In this document: piece by piece, positions 1 through 64,000 of the stretch
How positions within the stretch are numbered: the stretch's first letter is position 1
Layout: every line of letters begins with the position of its first letter
Assembly: GCF_010093225.1 (NCBI RefSeq)
Contig: NZ_PDWM01000008.1
Location: 24,074-88,073, forward strand
Source: Pseudoxanthomonas koreensis
GTDB lineage: Bacteria; Pseudomonadota; Gammaproteobacteria; Xanthomonadales; Xanthomonadaceae
Direction of reading: 5' to 3'
DNA length: 64,000 nt
Position numbers and translations under genes: made by a program
The notes under the pieces: generated by a model
Told to the model about the DNA's origin: nothing
Database searches by the model: none
The model's input: the letters and a program-made list of their open reading frames with translations, nothing else

Positions 1-695
1 CACAGCAGGACGATGTAGCCGAGCAGCGCGCCGACCACGCCCATCCCGGCCTGCGCGCACACCGCCAGCATCAGCGCGAACACGCCCACCGGTGCGGCCA
101 GCAGCACCCAGCGCACGATCACGATCATGGTGTCGGCGATGCCGTGGCACAGGCCCACCACCTGGGCGCGGCGCTCGTGCTCGATGCGGGTGAGGGCGAA
201 ACCGAAGAACAGCGCGAACACCACCAGCGGCAGCATCGCGCCCTGCGCGGCGGCCATCACCGCGTTCGACGGGATCACCCCGCCGATCCACTGCGCCAGC
301 GACGGCGCCGCGGCCGCTTCGGTGGCGGTGGCCGAAGCCTGCAGGGTGGCGGTGAGCTGTGCGCTGCGCGGCACCAGCGCCAGCAACGCCGGCGCCAGCA
401 GCGCGGCATAGGCGGCGAACAGCGCCAGCACTGCCAGGAACACCACCATCGCCCGCCGCGCCACGCGCCCGGAGGCGGCCGCGTCCGTGGCGGTGGCCAC
501 GCCGAGGATCACCAGCGCCAGCACCAGCGGCACCACGGTCATCTGCAGCGCGCTCAGCCACAGCTTGCCCACCGGCTCGGCGATGCCGGCGGCGCCGGCG
601 GCCGCCCCGGGCAGCCAGTGCGCCAGCGCCAGCCCGGCCACCGCGCCGGCGAGCAGCGCCAGCAGTACTCGCGCGGTCGCGCCGGGCCACCTCAT
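1..695 (-). CDS. dicarboxylate/amino acid:cation symporter, DAACS family (N-terminal half; 3' end outside window)
   Basis: This is the N-terminal 231 residues of a sodium- or proton-coupled carboxylate/glutamate carrier of the inner membrane. The translation has a KLWLSALQMTVVPLVLAL stretch and a later VIPSNAVMAAAQGAMLPLVV stretch, both matching the conserved transmembrane blocks of the GltP/DctA (SDF) family. Hydrophobic segments alternate with short loops throughout. The start is ATG at 695-693, preceded by GGAGG at a suitable distance. Family members are about 400-440 residues, so roughly half is visible. It is the last visible gene of a leftward run (NlpC/P60, dipeptide epimerase, RpiR, symporter), 133 bp after the regulator. 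Uptake of glutamate or a similar product of peptide breakdown is an inference from that context; substrate residues near the C terminus are not visible. Confidence 0.82.
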   Translation of the reverse strand, partial: MRWPGATARVLLALLAGAVAGLALAHWLPGAAAGAAGIAEPVGKLWLSALQMTVVPLVLALVILGVATATDAAASGRVARRAMVVFLAVLALFAAYAALLAPALLALVPRSAQLTATLQASATATEAAAAPSLAQWIGGVIPSNAVMAAAQGAMLPLVVFALFFGFALTRIEHERRAQVVGLCHGIADTMIVIVRWVLLAAPVGVFALMLAVCAQAGMGVVGALLGYIVLL

Positions 696-828
696 GGCGC
701 GGCCTCCGCCGGTGCCGGCAGGCGCCCGGGCGCGCGGGGGATGCGGCGGCCACGCAGCGGCCAGGCGAAGCGGAGGGCACGGGGTGGCGTGTCGTGGATC
801 GCGGGCATGCGGGTTCCGGTGCGGCGGG

Positions 829-1707
829 TCAGTTGTCCAGCAGGGGCCGGATGCGGTCGAGGGTGACGCCGAGCTGGCGGTGCCGGTCCGGGTTGGCCTG
901 GCACAGCAGCACGAACAGGAAGTCGAGGAGGTACTGCAGCGAGGAACGGTACAGCAGCAGTTCCACGTGCGGCGCCGGGTCGTGGGCCGAGACCACCAGC
1001 GCGGCGTCGGCGTGCGCGCGCAGCGGGTTGGCGGTGTGCCGGGTGATCGACACCACCTTGCCCTCGCAGGCCTGGAACTGGCGGCTGATCTGCGACAGCT
1101 GCGGCAGCTGGCCGAACTCGGAGAACATCAGCAGCACGTCGCCCGGCCGCGCCGCCGACAGGTTGGCCATCATCAGGATCGGGTCGGCGTGGTGGGCCAC
1201 CAGTACGCCCAGCAGCGACAGGCGCATGGCGAACTCGCGCGCGAACAGGCCGTCGTCGCCCAGCCCGCAGACGAACACCTTGCCGGCGCCGTCGACCAGG
1301 TCGACGATCGCCTCGATCCGCTCGCGCGGGTTGAGCAGCCGGGTTTCCTCCTCGGCCGCGGCCTTGCTCCGGCGCAGCGCCTGCTCCAGCGCGGTCCAGT
1401 CGTCGTGGGCGGCGAGGGGAACGGCGCTGGTGGGGGCGTCGGCGCCGTTGCGCGCCAGCGCCTGGCCGATGCTGTACTTCAGGTCCGGGTAGCCGCGAAA
1501 GCCGAACTTCTGGCTGAACTTGACCACCGAGGACTGGCTGATCCCCAGCGCGCTGGCCAGCTGCTGCGAGGAGTAGTCGCGCAGCAGGTGGGCGTTGTCG
1601 AGGATGAAATCGGCGATGCGGCGTTCGATCGCCGACATCTGGTCGCGTTCGGAGCTGATCTTCACCAGGGGCGGCATGGGTGCGATCTTCATCCGGGTCG
1701 GGCGCAC
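829..1707 (-). CDS. RpiR-family transcriptional regulator (HTH + SIS)
   Basis: A 292-residue regulator with an N-terminal RpiR-type helix-turn-helix (residues about 10-85, including SQQLASALGISQSSVVKFSQ) and a C-terminal SIS phosphosugar-binding fold (about 125-270). RpiR/MurR proteins usually sense sugar phosphates and control neighbouring sugar or murein-recycling genes. The GTG at 1707 was chosen because AGGACGG lies about 8 nt upstream, overlapping the stop of the epimerase gene 16 bp away; an ATG five codons downstream is the alternative. It sits inside the leftward murein-peptide operon, so it is the natural candidate to bind the dyads in the divergent promoter at 4341-4383. The effector is unknown. 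Confidence 0.88.
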   Translation of the reverse strand: MRPTRMKIAPMPPLVKISSERDQMSAIERRIADFILDNAHLLRDYSSQQLASALGISQSSVVKFSQKFGFRGYPDLKYSIGQALARNGADAPTSAVPLAAHDDWTALEQALRRSKAAAEEETRLLNPRERIEAIVDLVDGAGKVFVCGLGDDGLFAREFAMRLSLLGVLVAHHADPILMMANLSAARPGDVLLMFSEFGQLPQLSQISRQFQACEGKVVSITRHTANPLRAHADAALVVSAHDPAPHVELLLYRSSLQYLLDFLFVLLCQANPDRHRQLGVTLDRIRPLLDN

Positions 1708-1723
1708 CTGGCAACCGTCCTGC

Positions 1724-2821
1724 TCAGCGCGCCAGCAGTTCCAGACCGCGGATCTCGCGGATCCCCAGGCCGGGCGCGTCGGTGATGGTGATCTCCGATT
1801 CGTCGAAGATCACCCCGCCCTCGACCGGGTTGAACTGGCCCAGCGACGGGCCGTCCAGGTCGACCTTGGTGATCACGTCGGACTTGGCCACGGCCAGGTG
1901 CACCGCGGCGGCCACCGAGATCGCCGATTCGATCATGCAGCCGATCATGCACTGCACCCCGTACAGGGAGGCGATGTCGGCGATGCGCACCGCGTTGGAG
2001 ATGCCGCCGGTCTTCATCAGCTTGATGTTGATGATGTCCGCGGCGCGGCGCTCGATCAGGTCGAACACCTGGGTCGGGCCGAACACGCTTTCGTCGGCCA
2101 TCACCGGGGTGTGGACCCGCTCGGTGACGTACTTCATGCCCTCGATGTCGGCCGCCTTGACCGGCTGCTCGAGCAGTTCCAGCAGCACCCCGGCGTCCTC
2201 CAGCGCGTGCATCGCGTACACCGCCTGCTTGGCGGTCCAGCCCTGGTTGGCGTCCAGCCGCAGCAGGGCGCGGCCCTCGACCGCGGCGTGGATCGCCTTG
2301 ACCCGCTCGATGTCCAGGCCGATGTCCTTGCCGACCTTGATCTTCAGCGAGTCGAAGCCGCGGTCGACCGCGGCGATCGAGTCGGCCACCATCTTGTCGA
2401 TGTGGTCCACGGAGATGGTGATATCGGTGGTGATCACCGGATCGCCGCCGCCGAGCATCCGGTACAGCGGCGCGTTGTACAGCTGTGCCCACAGGTCGTA
2501 GACCGCGATCTCCACCGCCGCCTTGGCGCTGGTGTTGCGCTCCATCGCACCCTGGATCAGCCCGCAGATGCGGTTGAGGTTGGCGATGTCCTGGCCGATC
2601 AGGCGCGGCTTGATGTGGCGGTCGATGGCCTCGATGATCGAGCCGTGGGTGTCGCCGGTGATCACCGCGGTGGCCGGCGCCTCGCCATGGCCGGTGTGGC
2701 CGCTGTCGGTGCGCACCAGCACCACGATGTCCTCGACCGTGTCGACGGTGCGCAGCGCGGTCTTGAACGGGGTCTTCAGCGGCACGCGCAGCATGCCCAG
2801 TTCGATGTCGGTGATCTTCAT
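1724..2821 (-). CDS. dipeptide epimerase, enolase superfamily (L-Ala-D/L-Glu epimerase type)
   Basis: A cytoplasmic 365-residue enolase-superfamily epimerase. All expected catalytic groups are present: K160-x-K162, metal ligands D190, E218 and D243, the second-face base K267, and the D321-L-D323 motif that holds the free alpha-amino group of a dipeptide in L-Ala-D/L-Glu epimerases (Bacillus subtilis YkfB, E. coli YcjG). That DxD motif is what separates dipeptide epimerases from muconate cycloisomerases and o-succinylbenzoate synthases. The start codon overlaps the stop of the NlpC/P60 gene (ATGA, 2818-2821), implying translational coupling. In B. subtilis the equivalent pair (YkfC endopeptidase, YkfB epimerase) converts murein peptides to L-Ala-L-Glu. 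Substrate is inferred, not proven; other cationic or hydrophobic dipeptide epimerases share these residues. Confidence 0.88.
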   Translation of the reverse strand: MKITDIELGMLRVPLKTPFKTALRTVDTVEDIVVLVRTDSGHTGHGEAPATAVITGDTHGSIIEAIDRHIKPRLIGQDIANLNRICGLIQGAMERNTSAKAAVEIAVYDLWAQLYNAPLYRMLGGGDPVITTDITISVDHIDKMVADSIAAVDRGFDSLKIKVGKDIGLDIERVKAIHAAVEGRALLRLDANQGWTAKQAVYAMHALEDAGVLLELLEQPVKAADIEGMKYVTERVHTPVMADESVFGPTQVFDLIERRAADIINIKLMKTGGISNAVRIADIASLYGVQCMIGCMIESAISVAAAVHLAVAKSDVITKVDLDGPSLGQFNPVEGGVIFDESEITITDAPGLGIREIRGLELLAR

Positions 2822-4308
2822 GGAGTGGCCGGGTTGGGGGAGGGCGCGGGGCGCATGCGCTGGATGCTGGTCATGCGGTCCACGTAGGTCTCGGTGTCGC
2901 CGAACAGCATCGGCTCCAGCGGGGTGACCGAGACGCCGTTGAGGCCGGCGCGCACGCGCGTGCCGTCTTCGCCGCGCCAGCTGCCGCCGCTGGTGTCGTG
3001 GATCATGAAGGCCAGGCCGCGCTGGTGGCCCAGGGCCATCATCACGTGCCCGGGGATGTAGACCAGGTCGCCGACCTGCAACTGGCGCACCGCGGCCATG
3101 CGCGCCTCGCGCGTAGCCTCCGCGTCGAAGCCGATCCGGTCCAGCGCCGGGCTCACCGCCTGGTCGCGGGTGTTGCGCGGGACCAGCACGCCGAAGCTGC
3201 GGTAGATCTCGGAGACGAAGCCGCTGCAGTCGCGCGCGTCGTAGCTGTGGCCCCAGCCGTAGCGTTCGCCGAGGAACTTGAACGACTGCCGGACCAGGTT
3301 GGCCGGGGTCAGCGGCAGGTAGTCGCCGGCGACGTCGGCCGAGCGCGCGACCAGCGCCGGCACCAGCGCCAGGCTGCCGTCGGCGTTGCGCACCGGCAGC
3401 TCGACCACGTGCGAGGCATGCGGGTGCTGGCCGTTGACTGCCTGTGCCGGCGGCCAGTCCGCGCGCAGCGGCAGGCGCACGCCCATGTCCAGCTGCAGCA
3501 CCGACACCCGCGGTTCCTCCGGGGTGTAGTTGGTATGCACGGTGGCGCCGGTGACGACCAGGTAGGGTTCGCGCATGGCGTAACCAAGCACGGTGTCGCG
3601 CGCGCCGGTGGCCACGTGGCGGGCCTCAATCCAGGCCGCATAGCGCTCGCTGGCGACAAACAGCCATTGCCGGTCGCCGCTCTCGTGCAGCACCGCGACC
3701 GCGTCGCCGGGGAACAGCGCCGATTCCTGGAAGCGGTCGATGTCGGTTTCGCCGGCGCTGCTGAACGCGCGCAGGCGGGTGGGGAAGGCGCGCAGGTCGG
3801 CACGGTGCACGACCAGGCCGTAGCGCAGCGGGCGCGTCGCCGGGATCGCGTCCAGCGCAAGCGCGCGCTGCAGCGCGTCAATTTCCTTCTTCGGCACCGG
3901 CTTGCCGTGAACGTCGAACAGGGGGCGGGTCGGCGGCGCCGACAGTGCCTCGATCCGTTCGCGGACGAAAGCGCGCGGCAGCGGATCGGGCAGGGCGGCG
4001 ATGTCGTGGATCGAGCGGTCCTCGGCGCGCATGCGCGCGTTCTGCGCGGCGATCGCGGCGCGGTCGAGGATCAGCCGGTCCGGGTCGGGCAGCTGCGCGA
4101 TCCAGTGCTGCGGGGCCAGGTCGGCCTGGTGGACTTCGATGACCGCGGTCGGGGCGTCGCCGGCCGCGGGCCTGGCGACGGCAACGGTGGCGGCCGGCAG
4201 CAGCGCGGCGAGCAGCAGGGCGCGCGGCCACGGCGCGGCCAGCCACGACCGGGCGTGCCCGGGGCGGGCGCGACGCGGTCCGATCGAAACCACATTGGGG
4301 GTGCTCAT
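2818..4308 (-). CDS. SH3-domain NlpC/P60 cysteine peptidase (putative gamma-D-glutamyl-diamino acid endopeptidase)
   Basis: A 496-residue exported peptidase. Order of parts: N-terminal hydrophobic signal (about 20-45), an N-terminal clip-like region, an SH3b repeat (about 180-240, with FPGDAVAVLHESGDRQWLFV), a second SH3b-like region, then NlpC/P60 (about 335-460). The catalytic triad is visible as Cys361 in the RDCSGF motif, His421 in PGHVMMALG and His437 in MIHD. This matches the NLPC_P60 N-terminal, SH3_6, SH3_7, NlpC_P60 architecture of DvLysin and YkfC-like enzymes that cut D-Glu to diamino acid bonds in murein peptides. The ATG at 4308 is preceded by GGGGAGGA. First gene of the leftward operon; its stop overlaps the epimerase start. 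Confidence 0.9.
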   Translation of the reverse strand: MSTPNVVSIGPRRARPGHARSWLAAPWPRALLLAALLPAATVAVARPAAGDAPTAVIEVHQADLAPQHWIAQLPDPDRLILDRAAIAAQNARMRAEDRSIHDIAALPDPLPRAFVRERIEALSAPPTRPLFDVHGKPVPKKEIDALQRALALDAIPATRPLRYGLVVHRADLRAFPTRLRAFSSAGETDIDRFQESALFPGDAVAVLHESGDRQWLFVASERYAAWIEARHVATGARDTVLGYAMREPYLVVTGATVHTNYTPEEPRVSVLQLDMGVRLPLRADWPPAQAVNGQHPHASHVVELPVRNADGSLALVPALVARSADVAGDYLPLTPANLVRQSFKFLGERYGWGHSYDARDCSGFVSEIYRSFGVLVPRNTRDQAVSPALDRIGFDAEATREARMAAVRQLQVGDLVYIPGHVMMALGHQRGLAFMIHDTSGGSWRGEDGTRVRAGLNGVSVTPLEPMLFGDTETYVDRMTSIQRMRPAPSPNPATP

Positions 4309-4340
4309 CTCGCCGGTCCTCCCCGGGGCGCGGTGCCGAA

Positions 4341-4383
4341 GAATAGTTATTCCGAATATTCGCGCAGTCAAGAATAAATTATT
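4341..4383. promoter_or_regulatory. divergent promoter with three AATA/TATT dyads (candidate RpiR operators)
   Basis: An AT-rich island in a GC-rich background between two divergent operons. It holds three dyads: GAATAGTTATTC (4341-4352), the perfect GAATATTC (4354-4361) and AATAAATTATT (4373-4383). Their centres are 11 and about 20.5 bp apart, close to one and two helical turns. A leftward promoter fits TTGACT (4370-4365) with TAACTA about 16 bp on, so the first two dyads cover its spacer and -10. A rightward promoter fits TTGACC (4382-4387), 17 bp, TACACC (4405-4410), with the third dyad touching its -35. Control of both arms by the RpiR protein encoded at 829-1707 is inferred. Confidence 0.55.
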
Positions 4384-4440
4384 GACCCGGTATCGGGCCC
4401 GTGTTACACCAGCGCTACCACCGGCCGGGGAAGTGTCGTC

Positions 4441-6030
4441 GTGGATGCACGTTGTTGCCAACTTGCCGCACCGAAACAGCCATCGCGCGCCCTGCGCCGC
4501 GGCTGGCGTGCGGCGTGGCCGGCGCTGTGCCTGCTGGCCGCCGTGATCGCGGCGGATGTGCAGGCGGCGCGAGTGCAGGCGGCGGGCGTGCCGGCTTCCG
4601 CGCTGGAGGCGACGGTCGCGGCGGTGGACCGCGGCGACTTCCGTGCCGCCGAGGCGACCATCGCCACGGCACTGTCGCAGCCGGCGCTGCCGGCGGCCCA
4701 GCGCGAGGCGCTGCTGTTCGAACGCGAGCGCATGCGCCGCATCCGCCTGGACTTCACCCTGGACCGCGACGCGGCACTGGCGCAGCTGCGCCGGTCGATT
4801 CCGGACCTGGACGAGGCCGAGTTCGACGCCTGGGACCGTGCCGGGCTGGTCGAACGCATGGACATCGACGGCGAGCCACGCTACTTCAAGCGCGCGATCC
4901 CCAACCTGTACCGGCTCAACGCCGGGGCCGCCGCGCGCCGTGCGCCGCCGGTGAAGCCGTTCAGTGCGGGCCCGTTCGAGTCGCTGCATCCGCACCACGC
5001 CGAGGTGCTGGCCGCCGCGGCCGATGGCGCCACCAGCGTGGCGCCGCGCCGGCTGCGGGTCACCCAGTCGCTGGTGGTCGACGCTGACGCGGTGCCGGCC
5101 GGCGAGACCGTGCGCGCCTGGATTCCCTATCCGCGTGCGATCGACGGCCAGCAGGAAGACATACGCCTGCTTGCGACGGTGCCCGCGGGCGGCCAGCTCG
5201 CGCCGGAAGGCGCGTTGCAGCGCACCGCCTACATGGAGCGCACCGCCGAGGCGGGCAAGCCCACCGGATTCTCGGTGGAGTACGAACTGACCGTGTACGC
5301 GCGCCGCTTCGACATCGACCCGCAGCGCGTGCAGTCCACCCCTGACGATCCGGCGCTGGCGCCGTACCTGGCCGAGCAGCCGCCGCACATCGTCTTCACC
5401 CCGGCGTTGCGCGCGTTCTCCGCGCAGGTGGTCGGCGACGAGACCCGCCCCTACGAAATCGCGCGCCGGCTGTTCGAGGCGGTCGACCGCATCCCTTGGG
5501 CCGGCGCGCGCGAGTATTCGACGCTCTCCAACATCAGCGATCACGCCCTGCACGCCGGCCACGCCGACTGCGGCCAGCAGACCCTGCTGCTGATGGCGCT
5601 GCTGCGGCTCAACGGCATCCCCGCGCGCTGGCAGTCCGGCTGGGTCTATTCCGACGATGCCGTCGGCCACGACACCATGCACGACTGGGGCTGGCTGTAC
5701 CTGGCGCCCTACGGCTGGGTGCCGATGGACGTGACCACCGGGCAGCTGGCCAGCGACGACCCGGCGCAGCGCTGGTTCTACCTCGGCGGCCTGGATGCGT
5801 ACCGGATCGCCTTCAACGACGGCATATCGCAGGAATTCGTTCCGGCCAAGCACCACTTCCGCTCCGAGACCGTGGATTCGCAACGCGGCGAGGCGGAGTG
5901 GCGCGGCGGGAATCTCTACTTCGACCAATGGGACTACCGGTTCGAATGGCAGATGCTGCCAACTGGCAATGACGCCGCAAAAACAGGCGCGAATCACAAC
6001 AACACCACTGTGGGAGAGACACGGGGATGA
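4441..6030 (+). CDS. exported transglutaminase-like superfamily protein
   Basis: A 529-residue protein with an N-terminal export signal (about 15-42, ending near ADVQA) and a C-terminal transglutaminase-like cysteine-protease fold. The triad is visible as Cys377 (HADCGQQ), His414 (MHDWGW) and Asp430 (PMDVTTG). The middle (about 200-330) is a beta-rich region typical of bacterial transglutaminase-like proteins. The start is GTG at 4441 with GGGGAAG upstream; no ATG gives a better signal peptide. It is the first gene of the rightward operon and overlaps the TonB receptor start by ATGA (6027-6030), so the two are probably made together. A role in cutting or cross-linking peptides in the periplasm before or after import is inferred; no substrate is known. 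Confidence 0.82.
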   Translation: MDARCCQLAAPKQPSRALRRGWRAAWPALCLLAAVIAADVQAARVQAAGVPASALEATVAAVDRGDFRAAEATIATALSQPALPAAQREALLFERERMRRIRLDFTLDRDAALAQLRRSIPDLDEAEFDAWDRAGLVERMDIDGEPRYFKRAIPNLYRLNAGAAARRAPPVKPFSAGPFESLHPHHAEVLAAAADGATSVAPRRLRVTQSLVVDADAVPAGETVRAWIPYPRAIDGQQEDIRLLATVPAGGQLAPEGALQRTAYMERTAEAGKPTGFSVEYELTVYARRFDIDPQRVQSTPDDPALAPYLAEQPPHIVFTPALRAFSAQVVGDETRPYEIARRLFEAVDRIPWAGAREYSTLSNISDHALHAGHADCGQQTLLLMALLRLNGIPARWQSGWVYSDDAVGHDTMHDWGWLYLAPYGWVPMDVTTGQLASDDPAQRWFYLGGLDAYRIAFNDGISQEFVPAKHHFRSETVDSQRGEAEWRGGNLYFDQWDYRFEWQMLPTGNDAAKTGANHNNTTVGETRG

Positions 6031-9000
6031 ACAGCAGGATCCTGAGGAAAGCGGCGCTGTGCGTGGCGCTGGGTGCGTGCCTGGGCACGATGGCGCCGCT
6101 GGCGATGGCGCAGAGCGCCACCGGCGCGGTCGCCGGCCGTGCGACCGCGGGCGACCAGATCACGATCGTCAACAACGCCACCGGCGCGACCCACACGGTC
6201 ACCGTCGGCAGGGACGGCAGCTATCGCGTCACCCAGCTGCCGGTCGGTGACTACCGGCTGCAGCTGGTGCGTGACGGACAGCCGGTCGGCGAAGGGGTCA
6301 CCGTCGTGGTCGGCCTGGGTGGCACCACCACCGTCAACCTGGGCGAGGGCGGTGCGCTGACCAACCTGGACGTGGTCGAGGTCGTCGGCTCGCGCGTGGT
6401 CAACCGCGTGGACGTTTTCTCCACGGAGGTCTCCACCAACATCAACCGCGAGGAGCTGGCGCGACTGCCGGTCGAACAGAGCCTGTCGTCGGTGGCGATG
6501 CTGGCGCCCGGCGTGGTGGGCGGAAACGCCTCGTTCGGTGGCATTTCGTTCGGCGGCTCGTCGGTGGCCGAGAACTCGGTGTTCATCAACGGCCTGAACG
6601 TCACCGATTTCTACCGGCGCCAGTCGTTCTCGACCGCGCCGTTCGCCTTCTTCGACCAGTTCCAGGTCAAGACCGGCGGCTACTCGGTAGAGTTCGGCCG
6701 CAGCACCGGTGGCGTAATCAACGCCGTGACCCGCTCGGGCAGCAACGAGCTGCAGGGTGGCCTTGAGTTCACGTTCGAGCCCTCGGCCTGGCAGTCCACC
6801 GCGGAAGACCACTATTTCAATGCGGTCGACGGCGATGGCGTCCCGGTCTCGGCCACCTACCGCTCGAGCCACGACCGCAACAGCTTCATGAAGGCCAACG
6901 TCTGGGCGTCCGGTCCGCTGATCAAGGACCGCCTGTTCCTTTTCGCGATGTACGAACAGCGCGAGAATGGTTCGGGCTACACCAACTCCGCAGGCAGCAC
7001 CTGGTCCGAGGGCGACTCCAGCAACGGCTTCTGGGGCGCGAAGCTGGACTGGAACATCAACGACGACCATCGCCTGGAGCTGCTCGCGTTCTCGGACGAG
7101 GCGGAAACCAACACCGCCGTCCAGACCTACAATTTCGATACGCGCGAAAAGGGCGCCCTCACCGGCGAAACCACCTCGCAGTCCGGTGGCGTCAACGGTT
7201 CGGCGACCTATATCGGCCGCTTCGGCGAGAACTTCACCGCCAAGGCCATGTACGGCGTCAACCGCACCCGCGGCCTGTCGTTCTCCCCGGCCGACGGCCC
7301 CTGCTCGCAGGTCCTGATCGACGCCACCTACAACGCGCGCTGGGTGGCGATGGGCCGTCCTGCGGTCAGCTGCCATCCGAGCACCAGCAGCTCGGTGGTG
7401 GACCACCACGACGAGCGCAAGGTCGGGCGACTGGACTTCGAGTGGGCGCTCGGCGACCACCTGCTGCGCTTCGGCGTCGACAGCGAGGAGATGACCACCG
7501 ACCGCACCACGCGCTATCCGGGCCAGACCCTGATGCGCTACACGGTGTACGGCGCCACCCCCGGTGCCATCCTGGACAACGGCGCCACCGTGCCGGCCGG
7601 CGTCGACGCCATCGTGATGGGCCGCCGGCGCATCGACGGCGGCGTGTTCGAGACCACCGCCAACGCGTACTATCTGGAAGACATCTGGAACGTCACCCCG
7701 AGCCTGGTCCTGAACCTGGGCCTGCGCGTGGACAACTTCGACAACAAGACCGCCTCGGGCGACAGCTTCATCAAGATGGACAACCTGGTGTCGCCACGCG
7801 TCGGCTTCTCCTGGGACATGAAGGATGACGGCACCACCAAGCTGTTCGGCAACCTCGGCCGCTACTACCTGCCGGTCACCAACATCATCAACTACAACTT
7901 CGCCGGCGGCCTGATCGACGAGCGCACCTTCTACCAGCTCGACGGCTGGAACCCGTCCACCAACCCGATCACCGGCGCCAGCTACATGCAGCCGGTGCTG
8001 GGCACGCAGATCGGCCCGGTCGACGACCAGTACAACCTGCCGGTGGACGACCTGCGGCAGAGCGTGGACCGGGACCTCGATGCGGTGTACCAGGACGAGC
8101 TGATCCTCGGCTTCCAGCAGATGATCAACCAGGCCTGGTCGTGGGGCGTCAACGCCACCTACCGGCGCATGCCCAATGCGATGGACGACATCCGCATCAA
8201 CCACACCCCGTGCGGGCCCGTCGGCTACAACCTGTGGCCGATCGGCAACCCGGGCGAGAAGCTGACCATCTGGGGCAACGACGACATCGGCTGCGCCACC
8301 GAGGGCTGGATCACCGTCGACACCTCGAAGGACGGCTATATCAAGGGCGGCAGCGGCGAGGTCGTGGGCTATTCCGATCCCAAGCGCACCTACACCTCGG
8401 TCGAGTTCCAGATCGACCGCGCCTGGGACGACAAGTGGGCGTTCAATGCGTCCTACCTGTGGTCGAAGTCGGAGGGCAACCACGAAGGCCCGGTGAACTC
8501 GGACACCAACTACGCCGACACCGGCATGGTCCAGCACTGGGACCACCCGGCCAACAACGAGGACTACGGCCCGCTGTTCAATGACCACCGCCACCAGATC
8601 AAGCTGCGTGGTTCGTACAAGCTCAACGAGATGTGGTCGTTCGGCTCGACCCTCACCGCGCAGTCCGGTGGCCCGATCACCGCGCTGGGCGTGGCCTGGC
8701 CCAACGACAGCACCGGCGCGGCCAGCTTCGTGACCGAAGGTTCCGGCGGCGGCTCGTTCTGGCATTGCGTGCAGAACTGCTCGGGCAACTGGAGCCAGCG
8801 CGTGTTCGAGTACTCCGGCCGCGGTGCCTTCGGCCGCATGCCGTGGACCTACGACTGGGGCGCCAGCGCCACCTGGACCCTGCCGTCGCCGGACACCGAC
8901 CTGCGGATCCGCCTGTCGGTCTACAACCTGCTCAACGAGCAGGAAGTGATCAACCAGCGCGCACGCTACGAGAAGGGCCCGGGCGTCACCCGTGGCCTGT

Positions 9001-9065
9001 TCGGCACCGGTACCCGCTGGCAGTCGCCGCGCTACGCGCAGCTGGTGCTGACCTGGAACTTCTGA
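6027..9065 (+). CDS. TonB-dependent outer-membrane receptor, Oar-like
   Basis: A 1012-residue outer-membrane receptor. A signal peptide ends at A28 (APLAMA-Q). Residues about 30-110 form a CarboxypepD_reg/Cna-B-like domain, followed by the plug (about 120-250) and a long beta-barrel finishing in LVLTWNF with the C-terminal aromatic residue needed for BAM insertion. Large receptors with this N-terminal domain are the Oar class, expanded in Xanthomonadaceae and usually tied to protease or peptide uptake. Translation is coupled to the transglutaminase-like gene by ATGA. The neighbours (NlpC/P60, VanX-type dipeptidase, serine hydrolase) point to muropeptides or other D-amino-acid peptides as cargo; this is inference only. 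Confidence 0.92.
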   Translation: MNSRILRKAALCVALGACLGTMAPLAMAQSATGAVAGRATAGDQITIVNNATGATHTVTVGRDGSYRVTQLPVGDYRLQLVRDGQPVGEGVTVVVGLGGTTTVNLGEGGALTNLDVVEVVGSRVVNRVDVFSTEVSTNINREELARLPVEQSLSSVAMLAPGVVGGNASFGGISFGGSSVAENSVFINGLNVTDFYRRQSFSTAPFAFFDQFQVKTGGYSVEFGRSTGGVINAVTRSGSNELQGGLEFTFEPSAWQSTAEDHYFNAVDGDGVPVSATYRSSHDRNSFMKANVWASGPLIKDRLFLFAMYEQRENGSGYTNSAGSTWSEGDSSNGFWGAKLDWNINDDHRLELLAFSDEAETNTAVQTYNFDTREKGALTGETTSQSGGVNGSATYIGRFGENFTAKAMYGVNRTRGLSFSPADGPCSQVLIDATYNARWVAMGRPAVSCHPSTSSSVVDHHDERKVGRLDFEWALGDHLLRFGVDSEEMTTDRTTRYPGQTLMRYTVYGATPGAILDNGATVPAGVDAIVMGRRRIDGGVFETTANAYYLEDIWNVTPSLVLNLGLRVDNFDNKTASGDSFIKMDNLVSPRVGFSWDMKDDGTTKLFGNLGRYYLPVTNIINYNFAGGLIDERTFYQLDGWNPSTNPITGASYMQPVLGTQIGPVDDQYNLPVDDLRQSVDRDLDAVYQDELILGFQQMINQAWSWGVNATYRRMPNAMDDIRINHTPCGPVGYNLWPIGNPGEKLTIWGNDDIGCATEGWITVDTSKDGYIKGGSGEVVGYSDPKRTYTSVEFQIDRAWDDKWAFNASYLWSKSEGNHEGPVNSDTNYADTGMVQHWDHPANNEDYGPLFNDHRHQIKLRGSYKLNEMWSFGSTLTAQSGGPITALGVAWPNDSTGAASFVTEGSGGGSFWHCVQNCSGNWSQRVFEYSGRGAFGRMPWTYDWGASATWTLPSPDTDLRIRLSVYNLLNEQEVINQRARYEKGPGVTRGLFGTGTRWQSPRYAQLVLTWNF

Positions 9066-9079
9066 TCGGCCAACCGGAA

Positions 9080-9105
9080 GGCGCGGCTCCAGCGGGAGCC
9101 GCGCC
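9080..9105 (+). terminator. intercistronic hairpin after the TonB receptor gene
   Basis: A perfect 11-bp inverted repeat (GGCGCGGCTCC / GGAGCCGCGCC) with a 4-nt loop begins 15 bp after the receptor stop and 25 bp before the serine hydrolase start. No T-run follows, so a full intrinsic terminator is unlikely. It may lower expression of downstream genes or protect the 3' end of the receptor mRNA. Confidence 0.5.
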
Positions 9106-9130
9106 GACCGGACCGGGGACAGGAACCGAA

Positions 9131-10735
9131 ATGCGAAGGACCCTCCCGTTTGCGGCCGCCCTGGCGGCCGCTTTTCTTTTTCCGGCCGCTGCGGCCATCG
9201 CCGCTGCGCCCGCGGCTTCGCCGCCGGTGGATGCGGATGCACGAGCCGCGATCGCCCGCGCGGTGGACGAGACCGTTGCCCGCTACGGCCTGCCCGGCAT
9301 CGCCGTCGGCGTGATCGAGGACGGCCGCGTCGTCGCGGTGGAAACACGCGGCGAGCTGGCCGCCGGCGCCGGCCAGCCGGTCACCTCCGCCACCCTGTTC
9401 AAGATCGCCTCCAACACCAAGGCGATGACGGCCGCAGTGCTGGCGCGGCTGGTCGACCAGGGCCGGCTGCGCTGGGACGACCCGGTGGTGAAGCACCTGC
9501 CGCAGTTCCGCATGCACGACCCGTGGGTCACCGTGAACATGCAGGTGCGCGACCTGCTGATCCACAACAGCGGCCTGGGCCTGGGCGCCGGCGACCTGAT
9601 GCTGTGGCCGGAGCCCAACACCTTCACCCGCGCCGACGTGATCGCCGGGCTGGAACACCTGAAGCCGGTCACCAGCTTCCGCTCCGGTTACGCCTACGAC
9701 AACCTGCTCTACGTGGTCGCGGGCGAGCTGGCTGCGGCGGTGGCGGGCGTGCCCTACGACGAACTGGTGCGGCGCGAGATCTTCGTGCCGCTGGGCATGG
9801 AGGGCTGCCGGGTCGGCAGCTGGCGCCTGGACCAGGCCGGCAGCGTGGCCCTGCCGCACCGGCGCGTGGACGGGCGCAACATGCCGATGGACGAGCGCGG
9901 CCGCGGCGACGGCGGCATGGTGCCCGACATCACCTCGATGGCCGCCGGCGGCATCCGCTGCGGCGTGGACGACATGCTCAAGTGGATGCGGATGTGGCTG
10001 GACCCCCCCGATCCCTGGCTGTCGCCGGGGCAGCGGCGCGCGGTATGGACCGCGCACATGCCGATGCCGGTGAGCACGCGCATGCGCGAATGGGACGGCA
10101 CTCACTTCTCCGCCTACGGTTACGGCTGGCGGCTGTCGGACGTGGGCGGCGAGTGGAAGGTCGCGCACACCGGCACGCTGGACGGGATGTATTCCTCGCT
10201 GGTGCTGTTGCCGGACAGGCGCAGCGGCTTCGTGATCCTGATCAACGGCGAAGGCGAGGCCGCGCGCACCGCGCTGGGACAGGCGCTGCTGCAGCGCTAT
10301 ACCGATCCGGCTTCCGGCCACGGCGTGGCCCACTATGCGGGCCTGCTCGAGCGCGAGCGTGCACAGCGCGCCGAGGCGCAGCCGCTGCCGGACACCTCGT
10401 CGCGGCGGCCGGCGCGGCGTGACGAAGCGGCGCCGCTGCTCGGGGTCTGGCGCGACCCGTGGTTCGGCGAGGTGGCGCTGTGCCCGCGCACCGACGGCAT
10501 CGGTTTCGTTTCCACCCGTTCGCCGCTGATGGCGGGGCGGGTGATGCGCCTGGCCGACGGTCGCTGGTTGGTGGACTGGGATGCCGATGGCGTCGATGCC
10601 GAAGCCTGGCTGCATCCGCCTTCCCGCGGGCGCGACGATGGCGCTACGCTGGCCCTGTCCCACGTGGATCCGGATGCGGACTTCAGTTACGACTATGCGG
10701 ACCTTGCCTTCACCCGCCTGCGCGACTGCCCCTGA
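9131..10735 (+). CDS. exported serine hydrolase, beta-lactamase/S12 (class C-like) family
   Basis: A 534-residue protein with a signal peptide (MRRTLPFAAALAAAFLFP onward, ending near residue 27). The penicillin-binding fold motifs are complete: S94-N-T-K97 (SxxK), Y189-D-N191 (YxN) and H346-T-G (HTG replacing KTG, as in many S12 enzymes). A C-terminal beta-rich domain (about 430-534, GVWRDPWFGEVAL onward) resembles the extra domain of beta-lactamase-related hydrolases and D-aminopeptidase relatives. The family includes DD-peptidases, D-aminopeptidases, esterases and lactamases. Sitting between a TonB receptor and a D-Ala-D-Ala dipeptidase, action on D-amino-acid peptides or murein stems is the likeliest role. 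Start ATG 9131; an upstream extension would only overlap the receptor in another frame. Confidence 0.88.
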   Translation: MRRTLPFAAALAAAFLFPAAAAIAAAPAASPPVDADARAAIARAVDETVARYGLPGIAVGVIEDGRVVAVETRGELAAGAGQPVTSATLFKIASNTKAMTAAVLARLVDQGRLRWDDPVVKHLPQFRMHDPWVTVNMQVRDLLIHNSGLGLGAGDLMLWPEPNTFTRADVIAGLEHLKPVTSFRSGYAYDNLLYVVAGELAAAVAGVPYDELVRREIFVPLGMEGCRVGSWRLDQAGSVALPHRRVDGRNMPMDERGRGDGGMVPDITSMAAGGIRCGVDDMLKWMRMWLDPPDPWLSPGQRRAVWTAHMPMPVSTRMREWDGTHFSAYGYGWRLSDVGGEWKVAHTGTLDGMYSSLVLLPDRRSGFVILINGEGEAARTALGQALLQRYTDPASGHGVAHYAGLLERERAQRAEAQPLPDTSSRRPARRDEAAPLLGVWRDPWFGEVALCPRTDGIGFVSTRSPLMAGRVMRLADGRWLVDWDADGVDAEAWLHPPSRGRDDGATLALSHVDPDADFSYDYADLAFTRLRDCP

Positions 10736-10745
10736 CCTGCGCGGC

Positions 10746-11480
10746 GTGGCGCGACGTGGCCATGCGATCGCACGCGCCGCATCGGCTTGCCTGCTGCTGG
10801 CCGCGGTGCCGTGCTTTGCCGCGGACCCGGTGGTCTCGCCGGCGGCCGACCCGGCCGCGGCCGGCATGGTCGACGTGCAGGCGCTGGCGCCTGACATCGA
10901 AGTGGAGATGCGCTACGCCAGCAGCAACAACTTCACCGGTGCGCCGGTGCCCGGCTATGCCGCCAACCGCTGCTACCTGCTGCGGCCGGCGGCCGAGGCG
11001 CTGGCCCGCGTGCAGGCCGGACTGCGCACCGAAGGCATGGGCCTGCGCGTCTACGACTGCTACCGGCCGGCGCATGCGGTGCTCAGCTTCGTCGACTGGG
11101 TCGGGTGGCCGGACGATCCGGCGTTGAAGGCACGCTGGTATCCGCGGGTGGAGCGGACTGCGTTGATGCCCGGCTATATCGGCCGCGTCTCCGGCCACAG
11201 CCGCGGCGCGACCGTCGACCTGACCCTCGTCCGCTGTGGTGGCGAAACCGCTGGCGAGCGTGGCTGCGAACCGCTGGACATGGGCACGCCCTACGACTTC
11301 TTCGACCCGCTGGCCCACACCGATGCGGCGGAGATCACCGGCGTGCAGCGGGACAACCGGTCGCGCCTGGTCGACGCGATGGCCGCGCAGGGCCTGGCGA
11401 ACTACCCGAAGGAATGGTGGCACTACACCCTGCAACCGGAGCCCGATCCGGGCACCGCCTACGATTTCCCGGTGCGCTGA
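10746..11480 (+). CDS. D-Ala-D-Ala dipeptidase, VanX/M15D family, exported
   Basis: A zinc dipeptidase that hydrolyses D-Ala-D-Ala. The VanX signature is present: zinc ligands H151 and D158 in SGHSRGATVDLTL, and E223-W-W-H226, where E223 is the catalytic base and H226 the third zinc ligand. The GTG at 10746 gives a clean signal peptide (VARRGHAIARAASACLLLAAVPCFA) and a 10-bp gap to the previous gene; the alternative ATG at 10695 would overlap the serine hydrolase by 41 bp and give a long polar N terminus. Export and the lack of vanH/vanA neighbours argue for nutrient scavenging rather than glycopeptide resistance. Last gene of the rightward operon. Confidence 0.87.
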   Translation: MARRGHAIARAASACLLLAAVPCFAADPVVSPAADPAAAGMVDVQALAPDIEVEMRYASSNNFTGAPVPGYAANRCYLLRPAAEALARVQAGLRTEGMGLRVYDCYRPAHAVLSFVDWVGWPDDPALKARWYPRVERTALMPGYIGRVSGHSRGATVDLTLVRCGGETAGERGCEPLDMGTPYDFFDPLAHTDAAEITGVQRDNRSRLVDAMAAQGLANYPKEWWHYTLQPEPDPGTAYDFPVR

Positions 11481-11529
11481 GGGCCGCAGCCGGTAGACTC
11501 CGGCATTCCCTTCGCCACGCCCTTCGTCC

Positions 11530-11916
11530 ATGAACCTGTCCCTCCACACCGGCATGCTCGGCGCGCTCGAGGCCGCCCTGATCGCCTTCGCCGTCGGCAT
11601 GGTCGTGTACGCGCTGTGGTCGTGGGTGTGCCGCCGCGGCGGCCTGGAAGTAGGCCACGAACTGGGTTGGGGCTGCGCACTCGCGGTGCTGGTGGCCGCC
11701 GGCATCGACACCTGGCACCTGTTCTACCTGGGCGTGGCGCGGCTGGAGTCGCCGCTGTACGCGCGGCTGGCACTGGCCGGAATCCACGACCCGAACAACC
11801 TCGGCCTGCGCGTGGTCCTGCAGGTGCTGGGCGCACTGGCGGGCGCGCTGCTGGGCTGGTGGCTGTTCAGGGCGCGCGCCGCGCGCACGCAGCAAGGCGA
11901 TCGCCCGCCCTTGTAG
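11530..11916 (+). CDS. small membrane protein of unknown function
   Basis: A 128-residue protein with three predicted membrane segments (about 10-33, 47-65 and 95-113) and a basic C-terminal tail. No family was recognised. A TAGACT -10-like sequence lies about 40 bp upstream. Its stop codon TAG (11914-11916) is part of the TGTAG end of a REP element, so the last codons adjoin repeat DNA and the original C terminus may have differed. Confidence 0.6.
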   Translation: MNLSLHTGMLGALEAALIAFAVGMVVYALWSWVCRRGGLEVGHELGWGCALAVLVAAGIDTWHLFYLGVARLESPLYARLALAGIHDPNNLGLRVVLQVLGALAGALLGWWLFRARAARTQQGDRPPL

Positions 11917-12045
11917 GAGCCCACTTCAGGGGGCGACCCGACGAACACCGGAAGGTGCGGTGCTCAACGCGATGTCTCCGGATGGATCGCGTCGAACGCG
12001 GCTGCGATCGGCCTTCGTCGGGTCGCCCTCATGCGGGCTCCTACA
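11912..12045. repeat. GTAG-type REP doublet, copy 1 (134 bp)
   Basis: Inverted-repeat element whose left arm starts TGTAGGAGCCCACTTC and whose right arm ends GCGGGCTCCTACA, with a conserved core containing CAACGCGA and CTCCGGA followed by a GTCGAACG half-repeat. The right arm is the most degraded of the four copies (CCTCATGCGGG for CCCCTGAAGTGGG). The terminal GTAG and paired arms match the REP class mobilised by RAYT transposases (SMAG elements of Stenotrophomonas). Confidence 0.9.
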
Positions 12046-12130
12046 GGGAGAAGCATGCGATACCAGGGCCGGCCGGTTCCGCCGCACCGCCGCTGCTATC
12101 CTGCGGCTCCCACTCCGCACGGTCTTGCCC

Positions 12131-12859
12131 ATGCACGACATCCGCCTGGTCGGCTTCGACGGCGACGACACGCTCTGGCGCAGCGAGGACTACTATCGCG
12201 CCGCGGAGAAGCAGTACGAGGAGATCATCGGCCGCTACATCGACCTGCACGATGCCGGCACCCTGCGCCACCTGCTCGAGGTCGAGCGGCGCAACCTCAA
12301 GGTGTTCGGCTACGGCGTCAAGGGCATGACCCTGTCGATGATCGAGGCGGCGATCGAGCTGACCGGTGGCCGCATCGCCGCGCGCGACCTGCAGAAGGTG
12401 GTGGAGATCGGCCGCGACACCCTGCAGCACCCGGTCGAACTGATCGACGGCATCCGCGAGGCGGTGGCCGCGATCGCCGGCGAGTTGCCGGTGGTGCTGA
12501 TCACCAAGGGCGACCTGTTCCACCAGGAGGCGAAGATCGCCAGCTCCGGCCTGGCCGACCTGTTCCCGCGGATCGAGATCGTCTCGGAGAAGGATCCACC
12601 CACCTACGCGCGCGTGCTCGCCGAATTCGGCATCGACGCTTCGCAGTTCGTGATGGTCGGCAACTCGCTGCGTTCGGACATCGAGCCGGTGGTGCGGCTG
12701 GGCGGGGGGGGCGTGCACATTCCCTACGCGATCACCTGGGCGCACGAGGCCGAACACGGCCTGGCCGAGGAACATCCGCGCGTGCGCAAGGTCGCTGCGG
12801 CGGCGGAACTGCCGCAGGCGGTGCGCGGAATCGTGACGGACGTGCGCAACGGTTCATGA
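12131..12859 (+). CDS. HAD-superfamily hydrolase
   Basis: A 242-residue cytoplasmic hydrolase with the HAD motif I FDGDDTLW (nucleophile D10, acid/base D12, T14), motif II in VVLITKGD, a motif III lysine near EKDPP and motif IV VGNSLRSDIEP. The helical cap (about 20-110) is of the C1 type seen in phosphoglycolate-like phosphatases. The ATG at 12131 gives the normal HAD spacing (motif I within the first 15 residues). Substrate unknown. It stands alone, just downstream of REP copy 1. Confidence 0.88.
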   Translation: MHDIRLVGFDGDDTLWRSEDYYRAAEKQYEEIIGRYIDLHDAGTLRHLLEVERRNLKVFGYGVKGMTLSMIEAAIELTGGRIAARDLQKVVEIGRDTLQHPVELIDGIREAVAAIAGELPVVLITKGDLFHQEAKIASSGLADLFPRIEIVSEKDPPTYARVLAEFGIDASQFVMVGNSLRSDIEPVVRLGGGGVHIPYAITWAHEAEHGLAEEHPRVRKVAAAAELPQAVRGIVTDVRNGS

Positions 12860-12970
12860 ATGTTTCGTTCGTTCGCGCGCACCGGTAACGTTTCCATCGG
12901 CACGGGTTAAATCACCGTTCACCGCGAAGGCGGCAGTTTCATCGTCAACGCACAGACGAGGAGCGCTGCC

Positions 12971-13402
12971 ATGAACGCCATTGTCTCCACCCTCCGCTCC
13001 CGCCCCCGCAACTGGATGCGCGGCGCACTGTTCGCCACCGCGCTCACCGGTGCGGCCACCCTTCTGCCCGCTCCGCGCGCCCATGCCGCCGACGTGCAGG
13101 TCCGCGTCCTGGTCGACGTCGCCGACCTGATCTTCCGCAGCGGGCGCCCGTACTACTACGAAAGCGGTTACTACCGGCCGGTGGTGGTCGAATACGACCA
13201 CTGGCATCGCCCGGTGTACTACCGCTACGCGCCGCGCCCGGTCGTGGTCTACCACCGCCCGGCACCGCCGCGCCATTACCACGCGCCGAAGTACCGGGTC
13301 AGCTACAACGACTACCGCTACGACGACCGCAAGCACCACGACCACCACGGCAAGAAGGGGCGTGGCCACGACAAGCATCGCGGCCGCGGCTGGGACGACT
13401 GA
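12971..13402 (+). CDS. small exported Tyr/His-rich protein of unknown function
   Basis: A 143-residue protein with an N-terminal signal (about 15-40, ending PRAHA-A) and a mature part rich in tyrosine, histidine, proline and arginine. The region 60-110 alternates tyrosine/proline-rich patches such as YYYESGYYRPVVVEYD. The tail (about 118-143) is strongly charged, with HHDHHGKKGRGHDKHRGRGW. GAGGAG lies a few bases before the ATG. The composition suggests metal or polyanion binding at the cell surface, but no domain was recognised and no function is claimed. Confidence 0.7.
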   Translation: MNAIVSTLRSRPRNWMRGALFATALTGAATLLPAPRAHAADVQVRVLVDVADLIFRSGRPYYYESGYYRPVVVEYDHWHRPVYYRYAPRPVVVYHRPAPPRHYHAPKYRVSYNDYRYDDRKHHDHHGKKGRGHDKHRGRGWDD

Positions 13403-13469
13403 CCGCACGCGATGGTGGCAACGCCGGCACGCCATGCTCCATCGGTGGCGCGACGATGGACCCCTGCGC

Positions 13470-13498
13470 CTGACAGCCCGCGCAGGCTGCGGCAGAAT
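13470..13498 (+). promoter_or_regulatory. sigma70-type promoter placing transcription start at the start codon (probable leaderless mRNA)
   Basis: CTGACA (13470-13475), a 17-bp spacer and CAGAAT (13493-13498) form a good -35/-10 pair. The ATG of the downstream gene begins 7 bp after the -10, at the expected transcription start, and no Shine-Dalgarno sequence lies between. Confidence 0.5.
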
Positions 13499-13504
13499 CG
13501 CCGC

Positions 13505-14083
13505 ATGAGCCGCCTGCCCATCCGTCCCCGCACACCGCTGCGCCTGGTCCTGGCCGTCGCCCTGGCGGCCACGCTCGGCAACGCGGCCGGCCAGCCGGCG
13601 GGTCCTGCATCGGCCGCACCGGGCCAGGCCGATGCCACCGCGGCAGACGCACCACGCGCCCATGCCACCGGCGACGCCTGGCTGGATGGTCGCCTGGCCG
13701 CGATCGACGCCTACGCCATCCGCCATCCCGATGCGTTCGGCGCCGAACTGGAGCGTTACGCCGGCGTGCCGCAGGCCTACGTCCATGGCCTGCTCGCGCA
13801 GCCGGGTTGGGGCGGCGGGGATGCGTGGTTCGCCTGCTTCCTGGCGCGCGCCACCGAAGCCACCTGCCGCAGCGTGGTGCGTGCACGGACGCAGGCAGGC
13901 GTGGGCGCGGGATGGGAGGAGGTCGCCGCCGGCTTCGACGCAGCCCCCGGATCGGCGGCGTACCGCAACGTGCGCCTGGCGCTGGCCGACAGCTTCCGCC
14001 GCTGGGCATTGCCGCTGCAGCCGGATGCGGCGTTGTCGCGCGCGCTGCGCGAACGCGCCGCCGGGGATCCCGGCAGTCGCTGA
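13505..14083 (+). CDS. exported protein of unknown function
   Basis: A 192-residue protein with a signal peptide (basic start, hydrophobic LRLVLAVALAATLG, cleavage near residue 30) and an alanine-rich linker before a helical domain (about 55-185) with two cysteines (FACFLARATEATC). No family recognised. It converges on the AspT-like gene 14090-15778, only 6 bp apart, with no clear terminator between. Translation probably starts without a leader, as the promoter abuts the ATG. Confidence 0.65.
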   Translation: MSRLPIRPRTPLRLVLAVALAATLGNAAGQPAGPASAAPGQADATAADAPRAHATGDAWLDGRLAAIDAYAIRHPDAFGAELERYAGVPQAYVHGLLAQPGWGGGDAWFACFLARATEATCRSVVRARTQAGVGAGWEEVAAGFDAAPGSAAYRNVRLALADSFRRWALPLQPDAALSRALRERAAGDPGSR

Positions 14084-14089
14084 TCCGGG

Positions 14090-15778
14090 CTAGACCATCA
14101 GCAGCACGATCACGGTGCCCCAGGTGGTCAGGAACACGTGTGCGACCGCCACCGAGCCGGAATAGCCGATCACCGCGATCGCGCTGCCGCTCTTCTCCTG
14201 CACCGCGGCCAGCGCGGCGGTGAAGGTCTGCGCGCCGGAGATCGCGCCCAGCAGCAGGATCGGGTTGATCTTCAGCACCTTGTGCCCGAACCACAGCCCG
14301 GCCATCAGCGGCACCATGGTCACCACCGCGCCGCCCAGCAGCAGGCCGATGCCCGATTCCTTCACGGCAGGGATGAAGTGCGGGCCGGCGCCCAGGCCGA
14401 CCATCGCCACGAACGCGGCCAGGCCGAAGGACTGCATGAACTTCACCGCGCTGTCCGGCACCCGCCCGAACAGCGGGCGGTGGGCGCGGATGTGGCCGGT
14501 GACGATGCCGGCGAGCAGGGCGCCGACGCTGGTACCGATGGTCACGGTGATGTCGCCGACCGGCACCGCCACCACCGCGCCGAGCAGGGCGCCGATGAAG
14601 ACCGCGCCGCCGACGGCGACGAAATCGGTGACGTCGGTGGGCGTGACCACTTCGCCGAGCCGCGCGATCGCGCGCACCACGGCCTGTTCGGGCCCGGTCA
14701 GCTGGACCACGTCGCCGCGTTCCAGGGTGGTGCGGGTGCCGATCGGGATTTCCTGGCCGCGGCGCATGATCCGGCGCAGGAACACCGCCCGCGCGTCGTC
14801 GTCCTCGGCGACCTCCTCCAGCGGCCGGCCGACCCAGTCGCCGCGGCTGACGTAGATCTCGTAGGCCGCGGTGGGCACGTCGAGCAGCTCGCGGTCGTCG
14901 ATCTCGCTGGCGCGCTCGCCGATGAAGGCGACCAGCTGCTCGCGGCGGCCGCCGATGGCGAGCAGGTCGCCGGCGGCGATGCGGAAATCGGGCAGCGGGT
15001 CCATCAGCTCGCCGTCGCGGCGGATGCGGTGGATGAACAGGCGCTTGCCGTCGTGCAGCTGCTCGGCCTCGGCGACCGTGCGCCCGGCGATCGGCGCCTG
15101 CGCCTCCACGCGATAGGCGCGGGTCTCGAACGGCTGCCAGGCAGAGGCGATGCCGGTGCGGACGCGGACGATCCCGTACTGCGCCTCCAGCTTCAGCGCC
15201 TCGGCCTTCAGGTCCACGCGCAGCAGCGCCGGGCCGATCACGCTGCACGTAAAGATCACGCCGAGCGCGCCGGTGACGTAGCACAGCGCGTCGGCTACGC
15301 CGATGTGCGCCTCGTACATGCGCAGGGTCGCCTCGTCCAGCGGCAGGGCGCGGATCGCCTCGGCCGCGGTGCCCATCGCCGGCGATTCGGTCAGCGCGCC
15401 GGAGAGCATGCCGGCGGCCAGGCCGGGGTTGAGGTCCAGCGCCACCGCCACCGCCCATGCCACGAGCAGGCCGATCACCGGCATGAATGCGCCCAGCACC
15501 GCGAACCGCCAGCCATCGCCCTTCATCGCCGAGACGAAGCGCGGCCCGACCTCGTAGCCGATCCCGAACAGGAACAGCAGGAACACCACCGACTTGGCCG
15601 TGGCCGACACCGGCACCTCGAACAGGATCCCGATCAGCATCCCGGCCAGCAGCGAGCCGGTCACCCCGCCCAGGGTGAACCCGCGCACCTTGCGCGTGCC
15701 CACCCAGTAGCCGATCGCCAGTGCCAGGTAGACGCCCAGTTCGGGGTACTTGGCCAGCAGGGCAGTGAACCATTCCAT
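14090..15778 (-). CDS. AspT-family (AAEx) antiporter, copy 2
   Basis: A 562-residue inner-membrane transporter: about five membrane segments (1-165), two central soluble TrkA-C/RCK-C-like domains (about 205-370), then a second membrane block (about 375-562). This is the aspartate:alanine exchanger layout of Tetragenococcus AspT and E. coli YidE/YbjL. AspT exchanges aspartate for alanine electrogenically, and with a decarboxylase it creates proton-motive force. Here it is the fourth gene of a leftward operon headed by an Orn/Lys/Arg-type decarboxylase, 22 bp after the porin gene. Substrates are inferred from family and context only. Confidence 0.88.
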   Translation of the reverse strand: MEWFTALLAKYPELGVYLALAIGYWVGTRKVRGFTLGGVTGSLLAGMLIGILFEVPVSATAKSVVFLLFLFGIGYEVGPRFVSAMKGDGWRFAVLGAFMPVIGLLVAWAVAVALDLNPGLAAGMLSGALTESPAMGTAAEAIRALPLDEATLRMYEAHIGVADALCYVTGALGVIFTCSVIGPALLRVDLKAEALKLEAQYGIVRVRTGIASAWQPFETRAYRVEAQAPIAGRTVAEAEQLHDGKRLFIHRIRRDGELMDPLPDFRIAAGDLLAIGGRREQLVAFIGERASEIDDRELLDVPTAAYEIYVSRGDWVGRPLEEVAEDDDARAVFLRRIMRRGQEIPIGTRTTLERGDVVQLTGPEQAVVRAIARLGEVVTPTDVTDFVAVGGAVFIGALLGAVVAVPVGDITVTIGTSVGALLAGIVTGHIRAHRPLFGRVPDSAVKFMQSFGLAAFVAMVGLGAGPHFIPAVKESGIGLLLGGAVVTMVPLMAGLWFGHKVLKINPILLLGAISGAQTFTAALAAVQEKSGSAIAVIGYSGSVAVAHVFLTTWGTVIVLLMV

Positions 15779-15800
15779 TGGCGTCCCCAGGGGTGCGAGG

Positions 15801-17207
15801 TCAGAGCGACGGCGGGTCGTAGAAGACCATGATCCGCAGATCCTTCAGGTCGTCGCTGGCCGGGTCGGCCTGCGACACCTGGGCATAGCGCAGACGCACC
15901 ATCAGTCCCTTCAGCGGCCCTTCCGACGCCTTCCACTGCACGTTGAAGTCGGCTTCCTTGCGGGAGTATTCGGTCGGCGAGCTCGGGTCGCTGCCGTCCA
16001 CGTACAGGGCGTAGATGCCAAGCCCCTTCACCGACTTGAAGTCGTAGCCGGCGCGGGCCAGCCACGCCGACTCGCCGTCGCGGTTGAAGTCCTCGACCTG
16101 GACGCTGGTGTAGCCCGGGTAGCCGCTCCACGGGTTCTGCATGTTGGCGTTGCCGCCGGCGTCGGTGTAGGCCACGGTGAACAGCGCACCACCGCGGACC
16201 AGTTCGGCCTTGGCGCCCCACTGGTTGGAGTCGAAGCTGGTGCCCTTGAGCAGGTTGTCGCCGTTGCTGGACTGGTCGCTGTACTGCAGGGCGGTGCGCA
16301 GCTTCCAGTCGTCGGACAGGGCGAAGGCGTACTTGGCCTCGGTGTAGAAGATGCCGATGATGTCGTCGCTGTAGTAGCCGATCGCACCGACCGACAGGTC
16401 GCCGAGCGCGTAGTTGGCGCCGAGCGAGTAGACCCCGCGCTCGACCCCGGCCGGGGCGCCGGCGTCCCTGGCCATCGACACGAAGTCCTCGGAGGTGCGC
16501 TCCTTGATCTTGTCGAAGTAGCCGGCGCCGACCCGCCACTCGCCGGTGTCCTTGCTGTCGCCGTACAGGCCCTGCAGCACCGCGGCCTGGAAGGTGTTCG
16601 GCGTCATCCGCGCGTCGTTCTTGTTGATGTACGGGGTGTCGAACGCGCGCCGGCCCAGGGTCAGGCGGGTGTCCTGGTTGAGCAGGAACTCGCCGTAGAC
16701 CTCGCCCAGCACCGTGTAGCCCTCCTGCCCGGGGGCGAGCAGGCCGGTGCCGTCCTTGTCGTCGGGACCATACAGCTTCTGCGAGGTGTAGCCGGTGGCG
16801 CCGAAGGCGAAGAACTCGCGGAAGTAGCCGGTCTTCAGGCCGGCCGATCCGCCCAGCGCCCAGGCCTCCATCTCGCTGTTGTCGTATTTGTCGCGGTCCA
16901 GGTAGAAGGTGCGTGCCTGCACGTCGAACTTGGTGTCCTCGAACGCCTTGCGCCGGGTCTCGCGGATCCATTCCTCGCGGGAAGGGCCGAAGCTGTCCTG
17001 CATCCCGGTCTGGCCCTGTTCGAGCGAACTCGGCTCCAGGTCCATGTCGTCCAGCGTTTCCAGTTCCTCGCGGACCGGTTCCACCGCCGCCGTCTGCGCC
17101 AGCGCGACGTCCGGCATGGCCAGGCTGCCTGCGAGCAGGCAGCTGGCCGTGGTTGCGAGGAGCGCCGGTCGCGCACGGCGCCTTTCCGGATTCAGCCTGA
17201 TGTCCAT
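15801..17207 (-). CDS. outer-membrane porin, OprD-like
   Basis: A 468-residue outer-membrane protein. A signal peptide ends near PDVALA-Q (residue about 38), followed by a short acidic linker and an 18-strand-type barrel from about residue 95, with alternating aromatic and polar residues. The phrases RRAFDTPYINKNDARMTPNTF and LKGLMVRLRYA are typical of OprD-family specific porins for basic amino acids and small acids. Unlike most porins it ends in FYDPPSL rather than a C-terminal phenylalanine. It lies between the two AspT-family genes, fitting a role as outer-membrane gate for the decarboxylase substrate or product. Confidence 0.82.
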   Translation of the reverse strand: MDIRLNPERRRARPALLATTASCLLAGSLAMPDVALAQTAAVEPVREELETLDDMDLEPSSLEQGQTGMQDSFGPSREEWIRETRRKAFEDTKFDVQARTFYLDRDKYDNSEMEAWALGGSAGLKTGYFREFFAFGATGYTSQKLYGPDDKDGTGLLAPGQEGYTVLGEVYGEFLLNQDTRLTLGRRAFDTPYINKNDARMTPNTFQAAVLQGLYGDSKDTGEWRVGAGYFDKIKERTSEDFVSMARDAGAPAGVERGVYSLGANYALGDLSVGAIGYYSDDIIGIFYTEAKYAFALSDDWKLRTALQYSDQSSNGDNLLKGTSFDSNQWGAKAELVRGGALFTVAYTDAGGNANMQNPWSGYPGYTSVQVEDFNRDGESAWLARAGYDFKSVKGLGIYALYVDGSDPSSPTEYSRKEADFNVQWKASEGPLKGLMVRLRYAQVSQADPASDDLKDLRIMVFYDPPSL

Positions 17208-17232
17208 TCCATCACTCCTCGTCTTGCAGCGA

Positions 17233-18933
17233 TTACTGCGACAGCACCATCGCGAAGTAGCCGAACACCGTGTACAGCACGCCGGACACCGCGTAGCCGA
17301 CCGGGAAGCCGACCCATGGCACGCTGCTGTCGATCTCCTTGGCCGCCTCGCGCGCCGGGCCGGAGTGCGAGCGCGAGCCCGCCACGCCGCCCATCAGCAC
17401 CGCCGGGTTGATCTTGAAGATGTGGTAGCCGATGGCCCAGGTGATGAAGGGCGGCACCGTGCTTGCGACGAAGCCGGCGAGGAAGATCTTGACCGCGATC
17501 GAGCCGGTCAGCTGCTCGAGCAGGGTGGCGCCGGCGTTGATGCCGACGATGGCGATGAAGGTCACCAGGCCCAGGTCTTCCAGGATGTTGCGGGCCGCGT
17601 TCGGCGTGCTGCCGAAGAAGCGCAGGCGCGACACCAGCGAGGAGACGAAGATGCCCGAGAGCAGCAGGCCGCCGGCGTTGCCCAGGCCGACCGAGAAGTC
17701 GCCCACCGGCACGTTGATCATGCCGATCAGCAGGCCCAGGACCATGCCGCCGGACAGGGTCAGCAGGTCGGTGGACGTGCTCGGCCGGGCGATCTTGCCG
17801 AGCAGGCCGGCGGCCTTGTCCACCGCACTCTTCAGGCCGGTGACGTAGAGCACGTCGAAGCGCTTGATCTCGGTTTCGCGGCCGACCGGGAACGGTTCGC
17901 CGGAACGCTCCATGCGGGTGACCTGCAGCTGGCCGGCGAAATCCTCGCCCGACAGCGTGCTCAGCGGCTTGCCGACCATGCCCTTCTCGGTGACCACGAT
18001 CTCGGCCTGGTCCAGCGGCACCGCCAGCGCCTGTGCATCGTCGACCTCGGTGCCGATCAGGCCCAGGTTGGCGGTCAGGTCGCCGAGCCGTCCGCCCAGG
18101 GCGACCACGTCGCCGACCTGCAGCACCAGCCCGGTGTCGGCGCCGAGGTTCTGCTCGCCGCGGCGGATGTTGACGATCCGGTACTGCGGATGCGCGGCGC
18201 GGAACTGGGCGATGCTCTGCCCGGCGGTGGAGGCGTTCTCCAGCCGGTAGGCACGCAGGCCGCCGCCGCGGTAGCCGGTCAGCGCGGCGTCGTCGACGTT
18301 CTTGACGCCATGCTCCTTCTCGTACTGCTTGGCGGCCGCACGCGCGTCGACGCCCCACCAGCGCGGCAGGTACTTGCAGATCAGGATGATGCCGACCGTG
18401 CCCCAGATGTAGGTCACGCCGTAGCCCAGCGCGATCATGCCGGAGACCTGCTCGGCGGTGGTGCCCTCGGGCAGCTTGTAGGCGCCCTGGGTGACCGCCA
18501 TCTCGGCGGTGCCGATCGCCGCGGACATGGTCTGCGAACCGGCGAGCACGCCGCCGGCCGCACCGGCCGGCAGGCCGAGCATGCCGGACATCAGCACCAC
18601 CAGGCCCAGGCCGAGGAACGAGCAGACCACGGCCAGGATGGTGAAGGTGATGCCGTCCTTCTTCAGTGCATTGAAGAATGCCGGCCCCACGCGCAGGCCG
18701 ACGCCGTACATGAACAGGTAGTAGAAGAGCGACTTGGCGAAGTTGTCGAGCTGCAGCTTGACCCCGTAGGTCGAAGCCCAGGTCGCCAGCGCCGCACCGA
18801 CCACCACGGCCGCGGCAACCATGCCGAGGCCGTAGCCCTTGACCGAGAACTTGCCGACCACCACCGCCATGCCTACCGTGAAGAACAGCAGGATGTACGG
18901 GTTGGCGCCTAGAAACTCGAAGAATGCCTGCAT
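17233..18933 (-). CDS. AspT-family (AAEx) antiporter, copy 1
   Basis: A 566-residue protein with the same layout as the copy at 14090-15778: N-terminal membrane block, two TrkA-C-like domains (about 205-375) and a C-terminal membrane block with ITWAIGYHIFKINPAVLMGG, where IGxxxxKINPxxLxG is shared with its paralogue. The two are clearly diverged paralogues, not a recent duplication. Second gene of the operon, 30 bp after the decarboxylase. Two antiporters of one family beside one decarboxylase could serve two substrate/product pairs or form a heteromer; neither can be decided here. Confidence 0.88.
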   Translation of the reverse strand: MQAFFEFLGANPYILLFFTVGMAVVVGKFSVKGYGLGMVAAAVVVGAALATWASTYGVKLQLDNFAKSLFYYLFMYGVGLRVGPAFFNALKKDGITFTILAVVCSFLGLGLVVLMSGMLGLPAGAAGGVLAGSQTMSAAIGTAEMAVTQGAYKLPEGTTAEQVSGMIALGYGVTYIWGTVGIILICKYLPRWWGVDARAAAKQYEKEHGVKNVDDAALTGYRGGGLRAYRLENASTAGQSIAQFRAAHPQYRIVNIRRGEQNLGADTGLVLQVGDVVALGGRLGDLTANLGLIGTEVDDAQALAVPLDQAEIVVTEKGMVGKPLSTLSGEDFAGQLQVTRMERSGEPFPVGRETEIKRFDVLYVTGLKSAVDKAAGLLGKIARPSTSTDLLTLSGGMVLGLLIGMINVPVGDFSVGLGNAGGLLLSGIFVSSLVSRLRFFGSTPNAARNILEDLGLVTFIAIVGINAGATLLEQLTGSIAVKIFLAGFVASTVPPFITWAIGYHIFKINPAVLMGGVAGSRSHSGPAREAAKEIDSSVPWVGFPVGYAVSGVLYTVFGYFAMVLSQ

Positions 18934-18963
18934 GACAGCGACCTCCTGGGTTGCGCCGTGGGA

Positions 18964-21714
18964 TTACTGGTTGGAGTTGGGGCGGCGGCCGGCCAGCACG
19001 GACGGCTTGATCAGCTTGATGCCCTGCGCGGCGTTGTAGCCGTGGATCTCCTTCACATCGAGCTTGCGCATGAACGCGATGGTGTCGTTGGTGATGATCT
19101 GGCCGGGGACCATGATCGGGAACCCGGGCGGGTAGGGGATCACGAAGTTGGCCGAGACCATCTCCGGGCCGTCGCGCAGGCGCGCGTCGAGGTCGCTGCT
19201 GGCCAGCTTGATGTACTCGCAGTTCTCCTCGTCGTAGGCCATGAAGAACGCCGGGCGCATGTTGCCCTCGTTGCTGGGCGCGGCCGGGTTGTCGCGGAAG
19301 GCGTCGTGGAAACGGCTGAAGTTGGGCAGGTCCGGCACGTCGGTCATCAGCGACTTCACCCGGTCGGCGAAGATCTGCCTGTCCACCGTGCTGGCCTGCT
19401 CCAGCCGCGCCTCGATCTCGCGCGACAGGTCGGCCAGGGCCTTGATCAGCAGCGCCGCGTCGCTGTGGGTGTTGTTGATGTTGGTCTGGACCAGGATGCT
19501 GTTGCGCGAGGTCTTGTTGATCTGGATGTCGAAGCGCTCGGCGAGCATGCCCTTGAACTGGGTGCCGTCAAAGCCGGCGGCGCCGCAGATCACGGTCAGC
19601 CGGGTCGGATCCAGCGCGAACTCGTCCTCGTCCCAGGCCTCGGCAGTCTGCGCCCAGCTCGCGTTCGGCGGGCCGTAGTCCTTCAGCCCGGAGGGCCGGA
19701 ACTCGGCCGGGATCATCTCCTCCGGCGTGGCCACGCGGAAGTACTTGGAGATCAGCGGATGGTTGTTGATCGACTGGCGGATACGCAGGGCCAGGTCGGT
19801 CATCTTCAGGGTCAGCGCGTAGCCTTCCAGCTCCATCTGCCGCCGCGCCAGGTCCAGCGAGGCGATCAGCTGCAGGTTGGGCGAGGTCGAGGTGTGCGCC
19901 AGGAAGGCTTCCTGGAAGGTGCCCTGCACCTTGTGGAAGTCGTCGTCCCAGATCAGCATCATCGAGCCCTGGCGGAACGCCGACATCGACTTGTGGGTGG
20001 AGTTGGTCTGGTAGACGCGGATCCGCACCTTGTCCGGGTCGGGCAGGCGCCTGGCATCCACCGCGGCCGGGTCCTTCGGGTCCAGCGCCGGCGCGTCCTT
20101 GGCCCAGGCCTCGTACTCGGCGCGGTAGGCCTTGCTGCGGAAGCGCCGGGTCAGGGCGGCGGCCGCGCCCATCGCGGTGCGGCGGCGATGCAGCGGGTTG
20201 AAGCGGGCGAAGCCGAACCAGGCCTCGTCCCACAGGAACACCAGGTCCGGCTTGATCGCCAGGCACTCCTCCATGACCTTGCGCGGGTTGTACATGTGCC
20301 CGTCGAAGGTGCAGTTGGTCATGTCGATCGCCTTGACCCGGTCCAGGGTGCCGGCGGCGGCGCAGTCCAGCAGCGCCTGCTTGATCGTGCGCAGCGGCAC
20401 CGCGCCGTACATCGAGTACTCGGTCAGCGGGAAGGCTTCGACGTAGTACGGCTGGGCGCCGCTGAGCACGAAGCCGTAGTGGTGCGACTTGTGGCAGTTG
20501 CGGTCGACGATGACGATGTCGCCCGGCTTGCACACCGCCTGGACCACGATCTTGTTCGAGGTCGAGGTGCCGTTGGTGCCCAGGTAGGCGCGCTTGGCGC
20601 CGAACGCGCGGGCGATGGCTTCCTGCGCGCGCTTGATGTTGCCGGTCGGCTCCAGCAGGCTGTCCAGGCCGCCGGTGGTGGCCGAGGATTCGGCGAACAG
20701 GATGTTGGTGCCGTAGAACTCGCCCATGTCGCGGATCCAGTTGGATCCGAAGATCGACTTGCCGCGCGCGATCGGCAGCGCGTGGAAGGTGCCGATCGGG
20801 CGCAGCGCGTACTTCTTCAGGTTGTCGAAGTACGGCGTCTCGTAGCGGTCCTTGATCCCGTCCAGCAGCGCCAGGTGGATCTCCATCGGCTCTTCGACGT
20901 GGTGGAACATGCGCCGGATCGGCGCGGCCGCCTCGCTGCCGGCCAGCTGCTCGGGGGCGCGGTCGGAGAGCAGGTACAGGTCGAGCTCGGGGCGGTAGTC
21001 CTTGATCTTGCCGGCCAGCGCGGTGGCCAGCGCGCCCGGATCGATGCTGCCCGGGTCGGCGTCGAAGTGGCGTTCGAGGAACGCCTTCAGGTCCGGGATG
21101 GCGTGGTGCGAGGCGTAGCCGAAGCCATCGACCAGCACCACCGCCTGCAGGTCGAAATTGACCATCACCGCCAGCAGCGCGTCCTCCAGGCTGCCCACGT
21201 GCACGGCCGAATACTGGAAGGCGTCGTCGGCGCGCCGCATGCGCCGCATCTCCTCCTTGGCCCGCGCCCACTGCGACGGATCGCTCGGGGTCACCACCAG
21301 CACTTCGAAGTAGGGCTTTTCGGCGGTGCCGGTGACGTCCGGCGGCAGCGCGTCGAGCACCGCGCGGTCGGCGGCGTCGGCGGTGTTCCAGGCGGCATCA
21401 TCGCGGCGGTAGTCGCCGGAGAGCAGGGCGCCGGACACCTTCTGCACCAGGCGCGCGAACAGCGGGGCATCGGCGCCATCCAGCGCATCGCGCAGGGCTG
21501 CCAGCAGGCGTTCGCCGGGGTAGGCCCAGCAATATTCGAGCCGGGTGACCGTGTCGAACAGCCTGGCGCAGGCGTCGCGCGCGGCGGCGCGGGATGCATC
21601 GCCGGCACTGGCCCAGGCGCGGGCGGCGGCATTGAGCTGGCGCCACTGGTCGCTGCGCAGCGAAGCGGCGACCAGGACGTTGGAAAGGGACGGATCCTTG
21701 CTGTGCGTGCTCAT
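18964..21714 (-). CDS. PLP-dependent Orn/Lys/Arg-type amino-acid decarboxylase (916 aa, long N terminus)
   Basis: A fold-type-I decarboxylase. Recognisable motifs: GTNGTSTSNKIV, DRNCHKSHHYG (substrate/PLP His), D496-E-A-W (PLP-pyridine Asp) and NSTHK575 (Schiff-base lysine), all in the order of E. coli AdiA/LdcC/SpeC. It is about 160-200 residues longer than those enzymes (711-756), mostly as an N-terminal region of about 300 residues before the core. Such decarboxylases consume a proton and serve acid resistance or energy conservation when paired with an antiporter. Here the partners are two AspT-type antiporters instead of AdiC/CadB/PotE types, so the substrate cannot be assumed to be Lys, Arg or Orn. 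First gene of the operon; a shared 23-bp motif lies 102 bp upstream. Confidence 0.85.
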   Translation of the reverse strand: MSTHSKDPSLSNVLVAASLRSDQWRQLNAAARAWASAGDASRAAARDACARLFDTVTRLEYCWAYPGERLLAALRDALDGADAPLFARLVQKVSGALLSGDYRRDDAAWNTADAADRAVLDALPPDVTGTAEKPYFEVLVVTPSDPSQWARAKEEMRRMRRADDAFQYSAVHVGSLEDALLAVMVNFDLQAVVLVDGFGYASHHAIPDLKAFLERHFDADPGSIDPGALATALAGKIKDYRPELDLYLLSDRAPEQLAGSEAAAPIRRMFHHVEEPMEIHLALLDGIKDRYETPYFDNLKKYALRPIGTFHALPIARGKSIFGSNWIRDMGEFYGTNILFAESSATTGGLDSLLEPTGNIKRAQEAIARAFGAKRAYLGTNGTSTSNKIVVQAVCKPGDIVIVDRNCHKSHHYGFVLSGAQPYYVEAFPLTEYSMYGAVPLRTIKQALLDCAAAGTLDRVKAIDMTNCTFDGHMYNPRKVMEECLAIKPDLVFLWDEAWFGFARFNPLHRRRTAMGAAAALTRRFRSKAYRAEYEAWAKDAPALDPKDPAAVDARRLPDPDKVRIRVYQTNSTHKSMSAFRQGSMMLIWDDDFHKVQGTFQEAFLAHTSTSPNLQLIASLDLARRQMELEGYALTLKMTDLALRIRQSINNHPLISKYFRVATPEEMIPAEFRPSGLKDYGPPNASWAQTAEAWDEDEFALDPTRLTVICGAAGFDGTQFKGMLAERFDIQINKTSRNSILVQTNINNTHSDAALLIKALADLSREIEARLEQASTVDRQIFADRVKSLMTDVPDLPNFSRFHDAFRDNPAAPSNEGNMRPAFFMAYDEENCEYIKLASSDLDARLRDGPEMVSANFVIPYPPGFPIMVPGQIITNDTIAFMRKLDVKEIHGYNAAQGIKLIKPSVLAGRRPNSNQ

Positions 21715-21815
21715 GGTCGGCTCTCTGTGCGGCAGCGGTGCGCCGGGGGGACAGGAAAACCCCTCGAAAGTGGCCGGGGGGTGCGGCCACGCTAGAACTG
21801 CGTGGCGTGTGCCGA

Positions 21816-21838
21816 AATTGGCCCTTGGCCCTACACGC
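21816..21838. promoter_or_regulatory. shared 23-bp motif, site A (upstream of decarboxylase operon)
   Basis: AATTGGCCC followed by TTGGCCCTAC and ACGC, read on the plus strand. The same 23 bp occurs at 26576-26598 with only two changes. It lies 102 bp upstream of the decarboxylase start in the same orientation relative to that gene as site B has to the receiver/efflux operon. It contains a GGCC-N3-GGCC direct spacing. Candidate binding site for the FixJ-like regulator at 28951-29613. Confidence 0.5.
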
Positions 21839-21925
21839 GGCCGTCACGCCGGAAATGGCGCCGCTCGCCGGCGGCGTCGTGCTCCATGACAGTACGATGT
21901 CGTCGCGTACCGGCAGGCAACAGGA

Positions 21926-21956
21926 GGCTCCGGTCCCGCGCCGCGGGACCGGAGCC
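21926..21956 (-). terminator. strong hairpin at the end of the efflux operon
   Basis: A perfect 15-bp inverted repeat around a single central base, starting GGCTCCGGTCCC and ending GGGACCGGAGCC. It begins 24 bp beyond the stop of the beta-barrel gene at 21981. On the minus strand it is followed by TCCTGTTGCC, a poor T-run, so termination may be factor-assisted. Confidence 0.55.
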
Positions 21957-21980
21957 ATGGCTCACGCCGCCGGCGCCGGG

Positions 21981-22805
21981 CTAGAAGCGGTAGACCACGC
22001 CCAGCCGCAGGCCGCTGTCGATGAAGCGGAAATTGCCGTCGAAACTGTTGCGCTGGGCATCGGCCTCGATCCGGCGCATGGTGTAGTCCAGCGAGGCGCC
22101 CCAGTTCTCCCAGGGGAACCACTCCACGCCGAAGCGGCCGGTGGTGATGTCGGCGTCGATGTTGTCGATGTTGGTGGTGAAGTAGCCCACGTCCGCCGAC
22201 AGGCGCCAGTCGCTGTTGCCCGGCACCCAGCGCCAGCTGCCGCCGATGGACGGTGCCGGCAGGTCGGCGCTGACGCTGCTGCTGACGCTGCCGCTGCCGA
22301 CCGGCTGGCCGTTGGCGTCGAGCTCCAGCTCCAGCCCCAGGGCGACGCGGTACCAGACCAGGCCCACGCGCGGGCCGAGCACCCAGCTGTCGCGGTCCAT
22401 GGCCCAGTAGGTGTAGGAGGCCTCGTAGGCGTCGAGGTCCAGGCTTGCGCTCAGCGTGCTGGAAACGGGGTAGACCACGCCGTCGAACTCGATGTCGCGG
22501 TCGATCCGGCGGGTGCCGTCGCCGTCGTCCTGGTAATAGGACAGGCCGAACTCGTGCTTCTCCCAGGGGCGCCAGCTGGCGCCGACGATGGCGATCACGT
22601 TGTCCTGGCCGATGCCCAGGTCGCGGTTCAGGTCGATGCGGGTGCCTTCGTCGGTCTCGCCGTCGGCGCGCATCTTGGTGTCGAAATCGGTGACGTAGCC
22701 GCCGATGCGCGCGCTGAAGGTATCCAGCGGCTCCAGCGCACGGCACTCGGGCGCGGCGATGGCGAGCAGGGCGGTGGCGAGGAGGGCGGGACGGAGGGCT
22801 TTCAT
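21981..22805 (-). CDS. outer-membrane beta-barrel protein of unknown function
   Basis: A 274-residue protein with a signal peptide (MKALRPALLATALLAIAAPECRA) and a mature part of alternating beta-strands ending LRLGVVYRF, a typical C-terminal aromatic insertion signal. Strands such as HEFGLSYYQDDGDGTRRID and DWRLSADVGYFTTNID suggest an 8- to 10-strand barrel. AAGGGAA precedes the ATG. Last gene of the leftward efflux operon, 26 bp after the outer-membrane factor. Function unknown; similar barrels accompany export systems in Xanthomonads. Confidence 0.72.
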   Translation of the reverse strand: MKALRPALLATALLAIAAPECRALEPLDTFSARIGGYVTDFDTKMRADGETDEGTRIDLNRDLGIGQDNVIAIVGASWRPWEKHEFGLSYYQDDGDGTRRIDRDIEFDGVVYPVSSTLSASLDLDAYEASYTYWAMDRDSWVLGPRVGLVWYRVALGLELELDANGQPVGSGSVSSSVSADLPAPSIGGSWRWVPGNSDWRLSADVGYFTTNIDNIDADITTGRFGVEWFPWENWGASLDYTMRRIEADAQRNSFDGNFRFIDSGLRLGVVYRF

Positions 22806-22831
22806 GGCGGTTCCCTTGGTATGGGGGGCGA

Positions 22832-24295
22832 TCAGGGTGAGTCGCTGGTGGCGACGGGAGTGGCGGCGGTTGGGGGTGCTTCGCCGAAGGTGCCGCCCAG
22901 GGCGAGGTGCAGGTCGACGCGGCGGGCCAGGCGTTCGCGCTGCACGTGCAACAGTGCCACTTCCGCGCTCCACTGGGCGAGCTGGCGCTGGTTCACCGCG
23001 CGCAGGTCGGACTTGCCGACGCGGTAGGCGTCCTGCTCCAGGCGGGTGGCGTCGCGGCTGGCGGCGGCGGCATCGCCGAGGATGCGCTCGCGCTCGGCCA
23101 GCACGCGGTCGGCATTGAGCGCGTCCTCGACCTCGGCCAGCGCCAGCAGCGCGCGGCGGGCGTAATCGGCCACGGCCACCTTCTGTTCGGCGGTGCGCAC
23201 GTCGACCTGCCCGCTCAGCGCGCCGCCGGTGTACAGCGGGATGATCGCGGTGGCGGCGGTGCTGGCGGTAGTCTGCTCGAGGTCGTCGCGTACCTCCAGC
23301 GCCTCGTTGCTGATCCGGCCGTAGCCGGCCGACAGCGACAGGCCCGGCAGCATCGAGGCCTTGGCTTCGCCGACGCGGTCGAAGGCGGCGGCCACGCGGC
23401 GTTCGGCCGCGACCATGTCCGGGCGCCGGTTGAGCGCGTCCATCGGGATGCCGGCGGGGACCGGGCCGGGGAACGGGGTGAGCTGGTCGCGGGTGGCCAG
23501 GGTCGCGCCGGGGGAGCGGCCCCGCAGCAGTTCCAGCGCACGCAGCGCCTGGCGGTGCGCCAGCTCGACCTGCTGCTGCGCATCGGCATAGCCGGACAGG
23601 CTGGCGCGCGCGGCCATGATGTCGGCGTCGGTGCCGATGCCCACGCGCCGGCGCTGCTCGCTCATCCCGAGTAGGTTTTCCGCCGAGCCGACCATGTCGG
23701 CCGCCAGCTTCTGCTGCAGGCGGGTCTCGCTGGCCACGAACCAGGCCCGGGCGACCGCGGCGGCCAGCGACTGCTGGGCGTAGCGGTAGTCGGCGCCGGT
23801 GGCGTCGCGCGAGGCGCGGGCGGCGTTGCGCGCGTAGCGCATGCGGCCCCACAGGTCGATTTCCCACGACAGCCGCAGCATCACGCCGCTGAGCAGCGCG
23901 ACCAGGTCGGCCACCGGCTTGGAGCCGGCGCGGCCGAGCACGCCGATTGCCGGCTTGAGCTGGGCCTCGGCGATGTCGACCTGCGCGTTGGCCTGCTCCA
24001 GGCGGGCCGAAGCGATCCACAGGTCCGGGTTGTTCTCCAGCGCCTCGTGCACCAGGCGGGTGAGCTCGGCGTCGTCGAAGTTCGCCAGCCAGCCGTCGTC
24101 CACCTGCGCGGCGCTGGCTTCGGCCGACCAGTTCGGCGGGACCACCACCTTGCCCAGCGCCTGCGCCTGCACCTCCGAGGCGGTGGGCTCGGGCATCACC
24201 GCGCAGCCGGTCGCCAGGCTCAGCAGGAAGGTCGCGGCCGCCACGCGCAGCGCAGTGGGAACGGTCCGGAAGGTGGCGGGGCGGGCGGGGCGCAT
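22832..24295 (-). CDS. outer-membrane efflux lipoprotein, NodT/OprM family (TolC-like)
   Basis: A 487-residue outer-membrane channel. The N terminus carries a lipoprotein signal with lipobox LATGC (lipidated Cys31). Two OEP repeats follow (about 65-255 and 285-470) with long coiled-coil helices, and LSWEIDLWGRMRYARNAARA is the hallmark NodT-type sequence. It forms the exit duct of a tripartite pump with the HlyD-type adaptor encoded 5 bp upstream. No inner-membrane pump gene is present in the operon. Confidence 0.93.
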   Translation of the reverse strand: MRPARPATFRTVPTALRVAAATFLLSLATGCAVMPEPTASEVQAQALGKVVVPPNWSAEASAAQVDDGWLANFDDAELTRLVHEALENNPDLWIASARLEQANAQVDIAEAQLKPAIGVLGRAGSKPVADLVALLSGVMLRLSWEIDLWGRMRYARNAARASRDATGADYRYAQQSLAAAVARAWFVASETRLQQKLAADMVGSAENLLGMSEQRRRVGIGTDADIMAARASLSGYADAQQQVELAHRQALRALELLRGRSPGATLATRDQLTPFPGPVPAGIPMDALNRRPDMVAAERRVAAAFDRVGEAKASMLPGLSLSAGYGRISNEALEVRDDLEQTTASTAATAIIPLYTGGALSGQVDVRTAEQKVAVADYARRALLALAEVEDALNADRVLAERERILGDAAAASRDATRLEQDAYRVGKSDLRAVNQRQLAQWSAEVALLHVQRERLARRVDLHLALGGTFGEAPPTAATPVATSDSP

Positions 24296-24300
24296 GGCGG

Positions 24301-25485
24301 TCAGTGCAGCTTGAGGACGAGCCAGTCGAGCTTGGTGCCGACCCGCAGGATCACCTTGCGCACGATGTGGATCATCGTGCCGCGTTCGGTGTAGACGGCG
24401 CCCTGGCCCTGCGCGCCCATCGCCAGGAAGGTGTGCTCGTCGGCGCCGACCGGGCGCAGCCGCACCGCGATCTTGCCCGGGGGCACCGGCTGGGTCACGT
24501 TCTGCCCCGGCAGGGTGCCGCCCATCGGCAGCTGGCCGGTGCTGGACGCCCACACCACCGAATCGACCTCGCACTTGATGATCCGGTTGGGCATCACCTT
24601 CAGCGCGACCTCGGCCTCGTTGCCCGGCTCGATGTAGCGCAGCTCGTTCTGCGCGTACATCGCCAGCACCCACTGCTCCTGCTCGACGAAGGTCATGACC
24701 GGGGTCAGCGGCAGGTTGGCGGCATAGGAGCCGACCCGCAGCTGCAGGTTGATCACGCTGCCGTCGGCCGGCGCGTACACGGTGGTCTGCTCCAGCTGCC
24801 AGCTGGCCTCGGCGATCTGCGCACGCAGTTGCTCGATCGCGGCCTTGGCCTGGGCGACCTCGGACAGCTGGCCGTCGCGGGTCTGCGCCGAGAGCTTCTG
24901 CTCGACCTGGGCCACGGTGGCGGTGGCCGAGGCCAGTTCCGAGCGCAGGCTGGCCGCTTCGGTCTCGGCCTGCTCGCGGTCGAACACCGAGCCGGCGCCG
25001 GTGCTGGCCAGTTCGGCGGTCTGCTTCTGGCGGCGCTCGGCCAGCGCCAGCCGCGAGGCGACCGACTCGCGGGCGGAACGCGCCGACTTGAGCTGCTCGC
25101 CCAGTTCGCGCTGGTAGGCCTGGGCCGAGTCGAGCTTGGCCTCCATTTCCGGCAGCTTGGCCTCCAGTGCGTTGAGTTCCTGCTGGAACGGCACCGGGTC
25201 GATCCGGAACAGCACCTCGCCCTTCTTCACCGGGCGGTTGGCCTCCACCGGCACCTCGATCACCCGCCCGGCCACGCGCGGCACCACCTGGACCACGTAG
25301 TTGACCACCCGCACGTCGGCGCTGGACGGGGCGACGATGTTGAGGAACAGGATCAGCGCGGTCAGGAAGAAGATCGGCAGCGAGATGACGATGACCTGGG
25401 AAATGAAGTTCCAGGGCAGCCACTTGTACTTGAAGAAGATCAGCCAGACGAAGAACGAGTAGATCAGCAGCAGGATGATTTCCAT
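24301..25485 (-). CDS. HlyD-family membrane fusion protein (YibH/YiaV-like)
   Basis: A 394-residue periplasmic adaptor anchored by two N-terminal membrane segments (about 2-20 and 29-50). The lipoyl-like half-motif VVPRVAGRVIEVPVEANRPV, a long coiled coil (about 105-225), the second half-motif TTVYAPADGSVINLQLRVGS and a beta-barrel domain follow. The double membrane anchor and the DUF3302 partner match E. coli YibH-YibI and YiaV-YiaW. It should link an inner-membrane activity to the OprM-type channel encoded downstream. Substrate unknown. Confidence 0.9.
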   Translation of the reverse strand: MEIILLLIYSFFVWLIFFKYKWLPWNFISQVIVISLPIFFLTALILFLNIVAPSSADVRVVNYVVQVVPRVAGRVIEVPVEANRPVKKGEVLFRIDPVPFQQELNALEAKLPEMEAKLDSAQAYQRELGEQLKSARSARESVASRLALAERRQKQTAELASTGAGSVFDREQAETEAASLRSELASATATVAQVEQKLSAQTRDGQLSEVAQAKAAIEQLRAQIAEASWQLEQTTVYAPADGSVINLQLRVGSYAANLPLTPVMTFVEQEQWVLAMYAQNELRYIEPGNEAEVALKVMPNRIIKCEVDSVVWASSTGQLPMGGTLPGQNVTQPVPPGKIAVRLRPVGADEHTFLAMGAQGQGAVYTERGTMIHIVRKVILRVGTKLDWLVLKLH

Positions 25486-25497
25486 GGTTCTTTCGCC

Positions 25498-26115
25498 TCA
25501 GGTCGGGCCGGCGGCCGGGGGCGCCGGGTCCTTCGCCCGGCCGGGGCCGGGCGACATCGCCATGGCCATCTCCAGCGCGCGCAGGCGCCGGCGCAGTTCC
25601 TCCAGTTCGCCGCTGGCCGCCGCAGCGGCCGCAGCGGCCGGTGCAGTCGCGTCCGCGGCTGCGGACGCCGCAGGCGCTTGGCTTGCGGTGGCCGGCGCCG
25701 GGTGACTGGAGGCGTCCTTGAGCGGGGTCATCGCCGCGTCGTGGTCGTCCTGGTGGTCGTCCTGGTCGGTGCCGTAGGCGAGCTTGTGCAGGACCGGCTT
25801 GGTATAGGCCCACAGCCAGGCCAGCGGCCACAGCAGGCCGCCGAAGACCAGCGACAGCAGGCACAGGATCTTGATCGCCCCCAGCTGCGGGTGGCGGCGG
25901 TTGTGGGCGATCTTCTCGGGCAGGATGTGGACCAGCCAGAACACCGCGATCAGCACCACCGGGACCACGATCAGCGCCAGCCAGGCGATGACGTCGGCCG
26001 CGGTGTCCAGCGCCTCGCCGCTGAGCAGCGAGGCGCTGGCCAGGCCCGGGGTGGTGGCGGCCAGCGCGGCGGCGGCGGGAAGGACGGAGCGCAGGGCGCG
26101 GCGTGGCAAAGACAT
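25498..26115 (-). CDS. DUF3302 inner-membrane protein (YibI/YiaW-like)
   Basis: A 205-residue protein with an N-terminal hydrophobic segment (possible signal, 8-28), two further membrane segments (about 42-65 and 82-105) and the DUF3302 core LVHILPEKIAHNRRHPQLGAI. The C-terminal third is an Ala/Pro-rich linker ending in a short charged helix (LEELRRRLRALEMAMAM) that could form a coiled coil. DUF3302 proteins are usually encoded directly before an HlyD-type adaptor, as here (12 bp). The long C-terminal tail is not present in the roughly 120-residue E. coli proteins. Confidence 0.82.
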   Translation of the reverse strand: MSLPRRALRSVLPAAAALAATTPGLASASLLSGEALDTAADVIAWLALIVVPVVLIAVFWLVHILPEKIAHNRRHPQLGAIKILCLLSLVFGGLLWPLAWLWAYTKPVLHKLAYGTDQDDHQDDHDAAMTPLKDASSHPAPATASQAPAASAAADATAPAAAAAAAASGELEELRRRLRALEMAMAMSPGPGRAKDPAPPAAGPT

Positions 26116-26124
26116 CGTGTTCCC

Positions 26125-26541
26125 CTACGGTAGGCCGCGGCCGGCGGTGCCGGCATCGCGTGGTCGGCCGTGGTGGTGCATGGCGGCGACGATCGCGCCG
26201 ATGAGCACGTCGTCGTCCACCGGCTTGGCCAGGTAGTCGTCGACCCCGGCGGCGAAGGCGGCGGCGCGCATTTCCGCGGTCTCGTTGCCGGTCAGGATCA
26301 CCACCGGCACCTCCAGCGCGCGTTCGCGCAGCGCCGCCTGCACGTCCAGGCCGGTAAGCCTGGGCATGTGCATGTCCAGCACCACGCAGTCGGGCGAGCT
26401 GTCGGTCACGTGGCGCAGGAATTCGGTGCCCGAGCCATAGGCAAGGACTTCGAAACCGGCCGCGCGAAGCAGGCGCTGCAGCGATTGCCGCACGTCATCT
26501 TCGTCATCGACCACGGCAACGATGGGCGGCTTTCCCGACAT
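26125..26541 (-). CDS. single-domain response regulator (receiver only)
   Basis: A 138-residue CheY-like receiver without output domain. The acidic pair DDEDD near residue 12, phosphoacceptor D56 (VVLDMHMPRLTG), Thr in VVILTGNE and Lys in YLAKPVDDD are all present. It is divergent from the histidine kinase at 26761 and is the first gene of the operon that continues into the DUF3302-HlyD-OprM genes (9 bp gap). It may act as a phosphate sink or second target of that kinase. Receiver and promoter position make co-regulation by the FixJ-like regulator likely. Confidence 0.9.
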   Translation of the reverse strand: MSGKPPIVAVVDDEDDVRQSLQRLLRAAGFEVLAYGSGTEFLRHVTDSSPDCVVLDMHMPRLTGLDVQAALRERALEVPVVILTGNETAEMRAAAFAAGVDDYLAKPVDDDVLIGAIVAAMHHHGRPRDAGTAGRGLP

Positions 26542-26575
26542 GGCCGCACCTTCGCCCGGTGCCCCGGCGGGCGGC

Positions 26576-26598
26576 AATTGGCCGTTGGCCCTACGCGC
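26576..26598. promoter_or_regulatory. shared 23-bp motif, site B (kinase/receiver divergent promoter)
   Basis: AATTGGCCG followed by TTGGCCCTAC and GCGC; 21 of 23 bases equal site A at 21816-21838. It lies 35 bp upstream of the receiver gene (minus) and 163 bp upstream of the kinase gene (plus). Candidate site of action of the FixJ-like regulator, giving autoregulation plus control of the efflux operon. Confidence 0.5.
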
Positions 26599-26760
26599 CG
26601 GGCGCCTATGTCCGGGCCGGGGCTTTGTGCGACGATCGCAGTGCCGGATCGGGTGCCGTGGCGGAACCGTCCGGCAGGGAATGCACCGGAGCGTGGGGTC
26701 CACGGCAGGATGCCGCCGGGCGCCGGATGCGAACGTGATGTCGTCAGGGAAGGGGACTTG

Positions 26761-28947
26761 ATGAACTGGGTCGAGCTGGTCTGGCCGATGCTGGCCGCCG
26801 CGAGCTTCGTGCTCGGGCTGATCCATGCCGTGGTCTGGCTGAGCGGGCCGCGCGACCGTGCGCACATGGTGTTCGCGGTGGCCGCCTTCGCCGTCGGCGC
26901 CATCGCCCTGTTCGAGCTGGCCAGCTTCCAGGCGCAGACGCCCGGGGCGATGGCCGCGGTGATCCGTGGCTGGCACGTCCCGATCACGCTGCTGGTCTGC
27001 GCCATCGTCTACGGCGTGCACACGCTCTTCGGCCATGGTTCGCCGGCGCTGGCGCTGGCCGCGGTGGCGCTGCGCCTGCTGGCGCTGGTGCTGAACTTCG
27101 CCACAGGGGTCAACCTCAACTTCGAATCGATCGACGCGATCGGGCACGTGGCCTGGTTCGGCGTCGAGGTGGCGTACCCCACCGGAGTCCTCAACCCCTG
27201 GGCGCCGGTGGCCCAGCTCAGCAACCTGCTGGTGGTCGCCTACCTGGTGCAGACCCTTTACCGGGTCCCGCGCAGCGCGCCGGCGCGGAACGCCGCGCTG
27301 GTGGTCTGCGGCGGCTGGCTGCTGCTGGTCCTCACCATGCTTGCCTCCACCGTGTCGATCATCCTCGGGCAGCCGCGCCTGCCGCTGGGGACCTCGCCCA
27401 GTTCGGTGGTCATGATCCTGCTGCTGGGCGCGCTGATGGTGCGCGACCTGCGGCACGGCCGGCGCATGGACGTGCTGCTGCAGGAGAGCGAGCGGCGCAA
27501 CCTGCGGACCCAGCGCGACCTCGAGCTGGCGGCCAACGCGGCCAACCTGGGCCTGTGGCGCTGGGACGTGGCCGACAGCCGGTTCACCCAGAACGAAACC
27601 AACCATGTGCTGCTTGGCCATGCCGCCACCAGCGGCGAGGCGGCCCGCGACCTGTTCGGAAACGCCGAACGCGGCGCCGAGGACGAACGCGCCTTCCGCG
27701 ACGCGATCCGCAGGCCGGTATACGAGTTCGAATACCGCATCCAGCGCGCCGACGGTGCGCGGCGCTGGATCCTGCTGCGCGGCAACGTCGAGCACGACCT
27801 GCACGGCGAGCCGGCGGTCGTGCGCGGCGTGACCCTGGACGTGACCCGGCGCAAGGACGAGGCCGAAGTGCTGCGTACCCTGCTGGAGGCCGCGCCCAGC
27901 GCGCTGCTGGTGTTCGACGAAGCGGGCACCGTGCGTTACGCCAACGTCGCCGCCGCCAGCACCTTCGGCCATACGCAGGAGGCATTGGCGGGCATGGCGG
28001 GCGGCGCGCTCGTGACCGAGGCGGGCGGGCCACAGGGCCAGGCGACGTGGCGGGAGTTCGTCGACGGTGCGCGCACCAACGAGATGGGCGGTGCGCGCGA
28101 CCTGCACGGGCAGCGCAGCGACGGCGAATCGTTCCCGATCGAAGTGCGGCTGTGCCGGGTGGTGCTGGAAGAGCGGCCGCGGATCATGCTCGCCGTAGTC
28201 GACCTTAGCGCGCGCAAGAAGGTCGAGTACGAGATGGCGATGGAACGCGAAAGCGTGGCCCACCTGGCCCGCGTCACCATGCTGGGGGAACTGGCCGGCT
28301 CGCTCGCGCACGAACTCAACCAGCCGCTGGCGGCGATCCTGAGCAACGCGCAGGCCGCCCAGCGCATCCTCCACCGCGATCCTTCCGACCTGGAGCAGGT
28401 GCACGAGATCCTGTTCGACATCGTCGAGACCGACCGCCGCGCCGGCCAGGTGATCGGCCGCCTGCGCAGCATGCTGCGGCGCGAAGCCCGCGAGTTCAGG
28501 CCGCTGGACATCAACGACGTGGTCCAGGACTGCGTGCGGCTGATGCGCAACGACCTGCTCAACCGCCGCGTGTCGTGCCGGATGAACCTGATGCCCGGCC
28601 TGCCGCTGGTCGCCGGCGACCCGATCCAGCTGCAGCAGGTGCTGATGAACCTGCTGCGCAACGCCTGCGACGCGCTGCCCGGGGACCCGGCCAACCGCAT
28701 CGTCCGCGTGCGCACGTACCGCTCCGACACCGGGGTGCGCGTGGAGGTGGCCGACACCGGCAGCGGCATTCCGGAGGAGATGCTCGAGCAGATCTTCACC
28801 CCGTTCGAGACCACCAAGACCACTGGCATGGGCATGGGGCTGGCGGTCTGCCGTACAATCGTGCGTGCGCATGGAGGGCGGATCTGGGCGGAGAACCTGG
28901 AGCCGCGGGGCGCACGCGTATCCATGGACCTTCCGGTACAGGAGTGA
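26761..28947 (+). CDS. membrane PAS-domain sensor histidine kinase
   Basis: A 728-residue kinase: seven or eight hydrophobic segments (about 5-235) form the sensor, then two PAS domains (about 255-360 and 375-485), HisKA with phospho-acceptor H517 (GSLAHELNQPLAAI), and HATPase_c (about 615-728; N box LLRNACDAL, G1 DTGSGIPEE, G2 GMGMGLAV). The membrane sensor is not one I can name. ATG 26761 is preceded by AGGGAAGGGGAC. The FixJ-like regulator starts 3 bp after the stop, so they form a cognate pair. Upstream lies shared site B. Confidence 0.93.
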   Translation: MNWVELVWPMLAAASFVLGLIHAVVWLSGPRDRAHMVFAVAAFAVGAIALFELASFQAQTPGAMAAVIRGWHVPITLLVCAIVYGVHTLFGHGSPALALAAVALRLLALVLNFATGVNLNFESIDAIGHVAWFGVEVAYPTGVLNPWAPVAQLSNLLVVAYLVQTLYRVPRSAPARNAALVVCGGWLLLVLTMLASTVSIILGQPRLPLGTSPSSVVMILLLGALMVRDLRHGRRMDVLLQESERRNLRTQRDLELAANAANLGLWRWDVADSRFTQNETNHVLLGHAATSGEAARDLFGNAERGAEDERAFRDAIRRPVYEFEYRIQRADGARRWILLRGNVEHDLHGEPAVVRGVTLDVTRRKDEAEVLRTLLEAAPSALLVFDEAGTVRYANVAAASTFGHTQEALAGMAGGALVTEAGGPQGQATWREFVDGARTNEMGGARDLHGQRSDGESFPIEVRLCRVVLEERPRIMLAVVDLSARKKVEYEMAMERESVAHLARVTMLGELAGSLAHELNQPLAAILSNAQAAQRILHRDPSDLEQVHEILFDIVETDRRAGQVIGRLRSMLRREAREFRPLDINDVVQDCVRLMRNDLLNRRVSCRMNLMPGLPLVAGDPIQLQQVLMNLLRNACDALPGDPANRIVRVRTYRSDTGVRVEVADTGSGIPEEMLEQIFTPFETTKTTGMGMGLAVCRTIVRAHGGRIWAENLEPRGARVSMDLPVQE

Positions 28948-28950
28948 ACG

Positions 28951-29613
28951 ATGTCCGCGGTAGTGCATGTCGTCGACGATGACCCGGATGTCCGCAAGGC
29001 GCTGGGGCGCCTGCTGGCCCTGGACGGCTTCGAGGTGCAGCTGAGCGGCTCCACCCGGGAATTCCTCGACCGCTACGACCCGGCCACCACGGCCTGCATC
29101 GTCCTGGACCTGTCGATGCCGGGGATGGACGGGCTGGAGCTGCAGGCCATGCTCGCCGAGCGCGGCGCCTTGCATCCGGTGGTCTTCCTCACCGGCTGCG
29201 GAGACATCGCCAGCAGCGTGCGCGCGATGAAGGCAGGGGCGATCGACTTCCTGACCAAGCCGGTCGACGTGGACGCGCTGCTGGAGGCGGTCAAGCGCGG
29301 CGTGGTGATGGACGGAAACCGGCGCCACCGCAGCCACGACCGCGAGGACGCGCAGGCGCTGCTGGCGACCCTGACCCCGCGCGAGCGCGAACTGGTGCCG
29401 CATCTGCTTACCGGGCGGCTCAACAAGCAGATCGCCGGCGACCTGGGCATCGCCGAGAAGACCATCAAGGTCCACCGCTCGCGGATCATGCACAAGCTGC
29501 AGATCCGCTCGCTGGTGGACCTGGTCCACTTCATGGAGCGGGTGGAGGACGACGCGGCGCGGACGCCGGCGCCGGCGCCGGCGAAGCCGGCCCGCGAGTC
29601 CGCGGACTGCTGA
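28951..29613 (+). CDS. FixJ/LuxR-type response regulator
   Basis: A 220-residue regulator with an N-terminal receiver (phosphoacceptor D53 in IVLDLSMPGMDG, Lys in FLTKPVDVD) and a C-terminal LuxR-type helix-turn-helix (about 140-200, TPRERELVPHLLTGRLNKQIAGDL). The tail is Pro/Ala-rich. It is encoded 3 bp after the kinase. FixJ-class regulators bind as dimers to imperfect repeats upstream of their targets; the shared motif at 21816 and 26576 is the obvious candidate in this window. Confidence 0.94.
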   Translation: MSAVVHVVDDDPDVRKALGRLLALDGFEVQLSGSTREFLDRYDPATTACIVLDLSMPGMDGLELQAMLAERGALHPVVFLTGCGDIASSVRAMKAGAIDFLTKPVDVDALLEAVKRGVVMDGNRRHRSHDREDAQALLATLTPRERELVPHLLTGRLNKQIAGDLGIAEKTIKVHRSRIMHKLQIRSLVDLVHFMERVEDDAARTPAPAPAKPARESADC

Positions 29614-29641
29614 GCGCCACCCACGCCGGCCCGGAGGACAG

Positions 29642-30301
29642 ATGCCCGCGCTCCTGAGCGAATCGCGCCGCATCCTCGATCCCGGCGAACGCGCCGCCGA
29701 GATCCTGTTCGGCGTGATCATGACCATGACCTTCACCGGCACGCTCAGCGTCGCCGATGCCGGGCGCGACGACGTGCACGCGATGTTCATCGGCGCGCTC
29801 GGCTGCAACATCGCCTGGGGGATCATCGACGGCATCATCTACCTGATGGGCTGCCGCGCCGAGCGCAGCGGCGAGCTGCGCATGTTCCGCGCGGTGCGCG
29901 ACGCGCCCGCCCCGGAGCAGGGCCGTGCCGCGGTGGCCGAAGCGCTGCCGCCGCTGGTCGCCTCGCTGCTGCGCGAGGACGAGTTCGAATCGCTGCGGCA
30001 GCGCCTGGCGGCGGTACCCGAGCCGGCCCGGCACGACCGCTTGACCCGGCGCGACTGGCTGGGCGCGCTGGCGGTATGCCTGCTGGTGGTGTTCACCACC
30101 TTCCCGCTGGCGCTGCCGTTCCTGCTGCTGGACCACGTCGGCCCGGCGATGCGGGTCTCCAACGCGATCGCCCTGGCCATGCTGTTCCTGGCCGGGATGG
30201 TGTACGCGCGCAGCCCCGGCGGCCCGCCGCTGCGGGTCGGGCTGGGAATGGCCTCGCTGGGGCTGGTGCTGGCGGTGATGACCATCGCCCTGGGGGGCTG
30301 A
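29642..30301 (+). CDS. VIT1/CCC1-like membrane protein
   Basis: A 219-residue protein with about five membrane segments. The N-terminal part (ILDPGERAAEILFGVIMTMTFTGTLSVADAG, then IGALGCNIAWGIIDGIIYL) resembles VIT-family proteins often found beside stress two-component systems. The middle (about 85-130) is soluble and charged. It follows the FixJ-like regulator by 28 bp on the same strand and is probably cotranscribed. Metal transport is known for the founding VIT1/CCC1 members but is not established for this divergent branch. Confidence 0.65.
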   Translation: MPALLSESRRILDPGERAAEILFGVIMTMTFTGTLSVADAGRDDVHAMFIGALGCNIAWGIIDGIIYLMGCRAERSGELRMFRAVRDAPAPEQGRAAVAEALPPLVASLLREDEFESLRQRLAAVPEPARHDRLTRRDWLGALAVCLLVVFTTFPLALPFLLLDHVGPAMRVSNAIALAMLFLAGMVYARSPGGPPLRVGLGMASLGLVLAVMTIALGG

Positions 30302-30455
30302 GCCCAGCCGGTTCGCGCACGGCCCGGTCCTGGCTGTATGCCGGCTGGCCGGCAGCCCCGCCCCGGCGGCGCGCATGGCCCGCGGCCGCCGCGAATCTGT
30401 AGCATGATCGCGCCCCGCCGGCGCGCGCGCCGGCACGGCCCGCTTTTCCCGAACC

Positions 30456-31501
<1,046 letters not shown>

Positions 31502-31505
<4 letters not shown>

Positions 31506-32440
31506 TCACCCGCGACGCCAGCGCCTTCCTGGCCATGGCCCGCACCTGCGCGCCGGATTTCGGCCCGGCGACCGCACGCGCCGCCTTCCTGGTCGTGCCC
31601 GAGGGCTTCGCCCGCGCCGAGGAGTCGGCGCAGGACAACCGCTACATGGCCGCCGCCGACTGCTACCACTGCGAAGGCGCGCTGGCCGAGCACCGTGCGC
31701 TGCAGCGGGCGCTGTCGGCCGACCTGCCGGTATTCGCCTTCGCCGGCGATCCGGACACGCCCGATGCGGTCTACCCGAACAACGTCTTCGCCACCGCGCG
31801 CGCCGACGCGCGGCTGCAGCCGCAGGCGCCACCGCGGCTGGTGGTGGGGCGCATGCGCCACGCCGTGCGCCGGCGCGAGGCCGAACGCGCGGACATCCGC
31901 GGCTTCTTCCGCGCCCTGGGCGCCGAAGAGGTCGACCTGTCGCAGCAGCCCCATCCCTGCGAGCTGACCGGCTCGCTGGTGATCGACCGCGCCCGCGGCC
32001 TGGGCTACTGCGGCCTGTCCGAGCGTTGCGACGGGGAGGGCGCGCGGCTCATGCACGAGGCCTTCGGCCTGCGCGCCACGCTGCTGTTCGACCTGGCGCC
32101 GGGCGAATACCACGCCAACGTGGTCCTGGCGGTGCTCGCCGGGCGCGCGGTGCTGCTGAGCCCGTCCGGCTTCGCCGATCCGGCGGCGGCGGCGGCCATC
32201 GCCGCGTTGTACGCGCCGCACGCGGTGCTGCTGGGCCCAGGGCAGCAGGCGGCCTTCGCCGCCAACGCCATTGCGCTGGCGCCGGACCGGGTGTGGATGA
32301 GCGAAGCGGCGGCGGCCGCACTGGATCCGGAGCAGGTGCAGGCCCTGGCTGCGGCGGGCTTTGCGATCGGGCAGGTGCCGCTGGCGGCGATCGAGGCCGG
32401 CGGCGGTTCGCTGCGATGCTGCGTTGCGGAAGTGTTCTGA
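31502..32440 (+). CDS. amidinotransferase/arginine deiminase-fold hydrolase
   Basis: A 312-residue guanidine-modifying-enzyme-fold protein. Visible family features: TPDAVYPNNVFATA near the N terminus (Asp and Asn contacts), CELTGSLVIDR, the catalytic-His region EYHANVVLAVLAGRAVLL and a C-terminal GGGSLRC with nucleophile Cys306. Relatives include N-dimethylarginine dimethylaminohydrolase and the citrulline hydrolase CtlX. The start GTG at 31502 overlaps the dusA stop (GTGA), so it is coupled to dusA. An amino acid with a guanidino or ureido group is the likely substrate; arginase 7 kb away gives weak support. Confidence 0.8.
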
Positions 32441-32600
32441 GCCGCCGGCAGACTGAACGGGGACCGCGCCGGATGTGGATAAGTTCAGACCGGATTCACC
32501 GCATCCTAACGAACATCCTCCCGCAGCCCGAGCACTGTGGTCCGCCCCCGTCCAGGAGGCGGGATTTGCCATTGCAGCCACTGTCCGTTAGAGAAGCGTG

Positions 32601-33017
32601 ATGCCCCGTCTGTTTCCGCTTGCCATCGTCCTGCTGCCGCTCGCCCTGGGCGTGTCGGCGGCCGGTGCGCAGGAGCCGCCGCGCGGGCCGCCCGGACCGG
32701 CGCCGCAGGCCCGCGAGGGTGGCGCGCCGCCGTCGGCCGTGCGCATGGGTGCGCCGCGCGAGGCGCAGGAGAGCCAGCGGCGCCAGACCGGGCCCACGGC
32801 AGGCCAGCAGAACGCACGCTCGGTGTCCGACGCCATCCGCCGGGTCCAGCGTACGACCCGCGGCCAGATCCTCGGGGTCGAGCAGGTGCCATACGAAGGG
32901 CGCAGCATCACCCGGGTGAAGTACATGGACGACCGTGGCCGGGTCCGCTACATGGACGCGCCGCCGGAGGGCGGTACCCGCCGCGTGCCGCGACACGCCG
33001 ATAACGGCGAACCGTAG
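32601..33017 (+). CDS. exported PepSY-like protein preceding a PhoPQ-type system
   Basis: A 138-residue protein with a signal peptide ending SAAGA-Q (about residue 23), a Pro/Gln/Arg-rich linker (24-70) and a C-terminal PepSY-like fold (about 72-125, SVSDAIRRVQRTTRGQILGVEQV then YMDDRGRVRYMDAPP). ATG 32601 is used; a GTG one codon upstream is possible. It is followed 70 bp later by the response regulator gene. PepSY proteins in this position are thought to modulate the periplasmic sensor or a protease; that is inference. Confidence 0.78.
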   Translation: MPRLFPLAIVLLPLALGVSAAGAQEPPRGPPGPAPQAREGGAPPSAVRMGAPREAQESQRRQTGPTAGQQNARSVSDAIRRVQRTTRGQILGVEQVPYEGRSITRVKYMDDRGRVRYMDAPPEGGTRRVPRHADNGEP

Positions 33018-33087
33018 ACAATGGATCGCCGGCCCGGAGGCCGGCGCCGGGATTTGCAACTCGACAATCGCAACTCAGGGAGAGTGC

Positions 33088-33771
33088 ATGCGTATCCTTC
33101 TGGTCGAAGACGAAGCGCCGCTGCGGGAAACGCTGGCCGCACGGCTCAAGCGCGAAGGTTTCGCGGTCGATGCCGCGCAGGATGGCGAGGAAGGCCTGTA
33201 CATGGGCCGTGAGGTGCCATTCGACGTGGCCATCATCGACCTGGGCCTGCCGAAGATGTCGGGCATGGAGCTGGTCAAGGCCCTGCGCGACGAGGGCAAG
33301 AACTTCCCGGTGCTGATCCTCACCGCCCGTTCGAGCTGGCAGGACAAGGTCGAAGGCCTCAAGCAGGGCGCCGACGACTACCTGGTGAAACCCTTCCACG
33401 TCGAGGAACTGCTGGCCCGGCTCAACGCCCTGGTCCGCCGCGCCGCCGGCTGGAGCAAGCCGGTGCTCGAATGCGGCCCGGTGGCGCTGGACCTGGCTGC
33501 GCAGACGGTCAGCGTGTCCGGCAGCAACGTCGACCTCACCAGCTACGAGTACAAGGTGCTCGAGTACCTGATGATGCATGCCGGCGAACTGGTCTCGAAG
33601 GCCGATCTCACCGAGCACATCTACCAGCAGGACTTCGACCGCGACTCCAACGTGCTGGAGGTCTTCATCGGCCGCCTGCGCAAGAAGCTGGACCCGGACG
33701 GCGAGCTGAAGCCGATCGAGACCGTGCGCGGCCGCGGCTACCGTTTCGCCATCGCCCGCACCGACGGCTGA
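33088..33771 (+). CDS. phoP: OmpR-family response regulator, PhoP-like
   Basis: A 227-residue regulator: receiver (1-120; phosphoacceptor D51 in IIDLGLPKMSG, Lys in YLVKPFH) and OmpR/PhoB winged helix (about 130-222, ending ETVRGRGYRF). The long match of the receiver (MRILLVEDEAPLRETLAARLKR type) and the following kinase identify it as the PhoP of Xanthomonadaceae. AGGGAG lies just upstream of the ATG. In the related Xanthomonas this system senses low divalent cations and antimicrobial peptides. Confidence 0.9.
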   Translation: MRILLVEDEAPLRETLAARLKREGFAVDAAQDGEEGLYMGREVPFDVAIIDLGLPKMSGMELVKALRDEGKNFPVLILTARSSWQDKVEGLKQGADDYLVKPFHVEELLARLNALVRRAAGWSKPVLECGPVALDLAAQTVSVSGSNVDLTSYEYKVLEYLMMHAGELVSKADLTEHIYQQDFDRDSNVLEVFIGRLRKKLDPDGELKPIETVRGRGYRFAIARTDG

Positions 33772-33802
33772 CCGGGCGGCGGCTGGCGCGCGCGGGGACG
33801 CA

Positions 33803-35239
33803 GTGGAGCGCAAGGGACTCGGCGCGTTCAAGCCGTGGCGGCCGCGTTCGCTCAAGGCGCGGCAGCTCACTGCCGCCAGCGTGGGCCTGCTCGCGTTCCT
33901 GATGCTGGCCGGCATCGCCCTGGACCGCGCCTTCGCCGAGACCGCCGCGAACAACCTGCGCCAGCGGCTGAAGAGCTACGCCATGGCGTATGCCGACAAC
34001 ATCGATTTCGGCCGCGACGGTTCGCTGTACACGCCCGAACTGGGCCCGGACCCGCGCTTCCACCGGCCCGGCAGCGGCCTCTACGCCGAGGTGGTGATGC
34101 CCAACGGGCACTGGGCCTCGCTGTCGGCCGAAGGGCCGCTGCTGCCCGAAGTCGCCGGCCAGCTGGGGCCGCGCCAGGAGCGCTTCGATGGCCCGCTGGT
34201 GATGACCCAGATCGACGGTGGCCCGGGCGAGGTCTACCGCTACGGCATCGGCCTGGTCTGGGCCGAGCGCGGCCCGGACAGCGAATTCCCGTACACCATC
34301 TTCGTGATGGAGGACGCGCAGACGCTGGCCGCTCAGGTGCGCGTGTTCCGCGCCGCACTGTGGGTGTACCTGGGTGGCGCCGGGCTGATCCTGCTGTTGC
34401 TGCAGGTGGTGGTCCTCAACTGGAGCCTGCGCCCGCTGCAGCGGGTGATCGCCGAACTGGTCCGGGTGCAGCGCGGCCAGCTGCAGCGCATGAGCGAGCG
34501 CCACCCGCGCGAGCTCGAACCGCTGACCGGGAGCATCAACGCGCTGATCGACAGCGAACGCGAGCACCTGGAGCGCCAGCGCAACACCCTGGCCGACCTG
34601 GCGCACAGCCTGAAGACGCCGCTGGCGGTGCTGCGCACCCAGCTCGATTCGGGGGCCAGCGACGGCCAGCCGCGCGAGGAGGGCCTGCGCGCCGAGGTCG
34701 ATGCCCAGCTCAAGCGCATGAACGACCTGGTCTCCTACCAGCTGGCGCGTGCCGCCTCCGGCGGCCACAAGCTGTTCTCGGCGCCGGTGCCGATCGAATC
34801 CACCGCCGAGGAGATCGTGCGCGGCCTGGAAAAGGTCTACGCCTCGCGCAACGTGCTGTGCGAGTTCGACATCGCCGCCGGCGTGCAGTTCTACGGCGAA
34901 CCGGGCGACCTGCAGGAACTGCTCGGCAACCTGCTGGAAAACGCCTTCAAGTGGGCGCAGCACCGCGTGCTGTTCACCGCGCGGCCGGGGCCGGCCACGC
35001 CCAACCGCCGCGCCGGCCTGCTGCTGGCGGTGGACGACGACGGCCCCGGCATCCCGCCGGAGGGCGTGGCCAGGGTCCTGCAGCGCGGCGTGCGCGGCGA
35101 CGAGCGCGTGCAGGGCCATGGCATCGGCCTGTCGATCGTGCAGGACCTGGTCCGCGACTACCGCGGCGAACTGCAGGTGATGCGCTCGCCCGAACTGGGC
35201 GGCGCCCGCTTCGAAGTCACCCTCCCGCCGGGCCTCTGA
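33803..35239 (+). CDS. phoQ: sensor histidine kinase, PhoQ-like
   Basis: A 478-residue kinase starting with GTG. Two membrane segments (about 24-42 and 187-210) bracket a periplasmic sensor of about 145 residues (residues 43-186) with acidic patches. HAMP (about 212-262), HisKA with H268 (LAHSLKTPLAV) and HATPase (about 365-478; LLENAFKWA, DDDGPGIP, GHGIGLSI) follow. It begins 31 bp after the regulator gene. REP copy 2 lies 27 bp downstream and separates it from the convergent mtfA gene. Confidence 0.9.
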   Translation: MERKGLGAFKPWRPRSLKARQLTAASVGLLAFLMLAGIALDRAFAETAANNLRQRLKSYAMAYADNIDFGRDGSLYTPELGPDPRFHRPGSGLYAEVVMPNGHWASLSAEGPLLPEVAGQLGPRQERFDGPLVMTQIDGGPGEVYRYGIGLVWAERGPDSEFPYTIFVMEDAQTLAAQVRVFRAALWVYLGGAGLILLLLQVVVLNWSLRPLQRVIAELVRVQRGQLQRMSERHPRELEPLTGSINALIDSEREHLERQRNTLADLAHSLKTPLAVLRTQLDSGASDGQPREEGLRAEVDAQLKRMNDLVSYQLARAASGGHKLFSAPVPIESTAEEIVRGLEKVYASRNVLCEFDIAAGVQFYGEPGDLQELLGNLLENAFKWAQHRVLFTARPGPATPNRRAGLLLAVDDDGPGIPPEGVARVLQRGVRGDERVQGHGIGLSIVQDLVRDYRGELQVMRSPELGGARFEVTLPPGL

Positions 35240-35266
35240 ACCCCCACCGCATCCCGTGGCGCTCTC

Positions 35267-35400
35267 TGTAGGAGCCCACTTCAGGGGGCGACCCGACATG
35301 CCCTGCCCACCGCCGTGTTCAACGCGACCGCTCCGGAGCGTGCGCGTCGAGCGGCGCGCCTCAGACCACATCGGGTCGCCCCCTGAAGTGGGCTCCTACA
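35267..35400. repeat. GTAG-type REP doublet, copy 2 (134 bp)
   Basis: Left arm TGTAGGAGCCCACTTC (35267) and right arm GAAGTGGGCTCCTACA (ending 35400) are perfect inverted repeats at their outer ends. The core has TTCAACGCGACCGCTCCGGA. It lies between phoQ and mtfA; the TAG of the right end, read on the minus strand, is the mtfA stop codon. Confidence 0.93.
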
Positions 35401-36157
35401 CCGGGGGATGGAAGGGCGACGGGCCGTAGAAGCGCGCCAGGTGCGCGGCCACCTCGGGCATCTCCTGCTCCAGCAGCCACGGCGCGGAGAAGTGGTATTC
35501 GGTCGCCACGGCGAAGAATTCCTCCGGCGCCTCGGCGGCGTACGGATCGATCGCGGTCTCCCCGCCGGCATCCACCCGCGTGCAGAACGCATCGTAGGCG
35601 CGCTGGAAATCGCGCGCCCATCCGCGCTGCCAGCGCGACGGCAGCGGCGGGGTGCCGTCGAGCTCGCCGTCGAGCGCGTCGAGCTTGTGCGCCATCTCGT
35701 GCACGGCCACGCAGTAGCCGGCGTCCGGTTCGGCGATATCGGCCTGCACGTCGGCCCAGGACAGGATCAGCGGGCCGTGGTCCCAGGCCTCGCCGATCAG
35801 TTCGTCGTCCCATTCGTGCAGCACGCCGGCTGCGTCCACGTGGCTGCGCCGCACCCGGAACGCATCCGGGTACACCAGCAGCTGCGACCAGCCACGCAGG
35901 CCGGCCTCGCCGAACTCGAGCAGCGGCAGGCAGCACAGCGCGGCCAGCAGCACGCGCTGGTCGTCGGCCAGTTGCAGGCCGCCGAGCGGAGTCACGGTTT
36001 TCTCGTGCAGGAAGCGCGCGGCCAGGGCGCGCAGGCGTTCGCGCCGCGCAGGCTCGAGCGCGGCCGCCCACGGCAGTTGCGCGCAGGCGGCCTGCCACGG
36101 TGCGTCGTCGAGGGTCGGGGCGCGCGGCCGCAGCCAGCGCGACAGCGTCTTGATCAG
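35396..36157 (-). CDS. mtfA: zinc-dependent peptidase MtfA, probable CTG start
   Basis: A 253-residue M90-type zinc peptidase. Features: HEKTVTPLGGLQL, the zinc motif HEMAHKLD (HExxH) and the third ligand region EEFFAVATEYHFSAP. E. coli MtfA is 265 residues, starts MIK and controls the Mlc repressor of PTS genes. Here no ATG, GTG or TTG fits: the frame reads CTG ATC AAG ACG, which as M-I-K-T reproduces the family start, and the CTG overlaps the stop of the upstream gene as CTGA (36154-36157). The stop TAG comes from REP copy 2. Start assignment is inferred; an upstream ATG at 36397 would overlap the other gene completely. Confidence 0.88.
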   Translation of the reverse strand: MIKTLSRWLRPRAPTLDDAPWQAACAQLPWAAALEPARRERLRALAARFLHEKTVTPLGGLQLADDQRVLLAALCCLPLLEFGEAGLRGWSQLLVYPDAFRVRRSHVDAAGVLHEWDDELIGEAWDHGPLILSWADVQADIAEPDAGYCVAVHEMAHKLDALDGELDGTPPLPSRWQRGWARDFQRAYDAFCTRVDAGGETAIDPYAAEAPEEFFAVATEYHFSAPWLLEQEMPEVAAHLARFYGPSPFHPPV

Positions 36158-36441
36158 CGGAACATGCCCGGCAGGAAACTGTGCCAGCGGTTGCCGCGCC
36201 CGCGCGGCAGCACCGCGTCGGCTTCGCCGCCGCCGCTGCCACCGGCGGCCGGCTTCGGCGCGGTGGTCCGTGCCGCCGACGGCGTGGCCGGGCGGGCCTG
36301 CGGTGCGTCGGCTTCGCCCGCGTTGGCGGTGGCCACCGGACGCGCGTACACGCATGCGGCCTTCTTCGGCGCGTCGTCCTCCGGGCCAGCCCAGCACAGA
36401 GAGGAGACGGCAAGCAGCAGGAGCGGGGTCAGGCGGCGCAT
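36154..36441 (-). CDS. small exported protein of unknown function upstream of mtfA
   Basis: A 95-residue protein with a signal peptide (MRRLTPLLLLAVSSLCWA) and a short Pro/Ala/Gly-rich mature part ending in RGRGNRWHSFLPGMFR. A start at 36501 would add 20 polar residues before the signal, so 36441 is preferred. Its stop overlaps the presumed CTG start of mtfA. No domain recognised; divergent from birA. Confidence 0.6.
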   Translation of the reverse strand: MRRLTPLLLLAVSSLCWAGPEDDAPKKAACVYARPVATANAGEADAPQARPATPSAARTTAPKPAAGGSGGGEADAVLPRGRGNRWHSFLPGMFR

Positions 36442-36570
36442 CGGCGGGTTCGTCGACCTGGGCGAAGTCCCGACTATAGCGCGGCCGGCGGGTATCGGCA
36501 TGTGGCTGGGCCGGGGTCGCGGAACGGGGCGATAATCCGCGCTTCAGGGACGCACGGCGGGGATTCCGGC

Positions 36571-37539
36571 TTGGACGATCGCGAACTGCTGCTCCGGCTG
36601 GGCGCCGGCGCGGTGTCCGGCGATGCGCTCGCGCGCACGGCCGGGGTCACCCGCGCCGCGGTCTGGAAGCGGGTCCAGGCGCTGCGCGAGGCCGGGGTGG
36701 AGATCGAGGCCCAGGCCGGCCAGGGCTACGTCCTGCGCCGGGCGCCCGACCTGCTCGACGCGGCTGCGCTGCGGGCTGCGCTGCCGGCCGCGGTCGCCGC
36801 TGACGTGGAGGCGCTGGAAGTGGCCTGGACCCTGGATTCGACCAACAGCGAGCTGCTGCGGCGCCCGCCGCCGGCCGGCAGCGCCGTGCTCCTGGCCGAA
36901 CGCCAGACCGCCGGCCGCGGCCGGATGGGGCGGGCCTGGACTTCGCCGCTGGGCGCGCAGGTGAGCCTGTCGGTGCGCCGCGGCTTCGACGGCGGCCTGG
37001 CGCGCCTGGGCGGGCTCAGCCTGGTGGCCGGCGTGGCGGTGGCCGAGGCGCTGCGTGCGCTGGGCTTCGGCCAGGTCGGGTTGAAATGGCCCAACGACCT
37101 GGTCGCCGGCGACCGCAAGCTTGCCGGTCTGCTGGTGGAGGGCGGCGGCGAACACGCCGGGCCGGTGCATGCGGTGGTGGGCCTGGGCCTCAACGTGCGC
37201 CTGCCCACGGCGGCCGCGGCCGCCATCGACCAGCCCTGGATCGACCTGGCGCAGCTGGCCGGCGCAGCCGCGCTGCCGCCGCGCAATGCCATCGCCGCCG
37301 CGGTCCTGGCCCACCTGTTGCCGGCGCTGGACGCATTCGACCGCGAAGGCCTGGCGCCGTTCCTGCCGCGCTACGCGGTACTGGATGCCCTGGCCGGCCG
37401 GCCGCTGCGGGTCCTGTCCGGCGCGGCAGTGATCGAAGGCGAGGCGGCCGGGCTGGCCAGCGATGGCGGCCTGCGCGTGGCCACCGCCAGCGGCGAACGG
37501 ATCTTCCACGCAGGAGAAGTGAGCGTGAGGGCACGATGA
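36571..37539 (+). CDS. birA: biotin--[acetyl-CoA-carboxylase] ligase / biotin repressor-like
   Basis: A 322-residue bifunctional-type BirA: N-terminal winged helix (about 1-65, DALARTAGVTRAAVWKRVQALR), ligase core with the biotinyl-AMP loop GRGRMGRAW and KWPNDLV, and an SH3-like C-terminal domain (about 270-322). The TTG at 36571 aligns with the family start and has GGCGGGGA upstream. A GATAAT -10-like box is at 36531. The stop overlaps coaX (ATGA), the standard gammaproteobacterial birA-coaX pair. Confidence 0.93.
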   Translation: MDDRELLLRLGAGAVSGDALARTAGVTRAAVWKRVQALREAGVEIEAQAGQGYVLRRAPDLLDAAALRAALPAAVAADVEALEVAWTLDSTNSELLRRPPPAGSAVLLAERQTAGRGRMGRAWTSPLGAQVSLSVRRGFDGGLARLGGLSLVAGVAVAEALRALGFGQVGLKWPNDLVAGDRKLAGLLVEGGGEHAGPVHAVVGLGLNVRLPTAAAAAIDQPWIDLAQLAGAAALPPRNAIAAAVLAHLLPALDAFDREGLAPFLPRYAVLDALAGRPLRVLSGAAVIEGEAAGLASDGGLRVATASGERIFHAGEVSVRAR

Positions 37540-38324
37540 GCGACTGGCTGTTCGACCTGGGCAATTCGCGCTTCAAGGCCGCGCCGCGCCTGACCGCCAG
37601 CGCGGTCGGCGAAGTCCTCGCCTGGCCGCATGGCGCCGACGCGCTGGCCGGCGGTGACGCCAGCCACGGCGCCCTTCCGCGCGGCCGGCGCGCCTGGGGG
37701 GCCAGCGTGGCCGCACCGGCGCTGACCACGCAGATGCTGGGCCTGCTGCGCGGGCGCTTCGATCAGGTGCAGCTGGTGCAGACGCAGGCCGAATGCGCAG
37801 GCGTGCGCCTGGCCTACCGGCAGGCGGACAGGCTCGGCGTCGACCGGTTCCTGGCGCTGCTGGCGGCGCGCAGGCTCACGCAGGCCAGTACTGGAGACGT
37901 GCTCGTGGCCGGTGTCGGCACCGCCCTGACCATCGACCTGCTCGACGCCTCCGGCCTGCACCATGGCGGCCGCATCGCGCCCTCGCCGGCGCTGATGCGC
38001 CAGGCGCTGCACCAGCGCGCCGCGCAGCTGCCCGCCGCGGGTGGCCGCTACGCCGAGTTCGCCGGCGACACCGAAGATGCGCTCGCTTCCGGCTGCGACG
38101 GCGCGGCGGCGGCGCTGGTCGAGCGTTCGCTGCGACAGGCCGCGCTGCGCCTGGGCCGCGAGCCGGAACTGCTGCTGCACGGCGGGGGTGCCGAGGCGCT
38201 GCTGCCGCTGCTGCCGGCGGCGACGCTGCGCCCGGCGCTGGTGCTGGAAGGACTGGCGGTGTGGGCGGCGCAGGCCGAAGACGCCGACGACGAACGCCCC
38301 GGCCCGGCCGACCCGCTCGGCTAG
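37536..38324 (+). CDS. coaX: type III pantothenate kinase
   Basis: A 262-residue CoaX of the ASKHA fold, catalysing the first step of CoA synthesis. The phosphate-loop DLGNSRFK at the N terminus, GVDRFLAL, AGVGTALTID (adenosine motif) and GGRIAPSPALMRQALHQRAA are diagnostic. It is translationally coupled to birA. Its TAG stop (38322-38324) is also the start of a TAGAAT -10 element for the next gene. Confidence 0.94.
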   Translation: MSDWLFDLGNSRFKAAPRLTASAVGEVLAWPHGADALAGGDASHGALPRGRRAWGASVAAPALTTQMLGLLRGRFDQVQLVQTQAECAGVRLAYRQADRLGVDRFLALLAARRLTQASTGDVLVAGVGTALTIDLLDASGLHHGGRIAPSPALMRQALHQRAAQLPAAGGRYAEFAGDTEDALASGCDGAAAALVERSLRQAALRLGREPELLLHGGGAEALLPLLPAATLRPALVLEGLAVWAAQAEDADDERPGPADPLG

Positions 38325-38335
38325 AATCGCCGCCC

Positions 38336-39048
38336 ATGTTCGCCCGCGCGCTGATCGTCATCCTCGTCGCCCTCAACCTGGGCGTGGCCGCCTGGTGGCT
38401 GCTGCGGCCCGAGCCGCCGCAGGCGCCGCCGCCGGTCTCCGACCAGGGCGGCGGCGAACTGCGGCTGCTGCCGATGCCGACGCCGGAAGCGCCGGCGGCC
38501 GCGGCAGCCGTCGCCGCGGCCGGACCCGCTGCCGGCGAGGCCCCTGGCGATGACGCCAATGGTGCCGAGGCGACGATGCGGACCCCGCTGCTTCGCCCGC
38601 CACGGCTGCGGCCAACTGCCTGCGCCTGGGGCCGTTCGCCGACCGCGATGCCGCACAGGTGGCGCAGGCCGGACTGGGCGCGCTGCTGCAGGCCACGATC
38701 CAGGAAGAAGCGGTCGGCGCGACCGGCTACCGCGTGCTGCTGCCGCCGCATCCGGACCGCGAGCAGGCGCAGGCCACCGCCGACCGCATCGCCGCCGCCG
38801 GCTTCCAGGACTTCCTGGTCCTGCGCCAGGGCGCCGAAGCCAACGCCATCGCCTTGGGCAGCTACCGCAGTCGCGACACCGCCGAACGCCGCGCCACCGC
38901 TCTGCGTGCGGCCGGCTTCCCGGCCGAGGTCCGCGCGCAGGGCGGCAGCGGCACCTCGCGCTGGTGGCTCGACGGCGCCACCACCGACGCCGCCGCCGTG
39001 CGCTCGGCCTTCCCGGCCGCGCAGGACCGCGACTGCGCGCCGCGATAG
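38336..39048 (+). pseudogene. SPOR-domain membrane protein, reading frame broken by a 1-nt deletion
   Basis: The N-terminal part (from ATG 38336) reads as a membrane anchor (FARALIVILVALNLGVAAWWLL) and a Pro/Ala-rich linker. The matching C-terminal SPOR domain (CLRLGPFADRDAAQVAQAG through SYRSRDTAERRATALRAAGF, ending 39048) is in the -1 frame. Before about 38551 that frame is closed by TGA, and after about 38576 the first frame loses all similarity. Restoring one G in GAGGCGACGATGC (about 38567-38579) gives a continuous EADDADPAAS linker. About 237 residues would result. SPOR proteins bind denuded glycan at the septum. Sequencing error, inactivation or phase variation cannot be told apart here. 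Confidence 0.85.
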
Positions 39049-39063
39049 AATCGGCCGGGCATC

Positions 39064-39139
39064 GCCGCTTTAGCTCAGCTGGTAGAGCAACCGCCTTGTA
39101 AGCGGTAGGTCATCCGTTCGAATCGGATAAGCGGCACCA
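39064..39139 (+). tRNA. tRNA-Thr (anticodon TGT)
   Basis: Cloverleaf of 76 nt including an encoded CCA. Acceptor stem GCCGCTT/AAGCGGC is perfect; D-arm AGCTCAGCTGGTAGAGC; anticodon arm ACCGC-CTTGTAA-GCGGT with anticodon TGT; T-arm ATCCG-TTCGAAT-CGGAT; discriminator A. A TAGAAT -10 element at 39046-39051 overlaps the stop of the preceding gene. Confidence 0.97.
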
Positions 39140-39269
39140 GTTCCCGCCCGCGCCGTGTGCCTGACGTGCACGCGCAGCCGCCAGTCGAGCGTCGCCGGAT
39201 CCCGCGGGTCTTCGGCCGGATGGCGTGACGGGTTCGCGGTCCGAATCGATGGCCCGGCCGCCGTCGCTT

Positions 39270-39485
39270 TCAGAGGTAGTTCGCCACCAGCTCCATCTGC
39301 CCAGCCGGGTTCTCGACCTCGATGGAGGTGGGGATCAGGCGCAGGCCAGCGCGCGAGTCGGCGATGACCCGGGCGATCTGCAGGGCCTGGTCGCGCTCGA
39401 GGAACCAGAACGAGGGGCGGCCGTTGTCGATCAGCCGCCATCCGCCATGTGATCCGACTACCTGCAGGATGGAAGCAGTGTTCAT
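39270..39485 (-). CDS. small conserved hypothetical protein
   Basis: A 71-residue soluble protein (MNTASILQVVGSHGGWRLID start, then PSFWFLERDQALQIARVIAD) with the look of a short alpha/beta fold related to DUF2188-like proteins. GGGAG lies seven bases before the ATG at 39485; an in-frame ATG six codons upstream is less well placed. Neighbours give no functional hint. Confidence 0.6.
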   Translation of the reverse strand: MNTASILQVVGSHGGWRLIDNGRPSFWFLERDQALQIARVIADSRAGLRLIPTSIEVENPAGQMELVANYL

Positions 39486-39757
39486 GCCTGCACTCCCGTG
39501 CATTCTCCAGGCGCCGCCCTGGCGGAAGGAGGTCCCCGGCCCGGCATCCAGCCGGTGGCCTTGTCCTTAGCAGAGCGGTATCCATTTCCCATGCATGCCC
39601 TCTGCCGGGGCCCGTCCAGATTGCCGACCGGATCACGCTTCGGGCAGTCGGGGAATGCCGGGAAGTGGGGTAGGAAAATTCCTAATCCGGGCCCGCCACC
39701 GTATGGCGGTGTGCGCCGGATACACTGGCCGCCAATACTTCCGTGCGAAACCTTCCC

Positions 39758-40684
39758 ATGGCTCGAAGCTACCTGCCCGTCTCCCTCATCGGCGTCCCCA
39801 CCGACATCGGCGCCGGCCACCGTGGTTCGTCGCTGGGCCCGGAGGCCCTGCGCATCGCCGGCCTGGCCGAGGCGCTGACCGGGCGCGGCGTGGACGTGCG
39901 CGACTGCGGCAACCTGGCCGGGCCTGCCAATCCCTGGCAGTCGCCGGTGGACGGGTACCGGCACCTGGAACAGGTGGTGGCCTGGAACAGCGCGCTGATG
40001 GAGGCCAGCCTGCGCGAACTGCGCGACGGCCGCATGCCGGTGATGCTCGGCGGCGACCATTGCCTGGCGGTCGGCTCGATCAGCGCGGTGGCGCGCCACT
40101 GCCGCGAGACCGGGCGCAAGCTGCGCGTGCTCTGGCTGGACGCGCATTCGGACTTCAACACCCGCGCGATCACGCCCTCGGGCAACGTGCACGGCATGCC
40201 GGTCGCGTGCCTGTGCGGCCTCGGCCCCGACGCGCTGACCCGGCTGGGTGGCGGCGATGCGCCGGCGCTGCAGCCCGACCAGATCCGCCAGATCGGCATC
40301 CGCTCGGTGGATCCGGATGAGAAGCGGCTGGTGCGGCAGCACGGGCTGGACATCTACGACATGCGCTACATCGACGAGGTCGGGATGAAGCGGGTGATGG
40401 TGGAGGCGCTGGACGGGGTGGATGCCGACACCCACCTGCACGTCAGCTTCGACGTGGACTTCCTCGATCCCGGCATCGCCCCGGGCGTCGGCACCGTCGT
40501 CCCCGGCGGCCCCAACTACCGCGAGGCGCAGCTGGTGATGGAGATGATCGCCGACACAGGCAGGATGGGGTCGCTGGACATCGTCGAACTCAATCCGGTG
40601 CTGGACAACCACAATGCGACCGGGCAGCTGGCGGTGGACCTGGTGGAGAGCCTGTTCGGCAAGTCGACCCTGATGCGCGACTGA
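39758..40684 (+). CDS. rocF: arginase
   Basis: A 308-residue manganese ureohydrolase converting arginine to ornithine and urea. All metal-binding signatures are present: GGDHCLAVGS, DAHSDFNT and SFDVDFLDPG, plus the arginase NVHGMP segment that distinguishes it from agmatinase. The ATG at 39758 aligns with family starts; a GTG five codons upstream is possible. A TACACT -10-like box lies about 37 bp upstream. Monocistronic by context. Confidence 0.95.
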   Translation: MARSYLPVSLIGVPTDIGAGHRGSSLGPEALRIAGLAEALTGRGVDVRDCGNLAGPANPWQSPVDGYRHLEQVVAWNSALMEASLRELRDGRMPVMLGGDHCLAVGSISAVARHCRETGRKLRVLWLDAHSDFNTRAITPSGNVHGMPVACLCGLGPDALTRLGGGDAPALQPDQIRQIGIRSVDPDEKRLVRQHGLDIYDMRYIDEVGMKRVMVEALDGVDADTHLHVSFDVDFLDPGIAPGVGTVVPGGPNYREAQLVMEMIADTGRMGSLDIVELNPVLDNHNATGQLAVDLVESLFGKSTLMRD

Positions 40685-40794
40685 ATTCCCGAGGGCGCGC
40701 ATTCACGCCCGTCGCACGGGGCCGCGGCCAGATTGGCCGCCAAGCCCGGCGGCATCGCCGCCACCGCGCCGCGCGGCGGCGAGCGCTAGCGCTC

Positions 40795-41646
40795 TCAGCG
40801 TCGCCACGTGCAGCACGGCGGATCAGCCACGAAGCCGCCGGGGAATGCCTGCGGCGCATCGTTCCATGCGGGGCGCGGATACGGCGGCGGGTCGATGGCG
40901 ATGCCGCGTGACTGCAGCGCATACCAGGTGTCATACCGCACCTGGGTCAGCTGCGCCGGGCGAGACTGGCGTTCGAACGTGGTCGCGTATGCCCGCGAGG
41001 CCTCGATGCTGCCATGGCCGGTGCCCAGGCCGGGCGCAGCGGCGGACTCCTGGCGGGCGCTCGCGTCGGCGGTGGCGGCTGCACGCGGCGCCGGCTTCAT
41101 TCCCTCCGTGCGTTGCACTTCGCCCGCACGCGGCGCGGTGGCGGCGATGCCGACCGGCGGTGCGGCGCGCGCTTCGCGGAACCCGGCCACGCCGATCCCG
41201 CCGATGTTGTCAGGGCGCCCGGTGCGTGCGGCATAACTCGCCGCCGGGTCGACGAACACGAACCGCGCCACGCTGCCCAGCGACTTGCGCCAGCCGTCGA
41301 CGTCGAGCGTCTGCCACGGGCCGAGCACGTAGCCGGCCTGGCGCGGATCGGCGGTCTGGCCGCTGACGGCGTTGATCCCGTCCACCGACAGCACCACCAG
41401 CACGCGCCCCGGGCTGCGGTTGCGCAGGCGTACCGCGTAGTGCCGCCCCGGTTCGCCGGGCAGCCACTGCTCGCCGTGGTGGCGGTACTGCGGCAGGACT
41501 TCGCCGCTGTCGCGGTCGACCACGTGCAGTTCGACCAGGGGCGCGGACGGGCGCAGCAGGCCCGCGGCCAGCGTGGGAAAGCAGGCCAGGGCAAGCAACA
41601 GGGCCAGTGGCAGGCCCAGTGACAGTCGCGGGATCGTGCGCTTCAT
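40795..41646 (-). CDS. exported protein of unknown function
   Basis: A 283-residue secreted protein. The signal peptide (KRTIPRLSLGLPLALLLALACFPTLA) is followed by a beta-rich domain (about 35-160) with HYAVRLRNRSPGRVLVVLSVDGINAV and LGPWQTLDVDGWRKS, a conserved arrangement in small periplasmic Xanthomonad proteins I cannot assign, then an Ala/Pro-rich linker and a short C-terminal region with a CC pair near the end. Divergent from trpS by 115 bp. A perfect 14-bp palindrome GAGCGCTAGCGCTC (40781-40794) directly follows its stop. Confidence 0.7.
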   Translation of the reverse strand: MKRTIPRLSLGLPLALLLALACFPTLAAGLLRPSAPLVELHVVDRDSGEVLPQYRHHGEQWLPGEPGRHYAVRLRNRSPGRVLVVLSVDGINAVSGQTADPRQAGYVLGPWQTLDVDGWRKSLGSVARFVFVDPAASYAARTGRPDNIGGIGVAGFREARAAPPVGIAATAPRAGEVQRTEGMKPAPRAAATADASARQESAAAPGLGTGHGSIEASRAYATTFERQSRPAQLTQVRYDTWYALQSRGIAIDPPPYPRPAWNDAPQAFPGGFVADPPCCTWRR

Positions 41647-41761
41647 CGTCTCGTTCCGGTGGGGGCTCGACAGGGTGAACGTCCGGCCGCGTCCGCCGGG
41701 GTTGGCGCCGGCGCGCGCGGGCGGCGCGGTAGAATCGCCCGGTCCCCCCGCTGCATCTGCC

Positions 41762-43123
41762 ATGACCGTCAGAGTCCTTACCGGCATCACCACCACCGGC
41801 ACCCCGCACCTGGGCAACTACGCCGGTGCGATCCGCCCCGCCATCGCCGCCAGCCGCGCGCCGGGCGTGGAGAGCTTCTTCTTCCTCGCCGACTACCACG
41901 CCCTGATCAAGGCCGACGACCCACAGCGCATCGCCCGCTCGCGGCTGGAGATCGCCGCGACCTGGCTGGCCTGCGGGCTGGATCCGCAGAAGGTGACCTT
42001 CTACCGGCAGTCGGACATCGTCGAGATCCCGCAGCTGACCTGGCTGCTGACCTGCGTCACCGCCAAGGGCCTGCTCAACCGCGCCCATGCCTACAAGGCG
42101 GCGGTGGACAGGAACACAGACACCGGCGAGGACCCGGACTTCGCCGTCACCGCCGGCCTGTACATGTACCCGGTGCTGATGGCTGCCGACATCCTCGCCT
42201 TCGGCGCGCACAAGGTGCCGGTGGGCCGCGACCAGATCCAGCACATCGAGATGGCGCGCGACATCGGCCAGCGTTTCAACCACCTCTACGGCGACGCCTG
42301 GCGTGCCGCGACCGGCCTGGACGGCGAGCCATTGGTGCTGCCGGAGGTGCAGATCGACGAGAACGTGGCCACGCTGCCGGGCCTGGACGGCCGCAAGATG
42401 TCCAAGAGCTACGACAACACCATCCCGCTGTTCGCGCCGCCGGCGGAGCTGAAGAAGCTGGTGATGTCCGTCCGCACCGATTCGCGCGTGCCCGGCGAGG
42501 CCAAGGACACCGAAGGGTCGGCGCTGTTCCAGCTGTACCAGGCGTTCGCCACGCCGGCGCAGACCGAAGAGATGCGCCACGCCTTCGCCGACGGCATCGG
42601 CTGGGGCGATGCCAAGCAGCGCCTGTTCGCGATCATCGACGAGGCGGTGGCGCCGATGCGCGAGCAGTACGCGCAGCTGGTGGCCAGGCCGGCGCAGCTG
42701 GAGGAGATCCTGCAGGAAGGCGCGCGCAAGGCGCGCGACGTCACCGTGCCCCTGCTCGACGGGCTGCAGCGTGCGGTTGGCCTGGGGCGGTTCATGGCGC
42801 CGCAGGCGGCCGTCGCCAAGACCCGCGGCACTGCGGCGAAGCTGCCGCAGATCAAGCAGTACCGCGAAGCCGATGGCCGTTTCCACTTCAAGCTGGTCGA
42901 CGGCGAAGGCCGCCTGCTGCTGCAGGGCGACGGCCACGCATCGCCGCGCGACGCCGGCCAGGTGATCGCACGGCTGCGGCGCGAGGGGCTGGACGCGCTG
43001 CACGAGATGGAGGCGCGCGCGGTCGGCCTGCTCGGCGAGAGGATCGGCACGCTGGGCGAGGGACTGGCGGGCGTGGACGGGATCCTGGACGCGTTGCGGC
43101 AGCTGGCGGCGGTGGAGGACTGA
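41762..43123 (+). CDS. trpS: tryptophanyl-tRNA synthetase (long form)
   Basis: A class I synthetase with HLGN (H16) and K212MSKS signatures and the TrpRS-specific GITTTGTPHLGNYAGAI start. At 453 residues it is about 120 longer than E. coli TrpS. The extra part is C-terminal (about 345-453), containing AKLPQIKQYREADGRFHFKLV, a domain found in Xanthomonadaceae TrpS. TAGAAT at 41730-41735 is the likely -10. The next gene overlaps the stop by one base (TGATG). Confidence 0.95.
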   Translation: MTVRVLTGITTTGTPHLGNYAGAIRPAIAASRAPGVESFFFLADYHALIKADDPQRIARSRLEIAATWLACGLDPQKVTFYRQSDIVEIPQLTWLLTCVTAKGLLNRAHAYKAAVDRNTDTGEDPDFAVTAGLYMYPVLMAADILAFGAHKVPVGRDQIQHIEMARDIGQRFNHLYGDAWRAATGLDGEPLVLPEVQIDENVATLPGLDGRKMSKSYDNTIPLFAPPAELKKLVMSVRTDSRVPGEAKDTEGSALFQLYQAFATPAQTEEMRHAFADGIGWGDAKQRLFAIIDEAVAPMREQYAQLVARPAQLEEILQEGARKARDVTVPLLDGLQRAVGLGRFMAPQAAVAKTRGTAAKLPQIKQYREADGRFHFKLVDGEGRLLLQGDGHASPRDAGQVIARLRREGLDALHEMEARAVGLLGERIGTLGEGLAGVDGILDALRQLAAVED

Positions 43124-43431
43124 TGGCCTGGTTGTCGCTGATCCTGTTCCTGCCGTGGTTCGCGCTGCTGGGCGCGCTGTACTGGTTCTATCCGCGCACG
43201 CCGCGGCCGCTGGCCCGGCGCGCGTTCGACACGGCCACGCTGTTGCTGTCGCTGGTGCTGAGCATCCTGGGCATGCACTGGGGCTACCGGATGGGCGTGG
43301 CCGACAGCGGCAGCGGGCCGATCTGGCGCCAGGTGCTGGCGGTGCTGTACGCCTACGGTGCGTTCCTGGCGGTGCTGGCGCTGGCGGTGCCGCTGCGCAT
43401 GCGCCTGCTCGAGCGCTGGCGTGCCCGCTGA
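43123..43431 (+). CDS. small membrane protein of unknown function
   Basis: A 102-residue protein with three membrane segments (about 3-22, 37-55 and 70-92) and basic ends. Its ATG overlaps the trpS stop by one base, so it is coupled to trpS. REP copy 3 begins 9 bp after its stop. No family recognised. Confidence 0.65.
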   Translation: MAWLSLILFLPWFALLGALYWFYPRTPRPLARRAFDTATLLLSLVLSILGMHWGYRMGVADSGSGPIWRQVLAVLYAYGAFLAVLALAVPLRMRLLERWRAR

Positions 43432-43439
43432 CGCGCTCT

Positions 43440-43573
43440 TGTAGGAGCCCACTTCAGGGGGCGACCCGACGCGCCCTGATCACCACTGCGTTCAACGCGA
43501 CCGCTCCGGTGGTTGTGCGTTGAACGGTGCGCCTTGGACCTGGTCGGGTCGCCCCCTGAAGTGGGCTCCTACA
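43440..43573. repeat. GTAG-type REP doublet, copy 3 (134 bp)
   Basis: Left arm TGTAGGAGCCCACTTC and right arm GAAGTGGGCTCCTACA, both intact, with inner arms reading GGGGGCGACCCGAC and GTCGGGTCGCCCCC. The core TTCAACGCGACCGCTCCGG pairs with GCGTTGAACG further on. This is the most symmetrical copy. Unlike the others it lies fully outside coding sequence. Confidence 0.94.
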
Positions 43574-43689
43574 GGGGACGGGCGGGGGCCGTTTGCCGCG
43601 CATTCGACCAAAGCCGGATCGCTCATGCGCAAGGGCCTGACTAGGATGGCCGGGTGAAGCTGGAGACGCACGACAGGGAAGGGCGGGTC

Positions 43690-44619
43690 ATGCCGGAACA
43701 GGGCATCCACACCATCGACACCGGGTATGTGCGTCCGCGTTTCGACGCGGCCTACCTGGTGGTGGAGCAGGGCCGCGGTGCCTTCATCGATTGCGGCACC
43801 AACCACACCGTGCCGGCGCTGCTGTCGGCGCTGGATGCGGCCGGCCTGGCGCCCGCCGACGTGGACTGGCTGGTCCTCACCCACGTCCACCTCGACCATG
43901 CCGGCGGCGCCGGCACCCTGATGCGGCAACTGCCCAATGCGCGCCTGGTCGCGCATCCGCGCGCGGCGCCGCACATGGTCGATCCGGCGCGGCTGGTCGC
44001 CGGGGCCACCGCGGTCTACGGCGAGGAAGAGTTCGCGCGCCACTACGGCGAACTGGTGCCGGTGCCGGCCGCGCGCGTGGTGGTGGCCGAAGACGGCCAC
44101 GTCGTGGACCTGGCCGGGCGCGCGCTGCGCTGCATCGACACGCCCGGGCATGCGCGCCACCACCTGTGCGTTTGGGACGCGCGCAGCCGCAGCTGGTTCA
44201 CCGGCGACACTTTCGGCCTGTCCTACCGCGAACTGGACAGCGAGCACGGCGCCTTCATCCTGCCGACCTCCTCGCCGGTGCAGTTCGAGCCGGAGGCGAT
44301 GCAGGCTTCGATCGCGCGGATGATGGCCGAGTCGCCGCAGGCGATGTACCTGACCCACTTCGGCCGCGTGACCGACGTGGCGCGGCTGGCCGCCGAGCTG
44401 CACGAACAGGTCGATGCGATGGTCTCGCTGGCGCAGGCCTGCGATGGCGGGCCCGATCGCCACCGCGCGCTGGTCGCGGCGCTTTCCGGTTATTACCTCG
44501 AGCGCGCGCAGGCGCACGGCTGCGCGGTGGACGACGCGGCGGTGCTGCGGCTGCTGGAGATGGACATCGAACTCAACGCGCAGGGGCTGGAGATCTGGCT
44601 CGACCGCAGCCGACGGTAG
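43690..44619 (+). CDS. metallo-beta-lactamase-fold hydrolase
   Basis: A 309-residue MBL-fold enzyme with the zinc motif H65-V-H67-L-D69-H70, a third histidine in DTPGHARHH and a zinc Asp in WFTGDTFG. The C-terminal third is helical (about 220-309). It resembles single-domain MBL hydrolases annotated as glyoxalase-II-like. The ATG at 43690 follows AGGGAAGGGCGG and is preferred over a GTG twelve codons upstream. Substrate unknown. Confidence 0.87.
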   Translation: MPEQGIHTIDTGYVRPRFDAAYLVVEQGRGAFIDCGTNHTVPALLSALDAAGLAPADVDWLVLTHVHLDHAGGAGTLMRQLPNARLVAHPRAAPHMVDPARLVAGATAVYGEEEFARHYGELVPVPAARVVVAEDGHVVDLAGRALRCIDTPGHARHHLCVWDARSRSWFTGDTFGLSYRELDSEHGAFILPTSSPVQFEPEAMQASIARMMAESPQAMYLTHFGRVTDVARLAAELHEQVDAMVSLAQACDGGPDRHRALVAALSGYYLERAQAHGCAVDDAAVLRLLEMDIELNAQGLEIWLDRSRR

Positions 44620-44642
44620 TGGCGGTTCGAGGCTCCTCTGAC

Positions 44643-46046
44643 CTACTGCGGCTGCGCCATGTCGTCCAGCAGCGCCTTGAGGAAGCGCGCGGCCTCGCCG
44701 CCGGTGGCGGCGCGGTGGTCGAAGGTCAGCGAGATCGGCAGGCGGCGGTGCACCTCGATGCCGCCGATCACCGCGACCACGTCGTGGCTGAGCTTGCCGG
44801 CACCGACGATGGCCACGCACGGCGGCACCACCACCGGGGTGGCGTAGCGGCCGGCGAACATGCCGAAGTTGGACAGCGAGATGGTGTAGCCGGACAGCTC
44901 GCTCGCCGGGAGCGAGCGTTCTTCGACCTGCGCGCGCAGGCGGTTGATGCCTTCGCGGATGCCGCGCGCGTCGAGCATGTCGGCGTTGCGCAGCGCGGGC
45001 ACGAACAGGCCATCGTCGGTATCCACCGCGATGCCCACGTCCACGTGCGGATGGCGGGTGACCGCCAGCGCGTCGCCGTCGAACCAGGCGTTGAGCGCCG
45101 GCACCGCCTTGCACGCGGCGACGATCGCGCGGACCAGGCGCGAGGTGATGTCCTGCCTGCCGATCCAGGCGTGCAGGTCGGCGTCGTCGACCAGGGTGGT
45201 CGGCACCACCTTGCTGTGCGCATCCGCCATCACCCGCGCCATGTTGCGGCGCACGCCCTTGAGCTGTTCGGGCTGGCCACTGGCGGCGACCGTTTCCGTG
45301 CCCGGCGGGCGGGTGCGCATCGGCTTGCCGGCGGCGGACACCGGCGTGCGCTGCGCAGCCGGTTGCGGGGCGGCTGCCGCTGCGGCGACCGCTTGCCGCG
45401 CGGCCTGCGCCGTACCCGCTCCCCCGGTCCCTCCCGCAAGGGCGGAGGAGAGCAGGGCCGAGGGATTGGCAGCAGCGTTCTTCACGTCGGCCTGGGTGAC
45501 GGTGCCGTCGGCGCCGGTGGCGCGCACGCGGGCCAGGTCCACGCCCAGCTTCCTGGCCAGCGCGCGCACGGCCGGCATCGCCTTGACCCCGCCGACCGAG
45601 ATCGCCTGCTCGCTGCGCACCGCATCGGAACTCTGCATCGCGCCGACCACGGTGCCGGCGTCGCCGCCGCGCGCGTCGGACGGGGCCGGCTGCACCGGCA
45701 GTTCGCCGCCGTCGTCGCTGGCCACCGCTTTCGCCGGCGCCGCGTGGCCGCCGCCGTGGTGGTGGCCGGTGTCCTGGCCCTCGGCACGCTGCGGCAGCGA
45801 CGCATCGGGTTCGAACACGGCCAGCATCGCGCCGGTGACGACGATGTCGCCGGCGCCGCCGGCCAGCCGCACCACCTTGCCGGATACCGGCGAGGGCACT
45901 TCGACCACGGCCTTGGCCGTCTCCATCGACACCAGCGGTTCGTCCAGGCGCACGGTGTCGCCTTCCTTGACGAACCACTCGACGATGGTCGCGTCGGGTA
46001 GGCCTTCGCCCAGGTCGGGAAGGTGGAAGGTCTTGGTGTCGTTCAT
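44643..46046 (-). CDS. bkdB: dihydrolipoamide acyltransferase E2 of a branched-chain 2-oxoacid dehydrogenase
   Basis: A 467-residue E2: lipoyl domain (1-80, lipoylated K45 in METAKAVVEV), a Pro/Ala/His-rich linker, an E1/E3-binding domain (about 155-190, VKAMPAVRALARKLGVDL), a second long linker and the catalytic domain (about 245-467) with FDHRAATGGEAARF, where H and D are catalytic. It completes the E1alpha-E1beta-E2 set encoded leftward from 48411. No E3 gene lies nearby, so lipoamide dehydrogenase must come from elsewhere. Branched-chain specificity is inferred from E1 similarity. Confidence 0.9.
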   Translation of the reverse strand: MNDTKTFHLPDLGEGLPDATIVEWFVKEGDTVRLDEPLVSMETAKAVVEVPSPVSGKVVRLAGGAGDIVVTGAMLAVFEPDASLPQRAEGQDTGHHHGGGHAAPAKAVASDDGGELPVQPAPSDARGGDAGTVVGAMQSSDAVRSEQAISVGGVKAMPAVRALARKLGVDLARVRATGADGTVTQADVKNAAANPSALLSSALAGGTGGAGTAQAARQAVAAAAAAPQPAAQRTPVSAAGKPMRTRPPGTETVAASGQPEQLKGVRRNMARVMADAHSKVVPTTLVDDADLHAWIGRQDITSRLVRAIVAACKAVPALNAWFDGDALAVTRHPHVDVGIAVDTDDGLFVPALRNADMLDARGIREGINRLRAQVEERSLPASELSGYTISLSNFGMFAGRYATPVVVPPCVAIVGAGKLSHDVVAVIGGIEVHRRLPISLTFDHRAATGGEAARFLKALLDDMAQPQ

Positions 46047-46202
46047 CGGGATCTCTCGAATGTCGTCTGGTCGTCGGCCCGGCGTTGCCGCGGGGCCGGT
46101 GTCTTGTCTTGCACCCCCGCGCGCGGCGCAGGGGCGGGGAAAGGGTGATCTTGCTTCCCGCGGTCGCGGAACGCGAGGACCCGGGCAAGCACATCCGCCC
46201 GG

Positions 46203-46230
46203 CCTCCCTTCCGCCGCGGTGGAAGGGAGG
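46203..46230 (-). terminator. hairpin between E1beta and E2 genes
   Basis: A perfect 10-bp inverted repeat (CCTCCCTTCC / GGAAGGGAGG) with an 8-nt loop begins 11 bp beyond the E1beta stop in a 195-bp gap. No T-run follows on the minus strand. It may attenuate read-through into the E2 gene or stabilise the E1 message. Confidence 0.4.
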
Positions 46231-46241
46231 AGCTGGCGGGA

Positions 46242-47240
46242 TCAGCCCTGCGCCACCGCGCGCTTCGCCGCGGCCACGATCCGCTCCACGCTCGGCAGGT
46301 ACTTCATTTCCAGGCGGAACAGCGGGATGTGCGTGTCCCAGCCGGTGACGCGCTCGACCGGCGCGACCAGGTCGTACATCGACGACTCGGCCAGGCGCGC
46401 GGCGATCTCGGCGCCGAAGCCGGCGGTGCGCGGGGCTTCCTGCACGATCACGCAGCGGCCGGTGCGCGAGACCGACTCGGCGATGGTGTCGAAGTCCAGC
46501 GGGCGCAGGGTGGCCACGTCGATCACCTCGGCGCTGATGCCGTCCTTCGCCAGCGCGTCGGCCGCTTCCAGCGCTTCCTTCACCTGCGCGCCCCAGGCGA
46601 CCAGGGTGACATCGGTGCCGTCGCGCAGGACGAAGCACACGTCCAGCGGCAGCGCCTCGCCGTCGTCGGCCACCAGCTCCTTGTACTGCCGGTAGATCCG
46701 CTTGGGCTCCATGTAGATCACCGGGTCCGGATCGCGGATCGCGGCCAGCAGCAGGCCGTAGGCGCGCTGCGGCGAGGACGGCATGACCACGCGCAGGCCC
46801 GGCACGTTGGTGAAGATCGCCTCGTTGGCCTCGCTGTGGTGTTCCGGCGCGCGGATCCCGCCGCCCCACGGCACGCGCAGCACCATCGGGCAGTGCAGGC
46901 GGCCGCGGGTGCGGTTGCGCAGGCGCGCAGCGTGGCAGATGAGGTGGTCGACCATCGGGTAGACGAAGCCGTCGAACTGGGCCTCGGCCACCGGCTTCAT
47001 GCCCTGCGCGGCCAGGCCGATCGACAGGCCGGCGATGGTGGTCTCGTCCAGCGGCGTGTCGAGCACGCGCTGCGCGCCGAACTTCTGCTGCAGGCCGGCG
47101 GTGGCGCGGAACACGCCGCCGTTCACGCCCACGTCCTCGCCCAGCACCAGTACGGTGGGATCGTGCTGCAGTTCCCAGGCCAGCGCCTGGGTGATGGCTT
47201 CGATCAGGGTGATCGGGGCGGCAACGGGCGTGGCGGTCAT
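46242..47240 (-). CDS. bkdA2: 2-oxoisovalerate dehydrogenase E1 component, beta subunit
   Basis: A 332-residue E1beta with the transketolase pyrimidine domain (about 10-185; GEDVGVNGGVFRATAGLQ, DTPLDETTIAGLSIGLAAQG) and the C-terminal transketolase domain (about 200-325; VEVIDVATLRPLDFDTI-like). GGAGGA lies directly upstream of the ATG at 47240. An in-frame ATG at 47336 overlapping the E1alpha stop would add a low-complexity 32-residue tail and is less likely. Binds thiamine diphosphate with E1alpha. Confidence 0.92.
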   Translation of the reverse strand: MTATPVAAPITLIEAITQALAWELQHDPTVLVLGEDVGVNGGVFRATAGLQQKFGAQRVLDTPLDETTIAGLSIGLAAQGMKPVAEAQFDGFVYPMVDHLICHAARLRNRTRGRLHCPMVLRVPWGGGIRAPEHHSEANEAIFTNVPGLRVVMPSSPQRAYGLLLAAIRDPDPVIYMEPKRIYRQYKELVADDGEALPLDVCFVLRDGTDVTLVAWGAQVKEALEAADALAKDGISAEVIDVATLRPLDFDTIAESVSRTGRCVIVQEAPRTAGFGAEIAARLAESSMYDLVAPVERVTGWDTHIPLFRLEMKYLPSVERIVAAAKRAVAQG

Positions 47241-47328
47241 CGGCTGTCCTCCACGGACGGGAGTGCGCGCGGCATCGATGTGGCCGGCCTCGGTGGCGCC
47301 GGCGTGGGAGTCGCGGGTCTGGCGGATG

Positions 47329-48411
47329 TCATCCATGGCGCTGCTCCATGGCAATGGCGGCCGCGCGCTGGGCCAGCAGCTCCGGCGGCGGATCGGCGTA
47401 CAGGTAGTCGAACATCGCCTCCACCGGCTGCACCGCGGTGGCAAGGTAGGCATCGACCTCGATCGCCACCAGGCGCTCGCATTCTTCCTTCCAGGCCGCT
47501 TCCTCGGCCTCGCTCCACGCGCCCTGCGCGGTGAGCCAGGTGCGCAGGCGCAGCAGCGGCTCCTCCTTCCAGGCGGCCTTGACCTCGGCGTCGTCGCGGT
47601 AGCGGCGGGCGTCGTCGGCGGTGGTGTGGTCGGACAGGCGGTAGGTCATGAACTCGATCACGCTGCCGCCTTCGCCCTTGCGCGCGCGCTCGGTGGCGAT
47701 GCGCATGGCCTCCAGCACCGCGACCAGGTCGTTGCCGTCCACCTGCAGGCAGAACAGTCCGCCGGCGATGCCCTTCTGGGCCAGGGTCTGGGCACCGGTC
47801 TGCGCCGAGCGCGGCACCGAGATCGCCCAGCCGTTGTTGACCACGCCCAGCACCAGCGGCAGCTTGTAGGCGCCGGCCGAGTTCAGCGCGGCGTAGAAGT
47901 CGGTCTTGGAGGTGCCGCCGTCGCCGCAGGTGGCCACCGCCACGTTCGGCTCGCCGCGCAGCTGGAACGCCAGCGCCGCGCCGGCCGCGTGCAGGCACTG
48001 GGTCGAGATCGGCACGCAGAACGGGAAGTCGTGGCGCGCGGCGCCCTGCTGGAAGTCGTTGCCGCGCTCGTCGCCGCCCCAGTACAGCAGCACCTCGCGC
48101 GGGCGCACGCCGCGCATGAACAGCACGCCGTACTCGCGGTAGCTGGGCGCATACACGTCGCCCTCAGCCATCGCCGCGCCGATGCCGACGTGGGTGGCCT
48201 CGTGGCCCAGGCACGGCGCGTAGGTGCCGAGCTTGCCGGTGCGCTGCAGGGCGATCGCCTTGGTGTCGAAGGTGCGCACGTACAGCATCTGCTTGAACAG
48301 CGGCAGCAACGCGGCGGGGTCGCGCAGGGCGGGCGGGAACTCGCGGACCGGCTGGCCGTCCGCGCCGAGGTATTGCAGGTAGTCGATCTGGAAGCTTGCT
48401 GCTTGGGTCAT
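47329..48411 (-). CDS. bkdA1: 2-oxoisovalerate dehydrogenase E1 component, alpha subunit
   Basis: A 360-residue thiamine-diphosphate-binding E1alpha. The ThDP motif [18 protein letters not shown] through VVNN is complete, as are [12 protein letters not shown] and the phosphorylation-loop region [18 protein letters not shown] typical of branched-chain 2-oxoacid dehydrogenases. It is the first gene of the bkd operon (E1alpha, 88 bp, E1beta, 195 bp, E2) and is divergent from kynA across a 220-bp region with inverted repeats. Confidence 0.92.
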
Positions 48412-48464
48412 GGCATGGCACCAGCCGCGGGGCTGGAAAACGTACTGGAAAGTTGCACATGGTA

Positions 48465-48515
48465 CGGAATACCTGCTCAAAACCCTCCGTGCAGCGCAAC
48501 ATCGCTTGTATTCCG
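48465..48515. promoter_or_regulatory. inverted repeat in the bkdA1-kynA divergent promoter region
   Basis: CGGAATAC (48465-48472) and its exact inverse GTATTCCG (48508-48515) are separated by 35 bp; the first copy also lies inside a tighter dyad GGTA-N5-TACC (48461-48473). The region is less GC-rich than its surroundings. Both flanking operons degrade amino acids and could share a regulator of the Lrp/AsnC type; this is inference. Confidence 0.4.
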
Positions 48516-48631
48516 CGGACTTGCGGCGGCCGCCCCGGGGGCGCACCTGGCGCCGCGCGGGAGGCCCGGGACGCCGCCGGCCCCGGCTGCGTTACCCTTC
48601 CCGGCCCACCTGCGCCGTGCCACCAGCCCCG

Positions 48632-49495
48632 ATGACCCTCGACAAGAACCAGCGTCCGCTCGAACCGGGCATCCACACCGACCTGCAGGGGCGGATGACC
48701 TACGCCGGCTACCTGCACCTGGACCGCCTGCTGTCGGCGCAGGCGCCGCTGTCCGACCCGCCGCACCACGACGAGATGCTGTTCATCGTCCAGCACCAGG
48801 TCTCGGAGCTGTGGCTGAAGCTGCTGATGCACGAACTGCAGGCCGCGCGAGAGTTCCTCAAGGACGACCAGGTCTGGCAGTGCCGCAAGGTGCTGGCGCG
48901 CAGCAAGCAGGTGCTGCGCCAGCTGACCGAGCAGTGGTCGGTGCTGGAGACGCTGACCCCGTCCGAATACATGGGCTTCCGCCACCTGCTCGGGCCTTCG
49001 TCGGGTTTCCAGTCGCTGCAGTACCGGGCGGTGGAGTTCCTGCTGGGCAACAAGAACGCCGGCATGGTGCGGGTGTTCGCCCACGACCCGGACGGCCAGG
49101 CGGCGCTGCGCGGCGAGCTCGAGCTGCCCAGCCTGTACGAGGAGTTCCTGCGCTACCTGGCCCGTTTCGGCCACGCCATCCCGGCGCAGTACCTGGAGGA
49201 CGGCCGCGACTGGAGCGCCGCGCACGTGTCCGACCCGGCGCTGCGGCCGGTGTTCGAGCGGATCTACGAGGACACCGACCGCTACTGGCGCGAGTACTCG
49301 CTGTGCGAGGACCTGGTCGACCTGGAAACCCAGTTCCAGCTGTGGCGCTTCCGGCACATGCGCACGGTGATGCGGATCATCGGCTTCAAGCGCGGCACCG
49401 GCGGTTCCAGCGGGGTGGGATTCCTCAAGGAGGCCTTGGAACTGACCTTCTTCCCGGAGCTGTTCGAGGTGCGGACCAGCATCGGGCCCGGGTGA
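48632..49495 (+). CDS. kynA: tryptophan 2,3-dioxygenase
   Basis: A 287-residue haem dioxygenase opening the indole ring of tryptophan to N-formylkynurenine. [32 protein letters not shown] (substrate His and Arg region), FQSLQYR and [20 protein letters not shown] (axial haem His in the RHM motif and the substrate-shielding loop) match the family closely. Length and start agree with Xanthomonas enzymes. No other kynurenine gene is in the window; it stands alone before the POT transporter. Confidence 0.97.
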
Positions 49496-49701
49496 GGCAG
49501 GGCGCGGCAGGACCCGCGCCGTGGCGCCCGCCGGGCGCACAAACCTTTGACAGGGAAGGAAAAACAGCGGGTTCGCGGGCGCTCCCGCCGACCCCGTCGC
49601 ATTGACGCGCGCCGTCGCCGTCGGTGATTCTCGGCCCACTCCGGGGGCCCTGAAGCGCCATCGGCCCGTCCCGAAACCCATTGAAGAAGCAAAGGAAGTC
49701 C

Positions 49702-51519
49702 ATGAGCGCCGACGTCGTCGAGCCCAAGGCCGCGGTCCCGCCGCAGCCGCCCGCGCCACCCGAGTTCCCGCAGGTCCTCGGCCATCCGCGTCCGCTGTGG
49801 ATGCTGTTCATGACCGAGTTCTGGGAGCGGTTCGCCTTCTACGGCATGCGCTGGGCGCTGGCCCTGTACATCGTCGCCCAGTTCTACGGCGGCGACAGCG
49901 CCGGCGAGGCGTCGGCCAGCCGGCTGTATGGCGCCTACCTGGCGCTGGTGTATGCGGCGGCGCTGTTCGGCGGTTACGTCGCCGACCGCATCATCGGCTA
50001 CCAGCGGTCGATCCTGTTGGGCGCCGTGGTGATGGCGGTCGGCTTGTTCATGATCGCCGTGCCGAACGAACAGATATTCAAGTTCGGCCTGGCCACGATC
50101 ATCGCCGGCAACGGCCTGTTCAAGCCGAACATCTCGACCATGGTCGGCAAGCTGTACACGGCGGGCGACGAGCGCCGCGATTCGGGCTTCACCCTGTTCT
50201 ACATGGGCATCAACCTCGGGGCGATGATTGCACCATTGCTGACCGGTTGGCTTGCCGAACGCATGTTCGGCGGTTCGCCCGAGATGCCGGCGTACAAGGC
50301 CGTGTTTATCGCCTCCGGCGTCGGCATGGTGATCAGCCTGGTGTGGTTCTGGTTCGGTCGCCGCCAGCTGGGCGGTATCGGTCGTCCCCTGGAGGGAGCA
50401 GCGAGTCCCCAGCGCGTGCTGTGGGTGACCTTGGCCACCTTGGCGGCGATCCCGGTGATCTACTACCTGCTGGGAGGTGGCTTCGCTGAGCTGGTGGCCA
50501 AGCTGCTGTTGAACGTTGGGGTGATTGATCCGGTGCTCGTCAATGGCGTGCTGGACTACGAAAAGACCCTGTCGGCCGCGACGGTGCTGGCCTGGATCCT
50601 GGGCGGACTGTTCCTGGCCTTGTGCGTGCTGATCCTGGTCGAAGGCTTCCGCGATGGTGCGGTCCGGCGCGACATGGCCATCGCCATGCTGATCATCTTC
50701 GTGTTCAACGTGCTGTTCTGGTGCTTCTTCGAACAGGCCGGCAGCTCGTTCAACTTCCTTGCGCAGAACATCGTCAACCGCGACTTCAGTGGCTGGATCT
50801 TCCCGGTCGGCTGGTTCCAGTCGGTGAATTCGGTGGCGATCATCGCCTTGGCGCCGGTGCTGGCCTGGCTCTGGGTCAGGCTCAGCAAGATTGAGCCCAA
50901 CCTGGGCGCCATGCGCCTGGTTCGCTTGGTTGTGGGCGTGGTTTCGACCCTGTTCGCGATCCTGGCGATGCACCGCCTGAGCGGTCTGGGCGTGCTGCCG
51001 GGCTGGGCTTTCTTCGCGATCTCCGCGCTCATCCTGGTCCTGGGCGCGTGGGCGACGCGGATCGATTTCGGCAACGCCGCCGGCACGCTCAACCCGTCGA
51101 TCCCGCGCAAGTTCGGCTTCGGCATCATCTTCAACGGCCTCGCCTTCCTGTTGCTGATGTTCGCCCTGTCCAGCCTGGTCGATCCGCAGACCCTCAAGAT
51201 CCCGTTCTGGACCCTGTTCATGGTCTACGTGATCCAGTCGGTCGGCGAGCTGTGCCTGTCGCCGATTGGCCTGTCGATGGTGACCAAGCTGGCGCCGGTG
51301 CGCCTGGTCGGCTTCGGCATGGGCGGCTGGTTCCTGTCGACCGCCATTGGCAACAACCTGTCGGGCATCTTTGCCAGCCACATCAGCGGCGAAACCGGCA
51401 TGACCGTGGAATCGGCCTTCACCGGCTACACGCTCGGGTTCTGGATCCTGATGGGCAGCGGCGTGCTGCTGTTCCTGATCGCACCGCTGATCCAGAAGCT
51501 GATGCACGGGGTGAAGTAA
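49702..51519 (+). CDS. POT/PTR-family proton-coupled peptide transporter
   Basis: A 605-residue major-facilitator transporter for di- and tripeptides. The proton-coupling motif EFWERFAFYGMRWALALYI (ExxERF), GGYVADRIIGYQRSILLG and FTLFYMGINLGAM are POT signatures; about 14 membrane segments are seen, with an extra hairpin common in bacterial DtpT-like proteins. The ATG at 49702 follows AAGGAAG; a TTG seven codons upstream is possible. The stretch about 50200-51050 uses more A/T-ending codons than its neighbours. It could deliver the dipeptides made by the murein locus, but the distance (40 kb) makes that weak. Confidence 0.93.
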   Translation: MSADVVEPKAAVPPQPPAPPEFPQVLGHPRPLWMLFMTEFWERFAFYGMRWALALYIVAQFYGGDSAGEASASRLYGAYLALVYAAALFGGYVADRIIGYQRSILLGAVVMAVGLFMIAVPNEQIFKFGLATIIAGNGLFKPNISTMVGKLYTAGDERRDSGFTLFYMGINLGAMIAPLLTGWLAERMFGGSPEMPAYKAVFIASGVGMVISLVWFWFGRRQLGGIGRPLEGAASPQRVLWVTLATLAAIPVIYYLLGGGFAELVAKLLLNVGVIDPVLVNGVLDYEKTLSAATVLAWILGGLFLALCVLILVEGFRDGAVRRDMAIAMLIIFVFNVLFWCFFEQAGSSFNFLAQNIVNRDFSGWIFPVGWFQSVNSVAIIALAPVLAWLWVRLSKIEPNLGAMRLVRLVVGVVSTLFAILAMHRLSGLGVLPGWAFFAISALILVLGAWATRIDFGNAAGTLNPSIPRKFGFGIIFNGLAFLLLMFALSSLVDPQTLKIPFWTLFMVYVIQSVGELCLSPIGLSMVTKLAPVRLVGFGMGGWFLSTAIGNNLSGIFASHISGETGMTVESAFTGYTLGFWILMGSGVLLFLIAPLIQKLMHGVK

Positions 51520-51521
51520 GG

Positions 51522-52121
51522 ATGGCGGGTGTCCGTGGCGTGGCCGTGTCCGCGCTGTTGCTGCTGCGCCTGTCCGCCTGCGGCGGGCAGGAGCCGGCGC
51601 CGCCTTCCGGGCCGCCGCTGCCGGTGGACACCACGCCGCGGAAGCCGCCCGTCGCCGACGTGAGCGAGCCGGTCGCCTCGGGCAACACGCCCGCGGCGGC
51701 CGACATCGCCGCGATCGCCGCGCTGGGCGCCGCGTTCGACCCGGCGCGCAGCGCCGAGGCCGACCTGGAGACGGCCAAGGTCGAGGCCAAGCGCGGCGGC
51801 AGGCGCATCGTGCTGGAACTGGGCGACGCTTCGTGCGGCGAATGCGCCGCGCTCGACGCCAGGATCGAGGGCGAGGCGCCGCTGCGGCACCGCCGCGACG
51901 CCGGCTTCATCTGGATCAAGGTCGACCGCAGTACGCCGGGCAACGCCGCGTTCCTGGCCGCGTACCCGGATGCGGCTGAAGCGCCGGCGCCCTACCTGCT
52001 GGTGCTCGACGCCGATGGCCAGGTGCTGCACGCGCAGGCCGGTGTCGACCTGCTGCGCAAGGGCAAGCCGGACCGGAGCAGGATCGGCGCGTTCCTGGAG
52101 CAGTGGGCGCCGCCGCGCTGA
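51522..52121 (+). CDS. thioredoxin-fold lipoprotein
   Basis: A 199-residue lipoprotein with signal and lipobox LSAC (Cys20), a Pro-rich linker (about 24-60) and a thioredoxin-like domain (about 80-195) with an active-site pair in DASCGECAALD (CGEC). The domain resembles thiol:disulfide proteins of the DsbD-gamma/thioredoxin_7 type. It begins 2 bp after the peptide transporter stop and is probably cotranscribed with it. Partner proteins are unknown. Confidence 0.78.
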   Translation: MAGVRGVAVSALLLLRLSACGGQEPAPPSGPPLPVDTTPRKPPVADVSEPVASGNTPAAADIAAIAALGAAFDPARSAEADLETAKVEAKRGGRRIVLELGDASCGECAALDARIEGEAPLRHRRDAGFIWIKVDRSTPGNAAFLAAYPDAAEAPAPYLLVLDADGQVLHAQAGVDLLRKGKPDRSRIGAFLEQWAPPR

Positions 52122-52138
52122 GGCGGCGTTGCGGCGGC

Positions 52139-52651
52139 TCAGGCGCCGTCGCGCAGTGCTTCCAGGCCGGGGCCGCCGAGCTTGGCCAGCAGGCGGTCGA
52201 GCGTGGCCCGTTCCTCGCAGTCGAGGGTGGCGATCAGCCGCTGCTCGCAGGCCAGCGCCATCGGTGCGATCTCGTCGTACACCGTGTAGCCCACTTCCGA
52301 CAGCGCCAGCACCGAGCGGCGGCGGTCGTCGCTGTGGATCTCGCGCTTGATCAGGCTGCGCTCGAGCAGGCGGGCCACCGCGCGGCTGACTGCGACCTTG
52401 TCCATGGCGGTGCGTTCGGCGACCTCGTTGGCCGACAGGTCGGGGAAGCGGCCGAGCACGGCCATGATCCGCCACTCGGTGATCGCCAGCCCGAAGCGCT
52501 TCTGGTAGAGGTCGGCGATGGTCTGGCTGACACGGTTGGAGAGCACGCTGAGCCGGTAGGGCAGGAAGTTCTCCAGGGCGAGTTCGGCGTGGCCGGTGGC
52601 CTCCGCGGCGGGCGCGGTGCCGGGGGCTTCGAGGGCGTTCGGGGCGGACAT
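52139..52651 (-). CDS. MarR-family regulator, probable repressor of hpd-hmgA
   Basis: A 170-residue winged-helix regulator (core about 30-165; YQKRFGLAITEWRIMAVL, SANEVAERTAMDKVAVSRAVARLLER, wing DRRRSVLALSEVG). It is divergent from the homogentisate genes with 94 bp between starts. MarR- and IclR-type regulators of tyrosine catabolism are well known, and a 20-bp dyad fills the spacer of the hpd promoter, so repression relieved by an aromatic intermediate is the likely mode. Confidence 0.9.
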   Translation of the reverse strand: MSAPNALEAPGTAPAAEATGHAELALENFLPYRLSVLSNRVSQTIADLYQKRFGLAITEWRIMAVLGRFPDLSANEVAERTAMDKVAVSRAVARLLERSLIKREIHSDDRRRSVLALSEVGYTVYDEIAPMALACEQRLIATLDCEERATLDRLLAKLGGPGLEALRDGA

Positions 52652-52665
52652 TGCGGCGGGGCACC

Positions 52666-52694
52666 TTGCTTATGGTTGCAGACGTAACTATAAA
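52666..52694 (+). promoter_or_regulatory. hpd promoter with operator dyad in the spacer
   Basis: TTGCTT (52666-52671), a 17-bp spacer and TATAAA (52689-52694) form a strong sigma70-type promoter for hpd. The imperfect palindrome ATGGTTGC-AGAC-GTAACTAT (52672-52691, 6 of 8 bases paired per arm) fills the spacer and enters the -10. Bound repressor would block polymerase. The divergent MarR gene starts 15 bp to the left of the -35, so autoregulation is likely. Confidence 0.7.
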
Positions 52695-52745
52695 GGGGGT
52701 TGGACCACAACCCGCTTCCCCTACGGGGTTGCTCAGGAAGCCATC

Positions 52746-53870
52746 ATGAGCGCGCATTCGCAAGTACTTCCCACCACTTCTTCCCACAACGCCGGCATGA
52801 CCGTGAGCCAGTTCGACAACCCGATGGGGATCGACGGCTTCGAGTTCGTCGAATTCGCCGCCCCGGGCGGCCAGGCGCAGCAGCTGCGCGACTATTTCGG
52901 CAAGCTCGGCTTCGTCCAGGTGGCGCGGCACAGGACCCGGCCGATCAGTACCTGGCGCCAGGGCGACTGCACCTTCCTCATCAACGAGGATCCCGATTCG
53001 TTCGCCGCGCGCTTCGCAGAGCAGCACGGTCCCAGCGCCTGCGGCTTCGCCATCCGGGTGAAGAAGCTGGCCGACTGGGCGCGCACGCAGGCGCTGCGGA
53101 ACGGCGCCGAGGCCTTCGACACCAGGGACGAGCTGAGCAAGGCGGTGGCCGCGCCGGTGATCAAGGGCATTGGCGACTGCATGCTCTACATCGTCGACCG
53201 TTACGACGAGAAGGGCACCATCCACGACCCGGACTACGAATACCTGCCCGGCGTGGAACTGATGCCGAAGGGCTTCGGCCTGACCTTCATCGACCACCTG
53301 ACCCACAACCTGTACCACGGCAACATGGCCAAGTGGGCCGACTACTACGAGCGGCTGTTCAACTTCCGCGAGATCCGCTACTTCGACATCAAGGGCGCCA
53401 AGACCGGGCTGCTGTCCAAGGCGATGACCGCGCCGGACGGCATGGTCCGCATCCCGCTCAACGAATCGTCCGACCCGAAGTCGCAGATCAACGAGTACCT
53501 GGACACCTATCAGGGCGAGGGCATCCAGCACATCGCCTGCTTCACCGACGACATCTACGCCACGGTGGAGAAGATGCGTGAGGCCGGGGTGGAGTTCCTG
53601 GATACGCCGGACACCTACTTCGACGTGATCGACCAGCGCATCCCGGACAACGGCGAGGACGTGGAACGGCTGCGCCGCAACCGGATCCTGATCGACGCCG
53701 ACCCGGAGACCAAGCAGCGCAAGCTGCTGCAGATCTTCACCCAGAACGCGGTGGGACCGATCTTCTTCGAGATCATCCAGCGCAAGGGCAACGAAGGTTT
53801 CGGCGAAGGCAACTTCCAGGCCCTGTTCGAGAGCATCGAGCGCGACCAGATGCGCCGCGGCGTGCTCTGA
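52746..53870 (+). CDS. hpd: 4-hydroxyphenylpyruvate dioxygenase
   Basis: A 374-residue Fe(II) oxygenase turning 4-hydroxyphenylpyruvate into homogentisate. The iron triad is H184 (FIDHLTHNL), H262 (GIQHIACF) and E342 (FFEIIQRKG), each about 20 residues later than in the Pseudomonas enzyme because of a polar N-terminal extension. The substrate/inhibitor loop and C-terminal helix ([16 protein letters not shown]) are intact. AGGAAG precedes the ATG. First gene of the hpd-hmgA operon. Confidence 0.97.
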
Positions 53871-53886
53871 GGCCGCGACTGGAAAA

Positions 53887-53910
53887 GCCGCTCTCCCGCG
53901 GGAGAGCGGC
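53887..53910. terminator. 24-bp perfect palindrome between hpd and hmgA
   Basis: GCCGCTCTCCCG joined directly to its inverse, starting 16 bp after the hpd stop and ending 15 bp before the hmgA start. On the minus strand it is followed by TTTTCC, on the plus strand by GCAAGG. It therefore looks like a weak intrinsic terminator for antisense transcription and an mRNA-stability or attenuation hairpin in the sense direction. Confidence 0.45.
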
Positions 53911-53925
53911 GCAAGGATGGAAGCC

Positions 53926-55242
53926 ATGAGCAAGTCGACCGAACTTCGATACATGACCGGCTTCGGCAACGAGTTCGCCAGCGAGGCGATCGCCGGTGCG
54001 TTGCCGGTGGGGCAGAACTCGCCGCAGCGGGTGGCGCACGGGCTGTATGCCGAGCAGCTGTCGGGCAGCGCGTTCACCGCGCCGCGCGGGCAGAACCGGC
54101 GCAGCTGGCTGTACCGGATCCGGCCGGCGGCGATGCATGGCGCGTTCTCGCTGCTGGGCGGGGCGGATGCGAAGCCGCGCTTCCACAACGACTTCGGCGA
54201 CGGGCCGGTGACGCCGGACCAGCTGCGCTGGGATCCGCTGCCGCTGCCCACCACGCCCACCGACTTCGTCGACGGCCTGTACACCGTCGCCGGCAACGGC
54301 TCGCCGGCAGCGCAGCAGGGCGTGGGCATCCACCTGTACGCGGCCGACCGCGACATGGCCGGGCGCTTCTTCCATGACGCCGACGGCGAGCTGCTGCTGG
54401 TGCCGCAGCTGGGCCGGCTGCGCATCGCCACCGAGATGGGCGTGCTGGAAGTGGAGCCGCAGCAGATCGCGGTGGTCCCGCGCGGCGTGCGCTTCCGCGT
54501 GGAGCTGCCCGACGGGCCTTCGCGCGGCTACGTGCTGGAGAACTTCGGTGCGCCGCTGCGGCTGCCGGAGCTGGGGCCGATCGGCAGCAACGGCCTGGCC
54601 AACCCGCGCGACTTCGAGACACCGGTGGCGGCGTACGAGGACGTGGAGGGCGCGTTCGAACTGGTCGCCAAGTTCCAGGGCCACCTGTGGCGCGCCGACA
54701 TCGGCCACAGCCCGCTGGACGTGGTCGGCTGGCACGGCAACTGCGCGCCGTACCGCTACGACCTGCGCCGCTTCAACACCATCGGCTCGATCAGCTTCGA
54801 CCACCCGGACCCGTCGATCTTCACCGTGCTCACCGCGCCCAGCGACACGCCGGGCACGGCGAACGTGGACTTCGCGATCTTCCCGCCGCGCTGGCTGGTG
54901 GCGCAGCACACGTTCCGGCCGCCATGGTTCCACCGCAACGTGGCCAGCGAGCTCATGGGCCTGGTGCATGGCGCCTACGACGCCAAGGCCGAGGGCTTCC
55001 TGCCCGGCGGCTGCTCGCTGCACAACTGCATGACCGGGCACGGGCCGGATGCGGCGACGTTCGACAAGGCGTCGAACGCGGACCTGTCCAGGCCGGACGT
55101 GGTCACCGACACCATGGCCTTCATGTTCGAGACGCGCGGCGTGATCCGCCCGGCGGCGCAGGCACTGGAGGCCGCGCACCGCCAGCGCGACTACCAGCAG
55201 TGCTGGGCCGGCCTGCGCCGCAACTTCACCCCACCCCTGTAG
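53926..55242 (+). CDS. hmgA: homogentisate 1,2-dioxygenase
   Basis: A 438-residue cupin dioxygenase cleaving homogentisate to maleylacetoacetate. Iron ligands H336, E342 and H372 ([15 protein letters not shown]) match the human enzyme shifted by one. [13 protein letters not shown] at the start is diagnostic. ATG 53926 is preferred over ATG 53917, which has no spaced ribosome site. Its stop codon is the TAG in the TGTAG end of REP copy 4. Maleylacetoacetate isomerase and fumarylacetoacetase are not in the window. Confidence 0.97.
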
Positions 55243-55372
55243 GAGCCCACTTCAGGGGGCGACCCGACGACGCTGGAAGGCGCTTCGCTCAACGCGTTGC
55301 CTCCGGATGGTGTCGCGTTCAACGCGGGTGCTGCCGATGCCCCCGGGTCGCCCCCTGAAGTGGGCTCCTACA
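55238..55372. repeat. GTAG-type REP doublet, copy 4 (135 bp)
   Basis: Left arm TGTAGGAGCCCACTTC and right arm GAAGTGGGCTCCTACA, perfect at the outer ends; the core carries CTCAACGCG, CCTCCGGATGG and GTTCAACGCGG as in copy 1. The left end provides the hmgA stop; the right end lies 6 bp before a TAGAAT -10 element of the following gene. Confidence 0.94.
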
Positions 55373-55378
55373 GGGGGT

Positions 55379-55384
55379 TAGAAT
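55379..55384 (+). promoter_or_regulatory. -10 element TAGAAT for the Na/Ca exchanger gene
   Basis: TAGAATCC starts 6 bp after the end of REP copy 4 and 35 bp before the ATG. No other promoter-like -10 is seen. A 17- to 18-bp spacer would place the -35 in the REP right arm (CTGAAG or TGAAGT), so the repeat may form half of this promoter. Confidence 0.4.
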
Positions 55385-55413
55385 CCGGGCAGGCCAACGG
55401 AGGGAGCAGGACG

Positions 55414-56364
55414 ATGGCGGAAGCACTGGGTCTGTTCGCACTGGGACTGCTGGCGCTGGCGCTGGGCGGCGACTCGATGGTCAAGGGCGCTTCCGGGCTG
55501 GCCCAGGGGCTGGGTATGCGCCCGTTCGTGGCCGGCCTGCTGCTGGTCGCCTTCGGCACCTCGGTGCCGGAACTGGCGGTCAACCTGCGCGCGATGTGGC
55601 TGGACGAACACCACCTGGCGCTGGGCAATGCCGTCGGCAGCAACATCACCAACCTCGGCCTGACCCTGGGCGTGGCCGCGCTGGCGACGCCGCTGCTGCT
55701 GCGCGCACGGATGGCGGTGCCGCTGCTGGTGCTGCTGGTGGTCGCTTCGCTGGCGCTGATGGTGTTCGGCCTGGACGGCTACATCGGCCGGGTCGAAGGC
55801 GCCGTGCTGCTGCTGGGCTTCCTCGCCAGCACCGGGTTCCTGCTGCGCCAGGGCCGGCGCGAGGCGGCCGAGGTGCAGGCCGGCATCGCCGCCTTCGCCG
55901 CCACCCGCCCGGGCATGGGCCTGAACGTGCTGCGCCTGGTGATCGCCGCGGTGCTGCTGTACTTCGGCGCGCGCTGGGTGGTGTCCGGCGGCCTCGGCCT
56001 GGGCCAGGCCTGGGGCCTGAGCCCGCTGCTGGTCGGCCTGCTGCCGGTGGCCATCGGCACCGCGCTGCCGGAAGTGGCCGCGGCGGTGGCCGCCGCGCGG
56101 CGCGGCCGCGGCGACATGGTCGCCGGCCACGTGATCGGTTCGAGCCTGTTCAACCTGCTGGCCATCGTCGGCGGCATGGCCGTGTTCCGGCCGCTGGCGC
56201 TGCCGGCCTCGTTCGTGCGCTTCGAGCTGCCGGCGGCGATCGTGCTGGCGCTGCTGGTCTACCCGCTGCTGCGCAGCGGCCGCAGTGTCAGCCGCCAGGA
56301 AGGCGCGGTGCTGGTGCTGGCGTTCCTGGCGTGGGTGGTGCTGGAAGTGCTGCTGTTCGTGTAG
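55414..56364 (+). CDS. calcium/sodium antiporter, YrbG/CaCA family
   Basis: A 316-residue exchanger with about ten membrane segments and two inverted alpha repeats: FGTSVPELAVNLRA with GNAVGSNITNLGL, and IGTALPEVAAAVAAA with GHVIGSSLFNLL. These are the ion-coordinating motifs of the CaCA superfamily, each with its Pro-Glu. AGGGAG precedes the ATG. It converges on the mrp operon with only 6 bp between stops. Confidence 0.93.
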   Translation: MAEALGLFALGLLALALGGDSMVKGASGLAQGLGMRPFVAGLLLVAFGTSVPELAVNLRAMWLDEHHLALGNAVGSNITNLGLTLGVAALATPLLLRARMAVPLLVLLVVASLALMVFGLDGYIGRVEGAVLLLGFLASTGFLLRQGRREAAEVQAGIAAFAATRPGMGLNVLRLVIAAVLLYFGARWVVSGGLGLGQAWGLSPLLVGLLPVAIGTALPEVAAAVAAARRGRGDMVAGHVIGSSLFNLLAIVGGMAVFRPLALPASFVRFELPAAIVLALLVYPLLRSGRSVSRQEGAVLVLAFLAWVVLEVLLFV

Positions 56365-56370
56365 CCGCGC

Positions 56371-56763
56371 TCAGCCGCGCTCCCGCCGGGCGCGGGTGTC
56401 CTCGCCCACCTTCTCGCCGCCGACCGCATCGCCGGCGCTTTCGCTGGTCCCCGGCTGCGGCGGCCGGTCGGCCATGTGCAGCGACAGCGCCGCCTTGGCC
56501 ATCAGGTGCGCGCTGATCGGCGCGGTGATGAACAGGAAGGCGGTGATCAGCAGTTCGCGCGGCTGCGGGTCGGTGCCGTTGAGCGCGTGGTAGCCCAGCG
56601 AGGCCAGCAGCACGCAGCCCACGCCCAGGGTGCTGGCCTTGGTCGGCGCGTGCAGGCGCTTGAAGAAATCCGACAGCTTCACCAGGCCCAGCGAGCCGAG
56701 CACGATGAAGAAGCAGCCCGCCGCCAGCAGCAGCACCAGGACGATGGCGAACAGCCAGCTCAT
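56371..56763 (-). CDS. mrpG: Mrp/Pha-type Na+/H+ antiporter subunit G
   Basis: A 130-residue subunit with three membrane segments (about 4-26, 38-58 and 68-90) and the MnhG/PhaG signature LGSLGLVKLSDFFKRLHAPTKASTLG. The hydrophilic C-terminal tail (about 95-130) is longer than usual. Its ATG overlaps the stop of mrpF by ATGA. Last gene of the operon. Confidence 0.93.
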   Translation of the reverse strand: MSWLFAIVLVLLLAAGCFFIVLGSLGLVKLSDFFKRLHAPTKASTLGVGCVLLASLGYHALNGTDPQPRELLITAFLFITAPISAHLMAKAALSLHMADRPPQPGTSESAGDAVGGEKVGEDTRARRERG

Positions 56764-57044
56764 TCGACGATGTCCCGGCGCATCACGTACTTGCTCAGGA
56801 CCACGGTACTGACGAAGCCGAGCATGGCGATCACCAGCGCCGCCTCGAAGTAGACCGCCGTACCCAGGTGCATGCCGAACAGCACCAGTTGCGCGATCGC
56901 GGCCACGAACAGCGTGTCCAGGGCCAGGATCCGGTCCGGCACCGTCGGGCCCTTCAGCAGCCGGTACAGCGCCAGCAGCATGGCGAACCCGGCCACGTGC
57001 ATCGAGCCGACGATGGCGAAACCGACCAGCGCCTGCGGGGTCAC
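56760..57044 (-). CDS. mrpF: Mrp/Pha-type Na+/H+ antiporter subunit F
   Basis: A 94-residue subunit with three membrane helices. LLKGPTVPDRILALDTLF is the conserved MnhF/PhaF loop. It overlaps mrpG (56760-56763) and mrpE (57041-57044) by four bases each, indicating tight stoichiometric translation. Confidence 0.94.
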   Translation of the reverse strand: MTPQALVGFAIVGSMHVAGFAMLLALYRLLKGPTVPDRILALDTLFVAAIAQLVLFGMHLGTAVYFEAALVIAMLGFVSTVVLSKYVMRRDIVE

Positions 57045-57553
57045 GGGAAGATCTCCATCAGCGGCTTCTCGTAGCGGGTCTTGATCTGGCGGATCACCTC
57101 GTCGGGGTCCTCCAGGTTGAGCACGTGCACCAGCAGGTGGCTGCGGTCGTCGGACAGCGACGCGGACACCGTGCCCGGGGTGAGGGTGATGATGCTGGTC
57201 AGCGCGGCGATGCCGTGGATGTTGGCCACCTCCAGCGGCAGCCAGACGAAGCCGGGGTTGATCCTGCGTTCCGGACCGAGCACCTGCAGGGCCACGGTGA
57301 TGTTGGAATGGACGATGTCCATGAGCAGGATCGCGGCCATCTTCGGCACCCCGCGCAGGCTGCCGATGCGGGCGAACTCGCGGTCCAGGCGCGCGGAGAT
57401 CTGCGGGATCAGCAGCGCCAGCAGCAGCCCCATCGCCGCGTGGCCGACGGTGACCGCATCGTTCATCAGCAGCCAGAAGCAGAACACCATGGCCGACAGC
57501 GGCAGCGACGGCAGCAGGCGCCGGCGCCAGCGATCGAAACGGTTCGCGGCCAT
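57041..57553 (-). CDS. mrpE: Mrp/Pha-type Na+/H+ antiporter subunit E
   Basis: A 170-residue subunit: two or three membrane helices near the N terminus, then a soluble domain with VALQVLGPERRINPGFVWLPL and TLTPGTVSASLSDD, the MnhE signature. It starts 2 bp after mrpD ends and overlaps mrpF by four bases. Confidence 0.94.
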   Translation of the reverse strand: MAANRFDRWRRRLLPSLPLSAMVFCFWLLMNDAVTVGHAAMGLLLALLIPQISARLDREFARIGSLRGVPKMAAILLMDIVHSNITVALQVLGPERRINPGFVWLPLEVANIHGIAALTSIITLTPGTVSASLSDDRSHLLVHVLNLEDPDEVIRQIKTRYEKPLMEIFP

Positions 57554-57555
57554 GC

Positions 57556-59115
57556 TCAGGGCTCCCTCAGCTTCGGCGTCGCCGCGCGCACCTGCTGCAC
57601 GTAGTCGCCGGGCGACTGCAGCTGGGCGGCGGTGGCGCGGGTGTAGTCCAGCAGCGGCGCGGCGGCCAGGACCATGGCCACACCATAGCCGAGCAGCAGC
57701 ACGGTGGCCGCGGTCTCCAGCGGCCGGGTCGGCGCCGCCTTCATCGCATTCGCCGGCGTGTACTGGGCCAGGCGCTCGGCCGGTGCGTCCGGCCACGGTT
57801 CCACCCGCCAGAACAGCCGCGTGCCGGCACGGGCCAGGCCGACCAGCATCATGAAGCCGCTGGCCAGCACCAGCGCCCAGACCCAGCCGGTGCTGGCCGG
57901 CGGCACCGCTTCCAGCAGCAGCAGCTTGCCGACGAAGCCCGACAGCGGCGGCAGGCCGGCCAGCGACACCGCCGCGACCAGGAACAGCACCCCGGGCATG
58001 GTCCGCCCGGGCAGCGCCGCGAGCAGGTCCTTGCGGTCGCCGGCGGCGCCGCGGCGGCGGCGGATCAGGTCGGCGAGCAGGAACAGCGCCGCACCGGCGA
58101 AGGTGCTCTGCGCCAGGTAGTACAGGCCGGCCGACACCGTGCCGGCGGTGGCCAGGGCGAAGGCGATGAACAGCGTCGCCGCCGAGCCCAGCACCAGGTA
58201 GGCGGCCATTGAACGCAACCGCCGCGAGGCCAGCACGCCCAGCGCCGACAGCATCAGCGTGGCGCCGCCCAGCGCCAGCAGTGCCGGCCAGGCGAAGCCC
58301 TGCAGCGCGCCGGTGCCGAAGCTCAGCGTGCCGACCCGCAGCACCGCGTACAGGCCGACCTTGGTCATCACCGCGAACAGCGCCGCCACCGCCGCCGGCG
58401 CATGGGTATAGGTTTGCGGCAGCCAGAAATACAGCGGCAGCACCGCGGCCTTGGCGCAGAACACCACCAGCAGCAGCCCGGCGGCGGCCTGCACCAGGGC
58501 CACGTCCTGCGCCGGCAGCTGCGCCACCCGCACCGCCATCTCGGCCATGTTGAGCGTGCCGAGCAGGCCGTAGAGCAGGCCCAGCGCGACCAGGAACAGG
58601 GTCGAGGCGGCGACGTTGAACACCACGTAGTGAAGGCCGGCGCGGATGCGCTCGCCGCGCCCACCGCTGAGCAGCAGGCCGTAGGAGGCGATCAGCAGCA
58701 CTTCGAAGAACACGAACAGGTTGAACACGTCGCCGGTGAGGAAGGCGCCGTTCAGGCCCATCATCTGGAACTGGAAGAAGGCGTGGAAATGCGGCGCGCG
58801 CCGGTCCCAGCCGGCGCAGGCGTGGAGCAGGCAGGCCGCGCCCAGCAGCTGGCCCACCAGCAGCATCAGCGCCGCCAGCCGGTCGACCATCAGCGCGATG
58901 CCAAGCCGCGCCGGCCAGTCGCCGACCAGGTAGACCTGGATGCGGCCGCTGTCGGCCTGCACCGCCAGCACCACCGACACCGCCAGCATCGCCGCCATCG
59001 AGGCCCACGCCACCGCGCGCTGCGGCGCCATGCCGAAGCGGCGGTGTTCGAAGAACAGCGCCAGCGCCGCGGCGAACAGCGGGACCAGGATCGGCAGCAG
59101 CGGCAGGTGGCTCAT
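57556..59115 (-). CDS. mrpD: Mrp/Pha-type Na+/H+ antiporter subunit D
   Basis: A 519-residue proton-translocating subunit related to complex I NuoL/M/N, with about 14 membrane segments. The family core NLFVFFEVLLIASYGLLL, KAAVLPLYFWLPQTYTHAP and VMTKVGLYAVLRV includes the conserved lysines and glutamate of the proton path. It overlaps mrpC by four bases (59112-59115). Confidence 0.95.
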   Translation of the reverse strand: MSHLPLLPILVPLFAAALALFFEHRRFGMAPQRAVAWASMAAMLAVSVVLAVQADSGRIQVYLVGDWPARLGIALMVDRLAALMLLVGQLLGAACLLHACAGWDRRAPHFHAFFQFQMMGLNGAFLTGDVFNLFVFFEVLLIASYGLLLSGGRGERIRAGLHYVVFNVAASTLFLVALGLLYGLLGTLNMAEMAVRVAQLPAQDVALVQAAAGLLLVVFCAKAAVLPLYFWLPQTYTHAPAAVAALFAVMTKVGLYAVLRVGTLSFGTGALQGFAWPALLALGGATLMLSALGVLASRRLRSMAAYLVLGSAATLFIAFALATAGTVSAGLYYLAQSTFAGAALFLLADLIRRRRGAAGDRKDLLAALPGRTMPGVLFLVAAVSLAGLPPLSGFVGKLLLLEAVPPASTGWVWALVLASGFMMLVGLARAGTRLFWRVEPWPDAPAERLAQYTPANAMKAAPTRPLETAATVLLLGYGVAMVLAAAPLLDYTRATAAQLQSPGDYVQQVRAATPKLREP

Positions 59116-59573
59116 GCGTCGCGCTCCGGGCTACGCGCTTCGTCCACCGGAGCGGCGCTGCCGGCGGTCGGTGCCGCGTGCGCGGCTTCGCGCGCGTCGG
59201 CGTGGCGGCGCTGTTCGCTGCGCTGGAACTCGCGTTCGGCGCGGCTGCCGTCGACGTGGTCGCTGTGGTTGTCGGCGCGGCTGCGGATCGCCACGACAAT
59301 GCTCACCGCGGTCATGGCGAAGGTGATCACGATCGCGGTCAACACCAGCGCCTGCGGCAGCGGGTCGGTGTAGTTGGCCGGCAGCGCGGCCACGCCGTCG
59401 TGCAGCACCGGCGGCTTGCCGGCCACCAGCCGCCCGCCGGAGAAGATCAGCAGGTTGGTCGCGTACGACAGCAGGGTCAGGCCGAGGATGACGTCGAAGC
59501 TGCGCGCGCGCAGCAGCAGGTAGATGCCCGCGGCGGTGAGGATGCCGATCGCGCTCGCCATCGCCAGTTCCAT
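59112..59573 (-). CDS. mrpC: Mrp/Pha-type Na+/H+ antiporter subunit C
   Basis: A 153-residue NuoK-like subunit with three membrane helices (about 4-23, 29-48 and 72-95) and LGLTLLSYATNLLIFSGG. The C-terminal 50 residues are a hydrophilic Asp/Glu/Arg/His-rich tail not found in short MnhC proteins. Its ATG overlaps the mrpA stop by one base. Confidence 0.93.
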   Translation of the reverse strand: MELAMASAIGILTAAGIYLLLRARSFDVILGLTLLSYATNLLIFSGGRLVAGKPPVLHDGVAALPANYTDPLPQALVLTAIVITFAMTAVSIVVAIRSRADNHSDHVDGSRAEREFQRSEQRRHADAREAAHAAPTAGSAAPVDEARSPERDA

Positions 59574-62407
59574 CAGCCCAGCTCCCCGGTGCGGGTGGAA
59601 CGGTCGCCGGTCTCGATCACGCCCAGGTGGGCCACGCGGGTGCGGGAGGGCTTGATCGTGCCCAGCATCGACAGGATCAGCATCGCCGCGCCGAACACCA
59701 CCAGGTACACGCCGGTGTCGAAGCCGGTCGCGCTGGCCAGCGGCAGTTCGCCCAGCAGCGGCAGCTCCAGGTCGAGGTGGCCGCTGGTCAGGAACTCCAC
59801 GCCGAACAGCAGCGAGGCCGCGCCGCTGGCCGCGGCCACCATCAGGCCGATGCCGATGCAGCGGATGTAGTCGAAGCCGAAGCGCGACTCGACCGAGGCC
59901 GCACCCTGGATCACGTACTGGATCAGCATCGGCACCGCCAGCACCAGGCCGGCAATGAAGCCGCCGCCGGGCGCATTGTGCCCGCGCAGGAACACGAATA
60001 CCGACACGGTCAGGGTCAGCGGCAGCATCAGCTGGGCCAGGTGCGCCGGCACCGGCAGCAGCACCGGCGGGCCGGACACCACCTTCTCCGGTGCCAGCCG
60101 TGCGCGCCGCAGCAGCGCATGCACGATCAGCGCGGCGATGCCGAACACGGTGATCTCGCCGAAGGTGTCGAAGCCGCGGAAGTCGACCAGGATCACGTTG
60201 ACCACGTTGCGGCCGTAGGCTTCCGGCAGCGAGCGGGCGAGCATCTCGATGCTGGCGGCGTCGCTGCCGGGGCGGGTCATCATCGCGTAGGCGAGCAGGC
60301 CCGCGCCCAGGCCGGCGGCGGCGGCGATGCCGATGTCGCGCGCGCGCCGGCGCGGCGCGCGCTCGGGCGGCGAGCGCGGCGGCAGGTAGTGCAGGCCGAG
60401 CAGCATCAGCGCCAGGCTCACCATCTCCACCAGCAGCTGGGTCAGGGCCAGGTCCGGCGCGGACAGGAACACGAAGGTCAGGCTGACGACCAGCCCGGCG
60501 CCGCCGAGCACGATCAGCGCCAGCAGGCGCTGCCGGTACAGGCGCAGGGTCCACAGCGTGCATGCCACCAGCACCAGCCACAGCAGCCAGCCCAGCAGCG
60601 GCATCGGTTGCGGCGCGCGCCACTGCAGTGGCGGCGAGACCCCCGCCGCGAACGGAGCCGCGCCGGCGAACAGCGCCGCCAGCACCAGCCACACCAGGCT
60701 GCGCTGCAGGCTGCCGTTGGCCAGGCGCGAGGTGAAGCGTTCGGCCAGCGCGTACAGCGCTTCCATGTTCCAGCGGAACAGGTTGCGCGCGCGCGACTGG
60801 CGCACGATCGCGTGCAGGTCCAGCAGCCGGCGCAGGCCGAAGTACAGGACGATGCCGCCAACGGTACCGGCCATGCTCATCAGCAGTGGTTTGTTGAAGC
60901 CGTGCCAGATGGCCAGGCTGTAGGAGGGCATCGCCTCGCCCAGGATCGAGGAGGCACCGGCATGCAGCACCGGGGCGACGGTCCACGCCGGGAAGATGCC
61001 CACCGCCACGCACACCAGCACCAGGATCTCGACCGGGATCTTCATCCAGCGCGGCGGCTCGTGCGGCACCCGGTCCAGCCCGCGCGGGCCCTCGCCGAAG
61101 AAGGTGTCGTGGACGAAGCGCAGGCTGTAGGCGACGCCGAACACCGCGTACAGCAGCGCGGCCACGCTGATCACGTTGGCCATCGTGCGATGGCCGTCGA
61201 TCTCCAGCGCCTCGGCGAAGAACATCTCCTTGGACAGGAAGCCGTTGAGCAGCGGGATGCCGGCCATCGCCAGGGTCGCGGTGATCGCCAGCGCGCTGGT
61301 GACGGGCATGTAGCGGCGCAGGTTGCCGAGCCGGCGCATGTCGCGGGTGCCGGTCTCGTGGTCGATGATGCCCGCGGCCATGAACAGCGAGGCCTTGAAG
61401 GTGGCGTGGTTGAGGATGTGGAACACGCCGGCCACCACCGCCATCGGCGTGGACAGGCCGAACAGCACCGTGATCAGGCCCAGGTGCGAGATGGTCGAAT
61501 ACGCCAGCAGGCCCTTGAGGTCGTGCTGGAAGATCGCGAACCAGGCGCCCAGCAGCAGGGTGATCGCGCCGATGCTGGTGACCACGTAGAAGAACAGGTC
61601 GGTGCCGGCCAGCGACGGGTGCAGCCGCGCCAGCAGGAACACCCCCGCCTTCACCATCGTCGCCGAGTGCAGGTAGGCCGACACCGGGGTCGGCGCGGCC
61701 ATCGCGTGCGGCAGCCAGAAGTGCAGCGGGAACTGCGCGCTCTTGGTGAACACCCCCGCCAGCACCAGCGCCAGCACCCACGGGTACAGCGCGCTGGCGC
61801 GGATCGCATCGCCGGAGGCCAGGACCACGTCCAGGTCGTAGCTGCCGACGATGCGGCCGATGAGCAGGATCCCGCCCATCAGCGCCAGGCCGCCGCCGCC
61901 GGTGATCGCCAGCGCCATGCGCGCGCCCTCGCGCGCGTCCTGGCGCCCGTACCAGAAGCCGATCAGCAGGAAGGAGCTGATGCTGGTCAGTTCCCAGAAC
62001 ACCAGCAGCAGGAGCAGGTTGCCGGCGATCACCACGCCCAGCATCGCGCCCATGAACAGCAGCAGGCAGCCGAAGAAGCGCGGCGCGCTGTCCTCCGCGG
62101 ACAGGTAGTAGTGCGCGTACATCACCACCAGCGCGCCGATCGCCAGGACCATGCCGGCGAACATCCAGGCCAGGCCGTCCAGGCGCAGGGTGAAGTCGAG
62201 GCCGATCTGCGGGATCCAGGCATGGTCGGCGCGCGGCACCCAGCCCTGCAGCCCCGCCGGGGTCATCCACGCCAGCAGCAGCAGGCCCAGCAGCGGGGCC
62301 GCCGCGGCCACCCACGCCACCACCCCGCGCGAACGCGTGCGCAGGAACACCATCGCCACGGCCGCCAGGAACGGCAGGGCGAGCAGGATTTCCAGGAAGG
62401 GGATCAT
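59573..62407 (-). CDS. mrpA: Mrp/Pha-type Na+/H+ antiporter subunit A, fused A-B form
   Basis: A 944-residue fused subunit. Residues 1 to about 500 are NuoL-like ([48 protein letters not shown] split over several helices), about 600-790 is the MrpA C-terminal/NuoJ-like part, and about 800-944 corresponds to MrpB ([34 protein letters not shown]). The operon thus encodes A(B), C, D, E, F, G as six genes, the group-2 (PhaAB-type) arrangement. Such complexes expel Na+ or K+ and support alkaline pH or salt tolerance. Confidence 0.95.
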
Positions 62408-62519
62408 CCGGGGGCGGGCGGGATCGAAGGCGTGCGAGCCCGTCGAGTGTAGCAGCCGGTCTGGTGACGGCCCGCTATGCTGTGCCGATGCGCATTCTCC
62501 CCGGGCATTGCGCCCCGCC

Positions 62520-63416
62520 ATGAACCCGCCGCCGCCCCGCGCCCTGGTGTTCGGTGCCAGCGGCCAGATCGGACGGCGCGTGCTTGCGCGGTTGCAGGCG
62601 CGCGGCTGGCACGTGGTGGCGCTGTGCCGCGGCGAGCCGCCCGCGGCCGCGTCCGGCGTGGAGTGGCGGCGCGGCGCGTTGCCCGACGCGGCCGGCGCGG
62701 GCGACGGCTTCGATGCGATCTTCAGCTGCGGTCCGCTGGACCTGTTCTCGCTGTGGGACGAGCGCCACGCGACCGGCGCGGCGCGGGCGGGCGCGTTCGG
62801 TTCGACCAGCGGGCACGTCAAGCATGCGTCGTCCGAGCCGGCCGAGCGCGAGCTGGCCGGGCGGTTGCGCGCGGCCGAAGCGCGGCTCGCGGCGGCTGCG
62901 GCGGCGCGTGGCGCGACCGTCACGCTGCTGCGGCCGACGCTGGTCTACGGCGCCGGCAGCGACCGCAACCTGAGCCGGATCGCGGCGCTGGCGCGGCGGC
63001 ACGGCTTCTTCCTGCTGCCGCACGACGCGTGCGGCCTGCGCCAGCCGGTGCACGTGGACGACCTGGGCGATGCGGCACTGGCGGCGCTGCAGCGCGCGGG
63101 CACGGATTTCGCCGCGTACGACCTGCCGGGCGGGGAGACGCTGCCCTATCGCGAGATGGTCGCGCGCCTGCTGCAATCGCTGCGGCCTCCGGCGCGCCTG
63201 CTGCTGTTGCCGGGGCCGCTGTTCGGGTTCGCGGCGGTGCTGGCGCGCTGGCTGCGGGTGCACGACGCTGGCGCGGCGGTACTGGCGCGGATGCGCCAGG
63301 ACCTGGTGTTCGATGCTTCAGCCGCGGCACGCGACCTGGGCTACGCACCGCGGCGGTTCATGCCCGAGGCCGGCATGAGCGGAAGCGATCAGTACCTCCA
63401 CCCCAGCTTGCGGTAA
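62520..63416 (+). CDS. NAD(P)-binding epimerase/dehydratase-like protein
   Basis: A 298-residue Rossmann-fold protein of the extended/atypical SDR type. The dinucleotide motif [11 protein letters not shown] is at residues 9-19, and [14 protein letters not shown] matches the RPxxVYGxG block of NAD-dependent epimerases. The usual YxxxK pair is not obvious, so catalysis may differ. It is divergent from mrpA by 112 bp, and its 3' end overlaps the convergent DUF962 gene by 28 bp. Substrate unknown. Confidence 0.82.
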
Positions 63417-63868
63417 AGCTTCGCCAGCACCCACGCAGGCCCGATCAGCAGGTAGACCAGGTCGGTGAGGAAGCTGGGCTTGCGGCCTTCGAACTTGTGG
63501 CCGATGAACTGGGCGATCCAGGCGACCACGAACACGGTCACCGCCGACCACAGCAGGGTGGCCAGGCCGAAGCGCATTTCGACCAGGCGGCAGAGGCAGC
63601 CGCAGAAGAAGAACACGGCGAGCATGCCCAGGCCGAGGCTGCGCGAGAGGCGGTAATAGAACATCCAGGCGAAGAACATGGCGAGCGCGGCCCAGATGCC
63701 GGTCTTCATCCAGGTGCCGAAGGTGGGGATGCACCAGATCAGCGCCACCACCGACCAGAGGATGGCGGGCACGGCGATGACGTGGATGCGCTGGTTCAGT
63801 TCGTTGCGGTGGTCGCCGGAGTAGCTGGCGAAGTAGCGGTCGATCGGCCGTTGCAGGGTCGCGTCCAT
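63389..63868 (-). CDS. DUF962/Mpo1-like membrane protein
   Basis: A 159-residue protein with about four membrane helices and family residues RYFASYSGDHRNELNQRIHVIAVPAILWS and AQFIGHKFEGRKPSFLTDLVYLLIGPAWVLAK. Yeast Mpo1 of this family is an iron-dependent dioxygenase of 2-hydroxy fatty acids; the metal-binding histidines (H20, H29 and H in GHKFEG) are present. Function in bacteria is unproven. Confidence 0.88.
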   Translation of the reverse strand: MDATLQRPIDRYFASYSGDHRNELNQRIHVIAVPAILWSVVALIWCIPTFGTWMKTGIWAALAMFFAWMFYYRLSRSLGLGMLAVFFFCGCLCRLVEMRFGLATLLWSAVTVFVVAWIAQFIGHKFEGRKPSFLTDLVYLLIGPAWVLAKLYRKLGWRY

Positions 63869-63928
63869 CTCATCCCTCCCGAGGATTCTATGCGCTCGGG
63901 TATGGAGGATAGCGCGGGTGGCGGGTGG

Positions 63929-64000
63929 CCGTCTCCTATACCCATCTCCGAGCCCACGAGACTCCTGAGCCGCACGTATGCCGTCTTTTGGTTGATACTA
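63929..64000 (+). other. Illumina Nextera adapter remnant (contig-end contamination)
   Basis: After genomic sequence the strand runs into a mutated transposase end (GTCTCCTATACCCATCT for GTCTCTTATACACATCT), then exact CCGAGCCCACGAGAC (63948-63962), the 8-nt index TCCTGAGC (63963-63970, Nextera N704), then a decayed P7 primer part with GTATGCCGTCTT intact. Not biological sequence. Confidence 0.96.

Follow-up and report, generated by a model that had tools for sequence, protein, structure and literature searches.

A conserved lysobacterial gene locus with a predicted role in the uptake and breakdown of peptidoglycan stem peptides

In Bacillus, the ykfBC genes place an L-Ala-D/L-Glu epimerase gene beside that of a γ-D-Glu-mDAP peptidase; available passages of one structural account propose an exported peptidase and a cytoplasmic epimerase for B. 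cereus, and name the epimerase-peptidase pair in Acidobacterium, Solibacter, Bacteroides and Gramella (PMC2954226). The same passages describe MpaA-YcjG-PepD of E. coli, which likewise takes the tripeptide to L-Ala-D-Glu, epimerizes it and cleaves the dipeptide, but with MpaA, a metallocarboxypeptidase that has no relation to YkfC in either sequence or structure (PMC2954226). In Caulobacter GlcNAc clusters, a nutrient derived from the wall is served by a TonB receptor together with an inner-membrane carrier and enzymes, and the passages searched mention neither an epimerase nor an NlpC protein there (PMC13046382). The locus described here shares the gene adjacency of ykfBC and the division between exported peptidase and cytoplasmic epimerase proposed for B. 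cereus, but its peptidase is a four-domain protein with Asn at the Asp256 place, and genes for a receptor, a VanX-type dipeptidase, an S12 hydrolase, a transglutaminase-like protein and a regulator are added. An exported peptidase and a receptor gene likewise set it apart from the E. coli route, and its enzymes serve peptide where the Caulobacter cluster serves sugar. If our reading is correct, it would be a Gram-negative counterpart of the ykf murein-peptide pathway, spanning outer membrane to cytoplasm; the records in which it is conserved are titled Stenotrophomonas, Xanthomonas, Pseudoxanthomonas and Luteimonas, among other names. Among the literature matches listed, in a search with most subscription journals outside its coverage, no publication dealt with the locus or with MurL together with recycling; we regard as new the double palindrome in its divergent promoter, the exchange of DAACS and APC carriers, and a tie to wall synthesis by MurD2/MurL.

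The window analyzed is a 64,000-nt stretch of Pseudoxanthomonas koreensis (GCF_010093225.1, contig NZ_PDWM01000008.1, 24,074-88,073, forward strand), with the locus at 1-11,480 (Table 1). The eight genes of the initial annotation are all open frames matching the families it assigned, arranged divergently with four on the minus strand (3-4308) and four on the plus strand (4441-11480), and its 4-base overlaps are present at the NlpC/epimerase and transglutaminase/receptor junctions. It had also called the locus complete, which is wrong: a ninth gene, of the YkuD family, is intact in 54 of the 60 relatives readable at that position and reduced to a stub here. The window has lost its YkuD gene.

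Table 1. Features of the locus, in window coordinates.
Feature	Position	Strand	Basis
SDF/DAACS carrier, N-terminal part	3..695	-	Pfam SDF; gene continues past window edge
YkuD-family gene stub, both ends kept, middle gone	696..808	-	two similarity blocks to intact L034 gene
RpiR-family regulator with SIS domain	829..1707	-	HTH_6 75.7 bits, SIS 47.6 bits
Predicted L-Ala-D/L-Glu epimerase, YkfB type, signal peptide not seen	1724..2821	-	YkfB 1JPM/1TKK 338.7 bits
Exported four-domain SH3b/NlpC-P60 peptidase, DvLysin/PnpA type	2818..4308	-	SH3_6 + NLPC_P60; fold
Palindrome O2 GAATAGTTATTCC, predicted operator	4341..4353		
Palindrome O1 AATAAATTATT, predicted operator	4373..4383		
Exported transglutaminase-like protein, start codon uncertain	4441..6030	+	Transglut_core 61.7 bits
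TonB-dependent receptor, CarboxypepD_reg-like N-terminus	6027..9065	+	OMP_b-brl_4 + Plug; CarboxypepD_reg just under cut-off
Exported S12 hydrolase, beta-lactamase/D,D-peptidase fold	9131..10735	+	Beta-lactamase family 210.3 bits
Exported VanX-type M15 dipeptidase, GTG start guessed	about 10746..11480	+	Peptidase_M15 127.2 bits

Conserved synteny, which the initial annotation had proposed as a check, was found: both sides could be read in 56 lysobacterial loci, of which 38 retain the seven other genes together with one of two carriers. Gene by gene, the RpiR regulator is present in 60/60 relatives readable there, the S12 hydrolase in 60/61, the TonB receptor in 59/61, the transglutaminase-like gene in 54/61 and the VanX-type gene in at least 45/61. 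The epimerase and NlpC genes co-occur in 123 of 198 family genomes, with the epimerase alone in 1, NlpC alone in 12 and neither in 62. The initial suggestion that the stems might come from lysed prey, in line with predatory Lysobacter relatives, gains no support: the loci lie mostly in records titled Stenotrophomonas, Luteimonas and Pseudoxanthomonas, and in one titled Lysobacter. Distant relatives carry reduced loci that combine NlpC with varying sets of epimerase, YkuD, VanX, amidase or carrier; seven include the epimerase, and none of 11 contains a close match to the receptor. No further gene of the block was found in 10 non-lysobacterial loci. In two Tissierellia records an epimerase 58-60% identical to that of the window adjoins an M20 dipeptidase gene, whose product is PepV by model in the one record tested.

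The best solved relative of the epimerase is B. subtilis YkfB (1JPM/1TKK). The Asp321-x-Asp323 motif is present as initially annotated, and Asp321, Asp323 and Arg24 are invariant in 67/67 covered relatives, as are the catalytic lysines Lys160 and Lys162 in 68/68. We take Arg24 and the DxD to be marks of a YkfB-type L-Ala-D/L-Glu epimerase; together with the YkfB match, they predict that the enzyme epimerizes the D-Glu centre of L-Ala-D-Glu. The curated NCBIfam Ala-Glu epimerase cut-offs are missed (251.5 vs 500 for the Thermotoga-type model and 106.7 vs 343 for the E. coli-type model), both models deriving from other branches than this epimerase. Identities as a muconate cycloisomerase or o-succinylbenzoate synthase were rejected, as these matches were weaker.

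The catalytic residues of the NlpC/P60 peptidase, Cys361, His421 and His437, lie where they had been placed, counting from the ATG at 4308, and do not vary among the 67 of 68 relatives aligned at these positions. Tyr350, Trp352, Asp360 and Ser362, the equivalents of Tyr226, Trp228, Asp237 and Ser239, are also invariant, and this combination of a Cys/His/His site with the Tyr/Trp/Asp/Ser equivalents is that of γ-D-Glu-mDAP NlpC/P60 enzymes. The hallmark of the YkfC subfamily, Asp256, linked to a free L-Ala amine in the passages available (PMC2954226), is replaced by Asn379 in 67/67 covered relatives, and the protein was thus rejected as a YkfC. In the structure model, an N-terminal c-clip, two SH3b domains and the NlpC/P60 domain form one fold, the four-domain architecture of DvLysin and PnpA, which are the closest solved relatives (3M1U over 401 residues and 6SQX over 404). 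DvLysin also has Asn at the Asp256 place, where the aligned residue of PnpA is Ser. The initial description of the pair as YkfC-YkfB logic therefore holds for the epimerase, which is closest to YkfB, but not for its partner, which is of the DvLysin/PnpA kind and lacks Asp256. Fold and catalytic residues nonetheless predict cleavage of the γ-D-Glu-mDAP bond. These relatives also raise the idea that the protein is mainly a weapon or wall-remodelling enzyme, while the rest of the block is concerned with wall shape or the response to antibiotics and not with nutrition, given that PnpA is secreted and cleaves competitors' murein in the excerpts of its description (PMC7860986). We consider this very improbable, as a weapon would not need the cytoplasmic epimerase whose gene overlaps that of the peptidase by 4 bases, and 58 of the 60 relatives readable there have a carrier gene further downstream. 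PnpA uses type II secretion according to those excerpts (PMC7860986); the NlpC gene here is tied to an epimerase.

The remaining exported proteins are assigned with less precision. The receptor, 48-91% identical among relatives, has a CarboxypepD_reg-like N-terminus and is presumably Oar-like; if the proposed pathway is true, an Oar-like TonB receptor gains a defined substrate class. The receptor could also carry other peptides. In the transglutaminase-like protein, Cys377, His414 and Asp430 are invariant in 25 sequences; no solved relative was found by sequence at E 0.01, and the best 120 of 3767 protein matches bear mostly annotations of the same kind, with no function. Its fold matches 3ISR (a putative cysteine protease), TgpA and, weakly, the pseudomurein endoisopeptidase PeiP (E 0.018), the last too weak to be taken as a functional clue. 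The S12 hydrolase contains SNTK, YDN and HTG, which we take to be the motifs with roles in this family. Neither it nor the transglutaminase-like protein showed a residue-level tie to murein. The M15 protein keeps the HSRGxxxD and EWWH of VanX 1R44 (137.9 bits), presumably the zinc-site and base motifs, and falls short of the VanX and DdpX equivalog cut-offs (176.7 vs 320 for the VanX model, and 111.8 vs 176). Its initial naming as a VanX-type dipeptidase fits sequence and motifs, but VanX cuts the free dipeptide, and the enzyme would need a supply of free D-Ala-D-Ala.

The carrier gene, cut by the window edge, is whole in the genome (419 codons, L003:9436-10695; SDF 262.7 bits). Among the 60 relatives readable at this position, 34 have a DAACS carrier only, 23 an APC permease only, 1 both and 2 neither; both belong to amino-acid families, which makes dipeptide entry through either uncertain. 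The block might alternatively scavenge peptides and proteins in general, with the receptor, transglutaminase-like protein, S12 hydrolase and VanX-type enzyme handling varied peptides, murein among them. The amino-acid carriers, the proximity of the transglutaminase-like fold to 3ISR, and the sub-equivalog scores of the S12 and M15 proteins are all consistent with this, but Arg24 and the DxD are invariant in the epimerase, and relatives carry accessory enzymes indicative of murein; we judge such a generalist role improbable.

These accessory enzymes are Amidase_2 proteins (7/61 relatives), diaminopimelate decarboxylase (LysA; 4/61, above the equivalog cut-off) and the YkuD protein. All three, when run through family libraries, relate to murein or its parts. 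The YkuD family match is weak (24.7 bits against a cut-off of 23.4), the protein has no NCBIfam match, and a sequence search for solved relatives up to E 1 returned two chance-level matches only. The original suggestion of action on peptidoglycan stems is thus upheld by the YkfB match, Arg24 and the DxD, synteny, and the amidase, YkuD and decarboxylase genes of relatives; synteny and these accessory genes support it better than the window alone.

Overall, we estimate a probability of roughly 70% that this conserved locus imports and dismantles peptidoglycan stem peptides, with the epimerase turning L-Ala-D-Glu into L-Ala-L-Glu. The TonB receptor would take stem peptides or small muropeptides across the outer membrane. 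Family membership suggests that periplasmic trimming is performed by the S12 hydrolase, VanX-type dipeptidase and transglutaminase-like enzyme, with the YkuD protein and an amidase contributing in relatives, and the four-domain NlpC enzyme is predicted to cut the γ-D-Glu-mDAP bond. Dipeptide and amino acids may then cross the inner membrane via the DAACS/APC carrier or a PTR2 peptide permease of the genome, whereupon the cytoplasmic epimerase would invert the D-Glu centre. In a few relatives, freed mDAP is predicted to pass to lysine by the locus-borne LysA.

The P. koreensis genome encodes MurL (NF041275, 815.8 bits; cut-off 700) adjoining a MurD in which Glu and Arg occupy the Asp182 and Lys348 positions, as in MurD2 according to excerpts of the MurD2 literature (PMC8788868), and it has no match to MurI; it thus displays the combination expected of the MurD2/MurL pathway. 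MurL is found in 195/198 family genomes and MurI above cut-off in 2/198; both of the latter lack the epimerase, a pattern that comprises two genomes only. Further MurL lineages, Devosia and Micromonospora among them, are named in the literature and vary more in whether MurI is present (PMC8788868). AmpG and Mpl are above cut-off in the P. koreensis genome, from which own-wall recycling would keep its usual route. An absence of Mpl was rejected, as it exceeds cut-off in 193/198 genomes, and tripeptides could accordingly be re-ligated rather than degraded. With MurL present and MurI without a match, the only evident way for stem-derived D-Glu to be reused is as part of whole tripeptides, via Mpl. 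The epimerase is therefore likely an exit for D-Glu in MurD2/MurL bacteria, with Mpl as an alternative; its occurrence in 124 genomes against 195 for MurL indicates that it is not obligatory. Within these organisms both pathways would handle the same Glu centre, but MurL is ATP-driven, one-way from L to D and acts on UDP-MurNAc-dipeptide, whereas the epimerase belongs to the enolase superfamily and would use the free dipeptide. Tentatively, and with the odds against it, we propose a glutamate cycle in which MurL flips L to D at UDP-MurNAc-dipeptide and the epimerase reverses this at free L-Ala-D-Glu, without any free D-Glu arising on the way; through the TonB receptor, the walls of other bacteria would feed into the cycle. 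How glutamate is recovered from D-Glu-containing stems in bacteria without glutamate racemase becomes a testable question.

The locus could instead serve to reclaim peptides that the growing cell loses from its own wall, with the receptor recapturing leakage. Its exported murein enzymes would indeed meet that wall first, and some reduced loci have no close match to the receptor, but AmpG and Mpl, the usual route, are encoded in the genome and a TonB receptor is most useful for outside material, such that we find this explanation unlikely. Recovery from the own wall and use of foreign murein are not mutually exclusive.

Regulation of the proposed stem-peptide pathway appears to centre on the divergent promoter. 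The RpiR-family protein had initially been described as MurR-class, a designation that its 92 bits against the MurR cut-off of 408 do not support. The MurQ etherase goes with MurR, and the P. koreensis genome yielded three MurQ matches only, all far under cut-off. Two other genomic occurrences of AATANNTATT (C16 and C59) were dismissed as operators, their flanks being AT-rich by eye and without a paired site. In the divergent promoter, the palindromes O1 and O2 lie 31 bases apart from start to start, as read in the NlpC direction, and both are present in 47/69 regions. The RpiR regulator likely controls both operons via these two conserved palindromes between them.

All eight genes claimed for this block in the initial annotation are present, as confirmed by reading frame and family match; the DAACS carrier gene is interrupted by the window's left edge and intact in the genome itself. 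The context supports well a peptidoglycan reading of the block, which is of a known kind, ykf-type murein peptide degradation, in a new arrangement. No support was found for naming the NlpC protein YkfC, for labelling the regulator MurR, or for calling the locus complete: the gene separating regulator from carrier in relatives matches the YkuD family by a narrow margin (24.7 bits against a cut-off of 23.4) and has no match in NCBIfam, while in the window just its two ends align to the counterpart in a relative's locus (L034), the middle being absent. YkuD-type proteins include LD-carboxypeptidases such as Pgp2 and Csd6. PMC8038945 describes Pgp2 as an LD-carboxypeptidase; an enzyme of this type would fit D-Ala trimming by the locus's YkuD protein.

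The epimerase was sought across species genomes; of 95 places confirmed, the 80 best were retained and gave 78 distinct loci, of which 68 are lysobacterial. The remaining 10 are Firmicutes and Chloroflexi records in which none of the block's other genes was seen at E 1e-8, and were left out of all later locus counts. The NlpC gene is present in 68/68 lysobacterial loci. Sixty loci extend 4.5 kb or more past the epimerase; among these the RpiR gene is universal (60/60) and the YkuD gene common (54/60), accompanied by a DAACS carrier in 35 and an APC permease in 24 (both in 1, neither in 2). Ahead of the epimerase, in the 61 loci with at least 9.3 kb, we found the receptor in 59, the S12 gene in 60, the transglutaminase-like gene in 54 and VanX in at least 45, a lower bound because inserted genes shift VanX beyond the fetched stretch in some loci. 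The same side also holds a second TonB receptor (11/61), an amidase (7/61) and LysA (4/61). Some loci contain still other genes. The synteny search proposed earlier across related genomes thus bore out the grouping: seven genes and one carrier are kept together in 38 of the 56 loci readable at both ends, with the strand pattern unbroken in every one of the 38 for the six genes that were checked against the epimerase, and the window's own set of eight is matched in 20/56. At E 1e-60, the epimerase occurs in 124 and NlpC in 135 of 198 family genomes (both 123, epimerase only 1, NlpC only 12, neither 62), although these genomes are mutually related and the co-occurrence does not represent 198 independent events.

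Certain records stand apart. One titled Bacillus subtilis SK7B5 (L082) carries a Stenotrophomonas-type locus with an 87% identical epimerase, and its assembly is probably contaminated or mislabelled. In Pseudoxanthomonas sp. NC8 (L100), NlpC, the epimerase, the receptor and the regulator are each matched at best over just 28-64% of the protein, reflecting decay or sequencing errors. Further observations are located below.

Locations of the window and of individual features (G, genome, G000 being the window's own; C, contig; L, fetched locus)
Feature	Location	Strand	Remark
Window	G000:C88:24074-88073		genome of 3.05 Mb in 93 contigs
PTR2-family peptide permease match	window, about 50005-51387	+	two overlapping pieces, one 621-codon frame
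Epimerase match	G081:C7:105558-106642		two overlapping pieces, different frames
Long frame directed at carrier gene	L003:6898-9402		retained near locus in many relatives; reads like a GH3 glycosidase
Tissierellia epimerase region	L095:8516-12448		epimerase 58-60% identical (both records)
Tissierellia epimerase region	L096:1-3650		as for L095

Eleven reduced loci were hand-picked from distant genomes for low identity or an incomplete epimerase/NlpC pair, and are therefore not a sample. NlpC is found in 10, the epimerase in 7 (in L129 without NlpC), the YkuD gene in 7, a DAACS or APC carrier in 8, VanX in 4 (L125, L128, L133, L134) and the amidase in 2 (L124, L125). At E 1e-8, the transglutaminase-like gene and regulator are found in 0/11 and S12 in one (L131), while the sole trace of the receptor is a 22% hit in L130 and that of the second receptor a 41% fragment in L124. 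By these counts the periplasm-to-cytoplasm part is therefore the steadier one, to which some members of the family add the outer-membrane module.

The fate of D-glutamate bears on the epimerase's role. The genome encodes MurL (815.8 bits, cut-off 700) adjoining a MurD whose Glu195 and Arg356 align with the E. coli MurD residues changed in MurD2, as listed in PMC8788868. At E 1e-60 MurL is found in 195/198 family genomes, and MurI exceeds its cut-off in two, with weak matches in 63 others. Those two (G028 and G100) both hold MurL, and neither holds the epimerase. The near-universality of MurL and the scarcity of MurI leave free D-Glu without evident use in family cells, which, on gene content, would give the epimerase a clear role. 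Against this role, whole tripeptides are re-usable by Mpl, which is over cut-off in 193/198 genomes including this one, and 74/198 genomes lack the epimerase at E 1e-60. Of 21 genomes searched, 20 have AmpG over cut-off, again including this one, and one has MurQ, the window's genome yielding three weak MurQ matches, none over cut-off. Five PTR2 matches at three places in this genome mean that dipeptide import need not depend on the DAACS carrier.

The two predicted divergent starts are separated by 132 bases containing two palindromes, to which we infer that the RpiR protein would bind. Among 69 regions (the window and 68 loci), both palindromes occur in 47, invariably 31 bases start to start, one in 17 and neither in five, two of the five being cut short by contig ends to 51 and 81 bases. 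The surrounding bases are also conserved in the 63 regions selected for the first palindrome. The genome contains the core of the second, AATANNTATT, three times, once in this promoter region, and has no copy of the reversed control.

Three of the four locus-borne LysA copies were scored, and they exceed the equivalog cut-off of 297.9 (L049 468.8, L060 457.5, L099 471.4); each of these three genomes holds an additional match in an 870-873-codon frame, two over cut-off and the third at 293.6, and this length is that of the bifunctional enzyme. In the genomes of L072 and L035, which have no LysA in the locus, only the long-frame kind is over cut-off. The comparison covered these five genomes, the fourth LysA locus (L091) lying outside it. 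In the window's genome the bifunctional aspartokinase/diaminopimelate decarboxylase is present, scoring 1332.5 bits against a cut-off of 802.

Outside the family, the epimerase of the two Tissierellia records (L095, L096) is flanked by an M20 dipeptidase gene and a carrier gene, and these records show no match to the block's other proteins. The L095 dipeptidase is PepV by model, and its carrier, the one scanned, gives DcuC/DctM matches. Transfer of this epimerase between phyla is possible.
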